Source: Marinobacterium iners DSM 11526 (GTDB lineage: Bacteria; Pseudomonadota; Gammaproteobacteria; Pseudomonadales; Balneatricaceae). Taken from it: a stretch of DNA of 64,000 nucleotides. How positions within the stretch are numbered: the first letter of the stretch is position 1; each line of letters opens with the position of its first letter. Shown one piece after another: positions 1-64,000 of the stretch. The translations under genes were made by a program, and so were the position numbers. The DNA lies in NCBI RefSeq assembly GCF_900107855.1, contig NZ_FNRJ01000003.1, forward strand, positions 62,001 through 126,000. The letters are read 5' to 3'. The notes beneath the pieces were generated by a model. It saw only the letters and a list, made by a program, of their open reading frames with translations, made no database searches and was not told the origin of the DNA.

Positions 1-227
1 CAGCAGAGCTGCGCGATGTAGTGAAAGCGGTGCCCCTGGAGCGGATGCTGATCGAAACTGATTCCCCATACCTGGCGCCGGTACCTCACCGGGGCAAGCA
101 GAATCAGCCGGCCTATGTGGCAGATGTTGCTGCATGTGTCGCCGAGCTTAAGGGTATTTCAGTTGAGCAGGTTGCCGAGCAGACTACGGCCAACTTCCAT
201 CAGTTGTTCAAGCGTACTCAGCCCTGA
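1..227 (+). CDS. TatD-family metal-dependent hydrolase, C-terminal end only
   Basis: The gene enters from outside the window, so only about the last 75 residues are seen, and the reading frame begins at the third base. The visible motif ETDSPYLAP followed by the HRGKQN stretch is the classic C-terminal signature of the TatD/YcfH family of metal-dependent deoxyribonucleases, where the aspartate is a metal ligand. The end of the protein ([10 protein letters not shown]) matches the usual family ending. The stop codon lies one base before the next gene, so the two are probably co-transcribed. Which TatD paralogue this is (TatD, YcfH or YjjV) cannot be decided from the fragment. Confidence 0.88.
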
Positions 228-228
228 A

Positions 229-1134
229 ATGCATTATTTTCAGCCTCCGGTCGATTATATCGAGCCTGTATTTCGTCCTCCGAGCGAAGCTGATTCGCTG
301 ATTTTCCAGGTCACCAATGGTTGCAGCTGGAATCGCTGTACCTTCTGTGACATGTATATTGACGACCATAAGCGCTTCAGGCCCAAGCCTGAATCAGACG
401 TTCTGGCCGAGATCGAACGTTGTGGTCAGGTAATGCCCTGGGTGCAACGTGTATTTCTGGCAGATGGTGATGCCATGGCACTGTCGGTAAGACGCCTGAG
501 CAGCATTCTGGAAGCGATCCGTACGCATCTGCCACAGGTACGAAGAGTGTCGGCGTATTGTTTGCCAGTCAACCTGAAGCGCAAGAGCGTGGAAGAGCTG
601 CAACGGTTGCGTGAGCTCGGGCTGACACTCATCTATATGGGGGCTGAAAGTGGCTCTGACAACGTCCTGGCGGCCTTCGACAAAGGGGAAACCTTTGAGA
701 GTACTGCTGAAGCTCTGCTCAAGGCGCAAAAGGCAGGCATAAAGCGCTCCGTAATGCTGATTAACGGGGCAGGAGGTCGGCGGTATTCCGATGAGCATGC
801 CGAAGCTTCAGCTCGGCTGGTCAACTTGACGCAGCCAGAATATCTGGCAACTCTGGTGCTGTTCTTTCGTCGAGGTGCCGAACAGCGTGTGCGTGCCGGC
901 TACGATGGTGATTTTGAGCCTTTGGATGCGGAAGGTCTATTTCGTGAAATGCATCTGTTGATCAGTGCGACCGAGCTGAAGCAGACGGTCTTTCGCAGTG
1001 ATCATGTATCCAATGCACTGGTGTTGAAGGGCACGTTGGGGAGGGATAAAGCACGTTTGCTGTCAGAGATTGAAGCAGCTGTTGAGTGGGTGCAGCAACA
1101 TCATATTCCAATGCGCCAGCAGGAGCGTTTCTAA
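229..1134 (+). CDS. Radical SAM protein with a CX4CX2C cluster motif
   Basis: A 301-residue protein. Near the N-terminus NGCSWNRCTFCDMY holds the cysteines (32, 37 and 40) that should ligate a 4Fe-4S cluster. The spacing is CX4CX2C rather than the common CX3CX2C, but as I recall it this spacing is typical of a family of uncharacterised radical SAM proteins with GCSxNRCTFC. A later stretch (YMGAESGSDNVL) fits the SAM-binding part of the barrel. I chose the ATG at 229 because the preceding tatD-like gene stops at 227 and the family motif then sits at the usual distance from the N-terminus. A longer frame from 115 would overlap tatD. Substrate and reaction are unknown. No clear ribosome site is present, so translation is probably coupled to the upstream gene. 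Confidence 0.85.
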   Translation: MHYFQPPVDYIEPVFRPPSEADSLIFQVTNGCSWNRCTFCDMYIDDHKRFRPKPESDVLAEIERCGQVMPWVQRVFLADGDAMALSVRRLSSILEAIRTHLPQVRRVSAYCLPVNLKRKSVEELQRLRELGLTLIYMGAESGSDNVLAAFDKGETFESTAEALLKAQKAGIKRSVMLINGAGGRRYSDEHAEASARLVNLTQPEYLATLVLFFRRGAEQRVRAGYDGDFEPLDAEGLFREMHLLISATELKQTVFRSDHVSNALVLKGTLGRDKARLLSEIEAAVEWVQQHHIPMRQQERF

Positions 1135-1154
1135 GGGGACCTAAGCCCCCTTAG
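1131..1154. terminator. Hairpin between convergent genes, possible terminator
   Basis: Eight-base arms CTAAGGGG and CCCCTTAG pair around an eight-base loop, starting inside the stop codon of the radical SAM gene and lying before the end of the leftward cheW-like gene. There is no good T-run on either side, so it may be a weak or Rho-assisted terminator. Confidence 0.4.
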
Positions 1155-1161
1155 AGCTGGC

Positions 1162-1728
1162 TTAGTAGCCGCGTTGGGCCTTGAGCTCTTCTTCGCTCAG
1201 TGGGGTGATGCTCAACAGCATTTTGGTCAAGTCGAGCAGAATGATCAGGATGTTGTTGTAGTAGCAAACGCCTTGTACAAAACGCTTGGTGGAGTCATCG
1301 CCGGAAACATTCGGGGCGCGATCCACATCGTTGTGCGGCAGGTTGATGACTTCATCCACACTGTCGACTACAAGTCCGATCACTTCCTGTTCATTGAACT
1401 CAACCACGATGACGCGTGTGTCGTCATCATAAGGTACCAGTGGAAGTCCAAACATGCGGCGGGTATCGATGACGGTCACTACATTACCGCGCAGGTTGAT
1501 GATTCCCAGTATCGCCTTGTCGGCTCCGGGTACCGGAGTAATCTCACTGAAGCGCAGGACTTCTTTAACCTGCATTACGTCGATGCCATAGAGTTCATCA
1601 TCTACCCGAAAGGTTGCCCACTGATGGTAGACAATCTCTTCCTGCTGGGCACGGCGTGAGCGTTCGGAATCGGCCTGTTGTCCGGCCTGCAGTGTTTTCA
1701 GGTGTTCAGCCGCGGCGTTTAGACTCAT
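1162..1728 (-). CDS. CheW-like chemotaxis coupling protein
   Basis: A 188-residue protein with one CheW (SH3-like) domain from about residue 35 to 175. Recognisable pieces are WATFRVDDELYGIDVMQV, the EITPVPGA stretch, the INLRGNVVTVID core and GLVVDSVDEVI. CheW proteins link methyl-accepting receptors to the kinase CheA in the inner-membrane array. The ATG at 1728 overlaps the stop of the upstream hyi gene as ATGA, so translation is coupled; a start 12 codons earlier is possible but would overlap hyi more deeply. It has about 35 extra residues before the domain. It is the last gene of a tRNA-thiolation operon and no other chemotaxis gene is in the window, so its partner is not known. Confidence 0.9.
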   Translation of the reverse strand: MSLNAAAEHLKTLQAGQQADSERSRRAQQEEIVYHQWATFRVDDELYGIDVMQVKEVLRFSEITPVPGADKAILGIINLRGNVVTVIDTRRMFGLPLVPYDDDTRVIVVEFNEQEVIGLVVDSVDEVINLPHNDVDRAPNVSGDDSTKRFVQGVCYYNNILIILLDLTKMLLSITPLSEEELKAQRGY

Positions 1729-2519
1729 GCTGTTCTGTCCTGTGTAATCCAAGGTTGCAACCATTCAAGGCTGGATTCTGTTTGGCCTGAAGGGTTGTAT
1801 TCAAGACTTATATAGCCGGAGTATCCCATAGCCTCAATAGCCTTGAAAAGGTTAGAGAAGTTAATTTCACCGCTGCCGGGCTCATGACGGCCTGGAACGT
1901 CCGCGATCTGTATATGTCCGATGTGTGTACTCAGGCGATTCAGAGTGTTGATCAGGTTCCCTTCCATAATCTGCATGTGATACACATCATACTGCAAACG
2001 GGTACTCGGCAGATCAAGGCGTTTGATCAGGTCTACAACCTGAGTACTGTGGTGCAAGCGGAAACCCGGCAGATCTTCGGTGTTGATTGCTTCGATCAGC
2101 AGCTCAACATTGGCCTTATGGCACTGCTGAGCGGCCAGTCGCAGGTTTGATTCCAGTGTCTGCTGAACCTGTTCTTCGTTTTGCCCGCAAGGTGTAATGC
2201 CAGCCAGGAAGTTGAGCTTGGGCACACTCAGCCGCTTTGCCCACTGCAGCGCAAGCGCCAGGCCATCCGCAAATTCACTTTGGCGCCTTGGGTCACAGCA
2301 CAGGCTGCGATCGCCATTGTCCCAGCCACCGGCCGGAATATTGATCAGTATCAGCTCTAGCTGCTGTTGACTCAAGGCATCGGCAACAGCTTCCAGTCCA
2401 AGAGCGTAAGGAAACTGGATTTCGACAGATGAAAAGCCGGCGGCACGGGCAGCCGCGAAGCGCTCCAGAAACGGAAGTTCGGTAAACAGCAGGCTGAGGT
2501 TGGCGGCAAAACGCAGCAT
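1725..2519 (-). CDS. hyi: Hydroxypyruvate isomerase family protein (TIM barrel)
   Basis: A 264-residue xylose-isomerase-like TIM barrel. The start (MLRFAANLSLLF), the NIPAGGWDNGDRG-like stretch, LIEAIN, the YDVYHMQIMEG motif with metal ligands, and HIQIADVPGRHEPG are all typical of hydroxypyruvate isomerase (Hyi/OtnI), about 258 residues in E. coli. The known reaction is interconversion of hydroxypyruvate and tartronate semialdehyde in glyoxylate metabolism; OtnI-type members act on four-carbon acids instead, and the sequence alone does not separate them. It starts two bases after tusE ends, inside the tus operon. An aminotransferase and a beta-hydroxyacid dehydrogenase that could act on the same small acids lie at 9.2-11.2 kb. 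Confidence 0.88.
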   Translation of the reverse strand: MLRFAANLSLLFTELPFLERFAAARAAGFSSVEIQFPYALGLEAVADALSQQQLELILINIPAGGWDNGDRSLCCDPRRQSEFADGLALALQWAKRLSVPKLNFLAGITPCGQNEEQVQQTLESNLRLAAQQCHKANVELLIEAINTEDLPGFRLHHSTQVVDLIKRLDLPSTRLQYDVYHMQIMEGNLINTLNRLSTHIGHIQIADVPGRHEPGSGEINFSNLFKAIEAMGYSGYISLEYNPSGQTESSLEWLQPWITQDRTA

Positions 2520-2521
2520 GG

Positions 2522-2857
2522 TCAGAGACAGTTTTCCGGTTTGGGCAAACCTGCCAGCAATGCTGCGACTTTGGCTGGGCTGCCTGGAAACAGTTGCATC
2601 AGGTAGATACTGCGCCCCTTGTCCTTGCCGAGTTTTTGGCTGACAGCTTTGACCAAAGGACGCATGGCGGGGGATAGCTGGTACTGCCGATAAAAGTCAC
2701 GCAACAGATACAAAATTTCCCAGTGGGCATCCGTCAGCTCAATTGTCAGTTCTTGAGCCAGATGTGATGCAACTTCAGGAGTCCATTGTGAGACATCATA
2801 AAGATAGCCTTCTTCGTCAAGCTCCACGGTGCTTCCGTTAATACTGAGTATTGTCAT
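2522..2857 (-). CDS. tusE: Sulfur relay protein TusE (DsrC family)
   Basis: A 111-residue DsrC/TusE protein. The C-terminal arm ends P-K-P-E-N-C-L; Cys110, next to last, is the sulfur-carrying cysteine. The second cysteine found in true DsrC of sulfur oxidisers is absent in the LAGLPKP stretch, which favours a TusE role. In E. coli TusE takes persulfide from TusBCD and hands it to MnmA for 2-thiouridine at position 34 of tRNA; mnmA is at 57.8 kb here. It lies one base after tusB and two bases before hyi. Confidence 0.93.
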   Translation of the reverse strand: MTILSINGSTVELDEEGYLYDVSQWTPEVASHLAQELTIELTDAHWEILYLLRDFYRQYQLSPAMRPLVKAVSQKLGKDKGRSIYLMQLFPGSPAKVAALLAGLPKPENCL

Positions 2858-2858
2858 A

Positions 2859-3140
2859 TCAAAACCAGTTTATGACACTATCATGAGTTACCGCCAGTTC
2901 AACAAATCCGGCATCGTCCACACAGCTGACTCCATCTGGGGTGATACCCCGTGCAAGCAGATCAGGCTCAAGTGCCAGAATGCGCGCGGGCAGTCGTGTC
3001 AGTTCGTTCCTGTAGTGTGGCAGCAGCCAGTAAACAGCTTCTTCAATCAGTAACAGTGAGTCGTTTTCGCTCAGGCTGGCAGCACAGGTCTGGAAGGCTG
3101 TGCGATCAGAAGGAGAGGTGTTCAGCGTGTGCAGAATCAT
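2859..3140 (-). CDS. tusB: Sulfur relay subunit TusB
   Basis: A 93-residue DsrH/TusB protein (MILHTLNTSP start, then D-S-L-L-L-I-E-E-A-V-Y). TusB forms the heterohexameric TusBCD complex that moves sulfur from TusA to TusE. Its start overlaps the tusC stop by four bases, as expected for subunits made in fixed ratio. TusB is the least conserved subunit; the assignment rests on length, the N-terminal motif and its place between tusC and tusE. Confidence 0.92.
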   Translation of the reverse strand: MILHTLNTSPSDRTAFQTCAASLSENDSLLLIEEAVYWLLPHYRNELTRLPARILALEPDLLARGITPDGVSCVDDAGFVELAVTHDSVINWF

Positions 3141-3499
3141 AGCGTTATAACCCGAGAGTGTCGTGCCATCAAAGCCCGTATTTCGTCCTGATCCAGTACG
3201 GCAGGGGCAGGATCAAGCCGTGAGGCTTCCAGGCCATGTAGAGCAAGACTTTGGGTGCTTGTATAGACTTGATCTATATCGTACATCGGCAGTGCTCCCA
3301 GCATGGCGTTGGGGCTTTTCTGGCCAATGCGACCGCTTTGTTGATCTGGCAAAAGCTGCAGTACCGCATCGTCAAGCAACAGAAGTGTCACGGGTAGTTC
3401 AAACAGTGCGCAGCTGAGTGCAACATCAATGGCATCACGTGCGGCGGATGATGAATAGGGTGCGCGCCGGCAGATGATCAATACATCGGGCTTGCTCAT
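3137..3499 (-). CDS. tusC: Sulfur relay subunit TusC
   Basis: A 120-residue DsrF/TusC protein. The N-terminal strand (VLIICRRAPYSSS) and the following A-R-D-A-I-D-V-A-L-S helix are typical. It is a structural subunit of TusBCD and carries no catalytic cysteine of its own. Four-base overlaps join it to tusD upstream and tusB downstream. Confidence 0.92.
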   Translation of the reverse strand: MSKPDVLIICRRAPYSSSAARDAIDVALSCALFELPVTLLLLDDAVLQLLPDQQSGRIGQKSPNAMLGALPMYDIDQVYTSTQSLALHGLEASRLDPAPAVLDQDEIRALMARHSRVITL

Positions 3500-3894
3500 C
3501 CTCGACCTCCGAACGTGATAACACGGTCTGACTGGATCAGAGCCTCACTTAATTGTCCCAGGCCTGACAACTCAAAGCCGGGTGCCAAATTGGCAGCGGG
3601 CTTTTCATATCGTTTGGCCTCGTTTTCATCGAGAACACCGCGGCGAACAGCGGCTGAGATGCATACGACCAAATCCAACTGATGTTCCTGCGCCAGTAAC
3701 TGCCATGCCAGCGGCACGGACTGCTCATCTCTGGGCGGAGATGCCAGTGCGCTGGCGTTATGTACCCCATCGCGGTAGAAAAATACCCGGTAAAGTTCAT
3801 GCCCGCTTGCCAGTAGTGCGCGTGCAAAACGCAGCGCGGTATCGGCCGATGCAGACTGGTAGGGGGCTGAGTGGATAACAAGGGTGAATTTCAT
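3496..3894 (-). CDS. tusD: Sulfur relay subunit TusD (DsrE family)
   Basis: A 132-residue DsrE/TusD protein, first gene of the tusD-tusC-tusB-tusE-hyi-cheW operon. Cys78 in the stretch LDLVVCISAAVRRG matches the sulfur-accepting cysteine of TusD, and the N-terminus (MKFTLVIHSAPY) is typical. It should receive persulfide from TusA in the cytoplasm. A terminator for the upstream yccA gene lies just before it, so the tus operon probably has its own promoter in the roughly 60 bases between 3895 and 3960, though I cannot pick out clear -35/-10 boxes there. Confidence 0.94.
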   Translation of the reverse strand: MKFTLVIHSAPYQSASADTALRFARALLASGHELYRVFFYRDGVHNASALASPPRDEQSVPLAWQLLAQEHQLDLVVCISAAVRRGVLDENEAKRYEKPAANLAPGFELSGLGQLSEALIQSDRVITFGGRG

Positions 3895-3909
3895 TGTGGA
3901 GACCAGACA

Positions 3910-3945
3910 TAAAAAAGCCCCGCAATCTTAACAGATATGCGGGGC
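3910..3945 (-). terminator. Rho-independent terminator of the yccA gene
   Basis: Eight-base arms (GCCCCGCA with TGCGGGGC) around a 13-base loop, followed on the minus strand by a run of six T. It lies between the end of yccA and the start of tusD, which separates the two transcription units at least in part. Confidence 0.85.
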
Positions 3946-3962
3946 CGGGTGGCAGTCGATGA

Positions 3963-4646
3963 TCAGTCGTCGCTGAAAGCGCTGACCAGGCTGAGCAGAT
4001 GTACAAACAGGTTGTAAATGCTCAGGTACAGGCCAACTGTAGCCATGATGTAGTTTGTATAACGGCCGTTAACAATGTTGCTGGTGTCATACAGGATGAA
4101 CCCGGCCATCAGCAGCACGACAGCAGCCGAGAATGCCAGGCTAATACCGGAAATATCGACACCAAACAGTGGCAGTACGAACAGAGCCAGCATCGCTACA
4201 ATAAGGATGATTGAGCCTGCTGCCAGGAACCCTCCCATGAAGCTGAAGTCCTTGCGAGAGCTGAGTACATAGGCGGACAGCCCCAGGAAGGTGATGGCAG
4301 TCATGCCCATGGCGGTCATCACGACCTGTCCACCGTTTGGCAATGCCAGATAGTGGTTAAGCAATGGCCCCAGGCCAAAGCCCAGCAGGCCAGTAAAGGC
4401 GAAAGTCAGCGGCAGTGCAGCGGCCGAGTTCTGCTTGCGGTTAATGACAAACAGCAGTACGAAGCTCAGGATCACACTGCCGAGATACACCATGAACGGA
4501 GGGTTGATTGCCATGGAGATACCCGCTGTCACGGCACTGAATATCAGTGTCATGGCCAGCAGCATATAGGTGTTACGGATGACCTTGTTGGTCTCCAGTA
4601 CCGCCTGCTGAGAGCGGCCTTCGAATGTGCGAACGTTATCCATCAT
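3963..4646 (-). CDS. yccA: Bax inhibitor-1/YccA family membrane protein
   Basis: A 227-residue protein with seven predicted membrane segments, of the BI-1 (TMBIM) family; E. coli YccA, a modulator of the FtsH protease, has 219 residues. Typical pieces are N-K-V-I-R-N-T-Y near the start, FTGLLGFGLGP in the middle and the Y-D-T-S-N-I-V-N-G motif near the end with the conserved aspartate thought to sense pH or calcium. I start it at 4646, where AGAGG precedes two consecutive ATG codons; a start at 4667 lacks a ribosome site. Placement beside tusDCB is also seen in pseudomonads. Confidence 0.9.
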   Translation of the reverse strand: MMDNVRTFEGRSQQAVLETNKVIRNTYMLLAMTLIFSAVTAGISMAINPPFMVYLGSVILSFVLLFVINRKQNSAAALPLTFAFTGLLGFGLGPLLNHYLALPNGGQVVMTAMGMTAITFLGLSAYVLSSRKDFSFMGGFLAAGSIILIVAMLALFVLPLFGVDISGISLAFSAAVVLLMAGFILYDTSNIVNGRYTNYIMATVGLYLSIYNLFVHLLSLVSAFSDD

Positions 4647-4786
4647 TAACCTCTTGTTGGTGTCCATCGGTACTGATAACGGATTCTAATTGGGTTTCAC
4701 GCAGGTTTCGACCGTTTAACTGCAAAAAGATTCCCGGTAGAATTTTGCGCTTTGTTTTTATCTGCCGTTGATGCCAAGGGTAGCCT

Positions 4787-5554
4787 GTGACCGACTCAAC
4801 TGAGCTTGTTGTTCTTTATGAAGATGAATACCTTGTGGCTGTTCACAAGCCGGCCGGATTGCTGGTGCATCCCAGCTGGATAGCGCCGGCGAGAACACCG
4901 AACCTTGTTTCCATGTTGAAGCAGCGCTACCCCGGTGAAACCGTGCATACGGTGCACCGTCTGGATCGTGCCACATCGGGCGTTATTCTGTTCGCCCGCC
5001 GTAAGGACGTGGGGCAGCATCTGCAGCAGCAGTTCATCGAGCGCAGCGTTCGCAAGGTCTATCTGTGTGTCGTCAGAGGCTGGACGGAAGAGGCTGGAGT
5101 GATCGATTATGCGCTCAAGCCTATTCATGACAAATATGCGGATCCACTGGCCAATCCAGACAAGGAACCGAAAGAGGCAGTGTCGGAATATCGGCGACTG
5201 GCGACCGTATCCTTGCCGATTGCGGTGGGGCGCTACCTCGAGGCGCGCTACTCACTGGTTGAGGTTAAACCAAAAACCGGGCGCAAGCACCAGATTAGAC
5301 GTCATATGAAACATATTCTGCACCCCATCGTCGGTGATACCAAGCACGGGGAAGGGCGCCACAATCGACTGTTTCGTGAGCACCTGGATTCTCATCGTTT
5401 GCTGCTGATGGCTGTCGCGATAGAGTTTGCGCATCCGGTGACAGGGCAAAAGGTTAAAATTGAATCTGGTGTTGGCGACGGTGTCGAGGGGTTGTTCAGG
5501 CGTCTTGGTTGGGTAGAGGGCTACCCGGTCAGCAGCAGTGTGACTCTGAGCTGA
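4787..5554 (+). CDS. truC: tRNA pseudouridine(65) synthase TruC-like
   Basis: A 255-residue RsuA/RluA-family pseudouridine synthase without an S4 domain. HRLDRATSG holds the catalytic aspartate (about residue 60), and the end of the fold is marked by E-V-K-P-K-T-G-R-K-H-Q-I-R-R-H. The N-terminal YEDEYLVAVHKPAG matches TruC, which modifies U65 in tRNA. The start is GTG at 4787 with AAGGG six bases upstream; no in-frame ATG is available nearby. It is divergent from yccA and convergent with luxS, the two stops lying only 12 bases apart. Confidence 0.88.
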   Translation: MTDSTELVVLYEDEYLVAVHKPAGLLVHPSWIAPARTPNLVSMLKQRYPGETVHTVHRLDRATSGVILFARRKDVGQHLQQQFIERSVRKVYLCVVRGWTEEAGVIDYALKPIHDKYADPLANPDKEPKEAVSEYRRLATVSLPIAVGRYLEARYSLVEVKPKTGRKHQIRRHMKHILHPIVGDTKHGEGRHNRLFREHLDSHRLLLMAVAIEFAHPVTGQKVKIESGVGDGVEGLFRRLGWVEGYPVSSSVTLS

Positions 5555-5566
5555 CCGGTCAGGGGC

Positions 5567-6046
5567 TCAGGACAGCCAGTTGTCTGGATCGTTTTCGTCA
5601 GCGAACACCTGCGGCCACTCATTGCGGTGGTTGAGCATTTCACGGGCAATGGACTTAGCGCCTTCCAGGTCATGGCTTGCGGCCCAACCACACTGCAGTT
5701 CATTACAGGCAGGTACTTCCGTTGCATCCAGCACGTCCTGCAGGGTGCGCGCCAGCACTGCAAGAATTTCACTGTAATCATCGTGGTTCATGACCGAAAG
5801 ATAAAAACCGGTCTGGCAACCCATGGGGCTGAAATCCAGCACGCAATCCAAGTGGTTGCGTATCAGCTCAGCAATCATGTGTTCCAGCGAATGCAGTGAT
5901 GGCATCGGCATGTGTGCCTGGTTGGGCTGGCAGAATCGAATGTCATATTTATGCACTCGATCCTGTTTGCCTTCGGTAACGCCGACCAGACGAACATAAG
6001 GAGCAATGACTTTTGTGTGGTTGAAGTTGAAGCTCTCGACGTTCAT
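5567..6046 (-). CDS. luxS: S-ribosylhomocysteine lyase LuxS
   Basis: A 159-residue LuxS. The metal-binding H-x-x-E-H is at residues 52-56, the catalytic cysteine in [10 protein letters not shown] is residue 77 and the third metal ligand is probably Cys119 in ELQCGW. LuxS splits S-ribosylhomocysteine to homocysteine and DPD, the AI-2 precursor. MtnN, which makes its substrate, is encoded at 8374 and MetH, which re-methylates homocysteine, at 32.4 kb. It stands alone, convergent with truC, with its own upstream region of 270 bases in which I see no other gene. No AI-2 receptor is recognised in the window. Confidence 0.96.
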
Positions 6047-6316
6047 TAAAAAACCTTTTTGAACAATTAATTAGGGATATCATCTCCAGTAATGCATAAG
6101 GTATGGATGCGATGCCGGGTATGATGTTGTTAGTGCTATGATAGCAGAGCTGTTGGTTGCTGGCAGGGGTGGTTGAGATTCAGATGGCTGTTGGGCGGCA
6201 TCTAGGGTAAGCTAGTGCGCAGTGATTTTTCAATTATACCTGTTACACCTCATATCGCCGTCACGCTATTCCGGCTTGTCGGCTATCCCTGTTGTACTTC
6301 AAGAGACTAATGTTGC

Positions 6317-7618
6317 ATGAGTTTTGCTTCTCTGGGGCTGTCAGCTCCGTTGCTGAAAGCGGTAGCTGATCAGGGCTACGACACCCCTTCCCCCATCCAG
6401 TTGCAGGCGATTCCTGCTGTGCTGGCAGGTCGTGATGTAATGGCGGCCGCCCAAACAGGTACGGGTAAAACAGCCGGATTTACGCTGCCGATGCTGGAGT
6501 GCCTGGTAGGCGGAAAGCCTGCGGGTGCCAATCAGGCACGGGCTCTGGTATTGACACCAACCCGTGAACTGGCTGCTCAGGTGGGCGAAAGCGTTGCTAC
6601 CTATGGGCGTAATCTGAAGCTGCGCTCTGCTGTGGTGTTTGGTGGTGTGAAGATCAACCCGCAGATGCAAAAGCTGCGCGGCGGAGTGGATGTATTGGTC
6701 GCGACGCCAGGGCGTCTGCTGGATCTGTATCAGCAAAATGCCATCCGCTTCAATCATCTGGAAATTCTGGTGTTGGATGAAGCCGACCGTATGCTGGATA
6801 TGGGCTTTATCAATGATATTCGCAAGGTCATGGCGCTGCTGCCGGCTCGACGTCAGAACCTGATGTTTTCGGCCACGTTTTCTGACCCGATTCGCAAGCT
6901 GGCCAAGGGTATTGTGAATGATCCGGTTGAGGTGTCGGTTAGTCCCGGCAACAGTACGGCGGATACAGTCAGGCAGTGGTTGAGTCCGGTTGATAAGAAG
7001 CGAAAACCGGATCTGTTGCTTGAATTGATTCGCCAGCATGGCTGGAAGCAGGTGCTGGTGTTTACAAAAACCAAGCATGGTGCCAACAAGCTGGCCAAGT
7101 TTCTGGATGATGCTGGTGTCAAGTCGGCCGCCATTCATGGCAACAAAAGCCAGGGTGCACGCACCAAGGCGCTGGCTGACTTCAAATCCGGCGCGGTAGA
7201 GGTGCTGGTCGCAACTGATATCGCGGCTCGCGGGCTGGATATCGACCAGCTGCCGCAGGTAGTTAACTTCGAGCTGCCAAATGTGGCCGAAGATTATGTG
7301 CATCGCATAGGTCGTACTGGTCGTGCCGGTGCAACAGGGCAGGCTGTTTCGCTGGTGTGTGCCGATGAGGCTGATCTTTTGTTCGGTATTGAGCGTTTGA
7401 CGCGGCAGACGATCGAGCGTCAGGAGGTTGAAGGCTTTGAGCCTGTGCATCCATTGCCGCCTGCGGGTACTCGAGTGCCTGCGTCAAAGCGTGGCGGTGA
7501 GCAGAAGCGGGGCGCCCGCAAGCCCAAGGTAGAGCACAAGGATGGTCAGAAGCCGGCTGGCAGCGCGCATGCTCGTCGTCGTGCTCGCCGCCCCCGAGCG
7601 GTTGCCGCTGCGGGTTAA
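6317..7618 (+). CDS. rhlE: DEAD-box RNA helicase RhlE-like
   Basis: A 433-residue DEAD-box helicase. All core motifs are visible in order: Q motif ([11 protein letters not shown]), Walker [31 protein letters not shown], and in the second domain [11 protein letters not shown] and [10 protein letters not shown]. The C-terminal tail from about residue 385 is rich in Lys and Arg, as in RhlE, and probably binds RNA or ribosomes. Such helicases help ribosome maturation and mRNA turnover in the cold, and a cold-shock gene is the convergent neighbour. The ATG at 6317 has only a weak AGAG upstream. Confidence 0.93.
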
Positions 7619-7701
7619 CAATTGAGGGAGGGGGTGCCTCGGTTTGTCGGGGCGTCCTGTCTGCGCAAGCTGCTGAATATTTTGATACAAAAATCAGGCA
7701 C

Positions 7702-7730
7702 AAAAAAAGCGACTCGTGGTCGCTTTTTTT
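7702..7730. terminator. Bidirectional terminator between rhlE and cspA
   Basis: Twelve-base perfect arms (seven A then GCGAC, and the complement) around the loop TCGTG. The flanking A7/T7 runs give a proper T tract in both directions, so it can stop rhlE (plus) and the cold-shock gene (minus). Confidence 0.92.
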
Positions 7731-7752
7731 AGATTCGGCAGTAAGAGCAAGC

Positions 7753-7959
7753 TTACAGCGGAACGATGTTCTCAGCCTGAGGACCTTTCTGGCCCTGAGT
7801 GACCTTGAACTCAACCTTCTGGCCTTCGTGCAGGGTTTTGAAGCCTGAACCCTGGATAGCGCTGAAGTGAGCAAAGACGTCCGGACCGGATTCCTGCTCG
7901 ATGAAGCCAAAGCCTTTAGTTTCGTTGAACCACTTAACGGTGCCGGTAGTAGTAGACAT
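7753..7959 (-). CDS. Cold-shock protein, CspA family
   Basis: A 68-residue single cold-shock domain with both RNA-binding motifs, KGFGFI (RNP1) and VFAHFS (RNP2). It binds single-stranded nucleic acid and melts RNA secondary structure. AGGA lies nine bases before the ATG. The mRNA seems to have a leader of about 160 bases from a strong promoter at 8126-8153, the arrangement known for cold-inducible cspA. A second, CspD-like gene is at 56442, so at least two paralogues exist. Confidence 0.95.
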
Positions 7960-8125
7960 GATGATCTATCCTAAATTTCAAAATATTTTTTTGCCAAGAC
8001 TGTGTCGAGGCGGTTTGCTCTAAAAGTTGCTATCTACTTATGAATCTCAGGACGAGTACTAACTACAAGGCAGGACTTCGAAATGGTCGTACGTAAATAT
8101 ATGCGTTACTTTCAAGCTGAAAATC

Positions 8126-8153
8126 ATTCTATACGGTTGCCTCGCCTTGTCAA
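8126..8153 (-). promoter_or_regulatory. Sigma-70 promoter of the cold-shock gene with a long 5' leader
   Basis: On the minus strand TTGACA (8148-8153) and TAGAAT (8126-8131) are separated by 16 bases. Transcription would begin near 8119, giving a leader of about 160 bases before the start at 7959, close to the length of the E. coli cspA leader that acts as a thermosensor. TTACGTACGAC near 8087-8097 loosely resembles the cold box. The rest of the 7960-8373 interval holds the palindrome at 8201-8234 and no gene that I can support. Confidence 0.65.
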
Positions 8154-8200
8154 TCAAATATTACGGGTGTTGTTAAAATAAATCATAGCTTGTGTATGTG

Positions 8201-8234
8201 AATTAAGTACACAATACGTATTGTGTACTTAATT
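8201..8234. repeat. Perfect 34-bp palindrome
   Basis: Every base from 8201 to 8234 pairs with its mirror partner; the centre is AATACGTATT and the arms extend through TGTACTTAATT. It lies upstream of both the cold-shock promoter and mtnN. The lack of a spacer, AT-rich arms and absence of a T tract make it look like a protein-binding operator rather than a terminator. Its core, 8212-8229, recurs with two transitions at 17413-17430. Confidence 0.85.
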
Positions 8235-8373
8235 TTATTCTTTATGGCGAGTGTGTGATTCAGGGTTGAATAGGGCTGGAGTCATGCGTTTTGTGCGGTT
8301 CTAAATTGCGAATTGAACCTGTCGTGGTAGCATGAGTTTTTTCCGCCATATCGAACCCTGAAGCGCTATCTCA

Positions 8374-9144
8374 ATGACAATGAAGCCCTCCTTTGCTGAA
8401 GCACTTGAAAATCTGACTCGTCCCCCGCGCATTGCTCTTATTGGTGCAATGGATCAAGAGATCGAATTACTCAAAAACTCCCTGCAGGGTGTCGGCACCC
8501 ACATGGTGGCTGGTTATCCCATTTATACTGGAGCGCTTGATGGCGTTGAGGTGGTGTTACTCAAGTCCGGTATCGGTAAGGTCAATGCCGCGATAGGTAC
8601 AACCTTGCTGTTGCAGCAGTTTGAGCCAGATTGTGTCATTAACACCGGATCGGCCTGCGGGTTTGATGCTGCGCTCAATGTAGGCGATGTCGTGATTTCG
8701 GATGAGGTTCGTCATCATGATGTGGATGTAACGGTATTTGGTTATGAGCCTGGTCAGGTGCCCGGGCTGCCCGCAGCGTTCACGGCCGACCCCTTGCTGG
8801 CGAGAATGGCAGAGGAGTGCATTGCACAGATGCCTCATGTCAATACGGTTCGAGGGCTTATTGCGACCGGTGATAGTTTTATGAACTGTCCGTCGCGTGT
8901 GGCGAGCACTAGGGTTCTGTTTCCGTCCATGAAGGCGGTCGAGATGGAAGCTGCTGCCATCGCCCAAACCTGTCATCAATTCGGTACGCCTTTTATCGTT
9001 ATCCGTGCGCTTTCGGATATTGCAGGCAAGGAGTCGAATCTTTCATTTGAGCGGTTTCTTGATAAGGCGGCACAACATTCAGCCGAGATGGTAATTGCCA
9101 TTGTGAAACGGATCGCCGCAAGGGCTACAAACAACGCAAAGTAA
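8374..9144 (+). CDS. mtnN: 5'-methylthioadenosine/S-adenosylhomocysteine nucleosidase
   Basis: A 256-residue nucleosidase of the Pfs/MTAN family. IALIGAMDQEIELL opens the fold, INTGSACGF corresponds to the usual NTGSAGG loop, V-E-M-E-A-A-A-I-A-Q carries the ribose-binding glutamates and RALSDIAG the catalytic aspartate. It hydrolyses S-adenosylhomocysteine to S-ribosylhomocysteine, the LuxS substrate. It has about 20 residues before the fold, longer than E. coli MtnN (232 residues). Two ATG codons, at 8374 and 8380, are equally possible and neither has a strong ribosome site. Confidence 0.93.
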   Translation: MTMKPSFAEALENLTRPPRIALIGAMDQEIELLKNSLQGVGTHMVAGYPIYTGALDGVEVVLLKSGIGKVNAAIGTTLLLQQFEPDCVINTGSACGFDAALNVGDVVISDEVRHHDVDVTVFGYEPGQVPGLPAAFTADPLLARMAEECIAQMPHVNTVRGLIATGDSFMNCPSRVASTRVLFPSMKAVEMEAAAIAQTCHQFGTPFIVIRALSDIAGKESNLSFERFLDKAAQHSAEMVIAIVKRIAARATNNAK

Positions 9145-9178
9145 TAATCATAAATAATTGTTATTTAAGGAAATTGAC

Positions 9179-10357
9179 ATGATCAATTCTTTCCATCCTC
9201 CGCTGCGAACTCTTATGGGACCAGGGCCTTCTGATGTTAGCCCGCGTGTGCTTGCGGCCATGGCTCGCCCAACTATTGGGCATCTTGATCCTGCCTTTAT
9301 TGGCATGATGGATGAAATCAAGCAGCTGTTGCAGTTTGCCCTGCGCACCAACAACGAATTGACCATGCCTGTTTCAGCACCGGGCTCGGCGGGGATGGAA
9401 GCGTGCTTTGTTAACCTGGTTGAGCCGGGTGACAAGGTGATCGTCTGCCAAAACGGCGTGTTCGGCGGGCGCATGAAAGAAAACGTTGAACGCTTCGGTG
9501 GCATCGCTCTGATGGTTGAAGATGAATGGGGCACAGCGGTCAGCCTGGATAAGGTCAGGGCGCTGATGGAGCAGCATGACGACATCAAACTGCTGGCCTT
9601 CGTTCATGCAGAAACCTCAACCGGTGTTCGTTCCGATGCAGAGGCTTTGTGTCGCCTGGCGCGTGACTATGGCTGTTTGACCATTGTTGATGCAGTCACC
9701 TCTCTGGGTGGGATAGAGCTTGAGGTTGACCTCTGGGGGATAGATGCCATCTATTCAGGCACTCAAAAGTGCCTGTCGGCCCCGCCTGGAATTTCTCCCG
9801 TCAGTTTCAGTGAGCGCGCGCTCGAAAAGGTGCGGCAGCGAGAGAGTCGCGTCCCCAGCTGGTTCCTTGATAAGAAGTTGGTGATGGGATACTGGGGTGG
9901 AGGGCAGAAACGCGCCTACCATCACACGGCGCCAGTTAATGCGCTGTACGGTTTGCATGAGTCGTTGGTTATGCTGCAGGAAGAGGGTATCAAACAGGCT
10001 TGGGAGCGTCATCAGTACCATCATCAGGCCTTGCGGGCTGGGCTTGAGGCGATGGGGCTTCATTTTACTGTTGATGCGCCAGTGCGTTTGCCTCAGCTGA
10101 ATTCGGTTGCAGTGCCGACTGGGGTTGATGAAGCCCGTGTGCGTTCACTTTTGCTGGAGCGTTATGGGCTTGAAATCGGTGCGGGCCTCGGGGTTCTGGC
10201 GGGTAAGGTATGGCGTATCGGTCTTATGGGCAGCTCATGCACGCGGCGTCACGTTATGGTATGCATAGATGCGCTCGAAAATACGCTGCTTGAACTGGGT
10301 GCTGATATTCATGCGGGTGTGGCTGCACAGGCTGCATCGGCTGCTTACGCCGAGTAA
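9179..10357 (+). CDS. Class V aminotransferase, alanine/serine-glyoxylate type
   Basis: A 392-residue PLP enzyme of the AGXT/serine-glyoxylate aminotransferase group. PGPSDV near the N-terminus, APGSAGMEA, the H-A-E-T-S-T-G-V segment, DAVTSLGG with the PLP-binding aspartate, and the Schiff-base lysine (Lys197) in SGTQKCLS are all present. Expected reaction: glyoxylate plus alanine or serine to glycine plus pyruvate or hydroxypyruvate. AAGG eight bases before the ATG at 9179 supports this start over a TTG at 9158. A dehydrogenase follows after 12 bases, so the pair forms an operon. Donor specificity cannot be read from the sequence. Confidence 0.9.
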   Translation: MINSFHPPLRTLMGPGPSDVSPRVLAAMARPTIGHLDPAFIGMMDEIKQLLQFALRTNNELTMPVSAPGSAGMEACFVNLVEPGDKVIVCQNGVFGGRMKENVERFGGIALMVEDEWGTAVSLDKVRALMEQHDDIKLLAFVHAETSTGVRSDAEALCRLARDYGCLTIVDAVTSLGGIELEVDLWGIDAIYSGTQKCLSAPPGISPVSFSERALEKVRQRESRVPSWFLDKKLVMGYWGGGQKRAYHHTAPVNALYGLHESLVMLQEEGIKQAWERHQYHHQALRAGLEAMGLHFTVDAPVRLPQLNSVAVPTGVDEARVRSLLLERYGLEIGAGLGVLAGKVWRIGLMGSSCTRRHVMVCIDALENTLLELGADIHAGVAAQAASAAYAE

Positions 10358-10369
10358 GGAGAATATATC

Positions 10370-11242
10370 ATGGCTAAAATCGCTTTTATCGGCTTGGGTG
10401 TCATGGGTTTTCCGATGGCAGGTCATTTGGCGCGCGCCGGGCATGATGTGTGTGTCTATAACCGTACCCGCAGCAAGGCCGAGCACTGGTGTGCTACCTA
10501 TTCCGGCCGTTCTGCCGCGACACCGGCTGCTGCTGCAGAGGGTGCCGAATTCGTCTTTACCTGCGTGGGTAATGATGACGACTTGCGTCAGGTGACTACC
10601 GGAGCGGAAGGTGTTTTGAAAACGCTTTCACCAGGTTCTGTGCTGATAGATCACACCACGGCTTCTGCTGAAGTGGCGCGGGAGTTGGATTTACAGGCTA
10701 AAGAGCAGGGTTGTGGCTTTCTTGACGCTCCTGTTTCGGGTGGTCAAGCCGGAGCCGAAAACGGTGTACTGAGTATCATGATTGGCGGGGTGGAGGCTGA
10801 TTACGGCCGGGTTTCGCCTCTGCTTGATGCGTATGCCAAGTCTCACCGTTTGCTGGGTGAGGCCGGCAGTGGTCAGCTTGCCAAAATGGTCAATCAGATC
10901 TGTATTGCCGGGCTGGTTCAGGGTTTGGCTGAGGCTGTGCACTTCGTCAAGCGTGCGGGGCTTGAGGGGGAGGCTGTTTTTGATGTAATTCAGCACGGAG
11001 CCGCAGGGTCATGGCAGATGGCAAACCGTCATCAAAGCATGCTGGATGATCGTTATGACTTCGGGTTCGCTGTGGACTGGATGCGCAAGGATCTTCGAAT
11101 TGCGCTTGAAGAAGCCCGGCGTAATGGTGCGCGTCTCCCGGTTACGGCGCTTGTTGACCAGTTTTATGCTGATTTGCAGGCCGAGGGTAATGGTCGACTG
11201 GATACATCAAGTCTGCTCAAAAGGCTTGAGAAAGGGGGCTGA
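10370..11242 (+). CDS. NAD(P)-dependent beta-hydroxyacid dehydrogenase (GarR/MmsB-like)
   Basis: A 290-residue member of the beta-hydroxyacid dehydrogenase family. FIGLGVMGFPMA is the dinucleotide-binding loop, DAPVSGGQAGAENG the substrate-binding signature, and the catalytic lysine lies in G-S-G-Q-L-A-K-M-V-N-Q (about residue 170). Relatives reduce tartronate semialdehyde to glycerate, or oxidise 3-hydroxyisobutyrate. Since the upstream gene can make hydroxypyruvate and a hydroxypyruvate isomerase is encoded at 1725, tartronate semialdehyde reductase is a sensible guess but only a guess. GGAG lies upstream of the ATG. Confidence 0.87.
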   Translation: MAKIAFIGLGVMGFPMAGHLARAGHDVCVYNRTRSKAEHWCATYSGRSAATPAAAAEGAEFVFTCVGNDDDLRQVTTGAEGVLKTLSPGSVLIDHTTASAEVARELDLQAKEQGCGFLDAPVSGGQAGAENGVLSIMIGGVEADYGRVSPLLDAYAKSHRLLGEAGSGQLAKMVNQICIAGLVQGLAEAVHFVKRAGLEGEAVFDVIQHGAAGSWQMANRHQSMLDDRYDFGFAVDWMRKDLRIALEEARRNGARLPVTALVDQFYADLQAEGNGRLDTSSLLKRLEKGG

Positions 11243-11313
11243 ACTGCAGATAATGCCGTTCTTTCGCCCAGCGGTGCGAACAGAATTATTACAATGATTG
11301 AGGAGTAGTTTCT

Positions 11314-11460
11314 ATGTTGAATATCGATAAATACAGCATGATTTCATTCGCACCGAGTATTGCGATTGTAGCGGCGATGCTGGTAATGACGTTTCTTGGT
11401 GTGCGCTTTCTGAAGCGAGAAATCGCCAAGGATGCTGCCCGAGCACAGCAAAAGAAGTAA
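11314..11460 (+). CDS. Small single-pass membrane protein, 48 residues, unknown
   Basis: A short frame with a good ribosome site (GAGGAG, nine to ten bases before the ATG). It encodes a short polar start, one hydrophobic segment (about residues 11-30, rich in Ala, Ile, Val, Leu, Met) and a basic tail with K-R-E-I-A-K and a final Q-Q-K-K. This is the pattern of a small inner-membrane protein with a cytoplasmic basic end. It lies 71 bases after the dehydrogenase and 71 before the next unknown gene. I do not recognise a family. Confidence 0.65.
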   Translation: MLNIDKYSMISFAPSIAIVAAMLVMTFLGVRFLKREIAKDAARAQQKK

Positions 11461-11531
11461 AAGATTTGGCGGCCTTGGTCGCCTGATTTTCCTGAGGTGA
11501 ATCAGGCCTCTACCCGTCAAGGAGGGATCAG

Positions 11532-11849
11532 ATGACAACCATCAATAGTCGGCGTCATGCAGCCTCGGTTGCGCAGCCGAGTGAGCGTGAGCGCCATCCT
11601 CTACTGTCTGACAACGACATCAACACCATTCTGGTGAATGGTGCGCAGATATCTCTCAGTAAGTTGAAGCGGGCACGTAGTTTTGATGCGCGTCTGTATT
11701 ACTATGCTGAAATCGGTGTCTATCTTGAGGTGTCGCTCTCCCGGGGCGCGGGTATTCTGGATGCAACCCGTGAGCAGCTTGAAGCCATTCATCGCGAGGC
11801 CACCCACCTGCATATGGATGCCAACAAAAACCTGAATGAAGTTAGCTGA
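11532..11849 (+). CDS. Hypothetical protein, 105 residues, upstream of uvrC
   Basis: No family recognised. The protein is polar and probably cytoplasmic: residues 1-25 look disordered, followed by an alpha-helical body ([27 protein letters not shown]) and a helical C-terminus. AAGGAGGG lies just upstream of the ATG at 11532, so it should be well translated. Its 3' end overlaps the uvrC start by 14 bases, suggesting translational coupling. In many gammaproteobacteria the gene before uvrC is the response regulator uvrY/gacA; here this small gene takes that place. Confidence 0.75.
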
Positions 11850-13701
11850 AGAGCAACAAGACCCGGCTGCCGATAGCGCTGTCGGGTTTGACAGCAAGGC
11901 ATTCCTGCGCCGATTAACCCAGCGGCCCGGTGTGTATCAGATGTATGATGCCGGCGGAAAAATTCTTTACGTTGGTAAAGCTAAAAATCTCAAGAGCCGG
12001 GTCAGCAGCTATTTTCGCTCCAATGGGCTGAGTACAAAGACTCAGGCACTGGTTGCTCGTATCTGCCGTATTGAGGTCACCGTCACCGGCAGTGAGACGG
12101 AAGCTCTGTTGCTGGAGCAAAACCTGATCAAGCAGCAGCGTCCTCCCTACAATATTTTGCTGCGCGACGATAAATCCTATCCCTATATCTTTGTCAGTGA
12201 CCGCGATACTTTCCCGGCCATCACTTTTCAGCGGGGGGCAGGGCGTAAAAATGGGCGCTATTTTGGCCCCTATCCCAGTTCCGGTGCAGTGAAAGAGAGT
12301 CTCAATCTGCTGCAGAAGGTGTTTCGGATTCGCCAGTGTGAAGACAGTTTCTTTCGAAATCGCTCTCGCCCCTGTCTGCAGTATCAGATCAGGCGCTGTA
12401 CGGCACCCTGTGTCGGCCTGATCAGTGAGGATGCCTATCGTCAGGACCTCAATCACGCAATGCAGTTCCTGCAGGGGCGTAGCCAGGAATTGATGCAGAC
12501 ACTGGCGCAGGAAATGGAGGATGCCGCCGCCCGTCTTGAATTTGAGCGTGCCGCCAGTCTGCGTGACCAGATCAGTGCATTGCAGCAGGTACAGGAGCAG
12601 CAGTTTGTCAGTGGGCAAAGTGGTGATGCCGATGTGCTGGGGTGTGCAGTTCAGCCTGGTGGTGTCTGTGTTCATGCACTGTTTGTGCGAGGTGGGCGCG
12701 TCATCGGCAGCAAGGTTTATCATCCTCGGGTGTCGATTGAGGATACGCCAGCGGAAGTATTGTCTGCTTTTATCGCTCAGTTTTATTTAAGCGGTCCACG
12801 TGAGATTCCTGCAGCCGTGATTGTTTCCGTTGAGCTACCTGATCAGGAGTGTATTCAGCAGGCCTTGGAGCAGCGGCGCGGACGCAAGATGGTCATCATG
12901 TCGCGCGTGAGGGGGGATCGCGCCGGTTGGCAGCGTCTGGCCCAAACCAACGCGGAGCAGCAGCTGGGCAGTCATCTGGCCAGTAAGCAGAATATCTATA
13001 ATCGCTATTTGGCACTGCAGGATGCACTGGGGCTGGACTCAATCCCGCAACGCCTTGAATGCTTTGATATCAGTCACAGTTCAGGCGAGGCAACAGTAGC
13101 CTCCTGTGTTGTCTTTGACCGAGAGGGGCCGAAGAAGTCGGACTATCGGCGTTTTAATATTGAAGATATAACAGGCGGGGATGACTATGCCGCCATGCAT
13201 CAGGCCCTCAGTCGTCGGTATACACGAGTGCGCAAGGGGGAGGGGGTGTTGCCGGATCTGTTGATCATTGATGGTGGAAAAGGGCAGGTTGCACAGGCAG
13301 TGATGGTTATGGAAGAGCTGCAAATCAACGACGTACTGGTCGTAGGAGTGGCGAAGGGGCCGACTCGGAAAGCGGGCTTTGAAGTGTTGATTCGTGGTGA
13401 TAGCGGGGAAGAGACTGTGCTTGCATCGGATTCGCCCGCTTTGCATCTATTGCAACATATTCGTGATGAATCGCACCGGTTTGCCATTACCGGGCATCGG
13501 GCGAGGCGCGGCAAAGCGCGCCGCAAATCAACCTTGGAAGGAATATCTGGAGTAGGCCCCAAGCGCAGACGCGAACTGCTGAAGCATTTTGGTGGTGTCA
13601 AAGAGGTCGAGCGGGCCAGTGTTGAAGAAATTGCAAAAGTCTCTACTATAAGCCGGACGTTGGCACAGGAAATTTATGCCGCACTCCACCCCGAAAGTTG
13701 A
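11836..13701 (+). CDS. uvrC: Excinuclease ABC subunit UvrC
   Basis: A 621-residue UvrC. The GIY-YIG nuclease domain (residues about 28-110: P-G-V-Y-Q-M-Y ... I-L-Y-V-G-K-A-K-N) makes the 3' incision. The [14 protein letters not shown] motif (about 235-265) binds UvrB, the RNase H-like C-terminal nuclease (about 290-540, with E-C-F-D-I-S-H and [10 protein letters not shown]) makes the 5' incision, and tandem helix-hairpin-helix motifs end the protein (about 555-615: [18 protein letters not shown]). It acts in nucleotide excision repair. The four-cysteine C-P-C-L-Q ... C-T-A-P-C region typical of UvrC is present near residue 175-195. It is followed by pgsA, as in E. coli. Confidence 0.97.
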
Positions 13702-13725
13702 AGCAGGAAGTAACGGGACACTCAT

Positions 13726-14283
13726 TTGTATACGATAAAACTACCCAACCTACTGACGCTGCTTCGCATCGTCCTGATTCCAGTTTTCATACTGGTTTAT
13801 TACCTGCCATATGCGTGGTCACCTTGGGCTGCATCCGCCATTTTTGGCCTGGCCGCGATTACTGACTGGTTTGATGGCTATTTGGCTCGGAAGCTTGATC
13901 AGGCTTCCCCCTTTGGGGCTTTTCTTGATCCTGTGGCAGATAAATTGATGGTGGCTGCCGCACTTGTAGTGCTGGTTGAGGTATTCGCTTCTCCTTTGGT
14001 CACTATTCCTGCAATTGTCATTATAGGGCGAGAAATTGTTATTTCGGCTCTGCGTGAATGGATGGCTGAACTCGGCGAGCGTGCCAGTGTGGCAGTATCA
14101 AATATTGGAAAAATCAAGACAACACTGCAGATGGTCTCGATTCTCATCTTGATAGCAATGCCGCTGTATAGTCCGCTTTCCTGGTTGGGAATTGTTGCGC
14201 TGTATGGTGCTGCGGCGCTGACACTATGGTCAATGGTGCTCTACCTGCACGCGGCATGGCCTCATCTGAGTGATGATATCTGA
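13726..14283 (+). CDS. pgsA: CDP-diacylglycerol-glycerol-3-phosphate 3-phosphatidyltransferase
   Basis: A 185-residue inner-membrane CDP-alcohol phosphatidyltransferase that makes phosphatidylglycerophosphate. The catalytic signature D-W-F-D-G-Y-L-A-R ... [10 protein letters not shown] (D-x2-DG-x2-AR-x8-G-x3-D-x3-D) is complete around residues 44-66, with several hydrophobic segments. Alignment by eye with E. coli PgsA places the start at TTG 13726 ([14 protein letters not shown]); no ATG is available. Only 24 bases separate it from uvrC. The tRNA promoter follows 43 bases after the stop. Confidence 0.95.
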
Positions 14284-14326
14284 AGTAAGTGGTTAATATT
14301 TAAGCAAATTTTTTTCAGTATTATGG

Positions 14327-14354
14327 TTGACACCCCGCGGGATCTCTCTATAAT
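14327..14354 (+). promoter_or_regulatory. Strong sigma-70 promoter for the tRNA-Gly/tRNA-Cys unit
   Basis: TTGACA (14327-14332) and a perfect TATAAT (14349-14354) with 16-base spacing. The mature tRNA-Gly starts 18 bases after the -10 box. The sequence next to the -10 box (ACGCACC) is GC-rich, as in promoters under stringent control. Confidence 0.88.
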
Positions 14355-14372
14355 ACGCACCACTGTTGAGGC

Positions 14373-14448
<76 letters not shown>

Positions 14449-14461
14449 ATCTCAACGGTAT

Positions 14462-14535
14462 GGCTGGATGGCAGAGTGGTCATGCAGCGGACTGCAACTC
14501 CGTGTACGCCGGTTCGATTCCGACTCCAGCCTCCA
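14462..14535 (+). tRNA. cysT: tRNA-Cys (GCA)
   Basis: A 74-base cloverleaf: acceptor arm GGCTGGA with TCCAGCC, anticodon loop CTGCAAC (GCA, cysteine), T-arm GGTTCGATTCC, encoded CCA at 14533-14535. The CCA is also the first part of a long perfect hairpin (14533-14573). Confidence 0.96.
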
Positions 14536-14573
14536 TTCCTCTCAGGTGATTTTTTGACACCTGAGAGGAATGG
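14533..14573 (+). repeat. 16-bp perfect hairpin fused to the tRNA-Cys 3' end
   Basis: The 16 bases 14533-14548, which begin with the tRNA CCA, are exactly complementary to 14558-14573; the nine-base loop is T-rich. No T tract follows, so it is not a standard terminator. It would make a very stable stem directly on the precursor's 3' side and must be opened or cut away for 3' maturation. Confidence 0.8.
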
Positions 14574-14689
14574 AACCATACAAAATAACTTCCCCTCTTC
14601 GTTGTTAGTGCTGTCAATATTCTGCACAGCTCTATATCTAATCAATTACTCTCTTTTTCGGCTTATCGATTCTGTCTGCTCCGCCTTGG

Positions 14690-14716
14690 TTTAAACGGGC
14701 AGGCGTATGCCTGCCC
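14690..14716 (-). terminator. Terminator of the TRIC-channel gene
   Basis: Perfect eight-base GC-rich arms (GGGCAGGC with GCCTGCCC) around a four-base loop, located nine bases past the stop of the leftward channel gene. The minus-strand T tract is short (GTTTAAACC), so efficiency is uncertain. Confidence 0.65.
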
Positions 14717-14724
14717 TCAGGCAA

Positions 14725-15342
14725 TTATTTCCAGCGGCCAGGGGCGTAGCTGAATACAGGCAACGACCAGTGCCAGTATATTGCGGCTACACGCATCATG
14801 ATGCCGGTGGCAAACGACAGTATTAGATTGAGATCATGATTTAATCCCATTTGCTCCAGCTGGAGATAAAGCAATGCAACCAGCAAAGAGATGCTTGCAT
14901 AGAGTTCGTGTCGAAAAACTACAGGTACTCGCTGACACAGTACATCGCGCAGAATGCCCCCAAAAATACCCGTTATCATGCCTGCCATAACAACTATGGG
15001 TGTACTGTAGCCGAGCTCAAGGGCTACATTGCAGCCAATAATGGTGAATGCAATAAGGCCCATGGCGTCCAGCAGCAGGAAGATCTTGTGCAAATGATGC
15101 ATGAAGCGGGCAATCAGCATGGTGATCAGTCCGGCTGAGACAGTCAGGTAGATGTACTCGGGGTGCTGTGTCCAGGAAACAGGAAAGTGTCCCAGTAGAA
15201 TATCGCGAATGGTGCCACCGCCCAGGGCGGTGATGAAGGCGATAACACTTACGCCAAACATATCCATATTGCGACGGCCGGCAGCAAGTGCGCCAGACAT
15301 GGCTTCTGCGGTAATGGCGAGAATGTAGATGTAGGTGAGCAC
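14725..15342 (-). CDS. TRIC-type membrane channel / UPF0126 (YadS/YicG-like)
   Basis: A 205-residue protein with about seven membrane segments in two repeats. Each repeat carries the family hallmark: GALAAGRRNMDMFG with A-L-G-G-G-T-I-R-D-I-L-L-G, and G-C-N-V-A-L with I-F-G-G-I-L-R-D-V-L. The glycine-rich GG.xRD motif defines prokaryotic TRIC (trimeric intracellular cation) channels, formerly UPF0126. The start is GTG at 15342 with GGGAGG seven bases before it. A tandem glycine riboswitch lies directly upstream, so the protein probably handles glycine, or ions needed when glycine is abundant. The transported species is not established here. Confidence 0.9.
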   Translation of the reverse strand: MLTYIYILAITAEAMSGALAAGRRNMDMFGVSVIAFITALGGGTIRDILLGHFPVSWTQHPEYIYLTVSAGLITMLIARFMHHLHKIFLLLDAMGLIAFTIIGCNVALELGYSTPIVVMAGMITGIFGGILRDVLCQRVPVVFRHELYASISLLVALLYLQLEQMGLNHDLNLILSFATGIMMRVAAIYWHWSLPVFSYAPGRWK

Positions 15343-15376
15343 GTGTAAACCTCCCGTTAGGGTGTTTATCCGCCTC

Positions 15377-15552
15377 TCCCTCTGTCCGGGTTACCTGAGA
15401 GTTTGCACGCTTTCGGCGTGTTGCCCCTTCGGTGGGTCAGTTCTGGCTGACCGCTCTCCAGTCGACGTAATATGTGTGTGGTCGCAGTACCTGAGCCTGA
15501 GCGATTATGGGAGTTTGCGCCTTCGGCGGGGTGTGAGCCCTCTCTCCTGCGA
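15377..15552 (-). promoter_or_regulatory. Tandem glycine riboswitch (gcvT type)
   Basis: On the minus strand two consecutive aptamers can be read. The first (about 15485-15552) has GGAGAGAGGG, CCGCCGAAGGCGCAAACTCCC and GCTCAGGTACTG. The second (about 15377-15463) has TGGAGAGCGG, CCACCGAAGGGGCAAC, GCAAACTCTCAGGTA and GGACAGAGGG. These are the conserved blocks of the glycine-binding RNA, joined by a short linker as in cooperative tandem forms. The RNA ends about 35 bases before the GTG of the channel gene. No terminator hairpin lies between, so control is probably at translation initiation. Confidence 0.92.
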
Positions 15553-15596
15553 AGCGGCGATTATAGCTTGTGCAGGAAATAAGGCAACCGTCCAAA

Positions 15597-15812
15597 TCAG
15601 CTGCGGCGTTTGATGTCGCGCAGCAAGCTGGACAAGTCCAGTCCGGTATTGGCTGCAAGGGCATCGAGATCATGAAAGGCGGGGGGGAGGGAGCGTTGTT
15701 TGAGTTTCTGTTGATGCTGATCTTCAATGCGCTGTACGAGCATTTTGCGAACCTGTTCCAGTTGTTCAGGCTCCAGGTTCATTAAATAGGCAGGCAGTTC
15801 GGTTTCACTCAT
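15597..15812 (-). CDS. Hypothetical protein, 71 residues
   Basis: No family recognised. It is mostly helical and charged: M-S-E-T-E-L-P-A-Y-L-M-N-L then a strongly amphipathic helix (E-Q-L-E-Q-V-R-K-M-L-V-Q-R-I-E) and a basic end (S-L-L-R-D-I-K-R-R-S). Its stop is about 45 bases upstream of the riboswitch, so read-through into the glycine-controlled channel gene is possible. The 281 bases between 15813 and the tRNA-Leu hold no gene that I can support. Confidence 0.55.
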   Translation of the reverse strand: MSETELPAYLMNLEPEQLEQVRKMLVQRIEDQHQQKLKQRSLPPAFHDLDALAANTGLDLSSLLRDIKRRS

Positions 15813-16093
15813 ACCAATATAGTTCCTGACAAGTCAGTATCACGTTAGGTGTACATCCAGTACAGATAATAAAGAAGGTGTTGTATCCAGGTGGTGTGCA
15901 GCAAATAAAACTACGGATATCGATTGTATATAGGCCATAGGTCACCTGCAAGCCTTATTCGGGAGTACAGGTTAGGATCTTGCATGGATATCTTGGTGGC
16001 AATATAACGGGCGTGATTATGTGCAAAAACTATCAAAAGTGAGTTTGTTTTTAGAATCCAAGTGTTGTTTAAAAGGTTTCTTTACAGACTGAC

Positions 16094-16179
16094 TGGTGCC
16101 CCGAACCGGACTCGAACCGGTACAGCCAAAGGCCGAGGGATTTTAAATCCCTTGTGTCTACCAATTTCACCATCGGGGC
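16094..16179 (-). tRNA. leuZ: tRNA-Leu (TAA)
   Basis: An 86-base class II tRNA on the minus strand: acceptor GCCCCGA with TCGGGGC, discriminator A and encoded CCA, anticodon TAA in the loop of GGGATTTAAAATCCC, a long variable arm (CTCGGCCTTTGGCTG), and T-arm GGTTCGAGTCC. In E. coli leuZ follows glyW and cysT in one transcript; here it is 1.6 kb away and inverted, behind gapdh. Confidence 0.96.
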
Positions 16180-16285
16180 TTTGCGCGCTGATTAAGGGCT
16201 TGGTCTTTTCAATCAAAGCGTTGAGCGCGCATTCTCCCGTTGCTTGAATAAAAAGTCAAACGAAATACGCGCTCTGCTTCCTGGC

Positions 16286-17290
16286 TTAGGAGGTCTTGTG
16301 CATGCAGCTGGCTGTATCCAGCATGCGATTAGAAAACCCCCACTCGTTGTCATACCAGGCGAACACCTTAACCATGCTGCCAAGCACCTGAGTTTGAAGG
16401 CTGTCATAGATGGTAGAGGCGCTGTGATGGTTGAAATCTATCGATACTAAAGGAGTGCTGTTGTACTCAATAATCCCTTTGCTGGCCTCGGCTGCACGTT
16501 TCATGATGGCGTTCACCTCTTCAACGGTAGTGTTGCGGTTGGCGGTAAAGGTCAGGTCAACCAGTGAAACGTTTGCAGTTGGAACGCGTACAGCAAGACC
16601 TGAAAGTCGGCCATCGAGTTCCGGCAGCACCAGTCCAACTGCCTTGGCGGCACCGGTCTTGGTTGGAATCATGGATAGAGCCGCCGCCCGTGCTCGATAC
16701 AGGTCTGTGTGATACACATCAGTCAAGTGTTGATCGTTTGTGTACGAGTGGATGGTTGTCATGAGGCCTTGCTGGATGCCGATCGAATCGTTCAGTGCTT
16801 TTGCCATCGGGGCCAGGCAATTCGTTGTACAGGATGCGTTTGAGACAACTTGATGTTCTGAGGTAAGTATCGATTCGTTAACGCCGAAAACAATAGTTGC
16901 ATCGGCTCCCTTGGCTGGGGCAGAAACCAGTACCTTGCCGGCGCCTTGCTGCAAATGAATACTGGCCTGTTCGCGGTCTGTAAATCGACCTGTGCACTCG
17001 AACACAATATCAACGCCCAGTTCGCGCCAGGGGAGGGCGTGAGGATCTGGCTCGCGCAGCATCCGAATAGAGTGCTCTCCTAGAATCAAGCGATCCTTTT
17101 CAGCGCGAACTGGCCACATAAAGCGGCCGTGCACTGAGTCGTACTCGGTCAAGTGAGCACTGATCGCACTGTCTCCAAGATCATTGATCGCCACTACCTC
17201 AAACTCCTGCTCGCGGCCACTTTCGTACAGGGCGCGCAGGATGTTGCGACCGATCCTGCCGTAGCCGTTGATTGCAATGCGTATAGCCAT
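16286..17290 (-). CDS. gap: Glyceraldehyde-3-phosphate dehydrogenase, type I
   Basis: A 334-residue enzyme. [16 protein letters not shown] is the NAD-binding start, A-I-N-D-L-G-D provides the aspartate that favours NAD over [13 protein letters not shown] holds the catalytic cysteine (about residue 152), HSYTNDQ the active-site histidine, and [12 protein letters not shown] the C-terminal signature. The [11 protein letters not shown] phosphate site is GAPDH-like rather than erythrose-4-phosphate dehydrogenase-like, although ALYESGR and the ending also resemble Epd. It runs toward the tRNA-Leu gene and may be co-transcribed with it. It is divergent from the kfrA-like gene. Confidence 0.93.
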
Positions 17291-17412
17291 GGTTGCTGCT
17301 CCTTTTTTATAGGCTTTACAGCATCTTAGATGAGTTTGGCTGATCGGGGTATGTGTAGCTTGCGTTTCCTGTCAGTGAGGCGTTAAATTGGTCTAGCTCG
17401 ATACATATCATT

Positions 17413-17430
17413 CAATACATATTGCGTACT
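17413..17430. promoter_or_regulatory. Operator-like site sharing the core of the 8.2-kb palindrome
   Basis: CAATACATATTGCGTACT matches 8212-8229 (CAATACGTATTGTGTACT) at 16 of 18 bases, both differences being transitions. It ends two bases before the ATG of the kfrA-like gene, in the divergent interval with gap. A bound protein here would block that gene's start region, consistent with autoregulation. No separate ribosome site is visible between it and the ATG. Confidence 0.5.
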
Positions 17431-17432
17431 AT

Positions 17433-18098
17433 ATGTCCAAAAAAAACGATACACATGCTCGGGTCATTGAGGTGGCTGATCAGCTTCTGGAAGAAGGAAT
17501 CCGGCCTACGCAGCAAAATGTGCGTGAGAGGTTGGGTAGCGGTAGTCTGACGACGATCAATCGCGCCCTGAATGACTGGTGGCATACTCTTGCGCAGCGT
17601 ATTTCTCGTCGAAATGAGCACCCTGAGCTTCCTGAACCGGTCCTGACTTTGGCCAATCAGGCCTGGGATCGTGCTCTGGCTTATGCCGAGCATCAGTTCG
17701 CTGAGCAAAAACAGGCGCTTGAGCAAAGGCAGCAGGAGTTGCTGCAGTCTGCACAGCAAAAAAACAGTGGTGGTGAGCGGGCTCTTTCTGATGCGCATAG
17801 TCAGAACGCAAGGCTGCTCGATCGCTGCGAGCAGCTGGCGCAGGAGAAACGTGAGCTTGAAAGGCGCGTCTTTGAGCTGGAAGAGCAGCAGTTGAAACTT
17901 ACTGTGGAGCGCGATACTGCTCAGCGTGAGGTGCGCCAACTGCAACATATGGGCGCCGAAAATGGCGGGCATGCTGAGGCCATGGTTGAGCTGCGGGTAC
18001 GCTCGCGAATGCAGGAAGAGGAGCTTCAGCGTTTGCGCCAGCTTGGCGATCGGCTAAGCCAGGAGAATGCCCGACTGAGGAATCGGCTGGATGAATGA
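17433..18098 (+). CDS. KfrA-like DNA-binding protein with long coiled coil
   Basis: A 221-residue protein. Residues about 8-65 (V-I-E-V-A-D-Q-L-L-E-E-G-I-R-P-T-Q-Q-N-V-R-E-R-L-G-S-G-S) match the KfrA N-terminal helix-turn-helix domain, and from about residue 85 to 215 the sequence is a nearly unbroken heptad-type coiled coil rich in Glu, Gln, Leu and Arg. KfrA was described on IncP plasmids, where it represses its own promoter and has a structural role in partition; chromosomal relatives are common but little studied. Start ATG 17433 has no Shine-Dalgarno sequence, so the transcript may be leaderless. It heads a possible four-gene rightward set. Confidence 0.82.
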   Translation: MSKKNDTHARVIEVADQLLEEGIRPTQQNVRERLGSGSLTTINRALNDWWHTLAQRISRRNEHPELPEPVLTLANQAWDRALAYAEHQFAEQKQALEQRQQELLQSAQQKNSGGERALSDAHSQNARLLDRCEQLAQEKRELERRVFELEEQQLKLTVERDTAQREVRQLQHMGAENGGHAEAMVELRVRSRMQEEELQRLRQLGDRLSQENARLRNRLDE

Positions 18099-18139
18099 TT
18101 ATAAAGCTTTTTAACTTGCTTCCCTAATGAATTGAAAAT

Positions 18140-18589
18140 ATGGAATTTTATTTATCCAGTGATATTGGTGTACAGGAAGTGACAGAGCGTCTGCGTGCCT
18201 GCTCGCCGGGCGACCAGGTGAGTTGCTCTGATGAGGCTCTGTTCGAAGTTGCCAAGGCTGTACTGGTGCGTGAGAAGCTTGCAGGGCTCACGATTCAGCT
18301 GCTGGATGCCGGTGATTATGTGTTGCGTACGGTCACCAGTCGTCGCAGGCACCAGGTTGAAAAGCTGGATCGATTCAGTGATCGACAGGAATCGGTGCTT
18401 AAAGCATTGGAACGTGTGCTGGCTCATTGTGATAAAGAAGGGATTCGACTGATCGGATTCAGTGATGAGTTGGTTGCAGTGCCGGCTCATCTTGATAATA
18501 GTGCTTGTCTCTCGGCTGAGGCCGTAGATGTTGACACCTCTGGTGTTTATCGGGGTGCTGACAGTATAGGGGAATATACTAAAGGGTAA
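18140..18589 (+). CDS. Hypothetical protein, 149 residues
   Basis: No family recognised. It has no signal peptide or membrane segment and seems to be a small globular alpha/beta protein (M-E-F-Y-L-S-S-D-I-G, then F-E-V-A-K-A-V-L-V-R-E-K-L, then a helix with R-Q-E-S-V-L-K-A-L-E-R-V-L). The last 35 residues are acidic and probably flexible. It starts 41 bases after the kfrA-like gene and ends 73 bases before the response regulator, on the same strand. No clear ribosome site is present. Confidence 0.7.
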   Translation: MEFYLSSDIGVQEVTERLRACSPGDQVSCSDEALFEVAKAVLVREKLAGLTIQLLDAGDYVLRTVTSRRRHQVEKLDRFSDRQESVLKALERVLAHCDKEGIRLIGFSDELVAVPAHLDNSACLSAEAVDVDTSGVYRGADSIGEYTKG

Positions 18590-18662
18590 TTCCTGAGTGG
18601 TGAGTTGGCAGGGTGGTTCTGGTATTCTTTCTGCGCGTTTCGATCAACACACGGGGGCTGAT

Positions 18663-19337
18663 ATGAGCGATACTATCCGCATATTGCTGGTTGATGATCA
18701 CTCGATCGTCCGTGCTGGATTCCAGCATATGTTGTTGAAAGAAAAAGACATAGAGATTTTGGCTGAGGCTGAGAACGGTAGACAGGCTGTTGAGCTGTAT
18801 CGAGAGTTATCACCTGATGTCGTTGTAATGGATCTCGCCATGCCTGCTGACAGTACGACTGTAGAGGCGACCTCGACGACAGGTGGTCTTGATGCCATCA
18901 AGCATATTCTGGCTATTGATCCCTATGCGCGTATTCTGGTGTTAACAATCTGGGAGGCCAGTCCTTACCCCGCGCGGGTGGCTGATGCGGGGGTGAAAGG
19001 CTATGTGACCAAGCGCTGTGCCCAGGATGAGCTTGTGCATGCTGTGCGTGAAATCTATTGTGGGCGCAGCTATTTCTCCAGGTCGGTCAGTGATCAGATT
19101 GGGCAAGACTCACATGTTCCGCCAGAGCATTCGCCCATTGCGCAGCTGACCCGGCGTGAGCTGGAAATTTTTACACTTTTGGCTGAGGGGCGCAGCGTAA
19201 ATGCCATCGCCGAAACTATATTTCTCAGCCCTAAAACAGTTCATGCGCACCGTGCCAATATTCTTCGCAAGCTGAGTCTCACCAATGGTTCCGAAATCAT
19301 TCATCTCGCATTGAGGGCCGGAATCATACAGGCCTGA
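18663..19337 (+). CDS. LuxR/NarL-family response regulator with unusual receiver insertion
   Basis: A 224-residue two-domain regulator. The receiver has the acidic pair Asp11-Asp12, phospho-acceptor Asp57 in V-V-M-D-L-A-M-P, a switch threonine in V-L-T-I-W-E and the lysine in Y-V-T-K. The C-terminal LuxR helix-turn-helix begins L-T-R-R-E-L-E-I-F-T-L-L-A-E-G and contains S-P-K-T-V-H-A-H-R-A-N-I. After M-P about ten extra, Thr/Ser-rich residues (62-73) come before the usual G-G-L-D-A-I. The L-T-I-W-E-A-S-P-Y-P-A-R segment looks GacA/UvrY-like. I chose ATG 18663, preceded by GGGGG; an upstream GTG at 18597 lacks support. No histidine kinase is adjacent. Confidence 0.88.
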   Translation: MSDTIRILLVDDHSIVRAGFQHMLLKEKDIEILAEAENGRQAVELYRELSPDVVVMDLAMPADSTTVEATSTTGGLDAIKHILAIDPYARILVLTIWEASPYPARVADAGVKGYVTKRCAQDELVHAVREIYCGRSYFSRSVSDQIGQDSHVPPEHSPIAQLTRRELEIFTLLAEGRSVNAIAETIFLSPKTVHAHRANILRKLSLTNGSEIIHLALRAGIIQA

Positions 19338-19384
19338 TTGGGTCTATACTGACTGTAAGCTTTTTGCTGCAAGAGGTGGTGGTT

Positions 19385-19681
19385 ATGAGTCCGCATACTG
19401 GTGTCTCAACAGACTTTGTTGCCGACATGATGCTGGAATCGCTACAGCTCTGGAATGAGATTGATGTGGGCTCGCTGGTACAGCTTGAGGCTGATCTGAT
19501 CGACCACAATACGCTTGTCTTGACGAGAGGGCATCTCTATGAGGTGCTGGCCAAGACTGATCTTTCTCCATGTCATCCCATGTTTGTCGTGCAGTCTGAG
19601 CTTACTGAAGAGCTAATTCAGTTGCATCCCGGTTTGATCTGCAATTATCTGCAAAATCCTCACGAGATATATCATGCGTAA
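19385..19681 (+). CDS. Hypothetical protein, 98 residues
   Basis: No family recognised. It is an acidic, cytoplasmic protein with a compact alpha/beta look (M-M-L-E-S-L-Q-L-W-N-E-I-D-V, D-H-N-T-L-V-L-T-R-G-H-L-Y-E-V-L). AAGAGG six bases before ATG 19385 supports this start over TTG 19364. It follows the response regulator by 47 bases on the same strand, so it may be its partner or simply end the unit. Confidence 0.7.
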   Translation: MSPHTGVSTDFVADMMLESLQLWNEIDVGSLVQLEADLIDHNTLVLTRGHLYEVLAKTDLSPCHPMFVVQSELTEELIQLHPGLICNYLQNPHEIYHA

Positions 19682-20036
19682 ATAAGTGCTTACTGATGCG
19701 TAATGGCTGTTTTTTGGGGTTATTAAAGTTCGCATAATGTATATTATGTTAAATATAGTGTCTGGTTAGCCTCCATTGCTGTGAGTTTGTGTTATTTGTA
19801 TTTTACCGTGAGATCAATCTCATCTTACGTACAAAAACTCAATTCCTGTCCTGCCAACACGGTTAACTGCCGATAAGATGAGATCCTGCTTTTTCAGGCG
19901 CATAACACGCCCTGGGATTTTTTGTGTGGTTAAGGATTAATCAACCCGTGCGGAGAGTGCCGAAGATTTCAGTTTCGTGGGTTGAGGTGTTGTACTGTGC
20001 AAGCTTGTGGCGATTTGTGATTGGTGGGATACCCGA
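19682..20036. other. AT-rich gap with a spaced inverted repeat, no gene seen
   Basis: This 355-base stretch contains no frame that I can support. It holds an 11-base inverted repeat (ATCTCATCTTA at 19817-19827 and its complement at 19874-19884, 46 bases apart) and the near-palindrome CATAATGTATATTATG near 19734. Base composition is more AT-rich than the housekeeping regions. Confidence 0.5.
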
Positions 20037-20588
20037 TCAGTGAAGTGTTTCATGTGGCCCTGGTAACTGCTCCAGTAGCTTCTGCATCTCTTCGGTTGGC
20101 CAAAGGCAGTCCAGCTCTCTCATGCCTTTGATGCTGCATGGGCGTTCACAGAGGCTTGCGGAAATCGAGTATGGTGCTAAGTCAGTGATCTCTGTGCCGC
20201 CCCACGTAAACGATTCCAGGTCCCAGATCATGTTGCGCAATGTTCCTTGAACTGAGCGGCTGCACTGTGTATCGAAGCTGAGTTCACTAAATGAGCTCAC
20301 GGCACGTTCCATCAACTCTACAGGATAGCCCTGCTTTAACATGGTGTTAGCCAACATATCGCTGAACCAGTACGTCAGCTCCTTAATCTCTTTTTGCGTC
20401 ATGCCGATCAATGCCAATGAGTACCGCGTCTGGTCGTGAGTAAACACCAGACACTGACGACGCTGAATCGTTGTGATATTGGCATGCCAGTCGCCTAGGG
20501 CCGATGGCTGCTCCTCAGCTGAATCAGCGATTTCAAAGCCAGCCTTCTTGAGCTTTTCTGCCAATTTATTTGTAACGTGGATTCTCAA
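20037..20588 (-). CDS. DUF6933-like protein, 183 residues, function unknown
   Basis: The start M-R-I-H-V-T-N-K-L-A-E-K-L, then W-H-A-N-I-T-T-I-Q-R-R-Q-C-L-V-F-T-H-D and Y-S-L-A-L-I-G, fit the little-studied DUF6933 pattern (W-H-A-N plus R-R-x-x-x-x-x-x-x-D). The C-terminal third contains four further cysteines. No signal peptide or membrane segment. AT-rich DNA surrounds it and an IS5 transposase fragment lies just upstream, so acquisition by transfer is plausible. It has no evident operon partner. The family name is my recollection by eye and should be treated as tentative. Confidence 0.7.
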   Translation of the reverse strand: MRIHVTNKLAEKLKKAGFEIADSAEEQPSALGDWHANITTIQRRQCLVFTHDQTRYSLALIGMTQKEIKELTYWFSDMLANTMLKQGYPVELMERAVSSFSELSFDTQCSRSVQGTLRNMIWDLESFTWGGTEITDLAPYSISASLCERPCSIKGMRELDCLWPTEEMQKLLEQLPGPHETLH

Positions 20589-20675
20589 TATAATCTTCCA
20601 ACCATTTGATTCAATTTATTTATAATATTTTTTAGCATATCAAAAACGACTCGAGGAAAGCCTTGGGATGCACCG

Positions 20676-20888
20676 ATGGATCAGCAACTTACATTCGCGG
20701 ACATTCAACTGCATGCAGCAGTGGTATAACCTCAGTGATCCAGCCATGGAAGACGCGTTCTATGAGATTGCGTCCATGCGTCTGTTTGCTCGGCTGTCAC
20801 TGATAAGGCCATTCCCGATCACACCACTATCCTGAACTTCCGCCATCTTTTGAACGCCATGAGTGCTGAATTTTTGCCTCTGAGGTAG
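20676..20888 (+). mobile_element. Remnant of an IS5-family transposase
   Basis: Three fragments in two frames add up to the N-terminal part of an IS5 transposase. [10 protein letters not shown] is the usual start (20676). It then jumps, through a deletion, to [25 protein letters not shown] (about 20707-20800, other frame), and a one-base loss near 20801 shifts back to [17 protein letters not shown] (20802 on). The catalytic core after this point is missing and the frame stops at 20888. I see no terminal inverted repeats, so the element is dead and partial. Confidence 0.85.
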
Positions 20889-20941
20889 TAATAGCGACGT
20901 TTCAGAGCCTTGGGCCGGACTTATTCGTAGGCAGCTGAGGG

Positions 20942-21274
20942 TCAAACCTCTTCAAGAGCGTCTATCTGTGCTGCCAGAATGAAGTCATTTTCATGCAAAC
21001 CGCCAACTTTGTGTGTCCATATCTCTACTTTGGCATAGCCCCAGCCGAAGCATATTTCAGGATGGTGACCCGCCTCCTCTGCCAGCTCTCCAACATGATT
21101 AGCAAAAGTCAGGGCGGTTTTGAAGTCAGGGAAAATGAACTTTCGGTGGATGTGACTCGCGTTGTCTGAAAGTGACCAGCCTTGTACTTGCTTAAGGTGA
21201 TTTTCGACATCCTTGCGTGTAAGCGCTGATACCTCACCATGGCAAGGTATGCAGCGTTTTTCTGCCAGCAGCAT
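20942..21274 (-). CDS. phhB: Pterin-4a-carbinolamine dehydratase
   Basis: A 110-residue protein of the PCD/DCoH family. The active-site block E-E-A-G-H-H-P-E-I and the later W-T-H-K-V-G-G-L-H-E-N-D-F-I-L-A-A are complete. It recycles tetrahydrobiopterin-type cofactors after phenylalanine hydroxylase, which is not in the window. GGGAGG stands five bases before the ATG at 21274. It is about the usual length and stands alone next to the IS remnant. Confidence 0.93.
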   Translation of the reverse strand: MLLAEKRCIPCHGEVSALTRKDVENHLKQVQGWSLSDNASHIHRKFIFPDFKTALTFANHVGELAEEAGHHPEICFGWGYAKVEIWTHKVGGLHENDFILAAQIDALEEV

Positions 21275-21454
21275 GTCTGCCTCCCCATTAATTTCGTTGT
21301 GTCACTGGACTATAAGTGTAGACGCCAATCTGAGGTCATGCCGCAGTGGCCTGGGTCTACTCTACTCCGCTTGCACTTTTTGCTAGTTCAGGGATAATCT
21401 TTTTATATAAGACTAATCTAATTTAAATATCAATTTTCAAGGCATCTTCTATCC

Positions 21455-21901
21455 ATGACAATCATAAACTTTACTCCGGTCCCTGCACTGATCGGCGGGG
21501 CCTTAATCGGCTTCTCGGCTGCTTTTCTGTTGCTTGCAAAAGGCCGGGTGGCCGGCATTTCCGGAATTGCCGGCGGTATTATCTATCCCGAGTCCCGTGA
21601 TGATATTGGCTGGCGTGTCGTGTTCATTCTTGGGTTGATTCTGGGAGGCTTCCTCTATCAGTGGTCAGGGTTGGGTGCTGGTGTGCAGCATATAGCAGCG
21701 GTTGCTGACAAGCCTGTGCTGATTATTGCGGGCCTGCTTGTGGGAATTGGTACACAGATCGGTACGGGCTGCACCAGCGGTCATGGTATTTGTGGTCTTG
21801 CGCGCCGCAGTCCGCGTTCTTTGGTGGCTACTTTTTGTTTTATGGGTAGTGCGATTGTAACCGTGTATGTTGTGCGTCACCTTATGGGAGGTGCAGCATG
21901 A
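21455..21901 (+). CDS. YeeE/YedE-family sulfur transporter, first half
   Basis: A 148-residue membrane protein with four to five hydrophobic segments, half the size of E. coli YeeE (TsuA). The key motif G-T-G-C-T-S-G-H-G-I-C-G-L-A-R (about residues 104-118) holds the cysteine that in TsuA passes thiosulfate along the pore. These half-size proteins come in pairs (often called PmpA/PmpB) that together make one transporter-like unit. The stop overlaps the partner's ATG as ATGA. Substrate is inferred to be a thiosulfate-like sulfur anion. Confidence 0.88.
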   Translation: MTIINFTPVPALIGGALIGFSAAFLLLAKGRVAGISGIAGGIIYPESRDDIGWRVVFILGLILGGFLYQWSGLGAGVQHIAAVADKPVLIIAGLLVGIGTQIGTGCTSGHGICGLARRSPRSLVATFCFMGSAIVTVYVVRHLMGGAA

Positions 21902-22329
21902 GTCAGTCCATGAAACAACTGCTGGCCGCACTTGCTGCCGGTGCGCTATTCGGCTTTGGTCTTGGCTTGTCACAAATGATTGATCCCGCCAAGGTGACAA
22001 ACTTTCTTGATCTGTTGGGCAGCTGGGACCCGTCTCTGGCATTCGTGATGGCTGGCGGTTTGCTGGTTAATGCGTTGCTGACGCCACTGATTTTGAAACA
22101 AAAGCGCCCGCTTCTGGCTGAATTTTTCAGGCTTCCAACCAAGGCTGAGGTTGATAAGCGTCTCGTTATTGGCGGTGTTGTGTTTGGTGTGGGTTGGGGG
22201 CTTGCAGGGTACTGTCCCGGGCCGATGATTACATCATTGAGTTTTGCTGACAGCGACATTCTGACAGTCGTGATTGCGTTTGTGGTGGGTACATTCGCTG
22301 CTCGTTGGGTTCTTCACCGAATCTCTTAA
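21898..22329 (+). CDS. YeeE/YedE-family sulfur transporter, second half
   Basis: A 143-residue membrane protein pairing with the gene before it. It has an N-terminal segment with A-L-F-G-F-G-L-G-L-S-Q-M, the M-I-D-P-A-K-V stretch, and the second pore motif V-G-W-G-L-A-G-Y-C-P-G-P, whose cysteine matches the other half-channel of YeeE. The four-base overlap suggests equal synthesis of both halves. It is convergent with the GGDEF-EAL gene, only six bases separating the stops and no terminator visible between. Confidence 0.88.
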   Translation: MSQSMKQLLAALAAGALFGFGLGLSQMIDPAKVTNFLDLLGSWDPSLAFVMAGGLLVNALLTPLILKQKRPLLAEFFRLPTKAEVDKRLVIGGVVFGVGWGLAGYCPGPMITSLSFADSDILTVVIAFVVGTFAARWVLHRIS

Positions 22330-22335
22330 TATCCA

Positions 22336-24657
22336 TTATGCCGTGCCGGTCTGGTTCTCGCGGAGCATCTCCATCAGTTCCAGTGCCGGCATAGGTTTAC
22401 CATATAAATAGCCCTGTGCGTGCGGGCATCCAGCCTGCAGAAGCAGTTTCTTCTGCTCTTCGGTTTCAACTCCTTCTGCGATAAGCTCCAGGTCCAGTTT
22501 ATTTGCCAGTGCTATGATGGCTTCGATAATGGCAAGATCGTTGGGATCCATTGCTGAGTTTCGGACAAACGATTGGTCGATTTTCAGCCGGCATACCGGC
22601 AGTCGTTTGAGGTAGGTCAGTGATGAGTATCCGGTGCCAAAATCATCGATCGACAACAGTATTCCCATTTCCTTAAGCTGTTTCAGGGTTGGCACGGTTC
22701 TGGCCGTGTCCTGCATAATAAAGCCCTCGGTTACCTCCAGTTCAAGCCATTGTGGTTTACAACCAGTCTGATGTAGCACGTTTTGAACGGATTCAACCAA
22801 GTCAGCTTCGTGAATCTGTGCCCCCGCCAGGTTTACGGAGACCCTTCCTGGGTTGAAGCCAGCACGATACCACTCGACTTGTTGCTGACAGGCTTGTCGC
22901 ATGACCTCGTTGCCCAGATCAATAATCAGCCGGGTTTCCTCGGCAATCGGAATGAATGCGCCAGGCATCAGGAGCCCCTTTTCCGGGTGTTGCCAGCGTA
23001 CCAGTGCTTCGGTGCCTGTTATGCGGCCATTGCGCATATCGACCTGAGGTTGGAAATATACCCGCAGCTCCCCTTTTTGCAGTGCTTGTTTCAGCCCTGC
23101 TTCAACTTCCATGCGTTGCAGTGCCTGATCACTGAGGCTGGTATGAAAGTGCTGATACTGTCCGCCACCCATTTTCTTGGCCAGGTACATGGCGAGATCA
23201 CTGTTGCGTGTCAATGCTTGAGCGGTATTGCCATCCTGTGGACATCGCGTGACTCCGATGCTGGCCCTAACGTCCAGATGATGCCCATGTTTGATGACGG
23301 GATCTGACAGGGCGGCCACAACTCGTGGCAGAAGTTCGTCTTCATGTCGGGTATCGGCACTGGCAGCCAACATCAGGAAAAATTCGTCACCGCCGTGCCG
23401 GAAAAGACGATCCCCCTTTCCAAGCAAAGCCTTAAGACGGTTAGCCACGGTGATCAGTACCTTATCCCCGACAGGGTGTCCAAGGCTGTCATTGATCAGC
23501 TTGAAGCGGTCCAGATCAATATACGCCAAAGTGAAGTTTAGACAGTCGTGTACCGCTTGGCTGATGGCAAGTTCTAGCTGCTGATTGAAATTAAAACGGT
23601 TAGGCAATCCAGTCAGTGAATCGTGGTTGGCCTCATACTCAAACCGGTCGCGTTGTTCCTGCAACCCAAGTTGTGCCAATTCCAGTGCGCGCGTGCGTTC
23701 ATCAAAGGCTTCCGCAAGTGCTTCAAGTTCATCATGGGTCCCAAGAGGCGCGCAGGTTGCGCGGCGGGTATCCTTTACTCTGCGATACAGTTCGATTGTG
23801 GGTGAGGCTATCCCCTGCCCAATCCATGCTGCCAGTATGGCGGCTATCAAGGTTAGAATAATGCCAATGCCGACGAAGCGAGTTACAGTCGTTGTGATGA
23901 CTGACTCGAATTGGGATTCAGGAATGCCGGCTTCAAGGCTTAAATCAAGTTGCTGTAGTAGTGGTGTGTCCACTGTCGGTCGCTGTCGACTGCTGATGTA
24001 ATTGATGGTTTCATCATGGCCCAGGGTCAACACTGAAGTGTCTTCTGTATAGAGCCTCAGGAATCCTTCGTTTTCCCTAAAGGCATGACGTGCGACCAGT
24101 TCACGCAGGTCGAAGGCTGCCAACAGTGCGCCCTGAGTTGTGTCGTAGAACTTGATTGGCGCAATGACTGTCATTTGTCGGTTGGCAGGGTCGTTATAGA
24201 GCGCAATTTCCCCCATCGAGAGAGCGGCTCTCAATTCTGTTGACTGGTTAAACTCAGGCAGCCAGTGTTCGTCCTGATATACCGGCTGTCCATCAAAATC
24301 CAGCAGGGCTGCCGAGCGCATGGACGTCCCTGAAGAGAAGTTTGCCAACAATGGTGGTAAATCGGTGGTGCGAGCCTGACTGTCAATTAGCCCATTCACC
24401 ATGAAAGGGTTTTCCGCCAGTCTTGCGGTACCCTCAACCAGATAGGCGATACGGTTTTCCAGCTGGATCAACGACGAGTGAGCGCTTTCCCCTAGCCCTT
24501 TGTATGCCTGCTGATATAGCTCATTGCGTAAAATGTAGGCAACCGTGAAAGTGACGATGAGCATAACCAGCGCCACAAAGCCGCATATTGTCAGTGTCAG
24601 TTTGCGCTGAAGGCTGCGGTAATGCTTGGGTGGCTGGTCAGAGGTCAATAACTTCAT
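22336..24657 (-). CDS. Membrane GGDEF-EAL cyclic-di-GMP enzyme
   Basis: A 773-residue inner-membrane protein: membrane segment about 20-42, periplasmic sensor about 45-255, second membrane segment about 257-280, HAMP-like linker to about 325, GGDEF about 335-500, EAL about 515-765. The cyclase motif is intact (R-H-G-G-D-E-F) but the inhibitory I-site RxxD is degenerate (G-K-G-D). The EAL domain keeps E-A-L-V-R-W, the E in L-E-V-T-E, D-D-F-G-T-G-Y-S-S, the lysine in L-K-I-D and A-E-G-V-E, so it should hydrolyse c-di-GMP. Both activities are possible. Its start overlaps the preceding solute-binding fusion gene by four bases, so the two are made together. Confidence 0.93.
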   Translation of the reverse strand: MKLLTSDQPPKHYRSLQRKLTLTICGFVALVMLIVTFTVAYILRNELYQQAYKGLGESAHSSLIQLENRIAYLVEGTARLAENPFMVNGLIDSQARTTDLPPLLANFSSGTSMRSAALLDFDGQPVYQDEHWLPEFNQSTELRAALSMGEIALYNDPANRQMTVIAPIKFYDTTQGALLAAFDLRELVARHAFRENEGFLRLYTEDTSVLTLGHDETINYISSRQRPTVDTPLLQQLDLSLEAGIPESQFESVITTTVTRFVGIGIILTLIAAILAAWIGQGIASPTIELYRRVKDTRRATCAPLGTHDELEALAEAFDERTRALELAQLGLQEQRDRFEYEANHDSLTGLPNRFNFNQQLELAISQAVHDCLNFTLAYIDLDRFKLINDSLGHPVGDKVLITVANRLKALLGKGDRLFRHGGDEFFLMLAASADTRHEDELLPRVVAALSDPVIKHGHHLDVRASIGVTRCPQDGNTAQALTRNSDLAMYLAKKMGGGQYQHFHTSLSDQALQRMEVEAGLKQALQKGELRVYFQPQVDMRNGRITGTEALVRWQHPEKGLLMPGAFIPIAEETRLIIDLGNEVMRQACQQQVEWYRAGFNPGRVSVNLAGAQIHEADLVESVQNVLHQTGCKPQWLELEVTEGFIMQDTARTVPTLKQLKEMGILLSIDDFGTGYSSLTYLKRLPVCRLKIDQSFVRNSAMDPNDLAIIEAIIALANKLDLELIAEGVETEEQKKLLLQAGCPHAQGYLYGKPMPALELMEMLRENQTGTA

Positions 24658-26720
24658 AGTGTCCCTCTTTTGCTACCGGTTTGCCGATAGGCTGGCGCCA
24701 GGTGCAGCCTGAATTGCCCCGGCTGGTCAGGAGCTGTCGTTGAAAAATCCGATGCCACTCGTTCGCATGGTACTGCAGCGTTAAGTGCCTGCTTGATATT
24801 GTCGCTCAGTCCGGCCTCACACCGTGTTGCCGCGAACAGCAATATCCAGGCTGCGTCGTGTGACTGCAAAAGCGTTGAAACTGACGCTGGTTCGTTGCCG
24901 TAACGGTCAGTATATGCCGCTATGATATCGTCTGTTGTATTTCCATGATGCCAGCTCTGCAGGCTGAGTAGATTGGGGGCGTTCTCCGAAACTGTCCAGT
25001 CTATTGCTGAGATCAGAAGGGGTATATCAGACTGATCTTCGTACCATTCCAGGCTTTGTTCAAGCAGCTGGCTGTGTAGTACCAGAATAATAGCGTCTGT
25101 TGGTGTATTTTGTTGGATTTTAAGCTGTTGGACCAATGGCTTTGTTGGGTCAAGCTTGATCTTTGATTGGACCTCAAGGCCTGCTTTGATTGCCTCGGTT
25201 TCTATTGCGACAGCAAGATCTTCACTCAGAGCTGTCGCTTCTGTCAGCAGCTGTACTGTGCTGATATTTCGCTGATTTAGCTCCTGTCCCAACTGTTTGG
25301 CTATCTGGAATGATGATGGTGCAAGGTTGATCAGGCGACTGTTGGCTGAAAATAGCTCGGTGTGGTTCATCCATGGATTGAGTATGGGTGGCGATGCTTC
25401 TGTCGCCATATGTTGGGTCTGGAAAGAGAGTGGTCCTACTCCCGCAATAATCCCGATCATGGAGGGTTGGCGAGCAAAGTCATCCAGTGTTCGGTTTGAG
25501 CGTCCGGTGAGGTTGCGATTGTCACGGGTTATTACTCGAATATCCGAGATCAGAGTTGGATCTGCCCTGCGAAGCCGCTCGACGGCCAGCTCTGCACCGC
25601 GCTTGATTTCCAGGCCAAGCTTGGGCGACACGGTGCTCAGATCAGTGTCTACGCCGATAAGCCAGCGATTCTCCTGAGGGTGCTGCAATGTGGCGTATTC
25701 GTGAGTGTACGCAAGGATGTCGGCGCCGATGGTGGTTTCAAAGCGATCAGCAAGTGGTTGTACAGCGCGCTGAAACTGTATTCGTTCAGACCTGCTCAGT
25801 CGATGAATGTGGATGCCTGTGGCTGCAATTTCGGCCAAAAATTCGCTTTCCTGTCGTTCAGTCTCGGCGCGTTGCCAAGGTGTGATCGCGCGTGCCGTTT
25901 CAATCAGAAGGGTTTGCAGGTGTCCCGGTAGTTGGTTAAAGCGTTTTCCGCTGATGGCAAATATATAGGCCAGATACGCGTGCTCGCTCAGGGTTAGATC
26001 GGTTTGTGCTTCGTGTATGCCCATACTGTGAATCGCCACCAGAGGGTTTTCCTGACCATCCACTACGCCGTCAAGAAGTGCCTGGCGCGTTTCGTGAAAG
26101 TCGATCGGTACCGCTTCTGCGCCCATGAGGTTGAATTGATCACGCAGCAGACGGCTTTTCATGATTCTGATGTTGAGGCCCGTAAAATCTGAAGGTTTCT
26201 TCAACGGCCGGTTAGCAGTGAAATGTTTGAATCCATTACCCCAAAAAGTTACGCCAACCATATTGATTTTATTCATTTTTTCCAAAAGAAGCCGCCCGGG
26301 TTCGCCGTCCAGCATTGCATACATGTCTTCTCGCGCAGGCAGGAGGAAGGGCATGTCGGCGTATTGCATCTCAGGCAGTGCCACGCTGAGTTTGGCGGAG
26401 GGAATCAGTAGGAGGTCAAGCTCGCCGCGTCGGGCCATTTCCAGCATCTGGTGGTCATTTCCGAGGGCCTGATTGGGGAAGAGCTGGATTTCAATACGCC
26501 CTTCTGTCTGGCGTTCGATCTCTTCCTTGAAGCGCATGGCTGCCAGATGGAGTGCGCTGCGTTCGGGAATGTTGTAGCCAAAGCGCAATACTTGGCTGCC
26601 AAGGCTGTTTTCTGCTTGCCTCTGTTGAACGGTGGTGTCTTGGTCGAACGGCCATACGACCAGCAATATCAGGATGAGCAGCAGTATAGCTACAGCAAGC
26701 AGGCTAAGGAGGTGCTTCAT
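24654..26720 (-). CDS. Fusion of TRAP-type (DctP) and type 1 periplasmic solute-binding domains
   Basis: A 688-residue protein with an N-terminal hydrophobic anchor (about 5-24) that lacks an obvious signal cleavage site or lipobox. Residues about 47-345 are a DctP-type solute-binding domain (L-R-F-G-Y-N-I-P-E, E-I-E-R-Q-T-E-G-R-I-E-I-Q-L-F-P, F-K-H-F-T-A-N-R-P, D-G-V-V-D-G-Q-E-N-P). Residues about 350-675 resemble a type 1 (branched-chain amino acid/LivJ-like) binding domain (W-L-I-G-V-D-T-D-L-S, I-K-R-G-A-E-L-A-V-E, G-I-I-A-G-V-G-P-L-S). No TRAP permease genes are near. The ATGA overlap with the GGDEF-EAL gene suggests that it is a sensor partner instead. AAGG precedes the ATG by eight bases. 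Confidence 0.85.
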   Translation of the reverse strand: MKHLLSLLAVAILLLILILLVVWPFDQDTTVQQRQAENSLGSQVLRFGYNIPERSALHLAAMRFKEEIERQTEGRIEIQLFPNQALGNDHQMLEMARRGELDLLLIPSAKLSVALPEMQYADMPFLLPAREDMYAMLDGEPGRLLLEKMNKINMVGVTFWGNGFKHFTANRPLKKPSDFTGLNIRIMKSRLLRDQFNLMGAEAVPIDFHETRQALLDGVVDGQENPLVAIHSMGIHEAQTDLTLSEHAYLAYIFAISGKRFNQLPGHLQTLLIETARAITPWQRAETERQESEFLAEIAATGIHIHRLSRSERIQFQRAVQPLADRFETTIGADILAYTHEYATLQHPQENRWLIGVDTDLSTVSPKLGLEIKRGAELAVERLRRADPTLISDIRVITRDNRNLTGRSNRTLDDFARQPSMIGIIAGVGPLSFQTQHMATEASPPILNPWMNHTELFSANSRLINLAPSSFQIAKQLGQELNQRNISTVQLLTEATALSEDLAVAIETEAIKAGLEVQSKIKLDPTKPLVQQLKIQQNTPTDAIILVLHSQLLEQSLEWYEDQSDIPLLISAIDWTVSENAPNLLSLQSWHHGNTTDDIIAAYTDRYGNEPASVSTLLQSHDAAWILLFAATRCEAGLSDNIKQALNAAVPCERVASDFSTTAPDQPGQFRLHLAPAYRQTGSKRGTL

Positions 26721-26848
26721 GTTATGGGCCTTGGTGTTTGAACCTGCTCAATATACCGCAATATTAATGAGGGTATATGTCACAGATCAGCCATGGCTGC
26801 TGCATGTTATTATAGTACTGGTTACATATTAAGTATTAAAAATACATA

Positions 26849-29206
26849 TTATTCAGCAATCTCTATTCGGTCGCGACCATTATGCTTTGCTGTATATACG
26901 GCCTTGTCAGCCCGGCCCAGTGGCGCATCCACTTCATGATCCGCTTTAGTGATGACGGTTACACCGATACTTGTAGTAACGTGCAATGAGTGAATGTCTG
27001 CAAAACTGATTGCGGCTATGGCCAGTCTCAGTCTCTCAGCTAAAATCTTGGCACCCTCCATGTCTGTGCCTGGCAGGAGGACGGCAAACTCCTCACCTCC
27101 GATGCGGCCAATAATATCGATCTGGCGCATTTGGGCAGCAGCCGTATCTGCGAAGGCTTTGAGTACGCGGTCACCAGTCGCGTGGCCAAACTGATCATTA
27201 ACCTGCTTGAAGTGGTCCAGATCTATCATCATCAGGCCGCAGTGCGTATTAAATCTGACCGCCCTCGCCCTCTCCTGCTCCAGGCGTTCCATGAAATAGC
27301 GCCGATTGGCGAGTCCAGTCAGTGCATCACTTGTAGCCAGTCGATGTAGTTCTTGTTCACGCAGTTTCTGGCTTGTAATGTCCTGCACCATTCCGGTGGC
27401 CCGTAAAATTCCGGTTTCATCGTGCTCGAAATCAGCCATTTCACGTACCCAGCGGACTTCTCCGCCGGCAACAACACGGTGCTCAAGGTTGTAACGACCG
27501 CCTTGTATGGCATTGTGCCAAGTGCTGTCGACGAGTTCGCGGTCGTCCGGGTGGACTCGGCTGATAAACAGAGCATAGTCTGGTGTTTGCTCCGGTGTAA
27601 CCGAAAAAATGCGGTAGGTTTCTTCTGACCAGGTAAGTGACTGATCAGCAAAGTGATATTCCCAGCTGCCTACTGCGCCTATTCGTTGTGCCCTTCTCAA
27701 GCTGCGTTCACTTTCTTTAAGAGCTTCTTCAGCGCGGTGCTGCGCTGTAATATCAAGTAATACCCCATTCAGCATCTGCACACCATCTACAGAGCGCGAT
27801 GCGCGGCACCTGTCTTCGATCCAGCGCCACTGGCCGTTGTTGTGCTGCAGTCGATAACGCCTGCGAATGCCTTTTGTCGGCCATTGCGTCCAATCCAGCG
27901 TCTGGCGAACATACTCGCGATCGTGTGGATGAATATGCTCGACCCACCAGTGGTCGTCCCCAATAATATGTTCTGGATGATAGCCAAGTAGATGTGTGCA
28001 GTTGGGTGATATGTAGTCAAGTGAAGTGCCGGGAGTGCGAAGGCTGTAGGTAACGACAGGAGAATCGCTCAGCAGACTGGTGAGTTGCAGCTGTGCCTGC
28101 TCCGCCTCCGCGGCGGCTGCATTCACGCGCTGTTGCATCATTTCTCTCAGCCGGCGCAGCAAAAGCAAAAGCAGCAGCTGGGTCAGCATATAGGCCCCTG
28201 CTGTAATCAGAATCAGAAGTTGCTGAGCGCGCCGCTCTTCATGCCAGAGTTCGGTTATATCCTGCCAGCTGATGATAATACCAGGAGGTGGCAGGGCTGA
28301 GTTCTCTGTCTGACTGCTGTAATCCTGTAGTGGGAAGCGTGCCAGACTGTATACACGGTCTTCCCAGTTCAATATCTGAACACTGCCCTGCTGACTTAGC
28401 TCATCAAATGAAAGTTTTGAGCGCTGCATCCATTGGATGACGCGATCTGAGGTTGTGGCTTCTATGTAACAATCACAGGCTGATACAGGTTCTGGCCTGA
28501 ACTCGTCCCAGACGGTTTGCTCAACATCCTTTCGATTTAGCAGCAGGGTCAGTTCGGCATCCAGCATGGGTGCCAGCCGGCTCAATACACTGTCAACCGA
28601 AGCGCCTGCCTCGAGTGCTCCGACATGCGCCAGCGTTCCATCCTGGCGGGTGTACCACACAGGCGTGACACCACGAATACCAGAATAAACGCGTCCAATT
28701 TCAAAGCCGGTCTGAGACTTGCCTGTGTGATTGGTGTTTACAATGATGGGGCGGATGGATGTAAGATCGTCGCCAAAGTGATCGGGGGCATGGACGCGCA
28801 GATAGGATTTTGCCGGTGGCAGGTGGAAGTGAAGCTGGCGCAGTGCATATTGCTCCTGCATCTGCCGCCACGCAGGTGCCACTCGATCAAACAGGGCCTG
28901 TCGGAGCCGAGCTGCTTCTTCACCGCCCTTGCCTCCTCCTTCTATCACGACCATGCGAGAGCCATGGTAGAAAAGCTCCTGCACCACCGGGTCGGCCGCC
29001 ACCATGGAGGCCAGCAATATCATTTTGTTTTCCTGCTCGTGCAATGTCAGCTCAAAACTTTGTTGCAATGAGTCAGCCTTGCGATCCAGCTGTTGCTGAA
29101 ACAGATTCTGGCGTTCATTCAAACTGTAGACTGTCATGCCAAAGAAGATCAGCAGCAATAAAAGGCTGGAGGTGATCAGAAGTGCGCGAAAAGAGATGGT
29201 TCGCAT
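26849..29206 (-). CDS. Diguanylate cyclase with periplasmic Cache-like sensor and two PAS domains
   Basis: A 785-residue protein: membrane segment about 9-30, periplasmic dCache_3-like sensor about 31-325 (L-H-F-H-L-P-P-A-K-S-Y-L-R-V-H and H-T-G-K-S-Q-T-G-F-E), second membrane segment about 330-352, two PAS domains with PAC ends (about 375-490 and 505-615), then GGDEF about 625-785. The active site reads G-G-E-E-F (about residue 702) and the inhibitory I-site R-Q-I-D stands five residues before it, so product inhibition is expected. There is no EAL domain. It lies 128 bases upstream of the fusion binding-protein gene, same strand, and may be part of the same system. Confidence 0.93.
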   Translation of the reverse strand: MRTISFRALLITSSLLLLLIFFGMTVYSLNERQNLFQQQLDRKADSLQQSFELTLHEQENKMILLASMVAADPVVQELFYHGSRMVVIEGGGKGGEEAARLRQALFDRVAPAWRQMQEQYALRQLHFHLPPAKSYLRVHAPDHFGDDLTSIRPIIVNTNHTGKSQTGFEIGRVYSGIRGVTPVWYTRQDGTLAHVGALEAGASVDSVLSRLAPMLDAELTLLLNRKDVEQTVWDEFRPEPVSACDCYIEATTSDRVIQWMQRSKLSFDELSQQGSVQILNWEDRVYSLARFPLQDYSSQTENSALPPPGIIISWQDITELWHEERRAQQLLILITAGAYMLTQLLLLLLLRRLREMMQQRVNAAAAEAEQAQLQLTSLLSDSPVVTYSLRTPGTSLDYISPNCTHLLGYHPEHIIGDDHWWVEHIHPHDREYVRQTLDWTQWPTKGIRRRYRLQHNNGQWRWIEDRCRASRSVDGVQMLNGVLLDITAQHRAEEALKESERSLRRAQRIGAVGSWEYHFADQSLTWSEETYRIFSVTPEQTPDYALFISRVHPDDRELVDSTWHNAIQGGRYNLEHRVVAGGEVRWVREMADFEHDETGILRATGMVQDITSQKLREQELHRLATSDALTGLANRRYFMERLEQERARAVRFNTHCGLMMIDLDHFKQVNDQFGHATGDRVLKAFADTAAAQMRQIDIIGRIGGEEFAVLLPGTDMEGAKILAERLRLAIAAISFADIHSLHVTTSIGVTVITKADHEVDAPLGRADKAVYTAKHNGRDRIEIAE

Positions 29207-29298
29207 AACGGACGCAGGGGCCTTGAAGGGTATCTTTAAACAGACAGTTTACCAGATGGAGCGTCAGTTACGACCGTATCAGGACTTATTGAGTAATC

Positions 29299-29329
29299 AA
29301 AACAGAAAAGGCAGCCCAGTGGCTGCCCT
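29299..29329 (-). terminator. Terminator of prpE
   Basis: Seven-base arms (GGCAGCC with GGCTGCC) around a short loop about 20 bases past the prpE stop, followed on the minus strand by TTTTCTGTTTT. It separates prpE from the diguanylate cyclase gene downstream. Confidence 0.8.
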
Positions 29330-29349
29330 TGTTAGCTAATTCAAGTTGC

Positions 29350-31245
29350 TCAGTTGTGCTGAACCAGGCCATGATTGTCCATGATGTCTTCAATTTCAGA
29401 CAGGCTGGCCGGGTCGTCGATAGTGGACGGTACAGTGTATTCCTGACCATCCGCAATCTGGCGCAGCAGCTTGCGCAGGATCTTGCCGGAACGAGTTTTG
29501 GGCAGGCGTTGTACCACGATGGCGCGGTTGAAGCAGGCGATCGGGCCGATTTCCTTGCGTACCATTGCGACCAGTTCCTTTTCAAGAACAGCCTCGTCCA
29601 CATCGATGCCATCCTTGAGCAAGACCAGACCAATGGGGGCCTGCCCTTTAAGTGCGTCATTGATACCGATGACGGCGCATTCGGCAACAGCGGGATGATC
29701 GGCAACGATCTCTTCCATTTCGCCGGTAGACAAGCGATGGCCTGCTACGTTAATGACGTCATCAGTGCGGCCCATGATGAACACGTAGCCGTCTTCATCC
29801 TTGTAGCCGCCATCACCAGATGTGTAATAGCCCGGGAAGTCAGACAGGTAGCCGGCTCGGAAGCGCTCATGGTTGCCCCAAATGGTCGGCAGGCAGCTCG
29901 GTGGCAGTGGCAACTTGATGGCAATAGAGCCCTGCTCGCCTGCCGGCATCTGATTACCCTCCGAGTCCAGAATCTGCACATTGAAGCCTGGCACTGGCAA
30001 GGTGGCAGAGCCCGGCTTGGGCTCTTTTTGCTCGATGCCCATCAAGTTACCGCAAATGGCCCAGCCGGTTTCGGTCTGCCACCAGTGATCGATGACTGGT
30101 TTGCCGGTTTTTTCAATGGTCCAGTGGTAGGTTGGTGGATCAAGGCGCTCACCTGCCATGAAGATGATATCAAGGCTGGACAGGTCGTACTTGCTGATCT
30201 CTTTGGCGTCCGGATCTTCTTTCTTGATGGCGCGGAACGCTGTCGGTGCGGCAAACAGAGCCTTGACCTTGTACTCCTCACAAAGGCGCCAGAATGCACC
30301 AGCATCCGGTGTGCGTACGGGCTTGCCTTCGTAAACAATAGTGGTTGCACCTGCCAGTAGTGGTGCGTAGACAATGTAGGAGTGCCCTACAACCCAGCCG
30401 ACATCGGATGCGGCCAAAAATGTATCGCCGGCGTCGATGTTGTAAATCGCCTTCATGGAGTATTTCAGCGCGGTAGCGTGGCCACCGTTATCACGCACTA
30501 CGCCCTTGGGCTTGCCAGTCGTGCCTGAGGTGTAAAGGATGTAGAGTGGGTCGGTGCCTTTTACCGGCACGCAATCGGCCGGCTCTGCAGATGCTATGGC
30601 CTCTTCCCAGTCCAAGTCGCGGCCGGCAATCAGGCTGGCTTTTGCCTGCGGACGCTGCAGTATGATGCACTTTTCAGGCTTGTGAGCAGATTGCTCGATT
30701 GCCTCGTCCAGCATTGGCTTGTATTCGATGATTTTCGAGACTTCAAGACCACAGGAAGCGGTTACTACCACCTTAGGCTCAGCATCATCTATGCGAACTG
30801 CAAGCTCGTGAGGTGCAAAGCCACCGAATACCACGGAATGAATCGCCCCCAGCCGTGCAACCGCATACATTGCGATCAGGGCTTCCGGCACCATTGGCAT
30901 ATAAATTACAACGCGATCGCCTTTCTCCACGCCCTGCGCCTTGAGCACCCCGGCGAACAGTGCCACCTGATCACGCATTTCGCGATAGGTCAGCTGGCGC
31001 TTGGTATTGCTGACCGGTGAATCATAGATGACAGCCAATTGGTCACCACGGCCATTTTCGACATGATGATCCAGTGCCATATAGGCAGTGTTCATTTCGC
31101 CATCCGCAAACCAGCGGTCAATGCCGTTTTCATCCTTGGAGAGGATGGTTTGGGGCTGTTTGAACCAGGGCAGGTCTGCCGCCTTTTCGGCCCAGAAGGC
31201 TTCCGGGTTTTCAACAGACTTGGTGTACTCTGCATGGTAAGACAT
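29350..31245 (-). CDS. prpE: Propionyl-CoA synthetase-like acyl-CoA ligase
   Basis: A 631-residue AMP-forming ligase. The ATP loop Y-T-S-G-T-T-G-K-P-K-G is followed by V-V-R-D-N-G-G-H-A, the form typical of PrpE/ACSS3 rather than acetyl-CoA synthetase; W-W-Q-T-E-T-G, Y-T-S-G-D-G and the C-terminal catalytic lysine in K-T-R-S-G-K-I-L-R-K are present. Length matches E. coli PrpE (628). The ATG at 31245 has AGAGG upstream and starts with the conserved M-S-Y-H; a start at 31332 would add 29 non-conserved residues. The 2-methylcitrate genes are not in the window, so it may serve propionate or acetate entry into storage polymer or the TCA cycle. Confidence 0.9.
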   Translation of the reverse strand: MSYHAEYTKSVENPEAFWAEKAADLPWFKQPQTILSKDENGIDRWFADGEMNTAYMALDHHVENGRGDQLAVIYDSPVSNTKRQLTYREMRDQVALFAGVLKAQGVEKGDRVVIYMPMVPEALIAMYAVARLGAIHSVVFGGFAPHELAVRIDDAEPKVVVTASCGLEVSKIIEYKPMLDEAIEQSAHKPEKCIILQRPQAKASLIAGRDLDWEEAIASAEPADCVPVKGTDPLYILYTSGTTGKPKGVVRDNGGHATALKYSMKAIYNIDAGDTFLAASDVGWVVGHSYIVYAPLLAGATTIVYEGKPVRTPDAGAFWRLCEEYKVKALFAAPTAFRAIKKEDPDAKEISKYDLSSLDIIFMAGERLDPPTYHWTIEKTGKPVIDHWWQTETGWAICGNLMGIEQKEPKPGSATLPVPGFNVQILDSEGNQMPAGEQGSIAIKLPLPPSCLPTIWGNHERFRAGYLSDFPGYYTSGDGGYKDEDGYVFIMGRTDDVINVAGHRLSTGEMEEIVADHPAVAECAVIGINDALKGQAPIGLVLLKDGIDVDEAVLEKELVAMVRKEIGPIACFNRAIVVQRLPKTRSGKILRKLLRQIADGQEYTVPSTIDDPASLSEIEDIMDNHGLVQHN

Positions 31246-31529
31246 CGCAGCGGCCTCTAACTCTCGGGTTGGTGAATAGCTCAGGAGGTTTATAGTTGTA
31301 TTGTTGACAGTCCCTGAGGCAGGTGGCGACACTTTAGCGAAAGTTCTTCCCGAGTAAACTAAGACAAAAGGCGTAAACAGCTACTTCAATAAAGGCTGTG
31401 GGGCCGCAAAGCGAGCCATGCTGCAGGCTTCGGTAAAATTGAGGCTGATCACATATGAAACGAATAGTCTCAAAGTGTCGACATGGTGTCACCAAATAAG
31501 GGTAAATACCTATCAGTAATGAAAGACAC
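31246..31529. other. Gap upstream of prpE with a short structured stretch
   Basis: No protein gene is supported here. Around 31373-31432 the plus strand can fold into two small hairpins (ACAGC with GCTGT, and GAGCC with GGCTT) flanking G-G-G-C-C-G-C-A-A-A-G-C. The prpE leader and promoter must also lie in this interval on the minus strand, but I cannot choose boxes with confidence. Confidence 0.35.
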
Positions 31530-31563
31530 TAAAAAAACCCGCACGGCGGGTGCCGGGCGGGTT
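31530..31563 (-). terminator. Terminator of panD
   Basis: Arms AACCCGC and GCGGGTT enclose a loop that contains a further short GC stem; on the minus strand a run of seven T follows. It starts 19 bases after the panD stop. Confidence 0.82.
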
Positions 31564-31581
31564 CTTCAATCCAGTTTTGCG

Positions 31582-32016
31582 TTACATGTCGCTGGTCTGG
31601 ACCGGGATGGCTGACTTCATGCCAGTCAGCTGGTTTCGAGCGCGCAGTTCATCATCGGTAATGCCAACGCCGTTATCCGACTTGGCATTCTCGAAGTAGC
31701 ACAGAGTTGGCTGGTAGCCTTCCGCTTCCTGCTCGTCCAATTGGACGTAGGAACAGACAATCAGCAGATCGCCTTTCTGAGCCTTGTGCGCGGCCGCTCC
31801 GTTGACAGAAATGACGCCACTGCCATTTTCAGCCCTGATGGCATATGTGGTGAAGCGTTCGCCGTTGTTGATGTTGTAAATATGGATCATTTCATATTCA
31901 CGAATGCCGGATTTTTCCAGCAGTTCACCATCGATGGCACATGAACCTTCATAATGAAGCTCTGCATGGGTAACAGTTACCCGGTGCAGTTTCGCTTTCA
32001 AGAATGTCTGCAGCAT
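31582..32016 (-). CDS. panD: Aspartate 1-decarboxylase proenzyme
   Basis: A 144-residue pyruvoyl enzyme that makes beta-alanine for pantothenate. The self-cleavage site is Gly24-Ser25 in H-Y-E-G-S-C-A-I-D; Lys9 (K-L-H-R), Tyr58-like and N-G-A-A-A-H (about residue 72-77) motifs are present. It is about 18 residues longer than E. coli PanD, the extra part being a C-terminal tail ([10 protein letters not shown]). panB and panC are not adjacent. Its mRNA appears to have a long, structured leader (see 32046-32190). Confidence 0.94.
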
Positions 32017-32045
32017 ACTGAAAACCTGCGTCTTCTCTCTGTATG

Positions 32046-32190
32046 ACCGGCTTGCCGGTACTCATTAACACCGCTCTCTGGTATCTGTGATACCGGACGT
32101 CCGTCCGCGGCTACCCCTTCACTCAATAGGCAAAGTGATCCCACAGGTTCCAGCTGGAAGTCTGAGGGTGCCATGGAGGGGATGGACGTC
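32046..32190. other. Structured intergenic region between panD and metH
   Basis: The 366-base gap between the divergent panD and metH genes holds several inverted repeats: ACCGGC/GCCGGT (32046-32059), GGTATC/GATACC (32080-32094), an 11-base long-range pair (32096-32106 with 32180-32190, one G-T), an inner pair GGCTACCC/GGGTGCC, and the palindrome TTCCAGCTGGAA near 32148. Either strand could encode a structured leader or small RNA. I could not match it to the SAH, cobalamin, SAM or 6S RNA patterns that I know. Confidence 0.45.
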
Positions 32191-32382
32191 GAATTGGTCC
32201 TGAGAAACAGCGATCTGAAAAAGCGGGTGCATTCTAGCACGTTTGTTTCAAATTATAAGTGCACGTTCAGGAAAATTTATGCAACGCAGCAATCTCAAAA
32301 TATTTTCAATACTGTATGACAAGCCCTCAGGCAAAGCGCCCTCTGTTTGGACTACAATGGCGCTCTCTCAAAGGTTATTGCA

Positions 32383-35300
32383 ATGGATGTACACGTGAAC
32401 AACAAAAATCTGCACACACAGCTCAGCCAGTCACTGAACCAGCGTATCCTGATGCTTGATGGCGGTATGGGCACCATGATCCAGGAGCGCAAGCTGTCTG
32501 AGGCGGATTACCGTGGCGATCGCTTTGCCGATTGGCACCTGGACGTTAAGGGCAATAACGACCTTCTGGTGCTGACTCAGCCGGATTTCATTCGCGACAT
32601 TCATATCGCCTACCTTGAGGCAGGCGCGGACATTATCGAAACCAACACCTTCAACGCTACCCGCATCGCCATGGCGGACTACGAGATGGAGGTGCTGACC
32701 CGCGAAATCAACGTGGCTGCTGCCCGCCTGGCACGCGAGGCGGCTGACAGGATAACAGCCCAAACTCCTGATCGCCCTCGCTATGTAGCCGGGGTGCTGG
32801 GTCCGACTAACCGTACAGCGACCATTTCACCGGATGTAAACGATCCAGGTTATCGCAATGTGACCTTTGATGAGCTGGTAGAGGCCTACACCGAGTCCAT
32901 CGACGGTTTGCTTGAAGGTGGTATTGACATCATTCTGATCGAAACCATCTTTGACACCCTAAACGCCAAAGCGGCGATCTATGCCATTGAACACTACTTT
33001 GAGCAGCATGATATTCGCCTGCCGGTGATGATCTCAGGCACCATCACCGATGCCTCCGGGCGTACGCTTTCCGGCCAGACCACCGAAGCCTTCTGGAACT
33101 CGGTACGTCACGCCCGCCCGATCAGTATTGGGCTCAACTGTGCTTTGGGGCCGAAAGAGCTGCGCCAGTACGTGGAAGAGCTGTCCCGAGTGGCCGATAC
33201 CTTCGTATCCGTGCACCCCAATGCAGGCCTGCCCAATGCATTCGGCGAGTATGACGAAACGCCCGAACAGATGGCAGACGAAATCCGCGAGTGGGCACAA
33301 TCCGGTTTTGTGAATATCGTTGGTGGCTGCTGCGGTACTACGCCGGAACATATCCGCGTTATTCGCGAAGCGCTGCTGGATCAGGCGCCACGGCAAATTC
33401 CTGAACTGGCTGTCGAGTGTCGCCTCTCCGGTCTGGAGCCGATGAATATTGGTGCAGATACCTTGTTCATCAATGTGGGTGAGCGCACCAATGTCACCGG
33501 CTCGGCCAAGTTCCGTCGCCTGATTAAGGAGGGTGACTACGAAACAGCACTTGAAGTGGCCCGCCAGCAGGTGGAAAACGGTGCCCAGATCATCGACATC
33601 AACATGGATGAAGGGATGCTGGATGCCGAAGCCGCGATGAACCGCTTCCTGAACCTGATCGCCTCTGAGCCTGACATCTCACGGGTGCCGATCATGCTCG
33701 ACTCCTCCAAGTGGCATGTGATGGAGGAAGGGCTCAAGCGCATTCAGGGCAAGGGTGTGGTCAACTCGATCAGCCTCAAGGAAGGCGAAGAGAACTTCAT
33801 CGCACAGGCGCGCAAGATTCGTCAGTACGGTGCCGCTGTAGTGGTCATGGCGTTTGATGAGTCCGGTCAGGCTGATACCTACAAGCGCAAAATCGAAATC
33901 TGTGAGCGTTCCTACCGTGTGCTGGTGGACAAGGTGGGGTTCCCGCCGGAAGATATCATCTTTGACCCCAATATCTTCGCCATTGCCACCGGGATCGAAG
34001 AACACGACAACTACGCCAACGATTTCATCAATGCGACTGGCTGGATCAAGCAGCACCTGCCCTACGCCAAGGTGTCCGGTGGTGTGTCCAACGTTTCCTT
34101 CTCGTTTCGCGGCAACGACAAGGTGCGTGAAGCGATTCACTGTGTCTTCCTGTACCACGCCATTAAAAACGGCATGGATATGGGTATCGTTAATGCCGGC
34201 CAGCTGGCGATCTATGATGACCTGCCGGAAGATCTGCGCGAGCATGTTGAAGACATCGTTCTGAACCGACGCGCAGACGGCACCGAGCGGATGCTTGAGC
34301 TGGCGGAGAAATACCGGGGCGGCGCCTCCGAATCTTCGGTCAAACAGGATCTTGAGTGGCGCAGCTGGGAGGTCAATAAACGGCTTGCCCACGCACTGGT
34401 CAAAGGTATTGCTGACTATGTCGAAGAGGATGTGGAAGAGTGTCGCCACCTCTATGAGCGCCCGCTGCAGGTAATTGAAGGTCCGCTGATGGATGGCATG
34501 GGCATCGTGGGCGACCTTTTCGGTGCCGGCAAAATGTTCCTGCCCCAGGTGGTCAAGTCCGCTCGCGTGATGAAAAAGGCTGTTGCCTACCTTATGCCTT
34601 TCATAGAAGAGGAAAAGGCTGACAATGCCAGCAGCTCCGCCGGCAAGGTGATCATGGCCACCGTGAAAGGTGACGTTCATGACATAGGCAAGAATATCGT
34701 TGGTGTCGTTCTGCAGTGCAATAACTTCGAAATCGTTGATTTGGGTGTAATGGTACCTTCGGAAAAGATTCTGCAGGCCGCCCGTGAACACAACGCCGAT
34801 ATTATTGGCCTCTCCGGTTTGATCACCCCGTCTCTGGACGAAATGGTACATGTGGCAAAAGAGATGCAGCGCCAGGGCTTTACCATTCCGTTGATGATTG
34901 GCGGTGCCACTACCTCCAAGGCGCATACGGCGGTGAAGATTGAACCCAACTACAAGAACAATCAGGTCGTGCATGTTACCAACGCTTCGCGCTCTGTTGG
35001 TGTTGCTTCATCGCTGCTGTCTGAGACAAAAAGAATCAATTTCATCAAAGAGATACAGGATGAATATCAGGCAGTACGCGAACGTCACGCAGCGCGCCAG
35101 AATGATCAGCGCCGAGTAACACTGGAAGCCGCCCGTGCCAACCGTCAGCCGATCGACTGGAGTGGTTACACCCCCGTCGCGCCAGCCAAACCAGGTATTC
35201 ATGTGTTCGAGGACTATGACCTGGAGGAGTTGAGCCATTACATTGACTGGACGCCCTTCTTCCAATCATGGGAGCTGGCCGGGCGTTTCCCGCGCATTCT

Positions 35301-36105
35301 GGATGATGAAATTGTCGGTGAAGAAGCACGCAAGCTGTATGAAGATGCCAAACGGATGCTGCGCGATATCATCGACAACAAAAAGCTGCGCGCCCGTGGC
35401 GTTATCGGCCTGTTCCCGGCCAACAGCCGCAACGCGGATGACATCGAAATCTATACTGATGACACGCGGGACCAGATACGCATGCGCGTGCACCACCTTC
35501 GTCAGCAGACGCAAAAAGTCGAGGGGCGCTACAACCATTGTTTGGGTGACTATGTTGCTCCCCATGACTCGGGTGTTGACGACTACGTCGGCGCATTTGC
35601 GGTCACGGCCGGCATCGGTATCGATAAAATGATCGCCGAGTTTGAAGCTGACCATGATGACTATAACAGCATCATGGTCAAGGCCCTTGCTGACCGCTTG
35701 GCTGAAGCTTTTGCCGAGTGCATGCACAAGCGTGTTCGCACCGAGTTTTGGGGCTATGCCGCCGATGAAAACCTCGACAATGATGCACTGATTCGTGAGC
35801 AGTATCAGGGTATTCGCCCTGCTCCGGGCTACCCGGCCTGCCCTGACCATACTGAAAAGGCTCTGCTGTGGGAGCTGCTGGATGTGGAGCATAACGCAGG
35901 CATGACGTTGACCGACAGTTTTGCCATGCTGCCGACCGCAGCGGTCAGCGGCTGGTATTTCAGCCATCCTGATGCGCGATACTTCGGCGTTGCCAAAATT
36001 GGTGAAGACCAGGTCGAAAGCTATGCCAAGCGCAAGGGGATGAGCATGGATGAGGCCGAACGTTGGCTGGCACCCAATCTGGGCTATGAGCCGGAACAGA
36101 GCTGA
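32383..36105 (+). CDS. metH: Cobalamin-dependent methionine synthase
   Basis: A 1240-residue full-length MetH. Homocysteine domain about 10-335 with zinc ligands in G-L-N-C-A-L-G (about Cys251) and G-G-C-C-G-T-T (about 318-319). Folate domain about 355-615 ([13 protein letters not shown]). Cobalamin domains about 650-895 with D-V-H-D-I-G-K-N, whose histidine (about 765) binds cobalt, and G-L-S-G-L-I. AdoMet reactivation domain about 920-1240 ([12 protein letters not shown]). It regenerates methionine from homocysteine using methyl-tetrahydrofolate. ATG 32383 with AAAGG eight bases upstream is preferred over a TTG 36 bases earlier. No B12-independent MetE is in the window. Confidence 0.97.
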
Positions 36106-36121
36106 CCCCTCGTTTCGCACT

Positions 36122-36156
36122 AACCTGACAGGCTTTCCGGCCGGGCCTGTCAGGTT
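36122..36156 (+). terminator. Terminator after metH
   Basis: Perfect 12-base arms (AACCTGACAGGC and its complement) around an 11-base GC-rich loop, 16 bases past the metH stop. The following GTTGGTTTG is only moderately T-rich. Confidence 0.75.
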
Positions 36157-36368
36157 GTTGGTTTGCTACATTCAATCACGCCTTTTTATCATCTCAGGCC
36201 CATTCTTTAGCCCTAAGTCGATAGTGCCCGGGTATCAAAAAGCCCCTTCAGCCTTTATAATTTGTAGCCGATTTACAAGCGCCAGGCTCATTCATACAGC
36301 GCAGGGTGATTATCCATCGCCCGAACGAGCCCTTGGCAATCCAGCCATAAATCATTTCGGGGAAAAAC

Positions 36369-38597
<2,229 letters not shown>

Positions 38598-38615
38598 TCA
38601 TTGAGATCTAAAAAG

Positions 38616-38644
38616 AAAAAACCCGGGCAAGCCCGGGTTTTTTG
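38616..38644 (+). terminator. Strong terminator after idh
   Basis: ACCCGGGC/GCCCGGGT arms with a two-base loop, extended by A/T pairs, with T6 on the plus strand and a similar T tract on the minus strand. It can end idh and also the leftward peptidase gene that stops at 38697. Confidence 0.93.
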
Positions 38645-38696
38645 TGTCTGTCCGTAAGTATCACGGCAGCCATGTTGATGCTGCCGCAAGCGGAAT

Positions 38697-41618
38697 TCAG
38701 ATTTCGATTCTCTCCCACTCTGCCGGCAGTGAATCTGCAGCTTTGTGACTGGTCACAACAGCCATACTCGCCTTTTCGGGCGAGAGCCAGGTCGATGCCA
38801 CGCGCTTGAGGTCATCAAGCGTGACCGACAGAATCCGCTGGCGGAAGGCCTGACGCACCTCTGGCGTGCGGCCGAACAAGCTACTGTGGTAGGTCGATTT
38901 GGCTTCTCCGGCTGGGGAGCCGGGCTTATCCATGGAGCTGACTACACCCAGAATCGCCTCCTGTAGTCGCTGGGGATCCCCCTCAGAGGTGGCCAACCAC
39001 TGCAGCGCCTGATCGAAGTCGTCCAGCGTTCCCTCTATGCGCGGATCGCGATAGGAAAAGAAGCGGAAGGTGGCATCGCCATTGTCCTGCCCGGCGCCTG
39101 CCCCATAGGCCCCACCCTTCTCTCGGATGGCACGGTGAAGGTAGCCGTTACGCAAATAGTCACCCAGCACGGTCAGTGCTGCTGCGTCCGGGTGGCCTGT
39201 TGGTACTGTCGGGTAGGCCTTGGCACAGAAACTGACCTGGGTACTGGTCAGCCATAGCTGCTGAACCGCCGAGCGGGTTTCGGGCAATGACAGAGCAACA
39301 AAATCACCTCGACTGTCAGCCTGACCTATCCAGAACTGCTCAAGCTGCTGACGCAGACTGTCACGATGCTCCTCTTCACCGACCAGCAGGAAGCGACGAG
39401 GCGCCGACCGAATACGCTCATGCAGCGCCGTCAGCTCAGCTGACAGAGCCGTCAGCATATTCTCCTCTGCCAGACTTTTGTCCAGATGTTTGACAAAGCG
39501 TACGCCGGCAAGGCCACGGGTCTGGTGTGACAGTCGGGCTACCGGGCTGAAACCGGCCCCTGCGGCCATCATCGCCAGGCTGTGGCCTGATCCGGTAATG
39601 CTCTGCTCACGGCGTGCACGCTGTTGCGCCACAATTTCACGGATGCGGGCAGTTTCATCAAAACGCGCATCAGCAAGCGTTTCGGCCATTAGAGCAGTCA
39701 ATTTTTCACTATTAACGCTAAGGGCCTTGCCGGACATCACCAGATAGGCATTGACCTGTTGTTCGTCATCGACGCTGCCTCGCAGGCTTGTGTAAGCATG
39801 CAGTCCACCGGTCACTTGGCTCTGGTAGGCCTGGTTGGCGCGATAGTCGCGATCACCACAGCCGAGCTCTGTCAGGCAGTAGGTGTACAGTGGCATAAGG
39901 GACTGTTCACGCTCACTCAGTTCAGGCAGGTCAAGAATCACCTGCTGGTAAACCAGACCGTTGGTACCGGCACCAAACCAGGTCGTTTTAAGCGGATCGG
40001 TGGCCAGTTCAGTGGCAGTCGGCAGGTTAAGCTCAGCCGGGACGTCCTCAAGGGTGACACAGGGCAGAATGCTGTCATCATCAACCTGCTGTTGGCGTGC
40101 TTCAAGCGCCTGAGAACGATCAATAATATCTTGTTTATCGCTTTCGCTCAGGCCCGCCTTGATCTGTTCCAACCGTGCCGCTTCAGCTGCATCACGACGG
40201 GCAGCCAGTTCGGCATCCGGTCGCAGTGTCAGGCGCACACGGTGCGGATTGTCCAGCAGCCAGCGGCGTACCAGCCCAGGAATGAACGCTGGATCCTTGA
40301 TCTGCTCGCGCAGCTTTTCCAGGGCGGGATCAATGTCCAGCACCCCAATCGGGTTGCCCTGGTGAATGGCCGCCGGCATGGTCGACAGAATTAGTTGCAG
40401 ACCAAATGGGTAGCCGTCACCGGTAATTTCACGCTGACTCAGCTCCAGCTGATGAAGCTGGGCCTCAACCGTTTCCTGCGGTACGCCCTCTTCTGCAACC
40501 TTTTCAAGCGTATCGATCACCAGTTGCTCGAAGGCCGCCGCCTTTTCAGGCTCGCTGCCTTCAAGGCCACACATAAAGCTCATCTCGCGGTTGGAGTCTT
40601 CAAGTCCGCACAGCGGTGAAGGGGCGCTGCCCAGATCGGTCGATTCAAGTGCTGCCCGTAATGGTGAGCTGGAGTTGTCCAGCAACACCCGACTGAGCAG
40701 GTGGGCCTGCATCAGCTGATCAAGCTCAATCGAACGCGGCAGCAGCCAGCCTATGACATGATGGGTAGATGCTGTCAGGTCGTCCTGTTCGAGCGCATAC
40801 GCTTCTTCAACTCTCAAAGGGGCGAAATAACGCTTCTCGTTGTCTACGCTCAATGTCTCATCACGGCGTTCAAAGCGGGACAGAGCTTGCTCTTCAAAGC
40901 GCTGCTGCAGCTCTTCAACCGGCAGGTTGCCAAAGGTCATGAAGACTGCGTTGCTGGGATGGTAATGACTGCGGTAGAACTCCAGCAGTTCTTCGTAACT
41001 GAGATCCGGAATACAGTCCGGCTCACCACCGCTGTTGTAATGATAGGTGGTGGTGGGAAACAGGTAGCGTGTCAGCGTTTGCCACAGCGTGGAAACCGGT
41101 GAGCTCATTGCCCCCTTCATCTCGTTGTATACCACCCCCTTGTACACCAGTGAGGAGTCAGGGTTGGCTGCTTCGCTGAACTCGACACGATGTCCTTCCT
41201 GAGCAAAATCCAGTGGATCAAGTCGTGAAAAGAAGGTGGCATCCAGATACACATCCAGCAGATTGAAGAAATCCTTCCGGTTCTGGCTGGCAAAGGGATA
41301 AGCCGTCCAGTCACTGCTGGTGAAAGCATTCATGAACGTATTAAGCGAGCGCCGGGTCATCATGAAGAAGGGGTCGCGAACCGGATAGCGCTCACTGCCA
41401 CAGAGTGCGGTGTGCTCCAGAATGTGTGCCACACCGGTAGAGTCTTCCGGCATGGTTCTGAACGCAACCAGAAATACATTCTCATCATGCTCTGACGCAA
41501 TGTGATAATGCAGCGCCCCAGTTGTAATGTGCTCATACTCCGCCACTTCAATATTGAGTGACTCAATCGCCTTGTGTTGTAGAAAGCGGAACCCGGGATG
41601 ACAGATTTCAGTATGCAT
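38697..41618 (-). CDS. M16C zinc metallopeptidase, presequence-protease-like
   Basis: A 973-residue pitrilysin-family peptidase of the PreP (M16C) type. The inverted zinc motif H-I-L-E-H (in V-A-H-I-L-E-H-T-A-L-C-G-S, about residues 65-69) and the distal glutamate in Y-N-E-M-K-G-A-M-S-S are present, so it should be active. Four M16 modules form two halves enclosing a chamber that degrades peptides. No signal peptide is visible, so it probably acts in the cytoplasm on short peptides. I start it at 41618, where AAGG precedes the ATG by seven bases; a start eight codons earlier (41642) lacks one. Confidence 0.92.
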   Translation of the reverse strand: MHTEICHPGFRFLQHKAIESLNIEVAEYEHITTGALHYHIASEHDENVFLVAFRTMPEDSTGVAHILEHTALCGSERYPVRDPFFMMTRRSLNTFMNAFTSSDWTAYPFASQNRKDFFNLLDVYLDATFFSRLDPLDFAQEGHRVEFSEAANPDSSLVYKGVVYNEMKGAMSSPVSTLWQTLTRYLFPTTTYHYNSGGEPDCIPDLSYEELLEFYRSHYHPSNAVFMTFGNLPVEELQQRFEEQALSRFERRDETLSVDNEKRYFAPLRVEEAYALEQDDLTASTHHVIGWLLPRSIELDQLMQAHLLSRVLLDNSSSPLRAALESTDLGSAPSPLCGLEDSNREMSFMCGLEGSEPEKAAAFEQLVIDTLEKVAEEGVPQETVEAQLHQLELSQREITGDGYPFGLQLILSTMPAAIHQGNPIGVLDIDPALEKLREQIKDPAFIPGLVRRWLLDNPHRVRLTLRPDAELAARRDAAEAARLEQIKAGLSESDKQDIIDRSQALEARQQQVDDDSILPCVTLEDVPAELNLPTATELATDPLKTTWFGAGTNGLVYQQVILDLPELSEREQSLMPLYTYCLTELGCGDRDYRANQAYQSQVTGGLHAYTSLRGSVDDEQQVNAYLVMSGKALSVNSEKLTALMAETLADARFDETARIREIVAQQRARREQSITGSGHSLAMMAAGAGFSPVARLSHQTRGLAGVRFVKHLDKSLAEENMLTALSAELTALHERIRSAPRRFLLVGEEEHRDSLRQQLEQFWIGQADSRGDFVALSLPETRSAVQQLWLTSTQVSFCAKAYPTVPTGHPDAAALTVLGDYLRNGYLHRAIREKGGAYGAGAGQDNGDATFRFFSYRDPRIEGTLDDFDQALQWLATSEGDPQRLQEAILGVVSSMDKPGSPAGEAKSTYHSSLFGRTPEVRQAFRQRILSVTLDDLKRVASTWLSPEKASMAVVTSHKAADSLPAEWERIEI

Positions 41619-41816
41619 AGAGTGCCTTGTGTCGGAATTCATGTCGTATTTACCTCATTGTAACCATTCCGGATCATCATTGCAGTTCAACCTGACTGGC
41701 CTGTTTGTTGCGCTGCCGCATGACGCTTGTCGGAATGGCTGTAGTGCTGGAAAAGAACAGACGATTCATTCCCAATCCCAGTCTATACAGGCGATTTTGG
41801 CTGATCGAAAATATTA

Positions 41817-41892
41817 TTGTGCAATGCACAAAACAGGCTTGACACTCTGCTTCAGGATCACTAAAGTGAACTCATTGTTGCAATGCACAAAA
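41817..41892 (+). promoter_or_regulatory. Phasin-1 promoter flanked by TGCA repeats
   Basis: TTGACA (41839-41844) and TAAAGT (41862-41867) with 17-base spacing. The same 14 bases TGCAATGCACAAAA occur at 41820-41833, just upstream of the -35 box, and at 41879-41892, just downstream of the start point. The first copy sits in the inverted repeat TTGTGCA-A-TGCACAA (41817-41831). This layout suits a repressor bound on both sides of the promoter, for example a PhaR-type phasin regulator, whose known sites are also TGC/GCA-rich. The rest of the 316-base gap shows no gene. Confidence 0.6.
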
Positions 41893-41934
41893 ACGCAGCG
41901 AATGCTGCAAACGTCATTGAAGAGGTGACTTACT

Positions 41935-42321
41935 ATGTACGAGAACATGAAAGACAAAATGAAGCCGGTCATGGATATGGCTGAAATCAACAAAAAGACC
42001 ACCGAGAAGCTGATTGCTTTGCAGTCTGCCTACGTGTCTGAATTTGTTAATGCCAGCCTGAACCAGATGAAGACCCTGTCTGAGTCACGCGATCCCAAGG
42101 CTGCACTGGAGCTTCAGGTCAAGTATCTGAAAGAGATCGAAGCCAAACTGACAGACGTGGCCGAGAAAGAGATGGCTGCTCTGGTTGAAGCCAAGGAAGA
42201 ACTTACCGGTCTGGTTGAGAAAAGCGTTGCCGAAATCGGTGACCTGAAGGACGTTCCCTTCATGGCTGAGCTGCAGAAGTTCATGAAGCCGATGGACATG
42301 GCTGCCAAAAGCAGCAAGTAA
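41935..42321 (+). CDS. Phasin family protein (1)
   Basis: A 128-residue, almost fully alpha-helical phasin. It opens M-Y-E-N-M-K-D-K-M-K-P-V and carries the family-type M-A-E-I-N-K-K-T-T-E-K and L-E-L-Q-V-K-Y-L-K-E-I-E segments. Phasins coat polyhydroxyalkanoate granules and control their size and number. GAGG lies upstream of the ATG. No PHA synthase or depolymerase is in the window. A second phasin gene follows 271 bases later in the same orientation, similar over the first about 95 residues, so the two probably arose by duplication. An imperfect GC-rich hairpin at 42329-42357 may weakly terminate this transcript. Confidence 0.9.
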   Translation: MYENMKDKMKPVMDMAEINKKTTEKLIALQSAYVSEFVNASLNQMKTLSESRDPKAALELQVKYLKEIEAKLTDVAEKEMAALVEAKEELTGLVEKSVAEIGDLKDVPFMAELQKFMKPMDMAAKSSK

Positions 42322-42495
42322 ATCGGTGGTTGGGGTTGTGCGTTTGCACAATCCCCGACCTGCTGGCTGCGCTTGATTGACTCATCCGTGGCATGTATTC
42401 ATGCACTGCTACTGTCTGCTAAAAGATACTGAATTTCGTCGATCTGGCAGCAGATTAACGCAAATCAAAAAGAATTCACTTTGTTGGCTGCAGGT

Positions 42496-42550
42496 TTGAC
42501 AGAGTGAGAATTGAATGTCTATCATGCAGTTTTTGCACCGCAGCAAAAAC
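42496..42550 (+). promoter_or_regulatory. Phasin-2 promoter with inverted repeat
   Basis: TTGACA (42496-42501) with TATCAT (42520-42525) at 18-base spacing. Directly downstream, GTTTTTGC (42529-42536) and GCAAAAAC (42543-42550) form an inverted repeat around ACCGCA, a position where a bound repressor would block transcription. The TGC/GCA theme is shared with the phasin-1 promoter although the exact repeat is not. Confidence 0.5.
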
Positions 42551-42592
42551 GCTGAAGTCGGTTCTTTGCACTGTTATTAAAGGTAAGTGACT

Positions 42593-43087
42593 ATGTACGA
42601 CAACATGTTGAAAGAGATGCAGGACAAAATGAAGCCCGTTACCGAGCTGGCTGAAATCAACAAAAAAGCTGTTGAGAAAATTTTTGCTCTGCAGTCCGGC
42701 TACTTTGCCGATTGCGTTAATGCCAGCCTGGCTCAGGTTAAGGCACTGGCTGAAGTGAAAGAGCCGAAGCAGGCACTGGAGCTTCAGATGGGCTTCATCA
42801 AGCAGCAGGAAGCGAAGTGGACCGAAGTTGCCGAACAGGAGCTGGCCACGCTGAATGAAGTGCGTGAAGAAGTATCCAGCCTGTTCGAGCAGAGCCTGAG
42901 CTCACTGAGCGAAATGCCCTACTTCGACCTGGCCAAACTCGATTTGCCCAAGTTCGACATGAACCAGTTTGATATGACCAAGTTCGATATCAGCAACTTC
43001 ATGCCGAAAACTGAAGCCGAAAAGCCGGCAGCCAAGCCTGCTGCTCGCAAGGCCGCTTCAGCAGCCAGCGCCTCTGCTGCATCCTGA
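42593..43087 (+). CDS. Phasin family protein (2) with pentapeptide-like repeats
   Basis: A 164-residue phasin paralogue of the gene before it (M-Y-D-N-M-L-K-E-M-Q-D-K-M-K-P-V; L-A-E-I-N-K-K-A-V-E-K; L-E-L-Q-M-G-F). The helical body (about 1-105) is followed by five consecutive five-residue units at about residues 111-135 (FDLAK, LDLPK, FDMNQ, FDMTK, FDISN), then an Ala/Lys/Pro/Ser tail (P-A-A-K-P-A-A-R-K) like those of DNA- or granule-bridging phasins such as PhaF. ATG 42593 is used, with AAGG upstream, rather than GTG 42587. The tail could bind nucleic acid; this is inference. Confidence 0.88.
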   Translation: MYDNMLKEMQDKMKPVTELAEINKKAVEKIFALQSGYFADCVNASLAQVKALAEVKEPKQALELQMGFIKQQEAKWTEVAEQELATLNEVREEVSSLFEQSLSSLSEMPYFDLAKLDLPKFDMNQFDMTKFDISNFMPKTEAEKPAAKPAARKAASAASASAAS

Positions 43088-43109
43088 TACCGCCTCTTCG
43101 CTGTATATG

Positions 43110-43140
43110 AAATGACCGCCCAAGGGCGGTCATTTTTGTT
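43110..43140. terminator. Terminator between phasin 2 and the ubi gene
   Basis: Perfect 12-base arms (AAATGACCGCCC and complement) with a two-base loop and a T5 tract on the plus strand. It ends the phasin transcript and, with a shorter T tract, may also serve the convergent ubiquinone gene. Confidence 0.9.
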
Positions 43141-43154
43141 TCTGTACCGAGCGC

Positions 43155-44363
43155 CTATCTGGCCAGATCGGGTAGCTCTCCTCTGAGCCCCATCGCAAAC
43201 TCCATTACCCGGTTACGTGCCGGCGGCAAGTGCCCGGCCAGCCCCAAGCCCGCATTCCGAAGCAGTTTGAGCGGCCCGATATCATTGCTGAATATGCGAT
43301 AGAATCCGTCCATGACTTGCATCATCAGCAGGTTGTGGCGGCGGCGCTGTTTCTCGAAACGCTCAAGCATACTGAGATCACTGATGGATTCGCCACATTG
43401 ATGCGCTGCAAGCAGCGTTTGTGCCAGTGCAGCTGCATCCAGCAGACCAATATTGACGCCCTGCCCGGCCAACGGATGAATCATATGGGCAGCGTCCCCG
43501 ACCAGCACAACCCCTTCATGGCAATATTGCTGAGCATGCTGACGTCGCAGCGGGAAACTGCTGCGCCCCTGTATCTCGGTGATATGGCCCAACTCGCTCG
43601 GAAATACAGCATGCAATTGCTGCAGGAATTGTTCTTCAGGCAAGGCCAGAAGGCGTTTGACCTCGTTTGGCGTGTTGTACCACACCAGTGAAGCGTTGTG
43701 TCCACTCAACGGTAAGAAGGCCAGCGGCCCGGTCGGGGTAAACTGCTGCCAGGTGATATCCTGCTGGCCATAGGCGGTCGTGACACCGGCGACCAAGGCA
43801 TGCTGTTCGTAATCCCACTTGGTCACACCGATACCGGCTGCCTTGCGTACCTTTGAGTCTCCGCCATCCGCTGCCACAACCAAACGACCTACCAACTCGC
43901 GGCCATCCTCCAGTTGCACCAGTGTTGCACCGGGAACATAGTCAATCCGCGTTGTGGGAGCTGGCGAAATCAGATCGATATTGTCAAATGCTTTCAGGCG
44001 CTCCAGCAGCGCAATCTGGATCAGGCGGTTTTCAACGATATGACCAAGGTGGTCGTAGCCTATAGCGGTGGCATCAAACTCGGTGGCTGCGGCAGTTGAG
44101 CTTTTCTCCCACACTTTCATGCGTCGGTAGGGGCAGCTGCGCCGGTCCTTTATTCCACCCCAGGCGCCGATATTCTGAAGGAAGCGTTCGGAGGCAATAC
44201 TCAAGGCGGACACGCGCAGATCGTGGGGCTGGGAAGGCTCGAAGCCGGCAGGTAGTTGACGCTCCAGCACGGCCACCGACAGGCCGGAATTACCCAGGGC
44301 GCAGGCCAGTGCCGATCCCACCATTCCGCCACCGACAATCAGAATATCGTATCGGGTTTTCAT
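43155..44363 (-). CDS. UbiH/UbiF-family FAD-dependent ubiquinone hydroxylase
   Basis: A 402-residue flavin monooxygenase. D-I-L-I-V-G-G-G-M-V-G-S-A-L-A is the FAD Rossmann motif, A-A-D-G-G-D-S-K-V-R the DG motif and V-G-D-A-A-H-M-I-H-P-L-A-G-Q-G-V-N the GD motif with the UbiH/COQ6 signature. Members hydroxylate the ubiquinone ring at C1, C5 or C6 (UbiH, UbiI, UbiF) on the inner membrane surface. L-R-V-S-A-L-S and overall length look most like UbiF, but the subfamily should be set by a tree. Single gene, convergent with phasin 2. Confidence 0.88.
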   Translation of the reverse strand: MKTRYDILIVGGGMVGSALACALGNSGLSVAVLERQLPAGFEPSQPHDLRVSALSIASERFLQNIGAWGGIKDRRSCPYRRMKVWEKSSTAAATEFDATAIGYDHLGHIVENRLIQIALLERLKAFDNIDLISPAPTTRIDYVPGATLVQLEDGRELVGRLVVAADGGDSKVRKAAGIGVTKWDYEQHALVAGVTTAYGQQDITWQQFTPTGPLAFLPLSGHNASLVWYNTPNEVKRLLALPEEQFLQQLHAVFPSELGHITEIQGRSSFPLRRQHAQQYCHEGVVLVGDAAHMIHPLAGQGVNIGLLDAAALAQTLLAAHQCGESISDLSMLERFEKQRRRHNLLMMQVMDGFYRIFSNDIGPLKLLRNAGLGLAGHLPPARNRVMEFAMGLRGELPDLAR

Positions 44364-44455
44364 CAGGGTGCTCCTTCAAATCGCAATGCGCGTCAGTATA
44401 CCGGAAGCCCCGAATGGTCGCTTGCGTCAGATCAAACCGTGTCTATTGTGAGCAA

Positions 44456-44487
44456 GGAAACAAAAAGCCCCGCAGTTGCGGGGCTTT
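44456..44487 (-). terminator. Terminator of serS
   Basis: AGCCCCGC with GCGGGGCT arms around a four-base loop, 20 bases after the serS stop, followed on the minus strand by TTTTTGTTTCC. Confidence 0.9.
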
Positions 44488-44506
44488 AGGATAGCGCGAA
44501 GCAGAT

Positions 44507-46186
<1,680 letters not shown>

Positions 46187-46190
<4 letters not shown>

Positions 46191-47542
46191 CCTGAGCTCC
46201 TTGGATAACGTCGCCGTGGGCTGCGCTGGTCCTGTTCACGAAGGCGTTGCAGTTTTTCACGGATTTTGATTTCCAGCCCACGTGGTTCGGGCTCATACCA
46301 ACGTTGATGAGCCAAGGCCTCCGGCAGATAGTTCTCCCCTGCCGCATATGCATCCGGCTCATCATGGGCATAGCGGTATTCATCACCGTACCCGAGCGAC
46401 TTCATCAGACTGGTGGGCGCATTGCGCAGATGATCCGGCACTGGATGAGAGCCTTCGCCTCTTACCTGCATCAGACACTGGTTGAATGCCTTGTACACTG
46501 CGTTGCTTTTGGGTGCGCAGGCACAGTAGATCGCAGCCTGTGCTATCGCCCGTTCACCTTCGGCAGGACCCACGCGCTCAAACGCGTCCCAAGCTGATAA
46601 CGCCACCTGCATGGCACGGGGATCGGCATTGCCGATATCTTCCGATGCAATTGCCACCAACCGGCGCGCGACATAGAGCGGATCAGCGCCGCCATCCAGC
46701 ATACGGCAATACCAGTAAAGCGCCCCGTCCGGTGAAGAGCCACGCACCGACTTGTGAAAGGCAGAAATCATGTCGTAGAAGTGATCTCCGCCCTTGTCAA
46801 AGCGGCGCCCTCCCGCCTGTAGTACTTCATGCAGTACTGCTTCCGTTACGAGGTGGGTGCCGTCAGCTTGCGGCTGTGCCAGATCAGCAGCGATCTCAAG
46901 CAGATTGAGTGCGCTGCGAGCATCACCGTCAGCCGCTGTAATCAGTCGCTGCAGCAGGTCAGGTTCAACCTTCAACTGCAGCGAACCCAGCCCTTGCTGG
47001 ACATCGCTCAAGGCATGATGGACAACCTGCATCAGCTCATCGGGCTGCAATGCCCGCAGCAGGTAAACGCGCGCCCGGGACAAAAGAGCATTATTCAGCT
47101 CGAAGGACGGGTTTTCGGTGGTTGCACCGATAAAGATCAAAGTGCCATCTTCCACATAGGGCAGAAAGGCATCCTGTTGTGATTTGTTGAAACGGTGTAC
47201 CTCATCCACGAACAGGATGGTCTTGCGACCGCTCTGCGCCTTTACCTGACGTGCTTCTTCTACCGCCTGGCGAATCTCTTTCACGCCTGACAGTACGGCC
47301 GACAGGGTGATGAAATGGGCATCGACCTTGTGTGCGACCAGTTGTGCCAAGGTGGTTTTACCGACCCCCGGCGGCCCCCACAGAATCATGGAGTGGATCA
47401 GCCCTTGATCCAGTGCCTGGCGTAATGGTTTACCCGCTGCGAGCAGGTGACTCTGACCAGCATAGTGCTCCAGTGTGTGCGGTCGCATGCGGGCGGCCAG
47501 AGGCTGATAGCCGGTGGCCTGGTTGCTGAACAGGTCCTGCAT
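46187..47542 (-). CDS. rarA: Replication-associated recombination protein RarA (MgsA)
   Basis: A 451-residue AAA+ ATPase related to clamp loaders. Walker [13 protein letters not shown], Walker [15 protein letters not shown], sensor 1 (G-A-T-T-E-N-P-S-F) and sensor 2 ([10 protein letters not shown]) are clear. It acts at stalled replication forks together with SSB. Its ATG shares one base with the lolA stop (TGATG). The C-terminal MgsA domain ([19 protein letters not shown]) is complete. Confidence 0.96.
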
Positions 47543-48168
47543 CAGAAGCCCGGATCTTCAATCAGGTCAGCGCCTGGCGGCAGGCTGAACTCAAAAATGT
47601 CCTGCGGCAGTTCCGGGTTGTATTCCAGGTCATGCAAAACCAGCATGCTGCGTTGGCCCAGGCTGTCCTCCATGGACAGTTCTGTCAGGCGCTCCTGTTC
47701 AAACAATAGCCGTATACGGGCGAATGTGTTGCCTTCAGGGTTCAACGGCCGTAATTCAAACAGGGAGATGCCCTGTTCGTTTTCATCGATGCGACTGATA
47801 CTGAACTGTTTTTGCAGTTCGCTGATCTGGCCATTCAGAATCAGCGCAGGGGCGCTGTTGCCATGTGAACCGGAGGGTCTGCGAGTCACCTGGTCCAGGT
47901 CTGGATCATGTATCCAGATCGACTCCCCATCACTGACGATCTCCTGCACGAATGGCTGTTCTGTTACCCAGCGGAAACGGTCCGGACGGGCCACGTAAAA
48001 ATAGCCAACCGATTCCTCGGCTCGGTCACCGTCACTGCTGAGCGCAAACTGGCTGAACTCGGCTCGTGCCGATTCATACCCGGACAGGCGCTGTTGCAGA
48101 TCGTCGGCCGGGCCTGCAAAGGCGGTGCCTATACCCAGCGCCAGTGTAGCCATCAGTTTTTTCAGCAT
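47542..48168 (-). CDS. lolA: Outer-membrane lipoprotein carrier protein LolA
   Basis: A 208-residue periplasmic carrier that shuttles lipoproteins from LolCDE to LolB. The signal peptide is [18 protein letters not shown] followed by G-P-A-D-D. The family pattern follows: an L-x-x-Y-x-S-x-x-A-x-F-like stretch ([14 protein letters not shown]) and a P-x-R-F-R-W with [15 protein letters not shown] 48168, with GAGGAA upstream and one base after the ftsK stop, is chosen over a longer frame from 48234, which would bury the signal peptide. Confidence 0.94.
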
Positions 48169-48169
48169 C

Positions 48170-50632
48170 TCAGTTCCTCGGTGGTGGCGGTGCCAGCACT
48201 TCGCGCTGACCATTACTGCCCGCCTCGGAAACAACCCCCGCTGCTTCCATGGTTTCGATCATGCGTGCAGCGCGGTTGTAACCGATTTTGAGCTTGCGCT
48301 GTACGCTGGAGATGGACGCCTTGCGGGACTCGGTCACGAACGCTACCGCCTCGTCGTAAAGTGGGTCCTGTTCGTCATCAAACAGATCACCACCGCTGCC
48401 GCCATCTCCTGCTGACCCATCTGACAGATTCACGTCAATGTAGTTCGGCTCTCCCAACAGCTTCCACTGCTCAACCACTCGATGGACCTCGTCATCGCTG
48501 ACGAAGGCGCCATGTACACGGTTCGGAATGCTGGTGCCGGCCGGCACGTAGAGCATGTCCCCATAACCCAGCAGACTCTCGGCCCCGCCCTGATCAAGGA
48601 TGGTGCGCGAGTCGATCTTCGATGACACCTGGAAGGCGATACGGGTCGGAATATTGGCCTTGATCAGACCAGTGATCACATCCACGGAGGGGCGTTGCGT
48701 GGCAAGAATCAAATGTATGCCGGCCGCCCTCGCCTTTTGTGCAATACGGGCAATCAACTCTTCGACCTTTTTGCCCACCATCATCATCATGTCGGCAAAT
48801 TCATCAATCACCACCACAATATAGGGCAGCGTTTCCAGCGTTGGGGCTGGCTCATCATCGGGCAGGCCGTATTCCTGCGGATTCCATAGCGGGTCCGGGA
48901 TCGGCTTCCCTGCTTCCTGCGCTTGAATGACCTTGTCGTTGAAACCGGCAATATTGCGCACACCCATTTTGGCCATCAGGCGGTAGCGTCGCTCCATCTC
49001 GGCGACACACCAGCGCAAACCACCGGCGGCCTCTTTCATATCGGTAATGACGGGAGTCAGCAAATGTGGGACGCCCTCGTAGACCGACAACTCCAGCATT
49101 TTGGGGTCAACCAGAATCAGCCGCACTTCCTCCGGCGTTGCCTTCAGCAACAGACTCAGCAGCATGGCGTTGACGCCCACTGATTTGCCCGAACCTGTCG
49201 TACCGGCCACCAGCAGGTGTGGCATCTTGGCAAGGTTGGCTACCACCGGATTGCCTGCAATATCGTTGCCCAGTGCCAGCGTCAGGCGTGAGGAGGCTTC
49301 CAGATAAGGCCTGGCGTTCAAAACCTCGCTCAGGTGCACGGTTTGACGGACCTCGTTTGGAATTTCCACCCCAACAACGGATTTGCCCGGAATGACCTCA
49401 ACCACTCGCACACTCATGACGGCCATGGATCGGGCAAGGTCACGCGACAGGTTACTGATTTTGCTGGCCTTCACTCCGGGGGCTGGCTGAAGCTCAAAGC
49501 GTGTGATGACCGGGCCCGGATTGACTTCAACCACTTCAACGACTACGCCAAAGTCTTTCAGCTTACTTTCCAGCAGGCGTGACATCTGCTCCAGCTCATC
49601 TTCGCTGTAGCCCTGCTGCTGCTGCAGCTCTGGCGGGTCAAGCAGATCAAGAGATGGCAGTCTGGGTAACTGTTTGCGTTTGACCGGGGTCGGCTCGCTG
49701 TCAGGCTCATCCGCCATCGGCTGGTGAGTTTCAGACAGCGGCACAATCTTGAGGCTGCGTTTTGCCGCTTCTGCAACCGCTCCAGCGGCTGCACTTGTTT
49801 TGGCCATGGCCGCTTTCGCAGCAGTCGTAGACTCTTCTGAAGACGGAATGACAGTATTTTCCGCAATGGATGGTTCCATGCGTGGTTCAATGCGTTCATG
49901 CATGGCTGGGGCTGGGCTGACCGGTCGTGAAACACGAGGTGCCACGTCAGGTGAATCAGCTGCTCTCGCAAACGCGTTATTTGCAATGGCGGGTTCGTCT
50001 GCAGTCGTAAGGGGCAGCCGTCCGCGCAACTGGTCAACCATCCGCAGAAGAGCGCCACCAAGCAGTTCGAGCAGCTCCTGCCACGAGAACTCCAGAAACA
50101 AGGTCAGGCCCAGCAGCATCAGAGTCCAGAACAGAATTGAGCTTCCGGTAACGCTGAACCAGCTGACAGCCCAGTCAGAAGTGGCCTCGCCCAGCAAGCC
50201 GCCCACCGTAAACGGGTAATGCAGGCTGTCGTTGGAAAGATGGATGGATGACAGTGTGCACAGGGCTAGCAGGAAGATAGCGGCCCCCAGGCTGCGCAGC
50301 ATCAGGAATGGCAAGGTTTCCATAATACCCACGCGGACCTGGCGCAGATAGCGCCAGGCTGGCCACAACACCAGCAGCGGTAACAGATAGGCGCCTACGC
50401 CAAAAGCGGAAATCATGCCATCAGCCATCCAGGCGCCTGCAGTTCCGGTAAAATTCTTTACCTCTGGCTGGTAAGCCAGATGCGACCATCCTGGGTCGCG
50501 CGGGTCATATCCAATCAGTGCCAGCAATAAAAACAGACAGGCTCCAGCCAGCAGGATCAGCCCACCCTCGCGGGCAATACTGGCCAGCTGGGTTGTCAGA
50601 GAAGGCACTGTGGGGGGTCGCTTTTCACTCAA
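48170..50632 (-). CDS. ftsK: DNA translocase FtsK
   Basis: An 820-residue FtsK, close to the Pseudomonas length and shorter than that of E. coli because the linker is short. Four membrane segments (about 20-175) anchor it at the septum; a Pro/Ala/Ser-rich linker runs to about 330. The motor has [11 protein letters not shown] (Walker A) and [11 protein letters not shown] (Walker B). The C-terminal winged-helix gamma domain (about 745-805, [19 protein letters not shown]) reads KOPS sequences and activates XerCD at dif. I propose TTG at 50632, with AAGGA eight bases before it; an ATG at 50737 would add 35 non-conserved residues. Confidence 0.94.
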
Positions 50633-50756
50633 TCCGGTTTTCCTTACACTCAACAGATCTCGATGCAGCGGCAAAAATACCATATATCGGCCACGGACAC
50701 CGAATATTGCCATGCTCACCCGTGCTGTCATAGACAATCCGCCATCGCGGGTTTAG

Positions 50757-51763
<1,007 letters not shown>

Positions 51764-51764
<1 letters not shown>

Positions 51765-52483
51765 TGATTCCGTGGCTGGCTGATGACAGCCTGCTCTTTC
51801 CTCCGCTCGATAAGGCCCTGGCAGAGCCCAACGGCCTGTTGGCGGCTGGCGGAGATCTGAGCAAGGCAAGGCTTTTGAGTGCCTATCGCAGCGGGATCTT
51901 TCCCTGGTATAACCCCGGGGAGCCTATCCTGTGGTGGAGCCCTGACCCGCGTTGCATTGTGTTGCCGAACAAACTGCACGTATCGCGCAGCCTGCGCAAA
52001 CGCCTGCGCCGCACTGACTACCGGGTGACTTTTGATCAGGCCTTTGAGCACGTGGTCAGAGCGTGTGCAGGGCCGCGTCGAGGACAGCAGGGCACTTGGA
52101 TCAGCCATGAGATTTTCTCGGCTTACGTGAATCTCCACCACCAGGGCATCGCACATTCGGTTGAAGTCTGGATGGGTGATGAACTGGTCGGTGGGCTTTA
52201 TGGCCTGGCCATTGGGTCGGTTTTTTTCGGCGAATCAATGTTCTCGTACCAGCGTGACGCCTCAAAAATAGGCTTCACCTGGTGCGTGACACAGCTCAAA
52301 CAATGGGGATATCAGCTCATTGATTGCCAGGTATATAACGACCATTTGGCGAGCTTAGGTGCGATAGAAATCACACGACATGACTTTGCTGCAAGTCTGG
52401 ATCAGCTGTGTGAACAGTCGCTTGATCATATCTGGCAATTTTCCATTACCCGCGAGGCAGTTTGTGAAAATTCGTGTAGCTGA
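51764..52483 (+). CDS. aat: Leucyl/phenylalanyl-tRNA-protein transferase
   Basis: A 239-residue transferase. Characteristic pieces: L-L-A-A-G-G-D-L-S, Y-R-S-G-I-F-P-W-Y (the family signature), W-W-S-P-D-P-R, and G-E-S-M-F-S. It adds Leu or Phe to proteins with N-terminal Lys or Arg, marking them for ClpS-ClpA. clpS and clpA are encoded 3 kb away in this window, and a second N-end transferase (bpt) follows directly. Confidence 0.96.
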
Positions 52484-53204
52484 TCTGTGTGCGCTGCGGT
52501 TCTATGCCACGCCAGAACATGATTGCAGCTACTTGCCTGACCGACAGGCGCGCACTCTTTTTGTAGACCCGCGTGCCGATATTGATCGTAACCTGTACAG
52601 CCAGCTGTCAGAACTGGGCTTCCGGCGCAGTGGTGGACATATCTATCGACCGCATTGCGAGCAGTGTCAGGCCTGTATTTCCGTTCGCGTACCTGTTGCT
52701 GAATTCAACCCCTCCAAAACACAGCGGCGTATCGAGAATCGTAACGCCGACCTGATTGTTCGTGCTGTTCCCTGCCAGCTTACACACGAGTACTACGCGC
52801 TTTATGAGCGTTATATCAATCAGCGCCATGCTGATGGCGACATGTACCCCCCCTCCCCGGATCAGTTTTTCAATTTTCTTGTTGAAGGTACGGTGGATTC
52901 CTGTTTTTACGAATTCCGCAACCAAGAAGGTACGCTCCTGGCAGTGGCGGTATCCGATATACTGGAACAGGGGATGTCGGCTCTCTACACTTTCTATGAT
53001 CCTGATATGGAGTGGCGCAGTCTCGGTGTGTACGCCGTTATCTGGCAGATTCGACAAACCGCAAGGAGCGGCAAGGAGTGGCTGTATCTTGGCTATTGGG
53101 TGGAAGACTGCCGCAAAATGAACTACAAGATTCGCTACCGGCCGCTGGAGATGCTTATCAACAGCGAGTGGCGTCGATTGAGCCCTGAGGCAAGCACCGA
53201 TTAG
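52464..53204 (+). CDS. bpt: Aspartate/glutamate leucyltransferase (Ate1-like)
   Basis: A 246-residue N-end rule transferase that adds leucine to proteins with N-terminal Asp or Glu. Family marks: an early C-S-Y-L-P, F-R-R-S-G-G-H-I-Y-R-P-H-C-E-Q-C-Q-A-C-I-S-V-R with its clustered cysteines, and Y-L-G-Y-W-V. The start is GTG at 52464 (V-K-I-R-V-A-D-L), with GAGG six bases upstream and a 20-base overlap with aat; an ATG at 52380 would lie deep inside aat. Together Aat, Bpt, ClpS and ClpA form a near-complete N-degron route in one locus. Confidence 0.94.
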   Translation: MKIRVADLCALRFYATPEHDCSYLPDRQARTLFVDPRADIDRNLYSQLSELGFRRSGGHIYRPHCEQCQACISVRVPVAEFNPSKTQRRIENRNADLIVRAVPCQLTHEYYALYERYINQRHADGDMYPPSPDQFFNFLVEGTVDSCFYEFRNQEGTLLAVAVSDILEQGMSALYTFYDPDMEWRSLGVYAVIWQIRQTARSGKEWLYLGYWVEDCRKMNYKIRYRPLEMLINSEWRRLSPEASTD

Positions 53205-53284
53205 CTTTTGAAATCGGGCGTCTTTTAGGGCACAATACTGCGCTTTCCACACTCAGGCTAACCAGCCTCAAAGGTAGGTAGTGA

Positions 53285-53503
53285 ATGGCTAAAGAAGATT
53301 CATTTGAAATGGAAGGTACCGTTATCGATACCCTTCCCAATACCATGTTCCGCGTTGAGCTCGAAAATGGCCACGTTGTGACTGCCCATATCTCCGGCAA
53401 AATGCGCAAGAACTACATCCGTATTCTGACTGGCGACAAGGTCAAGGTCGAACTGACTCCCTACGACCTGAGCAAAGGCCGTATCGTTTACCGCGCCCGC
53501 TGA
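53285..53503 (+). CDS. infA: Translation initiation factor IF-1
   Basis: A 72-residue OB-fold protein, the standard length: [13 protein letters not shown] opens it and [20 protein letters not shown] is the conserved core. IF-1 binds the 30S A site during initiation. It lies 80 bases after bpt, enough for its own promoter (a GGGCACAATACT stretch at 53227-53238 could hold a -10 box). Convergent with clpA, 33 bases between stops. Confidence 0.98.
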
Positions 53504-53536
53504 TATCACGAGCGCGGCTGCGGTGGATGGCAGCCC

Positions 53537-55795
53537 TCAGGCTGCCACCGCTGCGACCTCCAGACAGATCTCTCCATCCTCGCCGATACCAATATCCACT
53601 TCTCCGCCGGATTCTGCCAGTTCTCCAAACAGAATCATCTCGGCCAGCGGCTTCTTCAGCTTTTCCTGAATCAGACGCTGCATCGGGCGGGCACCCATCT
53701 TCTCGTCATAACCGTTCTCAGCCAGCCACTGGCGTGCAGCCTCATCCACATGCAACACTACATGTTTGTCGTCCAATTGAGCCTGGAGCTCAGTCAGGAA
53801 CTTGTCGACCACACCCTTGACGATTTCCAGAGTCAGGGGCTTGAACTGAATCACGGTATCCAGGCGATTGCGGAACTCCGGTGTAAACAGTCGTTTCAGA
53901 GCCTCCATTGCATCCGTGCTGTGGTCCTGCTGAGTGAAGCCGATTGACGGCCGGCTGTGTGCTTCGGCACCTGCGTTGGTCGTCATCACCAGAATGACGT
54001 TGCGGAAGTCTGCCTTACGACCGTTATTGTCGGTCAAAGTGCCGTTATCCATCACTTGAAGCAGCAGGTTGAACACCTCAGGGTGCGCCTTCTCGATCTC
54101 ATCCAGCAGCAGTACGCAATGCGGTGACTTGGTGATCGCTTCTGTCAGCAGTCCTCCCTGATCGAAGCCCACGTAGCCCGGAGGCGCACCGATCAGGCGT
54201 GAGACGGTGTGCCGTTCCATATACTCTGACATGTCAAAGCGCACCAGCTCGATACCCAAAATGCGCGCCAACTGCTGGGTAACCTCAGTCTTGCCGACAC
54301 CGGTTGGGCCGGCAAACAGGAAGCTGCCCACCGGCTTGTTTGGCTCCTTGAGGCCTGCACGAGACAGTTTGATGGCCGAAGCCAAAGAGCTGATCGCTTC
54401 ATCCTGCCCCAGTACCACCATCTTGAGATTGCTTTCCAGCTTACGCAACTGATCCTTATCGGATGTGGACACGCTTTTCGGCGGGATACGTGCGATCTTG
54501 GCGACCACCGACTCGACTTCAGCCACGTCGATGACCTTTTTGCGCTGTTCAACGGGCATGAGCCGCTGATAGGCCCCCGCTTCATCGATTACATCAATGG
54601 CCTTGTCCGGCATATGCTTGTCATTGATGTAGCGATCCGCCAGCTCGGAGGCTGCGCGCAGTGCCGCATCGGTGTACTCCAGGTCGTGATGCTCCTCGAA
54701 GCGAGACCGCAGGCCGCGCAGAATGTGGTAGGTATCATCCACGTTCGGCTCAAGCACATCAATTTTCTGGAACCGGCGCGCGAGCGCACGGTCTTTCTCA
54801 AAGATGCCACGAAATTCCTGAAAAGTGGTCGACCCGATGCATCGGATCTCACCGGAACTGAGCAGCGGCTTGAGCAGGTTGGAAGCGTCCATGGAGCCGC
54901 CGGAAGCGGCACCTGCCCCGATAATGGTATGGATTTCATCAATAAACAGGATAGAACGCGGCTGTTGTTTGATCTCGTTCAACAAGGCCTTGAGCCTTTT
55001 TTCGAAATCACCGCGGTACTTGGTGCCCGCCAGCAAAGCACCCAGATCAAGGGCATAGACAATGCTGTCGGAGATAATATCCGGCACCTTGTCTTCAATG
55101 ATCAGTTTTGCCAGTCCCTCGGCAATCGCTGTTTTGCCGACACCGGCCTCCCCCACCAGCAGAGGGTTGTTCTTGCGACGACGTGACAAAATCTGTACCA
55201 CCCGTTCGACTTCGGAGTCACGCCCTACCAGCGGATCGATCCGACCCAGTGCAGCCTGCTGATTCAGATTGACGGCATACTGAGACAGGGCGCTTTTGCT
55301 GCTTTCACCACTCTCTTCACCATCAGCACCCAGCCCGGGTTCGTCAGACTCCTGTTCGTTGATGCGGGATATACCGTGCGAGATGTAGTTGACCACATCC
55401 ATGCGTTCGATGCCCTGCTGCTGCAGAACAAACACAGCGTGACTTTCCTGCTCGCTGTAGATGGCCACCAACACATTGGCGCCATTGACCTCAGACTTGC
55501 CGGAGGACTGCACATGGAAAACTGCACGCTGCAATACGCGCTGAAAGCCAAGTGTCGGTTGGGTTTCCATGTTGGGAATGTTATCCGGCAGCAGTGGTGT
55601 GGTTTCATCGATAAACACCGACAACTGCTGGCGCAAACGGCTCAAATCGGCGCCGCAGGCATTGAGCACCGCAACCGCCTGACGGTTGTCGAGCAACGCC
55701 AACAGCAAGTGCTCAACCGTCATGAATTCATGTCGCTTATCCCGGGCTGACCGGAATGCAACGCTCAGGGTGTCTTCAAGCTCTCGATTCAGCAT
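53537..55795 (-). CDS. clpA: ATP-dependent Clp protease ATPase subunit ClpA
   Basis: A 752-residue Hsp100 unfoldase: N domain about 1-145, which docks ClpS; first AAA+ domain with G-E-A-G-V-G-K-T (about 212-219); second with G-P-T-G-V-G-K-T-E (about 495-503). The I-G-F tripeptide in R-P-S-I-G-F-T-Q (about residue 620) is the loop that plugs into ClpP. It unfolds substrates into ClpP, which is not in the window. The start at 55795 follows clpS by 15 bases on the same strand. Confidence 0.97.
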
Positions 55796-55810
55796 GGCAT
55801 TCGCCTCCCG

Positions 55811-56146
55811 TCAGACCGATTCCACTTCACACAGCAGAGGGTGCTTGTTCTCTCTGGCATATTGATTCACTTGTGTGGCTTTAGTTTCAGCCACATCGCG
55901 GGTATACACTCCGCATACGCCTTTACCCTGAGTATGGACCGCCAACATCACTTGTGTAGCCTTCTCTTGGTCCATATTGAAAAAAATCATTAATACCTCG
56001 ATGACAAAATCCATCGGTGTGTAGTCATCGTTCATCAGCACCACCCTGTACATGGGAGGGCGCTTGAGTTGCGGTTTGGTTTCCGCTGTTGCCAGACCAC
56101 CATCATCATCGTGGTGTTCTTCATCAGCATTATGGTTTGAACTCAT
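55811..56146 (-). CDS. clpS: ClpA adaptor protein ClpS
   Basis: A 111-residue N-recognin. The flexible acidic N-tail ([10 protein letters not shown]) that ClpA engages is followed by the folded domain: [16 protein letters not shown], whose Asn-Asp and Met line the N-degron pocket, and [11 protein letters not shown] start it at ATG 56146 (M-S-S-N-H-N); the longer frame from 56248 adds 34 residues with no family match. It faces the cspD-like gene across about 300 bases. Confidence 0.95.
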
Positions 56147-56441
56147 GAGCCTGAACTCGCGTTCGTTCACAAACAACGTCGATACCTTCGATATTAGTCT
56201 AAAACAACCGGGAAAAAACCCGGCAATGTCTAGTGTCATTAACTGCAAATGCTATACTCGCGCTTACAAGGAGAGGTTAAAGGCAGCCGACGGATAAGTC
56301 CATGGTGCTGCCCTTGCCTGTAGTCCCTGGCGTAGAAATGCATACACATAAGGAGTTCCTGCAACGCCGCATCCCTGTTTTGATCGGTATTGCAGGTAAT
56401 GACCAAGGAGCTGTGCTCCGAATGTCACGGGGGAGTATTTT

Positions 56442-56648
56442 ATGCAAACAGGGACAGTCAAGTGGTTCAACAACGCCAAAGGCTACGGTTTTATTCTGTC
56501 CGAGGCCTGCGAAGAAGAGTTGTTCGCGCACTTTTCTGCCATCGCGATGGATGGCTACAAAAGTCTCAAGGCGGGCCAAGCGGTCCAGTTCGAAATACAG
56601 CAGGGCCCAAAGGGGCTGCACGCTGTGAATATTCAACCTGCGGAGTAG
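56442..56648 (+). CDS. cspD: Cold-shock-domain protein, CspD-like
   Basis: A 68-residue cold-shock domain with RNP1 K-G-Y-G-F-I and RNP2 L-F-A-H-F-S. The N-terminus [13 protein letters not shown] and the position divergent from clpS-clpA match cspD of E. coli and Pseudomonas, a single-strand-binding inhibitor of replication in stationary phase. GGGGGAG precedes the ATG. The leader from about 56249 to 56441 holds no other gene that I can support. RluE starts 15 bases after it on the same strand. Confidence 0.92.
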   Translation: MQTGTVKWFNNAKGYGFILSEACEEELFAHFSAIAMDGYKSLKAGQAVQFEIQQGPKGLHAVNIQPAE

Positions 56649-56663
56649 CCAACCGGTCGCTGC

Positions 56664-57290
56664 ATGTCGAGAATCCTTCTGTTCAACAAGCCTTTTCGTG
56701 TACTGACCCAGTTCACGGACTCTGAAGGACGCTCGACACTGGCGGATTTCATCAAGGTTCCTGGTGTCTACGCGGCCGGTCGCCTTGATTTTGACTCCGA
56801 AGGACTGCTGATTCTAACGGATGATGGTCGGTTGCAGCAGCAACTGGCCAACCCTGCATTCAAGCTGCCCAAAACCTATTGTGTTCAGGTTGACGGCGAA
56901 ATAAGTGAAGCGGCACTTAATCGGCTGCGCCAGGGCGTTCAACTCAAGGATGGCCCGACTCGCCCGGCTCGGGCCCGTCGAATCAACCCACCCCGCTGGC
57001 TTTGGCCACGCAACCCACCCGTCAGGTTCCGCAAGGAACAGCCCACCAGCTGGATCGAACTGATTATTACCGAAGGTCGCAACCGACAGGTGCGCCGCAT
57101 GACCGCAGAGGTCGGCTTCCCGACCCTGCGCCTGATTCGTTGGTCGATCGGTAATTGGACACTGGACTCGCTGGCGCCAGGGCAGTGGCGCGAGGAGCAG
57201 GTGAACCTGCCCGCGCCACCTGCACGACCCGCTGCCGCACGGCGCAACAGTCGTCGTCCATCTGCAAAACGCCCGCGCAGCCGAGCCTGA
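56664..57290 (+). CDS. rluE: 23S rRNA pseudouridine(2457) synthase RluE
   Basis: A 208-residue RsuA-family pseudouridine synthase without S4 domain. [14 protein letters not shown] holds the catalytic aspartate (about residue 42), and [12 protein letters not shown] is the second signature. The Arg/Pro-rich tail after residue 180 probably contacts rRNA. Gene order rluE-nudJ-mnmA-hflD-purB equals that of E. coli. Confidence 0.94.
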
Positions 57291-57361
57291 ATCCTCACCG
57301 GACAAATACGCTGCCAAACTGCTATTATTGCGCCCGAATCCAAACCTTGTCGGGAGTTTCA

Positions 57362-57808
57362 ATGCGCTGGACACCCCACGCAACCGTTGCCTGCATCGTT
57401 GAACAGGAAGGCCGTTTTCTGCTCGTCGAAGAGATGGCAGGTGGTAAAGTCGTTATCAATCAGCCTGCGGGCCATCTGGAACGCGGCGAGTCCTTTGTTG
57501 CAGCCGCTCGGCGCGAAACCCTTGAAGAAACCGGTTGGCAGGTCGAGCCCGAGGCTTTGTTGGGCATGTATACTTACTTCGCCCCGTCCAATGGTGTGAC
57601 CTATCACCGTTTCTGTTTTATCGCGCGCGCCGTTGCCGAGCTGCCTGACGCCAGTCTTGATGAAGGCATTATCCGCCCGCTCTGGCTGACACGAGACGAA
57701 ATGGAGCAACACCGCGCCCAATTGCGCAGTGAATTGGTGACCCGCTGCGTTGATGATTATCTTGCAGGCACCCGTTACCCTCTGGACTTTATTCAGGAAA
57801 CTGTCTGA
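57362..57808 (+). CDS. nudJ: Nudix hydrolase, phosphatase NudJ
   Basis: A 148-residue Nudix protein. The Nudix box is complete from G-H-L-E-R-G-E to R-E-T-L-E-E-T-G-W (about residues 39-61), with P-A just before it and the family start M-R-W-T-P-H-A-T-V-A. NudJ of E. coli hydrolyses nucleoside tri- and diphosphates and the thiamine precursor HMP-PP. GGGAG stands six bases before ATG 57362; the frame is open further upstream but overlaps rluE. mnmA begins three bases after the stop. Confidence 0.94.
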   Translation: MRWTPHATVACIVEQEGRFLLVEEMAGGKVVINQPAGHLERGESFVAAARRETLEETGWQVEPEALLGMYTYFAPSNGVTYHRFCFIARAVAELPDASLDEGIIRPLWLTRDEMEQHRAQLRSELVTRCVDDYLAGTRYPLDFIQETV

Positions 57809-57811
57809 ACC

Positions 57812-58939
57812 ATGAATTCTGCTAACGCCCAGACCAAAGTGATCGTCGGCATGTCCGGCGGTGTTGACTCTTCCGTATCGGCTCTGCTGTTGCTGCAGCA
57901 GGGCTATCAGGTCGAAGGCCTGTTCATGAAAAACTGGGAAGAGGATGACGGAACCGAATACTGCACGGCCAAGGAAGATATGGCCGATGCCCAGGCCGTG
58001 TGTGACAAACTGGGCATCCCGCTGCACAGCGCCAACTTTGCGGCCGAGTACTGGGACAATGTATTCGAACATTTTCTGGAAGAATACAAGGCCGGGCGCA
58101 CCCCCAACCCGGATATTCTTTGCAACCGCGAGATCAAGTTCAAGGCATTTCTTGAGTATGCTCAGCTGCTGGGCGCTGATCTGATTGCGACCGGCCATTA
58201 CGTGCGCCGTGGTGAGCGTGACGGCCATACCGTACTGCTCAAGGGACTGGACCCGAACAAGGACCAGAGTTATTTCCTGCATCAGGTCGGCGAAGATGAG
58301 CTTAAACTGACACTTTTCCCGGTTGGCGAGCTGGAAAAGCCCGAAGTGCGTCGACTGGCGGAAGAACATGGGCTGATAACCCATGACAAGAAAGACAGTA
58401 CCGGTATCTGCTTTATCGGCGAGCGTCGCTTCAGCGACTTCCTGAAACAGTATCTGCCGGCACAGGCTGGCAAAATCGAAACACCTGACGGTGACGTGAT
58501 CGGTGAGCACCAGGGACTGATGTATTACACCATCGGTCAGCGTCAGGGGCTCGGCATAGGGGGGCTGAAAGATTATCCTGAAGAGCCCTGGTTTGCGGCG
58601 GCGAAAGATCTGGATCGAAACGTGTTGATCGCGGTTCAGGGACAACATCCCCTGCTCTATTCCAACTGGCTGCATGCAGGTGATATTTTCTGGATCAGCG
58701 GCGAAGCACCCGAGCTGCCGCTGCGCTGCAAGGCTAAGGTGCGTTACCGTCAGGCGGATCAGGACTGCACCGTGGAAGCCGCTGCCGAAGGCGGTTACAG
58801 AGTGGTGTTTGACCAGCCGCAACGTGCCGTAACCCCTGGCCAGTCTGTTGTATTCTACGTAGATGACCTTTGCCTTGGTGGTGGTGTCATCGAAACCACC
58901 TCGCGCCATTCGATAGCCGGCTCGGCTAAGGAGCACTGA
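57812..58939 (+). CDS. mnmA: tRNA 2-thiouridine(34) synthase MnmA
   Basis: A 375-residue ATP-pyrophosphatase-type thiouridylase. [10 protein letters not shown] is the PP-loop, the first catalytic cysteine is in [11 protein letters not shown] (about Cys107) and the second in T-G-I-C-F-I-G-E-R (about Cys202). It takes persulfide from TusE to thiolate U34 in tRNAs for Lys, Glu and Gln; TusBCDE are encoded at 2.5-3.9 kb. The stop shares one base with the hflD start. Confidence 0.97.
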
Positions 58940-59610
58940 TGTCGCGTCAACATGATGAACAAACCATCGCGCTGGCCGGAATGTTTCAGGCCGCCAGCCT
59001 GGTGGACCAGATCGCCCGTCGTGGCATGGTGCCGCAGAACAACCTTGAAACCAGCATCGCCAGCCTGTTCGTGACCGATCCGCGCCAGACGGAAGATGTC
59101 TATGGCGGTGTCAACAACATCCCCTACTCGCTCAACCTTGGCCTGCGTCACCTGCAGGACATGGTGGACAAGAACGAGAGCGCCCAGAACAAGCAGATTG
59201 TGCAATATGTGCTGGGCATGATCATGTTGGAGCGTCAGCTCGACAAACACCCTGACGTGATGCAAAAGATCGGCGAAGGTATCGATGAGGTGGCACGCAA
59301 GGCGCGCTATTTCAGTGAGCAGGATGACAACGCCGAACTCGACCCTTCAGCCTATACCCACAGCAACGTGATCGCGGCGCTGGATGGCCTGTATCAGACC
59401 ACCGTGAGCACCTTCAGCTTCCGTATCCAGGTTGGCGGTGATCCAAGGCATCTGCAGAACACCGAAAACGCCGCACGTATTCGCGCTCTGTTGCTGGCCG
59501 GTATCCGTTCTGCACTGCTCTGGCGGCAGGTCGGTGGCAAGCGCTGGCATATGCTGTTTTTCCGTTCGCGCCTCAAGCCTTCGTTGAGACGCATTCTCAA
59601 GTCATCCTGA
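58939..59610 (+). CDS. hflD: High-frequency lysogenization protein HflD homologue
   Basis: A 223-residue HflD (YcfC) protein, mostly helical, loosely bound to the inner membrane. Family pieces: I-A-L-A-G-M-F-Q-A-A, L-V-D-Q-I-A-R-R-G, Y-V-L-G-M-I-M-L-E-R-Q-L and the C-terminal R-I-R-A-L-L-L-A-G-I-R-S-A-L-L-W-R-Q. In E. coli it affects lambda lysogeny through CII, but its normal role is unclear; conservation between mnmA and purB is strong. TGATG overlap joins it to mnmA. Confidence 0.94.
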   Translation: MSRQHDEQTIALAGMFQAASLVDQIARRGMVPQNNLETSIASLFVTDPRQTEDVYGGVNNIPYSLNLGLRHLQDMVDKNESAQNKQIVQYVLGMIMLERQLDKHPDVMQKIGEGIDEVARKARYFSEQDDNAELDPSAYTHSNVIAALDGLYQTTVSTFSFRIQVGGDPRHLQNTENAARIRALLLAGIRSALLWRQVGGKRWHMLFFRSRLKPSLRRILKSS

Positions 59611-59656
59611 TCCAGAGCCGCACTGGCGTACCCAGCTGCGGCCATTTCCCGTATAA

Positions 59657-61063
<1,407 letters not shown>

Positions 61064-61072
61064 GTTGTTTCA

Positions 61073-61095
61073 CGGGGCCTTCTGGCCCCGTTTTT
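61073..61095 (+). terminator. Terminator of purB
   Basis: CGGGGCC with GGCCCCG arms, four-base loop, T5 tract, beginning nine bases after the stop. Confidence 0.93.
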
Positions 61096-61126
61096 GATTC
61101 CATGACAGTCTTTTACAGGTGCAGGT

Positions 61127-61960
61127 ATGGAAACACTGCTCGCTACCGATAATCACCCCATTCGATATGTTAGCCTGGGCAAGGGCCAGCCCGTAGTGTT
61201 TCTGCATGGCTGGACCTCTGGCGCTCGCGAATGGCTCCCTTTCGCCTCCGAGCTGGCCGAATCCCATCAGGTCTTTTGCTGGGATGCCCGTGGTCACGGC
61301 ACCCATGAACCTCCACCCTGCGATCAGATGGTGATCAGCCAGATGGCGGCTGATCTTGACCGCCTGCTCACCGAACATGATCTGCGCGATGTGGTACTGG
61401 TGGGCCACTCCATGGGCGCTCTGATCAGCTGGGAGTACATTCGCAGCTACGGACTTGGGCGCCTCGGTGGCCTGTGCATAGTAGACCAGTCCCCCAAACT
61501 GGTTACCGATATCGACTGGCCTCTGGGTATCTACGGCGACTTCGATTACGACCGCAACCAGCGCTTCCTGCAACGGTTGGAGCAGGACTTTGCTGAAGGG
61601 GTGCTGGAGCTGGCGGCGCACGGCCTTAACCGACGCAGCCGCGAGAACTATGAAGCCAACTCGCGCGGTTTTCAGCAAATGCGCGACTATCTGCGCGGGC
61701 TGAACGCACCGGCACTGACTCGGTGCTGGGATTCGCTGACGCAACAGGACTACCGCGACCTGCTGCCACAGATCGACCTGCCGACTCTGCTGATCTACGG
61801 TGACAGTAGTCAGTTCTACAGCTCGGAGGTGTCGCAATGGGTTGAGGCCCAGCTGCCCTTCCCCGAACTGCATATCTACCCCAAGACGGATCACTCACCA
61901 CATCTGTGGCATAAAGAGCGCTTTGTGCATGACCTTAAACACTGGTGTCGACGACTGTGA
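61127..61960 (+). CDS. Alpha/beta-fold hydrolase
   Basis: A 277-residue hydrolase without signal peptide. F-L-H-G-W-T forms the oxyanion region, G-H-S-M-G-A the nucleophile elbow (serine about residue 94), the acid is likely the aspartate in Y-G-D-S-S-Q-F-Y, and the histidine that in D-H-S-P-H-L-W. The triad is therefore complete and an esterase, lactonase or C-C hydrolase activity is possible. It stands between purB and trmJ, a place with no such gene in E. coli. The substrate cannot be inferred. Confidence 0.88.
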   Translation: METLLATDNHPIRYVSLGKGQPVVFLHGWTSGAREWLPFASELAESHQVFCWDARGHGTHEPPPCDQMVISQMAADLDRLLTEHDLRDVVLVGHSMGALISWEYIRSYGLGRLGGLCIVDQSPKLVTDIDWPLGIYGDFDYDRNQRFLQRLEQDFAEGVLELAAHGLNRRSRENYEANSRGFQQMRDYLRGLNAPALTRCWDSLTQQDYRDLLPQIDLPTLLIYGDSSQFYSSEVSQWVEAQLPFPELHIYPKTDHSPHLWHKERFVHDLKHWCRRL

Positions 61961-62039
61961 GTCTGATACGTCCTCTGTTACTTTGTCTCACCCGCCTTGC
62001 CCCCTATAATGCGGCTCAATTCTGTTTGTGAGGCACCGC

Positions 62040-62762
62040 ATGCTCGACAATATTCGCATCATCATGGTCAACACCTTTCACCCCGGCAACATCGGCGCTG
62101 CGGCCCGTGCTTTGAAAAACATGGGCCTGAGCCAACTCTGGCTGGTTGACCCCATCGAGTTTCCGCATGCAGAGGCCGAATCACGTGCAGCCGGTGCCAA
62201 GGATCTGCTCGATAATGCCGTGGTCGTCAAGACCGTCGAAGAGGCCATTGCCGATTGTCAGCTGGTCATCGGTACCAGTGCCCGCCAGCGCAGCTTCGAT
62301 CAGCCTCTGATGGACGCCGAAGCCGCCGCAGCCATGATGGTGGATGAGGCCCGCAGTGGCCAGATCGCCATTCTGTTTGGCCGCGAAACCATGGGGCTGA
62401 CCAATGAGGAGATGCTGCTGTGCAACCGCCATCTTTACATTGATGCCAATGAAGACTATCCGGTACTCAACATCGCCCAGGCGATACAGCTGGTCACCTA
62501 CGAGCTGCGCAGAGCCGCCCGTGGTGCAAAAGCCGTAGCCGAGCCTGCACCCTATCCACGCCAGGGTGAGATCACCCTGTTTTATGAACATCTTGAAAAG
62601 GTGCTGCGTCGCACCGGCTTCATCATCCCCCAGCATGAGGGGCGAGTGATGGAAAAACTGCGCCGTTACTTCAATCGCACCCGCCCCGAAAAGGCCGAGT
62701 TGGGCATGTTGCGCGGCATTCTGACTTCGGTTGAAGAGGTGCTGGAGCGCGAGAAGCACTGA
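62040..62762 (+). CDS. trmJ: tRNA (cytidine/uridine-2'-O-)-methyltransferase TrmJ
   Basis: A 240-residue SPOUT methyltransferase for position 32 of tRNA. Motif 1 is N-T-F-H-P-G-N-I-G-A-A-A-R-A, motif 2 L-F-G-R-E-T-M-G-L-T-N-E-E and motif 3 Y-P-V-L-N-I-A-Q-A-I-Q-L-V-T-Y-E-L, which form the knotted SAM site. GAGG seven bases before ATG 62040 supports this start. In E. coli trmJ neighbours the isc operon; here it is next to a hydrolase and an unknown small gene. Confidence 0.94.
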   Translation: MLDNIRIIMVNTFHPGNIGAAARALKNMGLSQLWLVDPIEFPHAEAESRAAGAKDLLDNAVVVKTVEEAIADCQLVIGTSARQRSFDQPLMDAEAAAAMMVDEARSGQIAILFGRETMGLTNEEMLLCNRHLYIDANEDYPVLNIAQAIQLVTYELRRAARGAKAVAEPAPYPRQGEITLFYEHLEKVLRRTGFIIPQHEGRVMEKLRRYFNRTRPEKAELGMLRGILTSVEEVLEREKH

Positions 62763-62832
62763 ACCAAAGTTGACTTCGTTGCCAATGCACCACTCTGTCA
62801 GACTGAGGTCTGCAATCAACAAGGAGAGATCA

Positions 62833-63096
62833 ATGAGCCATTCACACAGCCTGCTTGAGCTGGCCGCCCAGGCCGAAGCCCTGCGCAACGGCCTGCAACA
62901 GACCGCTCGCGACTACGAACAGTTCGAGTTTAACGTTGACGGTGTGCACAGCTGCATGGCGCGTATTCAGAAGTGTATTCGTATGGTCGGTAACGACCGT
63001 CAGGCCGCACTGGCCAACCGCGACAAGCGCAAGGTGATGGCTGAGCTTGAAGATGCGGTCACTGAAATGGCGGAGCTGCTTAATCTTGATCACTGA
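62833..63096 (+). CDS. Hypothetical small helical protein, 87 residues
   Basis: No family recognised. It appears wholly alpha-helical (L-L-E-L-A-A-Q-A-E-A-L-R-N-G-L-Q-Q-T-A-R-D-Y then V-M-A-E-L-E-D-A-V-T-E-M-A-E-L-L) with two cysteines in the middle (H-S-C-M-A-R-I-Q-K-C-I). AAGGAG stands at a good distance before the ATG, so expression is likely strong. The stop overlaps the likely start of roxA, suggesting coupling. Confidence 0.75.
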   Translation: MSHSHSLLELAAQAEALRNGLQQTARDYEQFEFNVDGVHSCMARIQKCIRMVGNDRQAALANRDKRKVMAELEDAVTEMAELLNLDH

Positions 63097-64000
63097 ACTG
63101 AATTGGGGCGAGCTAAGCCCTGAAATCTTTCTGCGTGACTACTGGCAGAAAAAGCCCCTTTTGATTCGTAACGCCTTCCCCGGCTTCCAACCGGCAATCG
63201 ATGCAGATGAGTTGGCCGGCCTGGCATGTGAAGATGATATCGAGTCACGCCTGATCATCAATGATCCAGCCAGCGGGCACTGGGCACTTGAGCACGGCCC
63301 TTTTGCACCCGAACGCTTTGCTGAGCTGGGTGACGCCCCCTGGACTCTGCTGGTACAGGCCGTGGATCACTGGGTGCCGGATGTTGCCCCGCTGCTGGAG
63401 GCTTTCAACTTCATTCCTCAGTGGCGCCGCGATGATCTGATGATCAGTTACGCCAGTGATGGCGGTGGTGTGGGACCGCATTATGACAACTATGATGTGT
63501 TCCTGCTGCAGGCAGAGGGCGTGCGCCGCTGGGAAGTGGGTGGCCTGTTTGGTGAAGACTCCCCTCGACGTGAAGATACTCCGGTCATGATCTTGCCTGA
63601 ATGGCATGCCGAGCAGAGCTGGGAACTGAACCCGGGGGATATGCTCTACTTGCCGCCCCGTGTGGGTCACAACGGGGTGGGTGTGGGTGATGGCTGCATG
63701 ACCTGGTCGATCGGGTTTCGCGCCCCTTCCCATGCAGAGATCTTGCGTGGCCTGACCGACACGCTATGCGACTCACTCAGTACCGACTTGCGTTACACCG
63801 ATGCTGACCTGGCATTGACTGCCAAACCCGGTGAAATTGATGCAGCCGCAATTGCCCGCCTAAGCTCAATCCTGCAGCAATACCTTGGCGACCCTGACCG
63901 ACTTGCACACTGGTTTGGTACCTTCATGACTGAGCCAAAGTACCCGGAGCTGGCCGGAAGTGATGAAACCCTGACAGCAGCCGAGTTGGCTGAAGCACTT
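63086..64000 (+). CDS. roxA: 50S ribosomal protein L16 arginine hydroxylase RoxA, 5' part
   Basis: At least 305 residues of a JmjC/cupin Fe(II)/2-oxoglutarate oxygenase; the end lies outside the window. It matches E. coli YcfD along its length: D-Y-W-Q-K-K-P-L-L-I-R, D-E-L-A-G-L-A, W-T-L-L-V-Q-A-V-D-H-W, the iron-binding H-x-D in G-V-G-P-H-Y-D-N-Y-D (about residue 131), and the distal histidine in L-P-P-R-V-G-H-N-G. It hydroxylates Arg81 of L16 in E. coli. No ATG exists near the start; TTG 63086, ten bases after GGAG and overlapping the previous gene, is the best choice, but the start is uncertain. Confidence 0.92.
   Translation, partial: MITELNWGELSPEIFLRDYWQKKPLLIRNAFPGFQPAIDADELAGLACEDDIESRLIINDPASGHWALEHGPFAPERFAELGDAPWTLLVQAVDHWVPDVAPLLEAFNFIPQWRRDDLMISYASDGGGVGPHYDNYDVFLLQAEGVRRWEVGGLFGEDSPRREDTPVMILPEWHAEQSWELNPGDMLYLPPRVGHNGVGVGDGCMTWSIGFRAPSHAEILRGLTDTLCDSLSTDLRYTDADLALTAKPGEIDAAAIARLSSILQQYLGDPDRLAHWFGTFMTEPKYPELAGSDETLTAAELAEAL

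Follow-up and report, generated by a model that had tools for sequence, protein, structure and literature searches.

LuxP and TorT are type 1 binding proteins that act on membrane sensors, each a single domain without a DctP part and each controlling a hybrid histidine kinase (LuxQ and TorS, respectively). To our knowledge, the binding proteins that signal to membrane receptors have been characterised as single domains. For the NspS-MbaA pair of Vibrio cholerae and Sinorhizobium meliloti, the excerpted text of PMC9993111 describes overlapping genes for a binding protein and for a membrane-bound GGDEF-EAL protein whose transmembrane segments enclose a periplasmic domain. NspS itself is a single PotD-like polyamine-binding protein. 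In RmcA of Pseudomonas aeruginosa, an arginine sensor given in the excerpt of a 2022 review as the only studied case from the PBP clan (PMC8846402), an SBP_bac_3 domain lies inside the signalling protein itself and is tied to c-di-GMP control.

The locus described here resembles NspS-MbaA, as excerpted, in its overlapping genes and adjacent membrane GGDEF-EAL receptor, and RmcA in the tie between a binding-protein domain and c-di-GMP control; it differs from both in that a DctP and a Peripla_BP_6 domain are fused in one anchored protein, separate from the receptor. Because its binding protein comes from other families, the pair is not a member of the NspS-MbaA system. A type 1 fold, the one to which LuxP and TorT belong, is present in it, but fused to DctP. 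The locus lies in a window of 64,000 nucleotides of Marinobacterium iners DSM 11526, the whole stretch of DNA that was analysed, and its features are as follows.

24654..26720, minus strand: fusion gene, 688 aa from an ATG start; anchor, DctP and LivJ-type binding domain
26652..26720, minus strand: N-terminal hydrophobic anchor, residues 1-23; no lipobox, no AxA-like site
25722..26591, minus strand: DctP (TRAP solute-binding) domain, residues 44-333; K110, R185 and N225 putatively acid-binding
24726..25673, minus strand: LivJ-like type 1 binding domain, residues 350-665; diverged in the window's branch
24654..24657, minus strand: overlap of 4 bases, ATGA, fusion-gene stop and partner start
22336..24657, minus strand: partner gene, 773 aa; TM-dCache-like-TM-GGDEF-EAL receptor
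23773..24612, minus strand: partner TM-dCache-like-TM region, residues 16-295; homologous among the family's partners
23164..23631, minus strand: partner GGDEF domain, residues 343-498; motif intact, no RxxD at the I-site
22393..23094, minus strand: partner EAL domain, residues 522-755; EALVRW, DDFGTG, KIDQSF, EGVET

We read the fusion protein, with a probability of about 0.8, as a ligand receptor that is tethered to the membrane, faces the periplasm and belongs to a signalling unit of two genes, a reading that draws on sequence comparison and predicted structures; most likely its role is to detect an acidic nutrient outside the cell, not to import anything. By analogy, we read the pair as working like NspS-MbaA or LuxP-LuxQ.

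An earlier note, made from the sequence alone, had claimed two solute-binding folds in one frame, and this was borne out: both Pfam matches lie above cut-off, and both halves fold with fair to high confidence. The region 24654-26720 on the minus strand is a single uninterrupted frame. DctP (PF03480) matches residues 47-328 at E 1.8e-75, with 254 bits against a cut-off of 23.4; Peripla_BP_6 (PF13458) matches residues 355-665 at E 5.2e-8, its 33.4 bits standing barely above the cut-off of 31.7, and ANF_receptor matches residues 376-559 (E 4.9e-8). Only DctP and type 1 binding-protein families, and no PotD-like family, were found with Pfam at E 0.001. The DctP half passes the NCBI cut-off for NCBIfam TRAP binding-subunit models, so that automatic annotation would likely label the window protein a transport protein; the second half gave no NCBIfam match. 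An AlphaFold2 model of the fusion protein (71 sequences) has a mean pLDDT of 87.6 and a pTM of 0.86 and contains two binding-protein domains, so that the structure prediction proposed in the earlier note yielded binding-protein folds for both halves. In ten-residue blocks, pLDDT is 95-98 in the DctP half and mostly 75-96 in the LivJ half, where the weak blocks are 431-440 (59), 451-460 (67), 571-580 (67) and those from 651 on (34-73). Foldseek matched the first half to the DctP proteins PA5167, 7bbr, 4ovs and PA0884 (TM by target length 0.82-0.88; PA0884, or IctP, and PA5167, or DctP, at 0.87-0.88). Since all 50 matches listed by Foldseek for the fusion protein are DctP-type, the LivJ half was assigned with a profile built from the window protein and 35 relatives, which matched solved Leu/Ile/Val-binding proteins, among them 4mpt at E 1.3e-43 and 4gnr at 2.2e-36.

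The fast evolution of the LivJ half in the window's branch could be taken to mean that the fusion is an assembly error or a decaying gene, but that reading is given next to no weight: the frame is intact in a second genome of the same species and in 70 aligned relatives, and a dN/dS of 0.23 for the LivJ half in the same-species pair implies that it is still constrained. The frameshift that the earlier note named as a possible objection is excluded, and an assembly artefact was rejected, on the conservation of the frame and on the presence of both domains, DctP and Peripla_BP_6 (the latter with E no higher than 0.001), in all 67 members examined with Pfam, the window protein and 66 others. The others came from a genome-collection scan with 127 confirmed relatives, 80 of which were kept. 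The window protein and 70 of the 80 were aligned (71 sequences), leaving out L045, L069, L073, L081, L085, L096, L098, L104, L107 and L112 for contig-end cuts, frames open at a contig start, or short or broken frames; a size limit brought the Pfam set to 67 of the 71 (without L091, L095, L097 and L109). Short or broken fusion frames occur in three of the 80 loci (L081, L096, L098). Record titles of the relatives name gamma- and betaproteobacteria, Magnetococcales, Campylobacterota, Nitrospirota, SAR324, Desulfobulbaceae and others, with many metagenome bins; several of the family's hosts bear sulfur-oxidiser names.

The host genome has one full-length fusion copy. Ten of 116 genomes of its taxonomic family, its own included, match at E 1e-75 or better, and among the eight entries listed for its genus matches are confined to its own genome and one of the same species. 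The latter keeps the fusion frame at 97% identity, and eight relatives from the host's family stand at 41-46%. Of 398 genomes drawn evenly from the phylum, 26 have fusion matches at E 1e-150 or better, two of which (G227, G306) cover only part of the model. Judged by these comparisons, the two-fold anchored protein is a real and widespread bacterial family. No description of a DctP and Peripla_BP_6 fusion was found in titles and abstract openings among the matches listed, a search that covered open-licence papers; the components are of known kinds, and within that search no account was found of their combination, a fused and tethered fold pair that shares a dCache-type partner and can switch outputs.

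The note's further claim of membrane anchoring without a clear cleavage site also held. Mean Kyte-Doolittle hydropathy of the window anchor is 3.52 over 19 residues, and the median across 71 family members is 2.63; one member (L046), with its frame as called, is without an anchor (0.72). No lipobox was found in any of the 71, and a loose AxA pattern fits 24 of 71, the window protein not among them. An almost identical scan was applied to ordinary DctP proteins, seven of the host genome and seven of its taxonomic family; AxA fits all 14 and hydropathy is 0.99-1.72. As read by this simple rule-based scan, which is not a trained predictor, the high hydropathy, the lack of a lipobox and an AxA pattern mostly absent where the controls have it in 14 of 14 support a signal anchor rather than a cleaved signal.

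The origin of both folds in transport families, and ten further DctP-like matches in the host genome, by which TRAP systems are likely present, speak for the fusion protein as a transport component, serving as binding protein of an unlinked TRAP or ABC permease. Against this, no TRAP or ABC permease, and specifically no linked DctQ/DctM permease of the kind that goes with TRAP membership, was found in 38 window frames (35 of which belong to the 68 frames that reach at least 150 aa), as the earlier note had said of the surroundings, and no recurring permease cluster was found in the 80 family loci. The protein is also anchored and has a dedicated receptor gene. It thus differs from the TRAP binding proteins PA0884 and PA5167 in being fused and anchored, with no TRAP permease found nearby, and from 4mpt and 4gnr in that its second half is tethered behind another binding domain, with no ABC permease found nearby. 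A transport role is accordingly very improbable and was rejected, a permease link being seen neither in the window frames nor in the family loci.

The only solute-transport family matched in the scanned window frames is Sulf_transp, at 21455-21901. It belongs to two small membrane genes (Sulf_transp and DUF6691; 21455-22329, plus strand) that are convergent with the partner gene and end 6 bases from it. On the other side, 128 bases upstream of the fusion gene and on the same strand, lies a gene for a dCache_3-PAS-GGDEF protein of 785 aa with two PAS_3 stretches (26849-29206, minus strand), and the fusion gene is flanked by two c-di-GMP genes. A promoter and terminator scan gave nothing beyond chance. 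Across the 80 loci no clue to the ligand was found in the gene neighbourhood. After the fusion and signalling clusters, the next commonest gene clusters hold 13 and 6 loci; the 13-locus cluster consists of opposite-strand frames at scattered positions, and its listed example overlaps the fusion gene. Kinases, GGDEF proteins and receiver proteins are pooled in the signalling cluster, 26 members of which stand at second place downstream; further signalling genes therefore recur downstream of the partner.

The sensing role claimed in the earlier note was strengthened by the partner, which is a receptor. Of the 80 loci, 75 extend 700 nt or more past the fusion gene, and in 74 of these the gene directly downstream encodes a homologue of the partner's N-terminal region, with a gap of 20 nt or less in 66 of the 74 and the four-base overlap (-4 spacing) in 30; the one miss is L096, a broken fusion frame whose match runs to the contig end. 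These counts are not built in, because the loci were picked by similarity to the fusion protein only. Co-occurrence was also checked independently of the partner's place, by searching the same 398 genomes with the partner N-terminal alignment. Partner matches were found in 27 genomes, 24 of which are among the 26 with the fusion, and in 23 of these 24 the two genes are side by side on one contig; in the other (G322) they are on separate contigs, with the partner fragment beginning at base 1. Two genomes have the fusion and are not in the partner list: G176, with a weak partner match directly beside the fusion, and G306, with the fusion at the end of a 3,729-base contig. Of the three partner genomes without a listed fusion, G231 carries one immediately ahead of the partner, truncated where the contig begins. 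G223 and G274, with a partner and no fusion beside it, are real exceptions (2 of 27), and the partner can therefore stand alone or use something else. Partner-type hybrid kinases without an adjacent fusion gene were seen at L128 (4135-7488) and L129 (1387-5334); these may sense alone or use an unlinked protein, and the former adjoins what looks by eye like a SulP-type transporter.

The window's partner has two membrane helices with a periplasmic domain between them, followed by GGDEF and EAL domains. A model of the periplasmic region (pLDDT 91.2) is dCache-like, and Foldseek matched it to the dCache sensors McpB, DctB and KinD with moderate TM-scores; the LuxQ periplasmic domain (3c30) is among the matches, only at rank 45. 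The Pfam dCache model gave no match to the window's own partner, whose dCache-like fold is suggested by the predicted model and by its relatives, dCache_1 matching 49 of 69 partners. The EAL motifs also include NLAGAQ and EVTE; together with EALVRW, DDFGTG, KIDQSF, EGVET and GGDEF these are motifs that we take to be catalytic signatures. Both synthesis and breakdown of c-di-GMP are possible on this basis. The I-site position reads GKGD and not RxxD.

The earlier note had also asked how often the fusion precedes a GGDEF/EAL gene. This holds for a part of the family: of 69 partners scanned, the window's included, 25 carry GGDEF (24 of those with EAL), whereas 44 carry HisKA and HATPase_c, and the two groups show no overlap in the per-locus list. 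The scan took in the window's partner and 68 of 72 downstream frames, with L046 (split), L087 and L088 (contig-end cut) and L096 (no partner) left out; partners of L059, L090 and L098 were found and stand outside the Pfam-scanned set. Most partners scanned are thus histidine kinases, in contrast to the GGDEF-EAL output of MbaA in its excerpted description. A tree of the DctP half, made by a quick method with SH-aLRT support only, requires at least three changes of output between kinase and c-di-GMP, two of them forced by well-supported branches; the outputs are interchangeable. A two-fold tethered binding protein tied to one receptor domain would, going by record titles, be spread over Pseudomonadota, Campylobacterota, Nitrospirota, Thermodesulfobacteriota and SAR324, and the family offers a direct test of one periplasmic module driving two unrelated outputs. 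One partner (L131, 1800-3215, minus strand) is only 471 aa long, with no output domain evident by eye, and the next gene there encodes, also by eye, a receiver-kinase-receiver protein.

In PA0884, according to the excerpted text of PMC12599236, R169, K94 and N209 bind the proximal carboxylate of the ligand, K41, N213 and Y236 bind its distal carboxylate, and the key residues are conserved in PA5167 except for position 234. The DctP half aligns with PA5167 without gaps over the mapped stretch, and the numbers were carried over by spacing. On this mapping the proximal clamp R169/K94/N209, shared with PA0884 and PA5167, becomes R185/K110/N225, and the distal K41, N213 and Y236 become L57, A229 and Y252, with one of three kept. 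Across the family the acid clamp is nearly invariant (K110 in 71 of 71; R185, the conserved ligand-pairing arginine of DctP proteins, in 71 of 71; N225 in 69), Y252 is found in 70 of the 71 members, 68 have L or M at position 57, and 66 have A at position 229. Two of the three distal contacts of the C4-dicarboxylate subgroup are lost, and a C4-dicarboxylate is disfavoured as ligand on that account. With the acid clamp preserved and the distal one largely lost, we infer a ligand that bears a single acid group and has a tail of lower polarity. A sulfonate is also possible by analogy, since a DctP-type protein binds isethionate in the excerpted report of PMC11668362.

The LivJ half has a different history in the window's branch, that is, the window protein and six Marinobacterium proteins (n=7). 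Outside this branch R465, D470, G427, W450, F464 and several other residues are invariant in 64 of 64 members, and H572 is present in 60 of 64. Within it, the position of R465 reads N, G, G, G, S, S, S, that of D470 reads S, T, N, N, N, S, S, and that of H572 is A, I, L or V; G427 is kept, W450 is found in five of the seven proteins and F464 in six. LivJ identity inside the branch comes to 0.31, where DctP would predict 0.46 (mean z -3.0; 20 of 21 pairs below the line), whereas the partner dCache region shows 0.63 against 0.44 expected (mean z +3.5), these z values coming from pairs that share ancestry and being descriptive. Five other groups tested showed no LivJ drop (mean z +0.57 to +2.18). 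Scored against the rest of the family, the LivJ half of the window protein stands at -3.5 and those of the Marinobacterium proteins at -2.1 to -2.7, with the next-lowest (L072, L060, L063) at -1.2 to -1.3. In the same-species pair, 16 of 311 residues differ in LivJ and 2 of 297 in DctP (Fisher p 0.001), with dN/dS of 0.23 and 0.05, respectively; the contrast of non-synonymous with synonymous changes taken alone is borderline (p 0.054). From the sequences, we read the LivJ half in this branch as relaxed or re-purposed. Outside the branch, DctP and dCache identities of 61 gene pairs correlate at r 0.86, a congruence that shared descent also predicts, as any co-inherited operon gives it.

These results bear on the double ligand sensor proposed in the earlier note, which is partly supported: the two folds, the anchor and the sensing role stood, and ligand binding by both halves is doubtful in the window's branch, where the LivJ half has lost R465 and D470 and the DctP half is kept. 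A true two-input sensor, whose halves bind different ligands for the receptor to integrate, is a variant of the preferred reading. It would suit the residues invariant outside the window's branch and the LivJ fold predicted in the window protein too; the loss of R465, D470 and H572, the low within-branch LivJ identity and the excess of LivJ differences in the same-species pair make it doubtful, though possible. In another variant the DctP half would be the sole ligand binder and the LivJ half a contact module like LuxP or TorT, both of which act on membrane sensors. This would account for a fold that is kept while other residues drift, and it is rather unlikely, in that dCache is over-conserved in the branch and LivJ under-conserved. 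A contact surface should be conserved along with its counterpart, and DctP is therefore indicated as the main dCache contact. In the preferred reading of a tethered receptor, the DctP half would be the ligand-binding part and probably also the part that meets the dCache domain.

The tethered receptor could then work as follows. The DctP half would close on a carboxylate or sulfonate ligand held by R185, K110 and N225, and its closed or open form would touch the dCache domain of the partner, a contact that would shift the balance between c-di-GMP synthesis and breakdown. Net breakdown in one signal state is plausible, because the EAL motifs are intact and the I-site is missing, and either direction is possible. 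The LivJ half of the ancestral protein probably served as a second ligand site or as a contact module, and in the window's branch it has probably lost that function or taken on another. A dCache domain can itself bind ligands directly, and the fusion protein could therefore be a modulator only. More speculatively, the family might be an unnamed, widespread class of tethered coincidence receptors in which an acid TRAP-type site and an amino-acid-type site are both read and a dCache-type partner passes the result to c-di-GMP or to a phosphorelay, with some branches re-purposing the second site.

The same-species pair shows one further feature. The first 250 codons of the partner gene (23908-24657, minus strand) match at every base between the two genomes. 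The 249 codons that follow have 19 base differences, and the LivJ half has 40. Recombination could account for this pattern.
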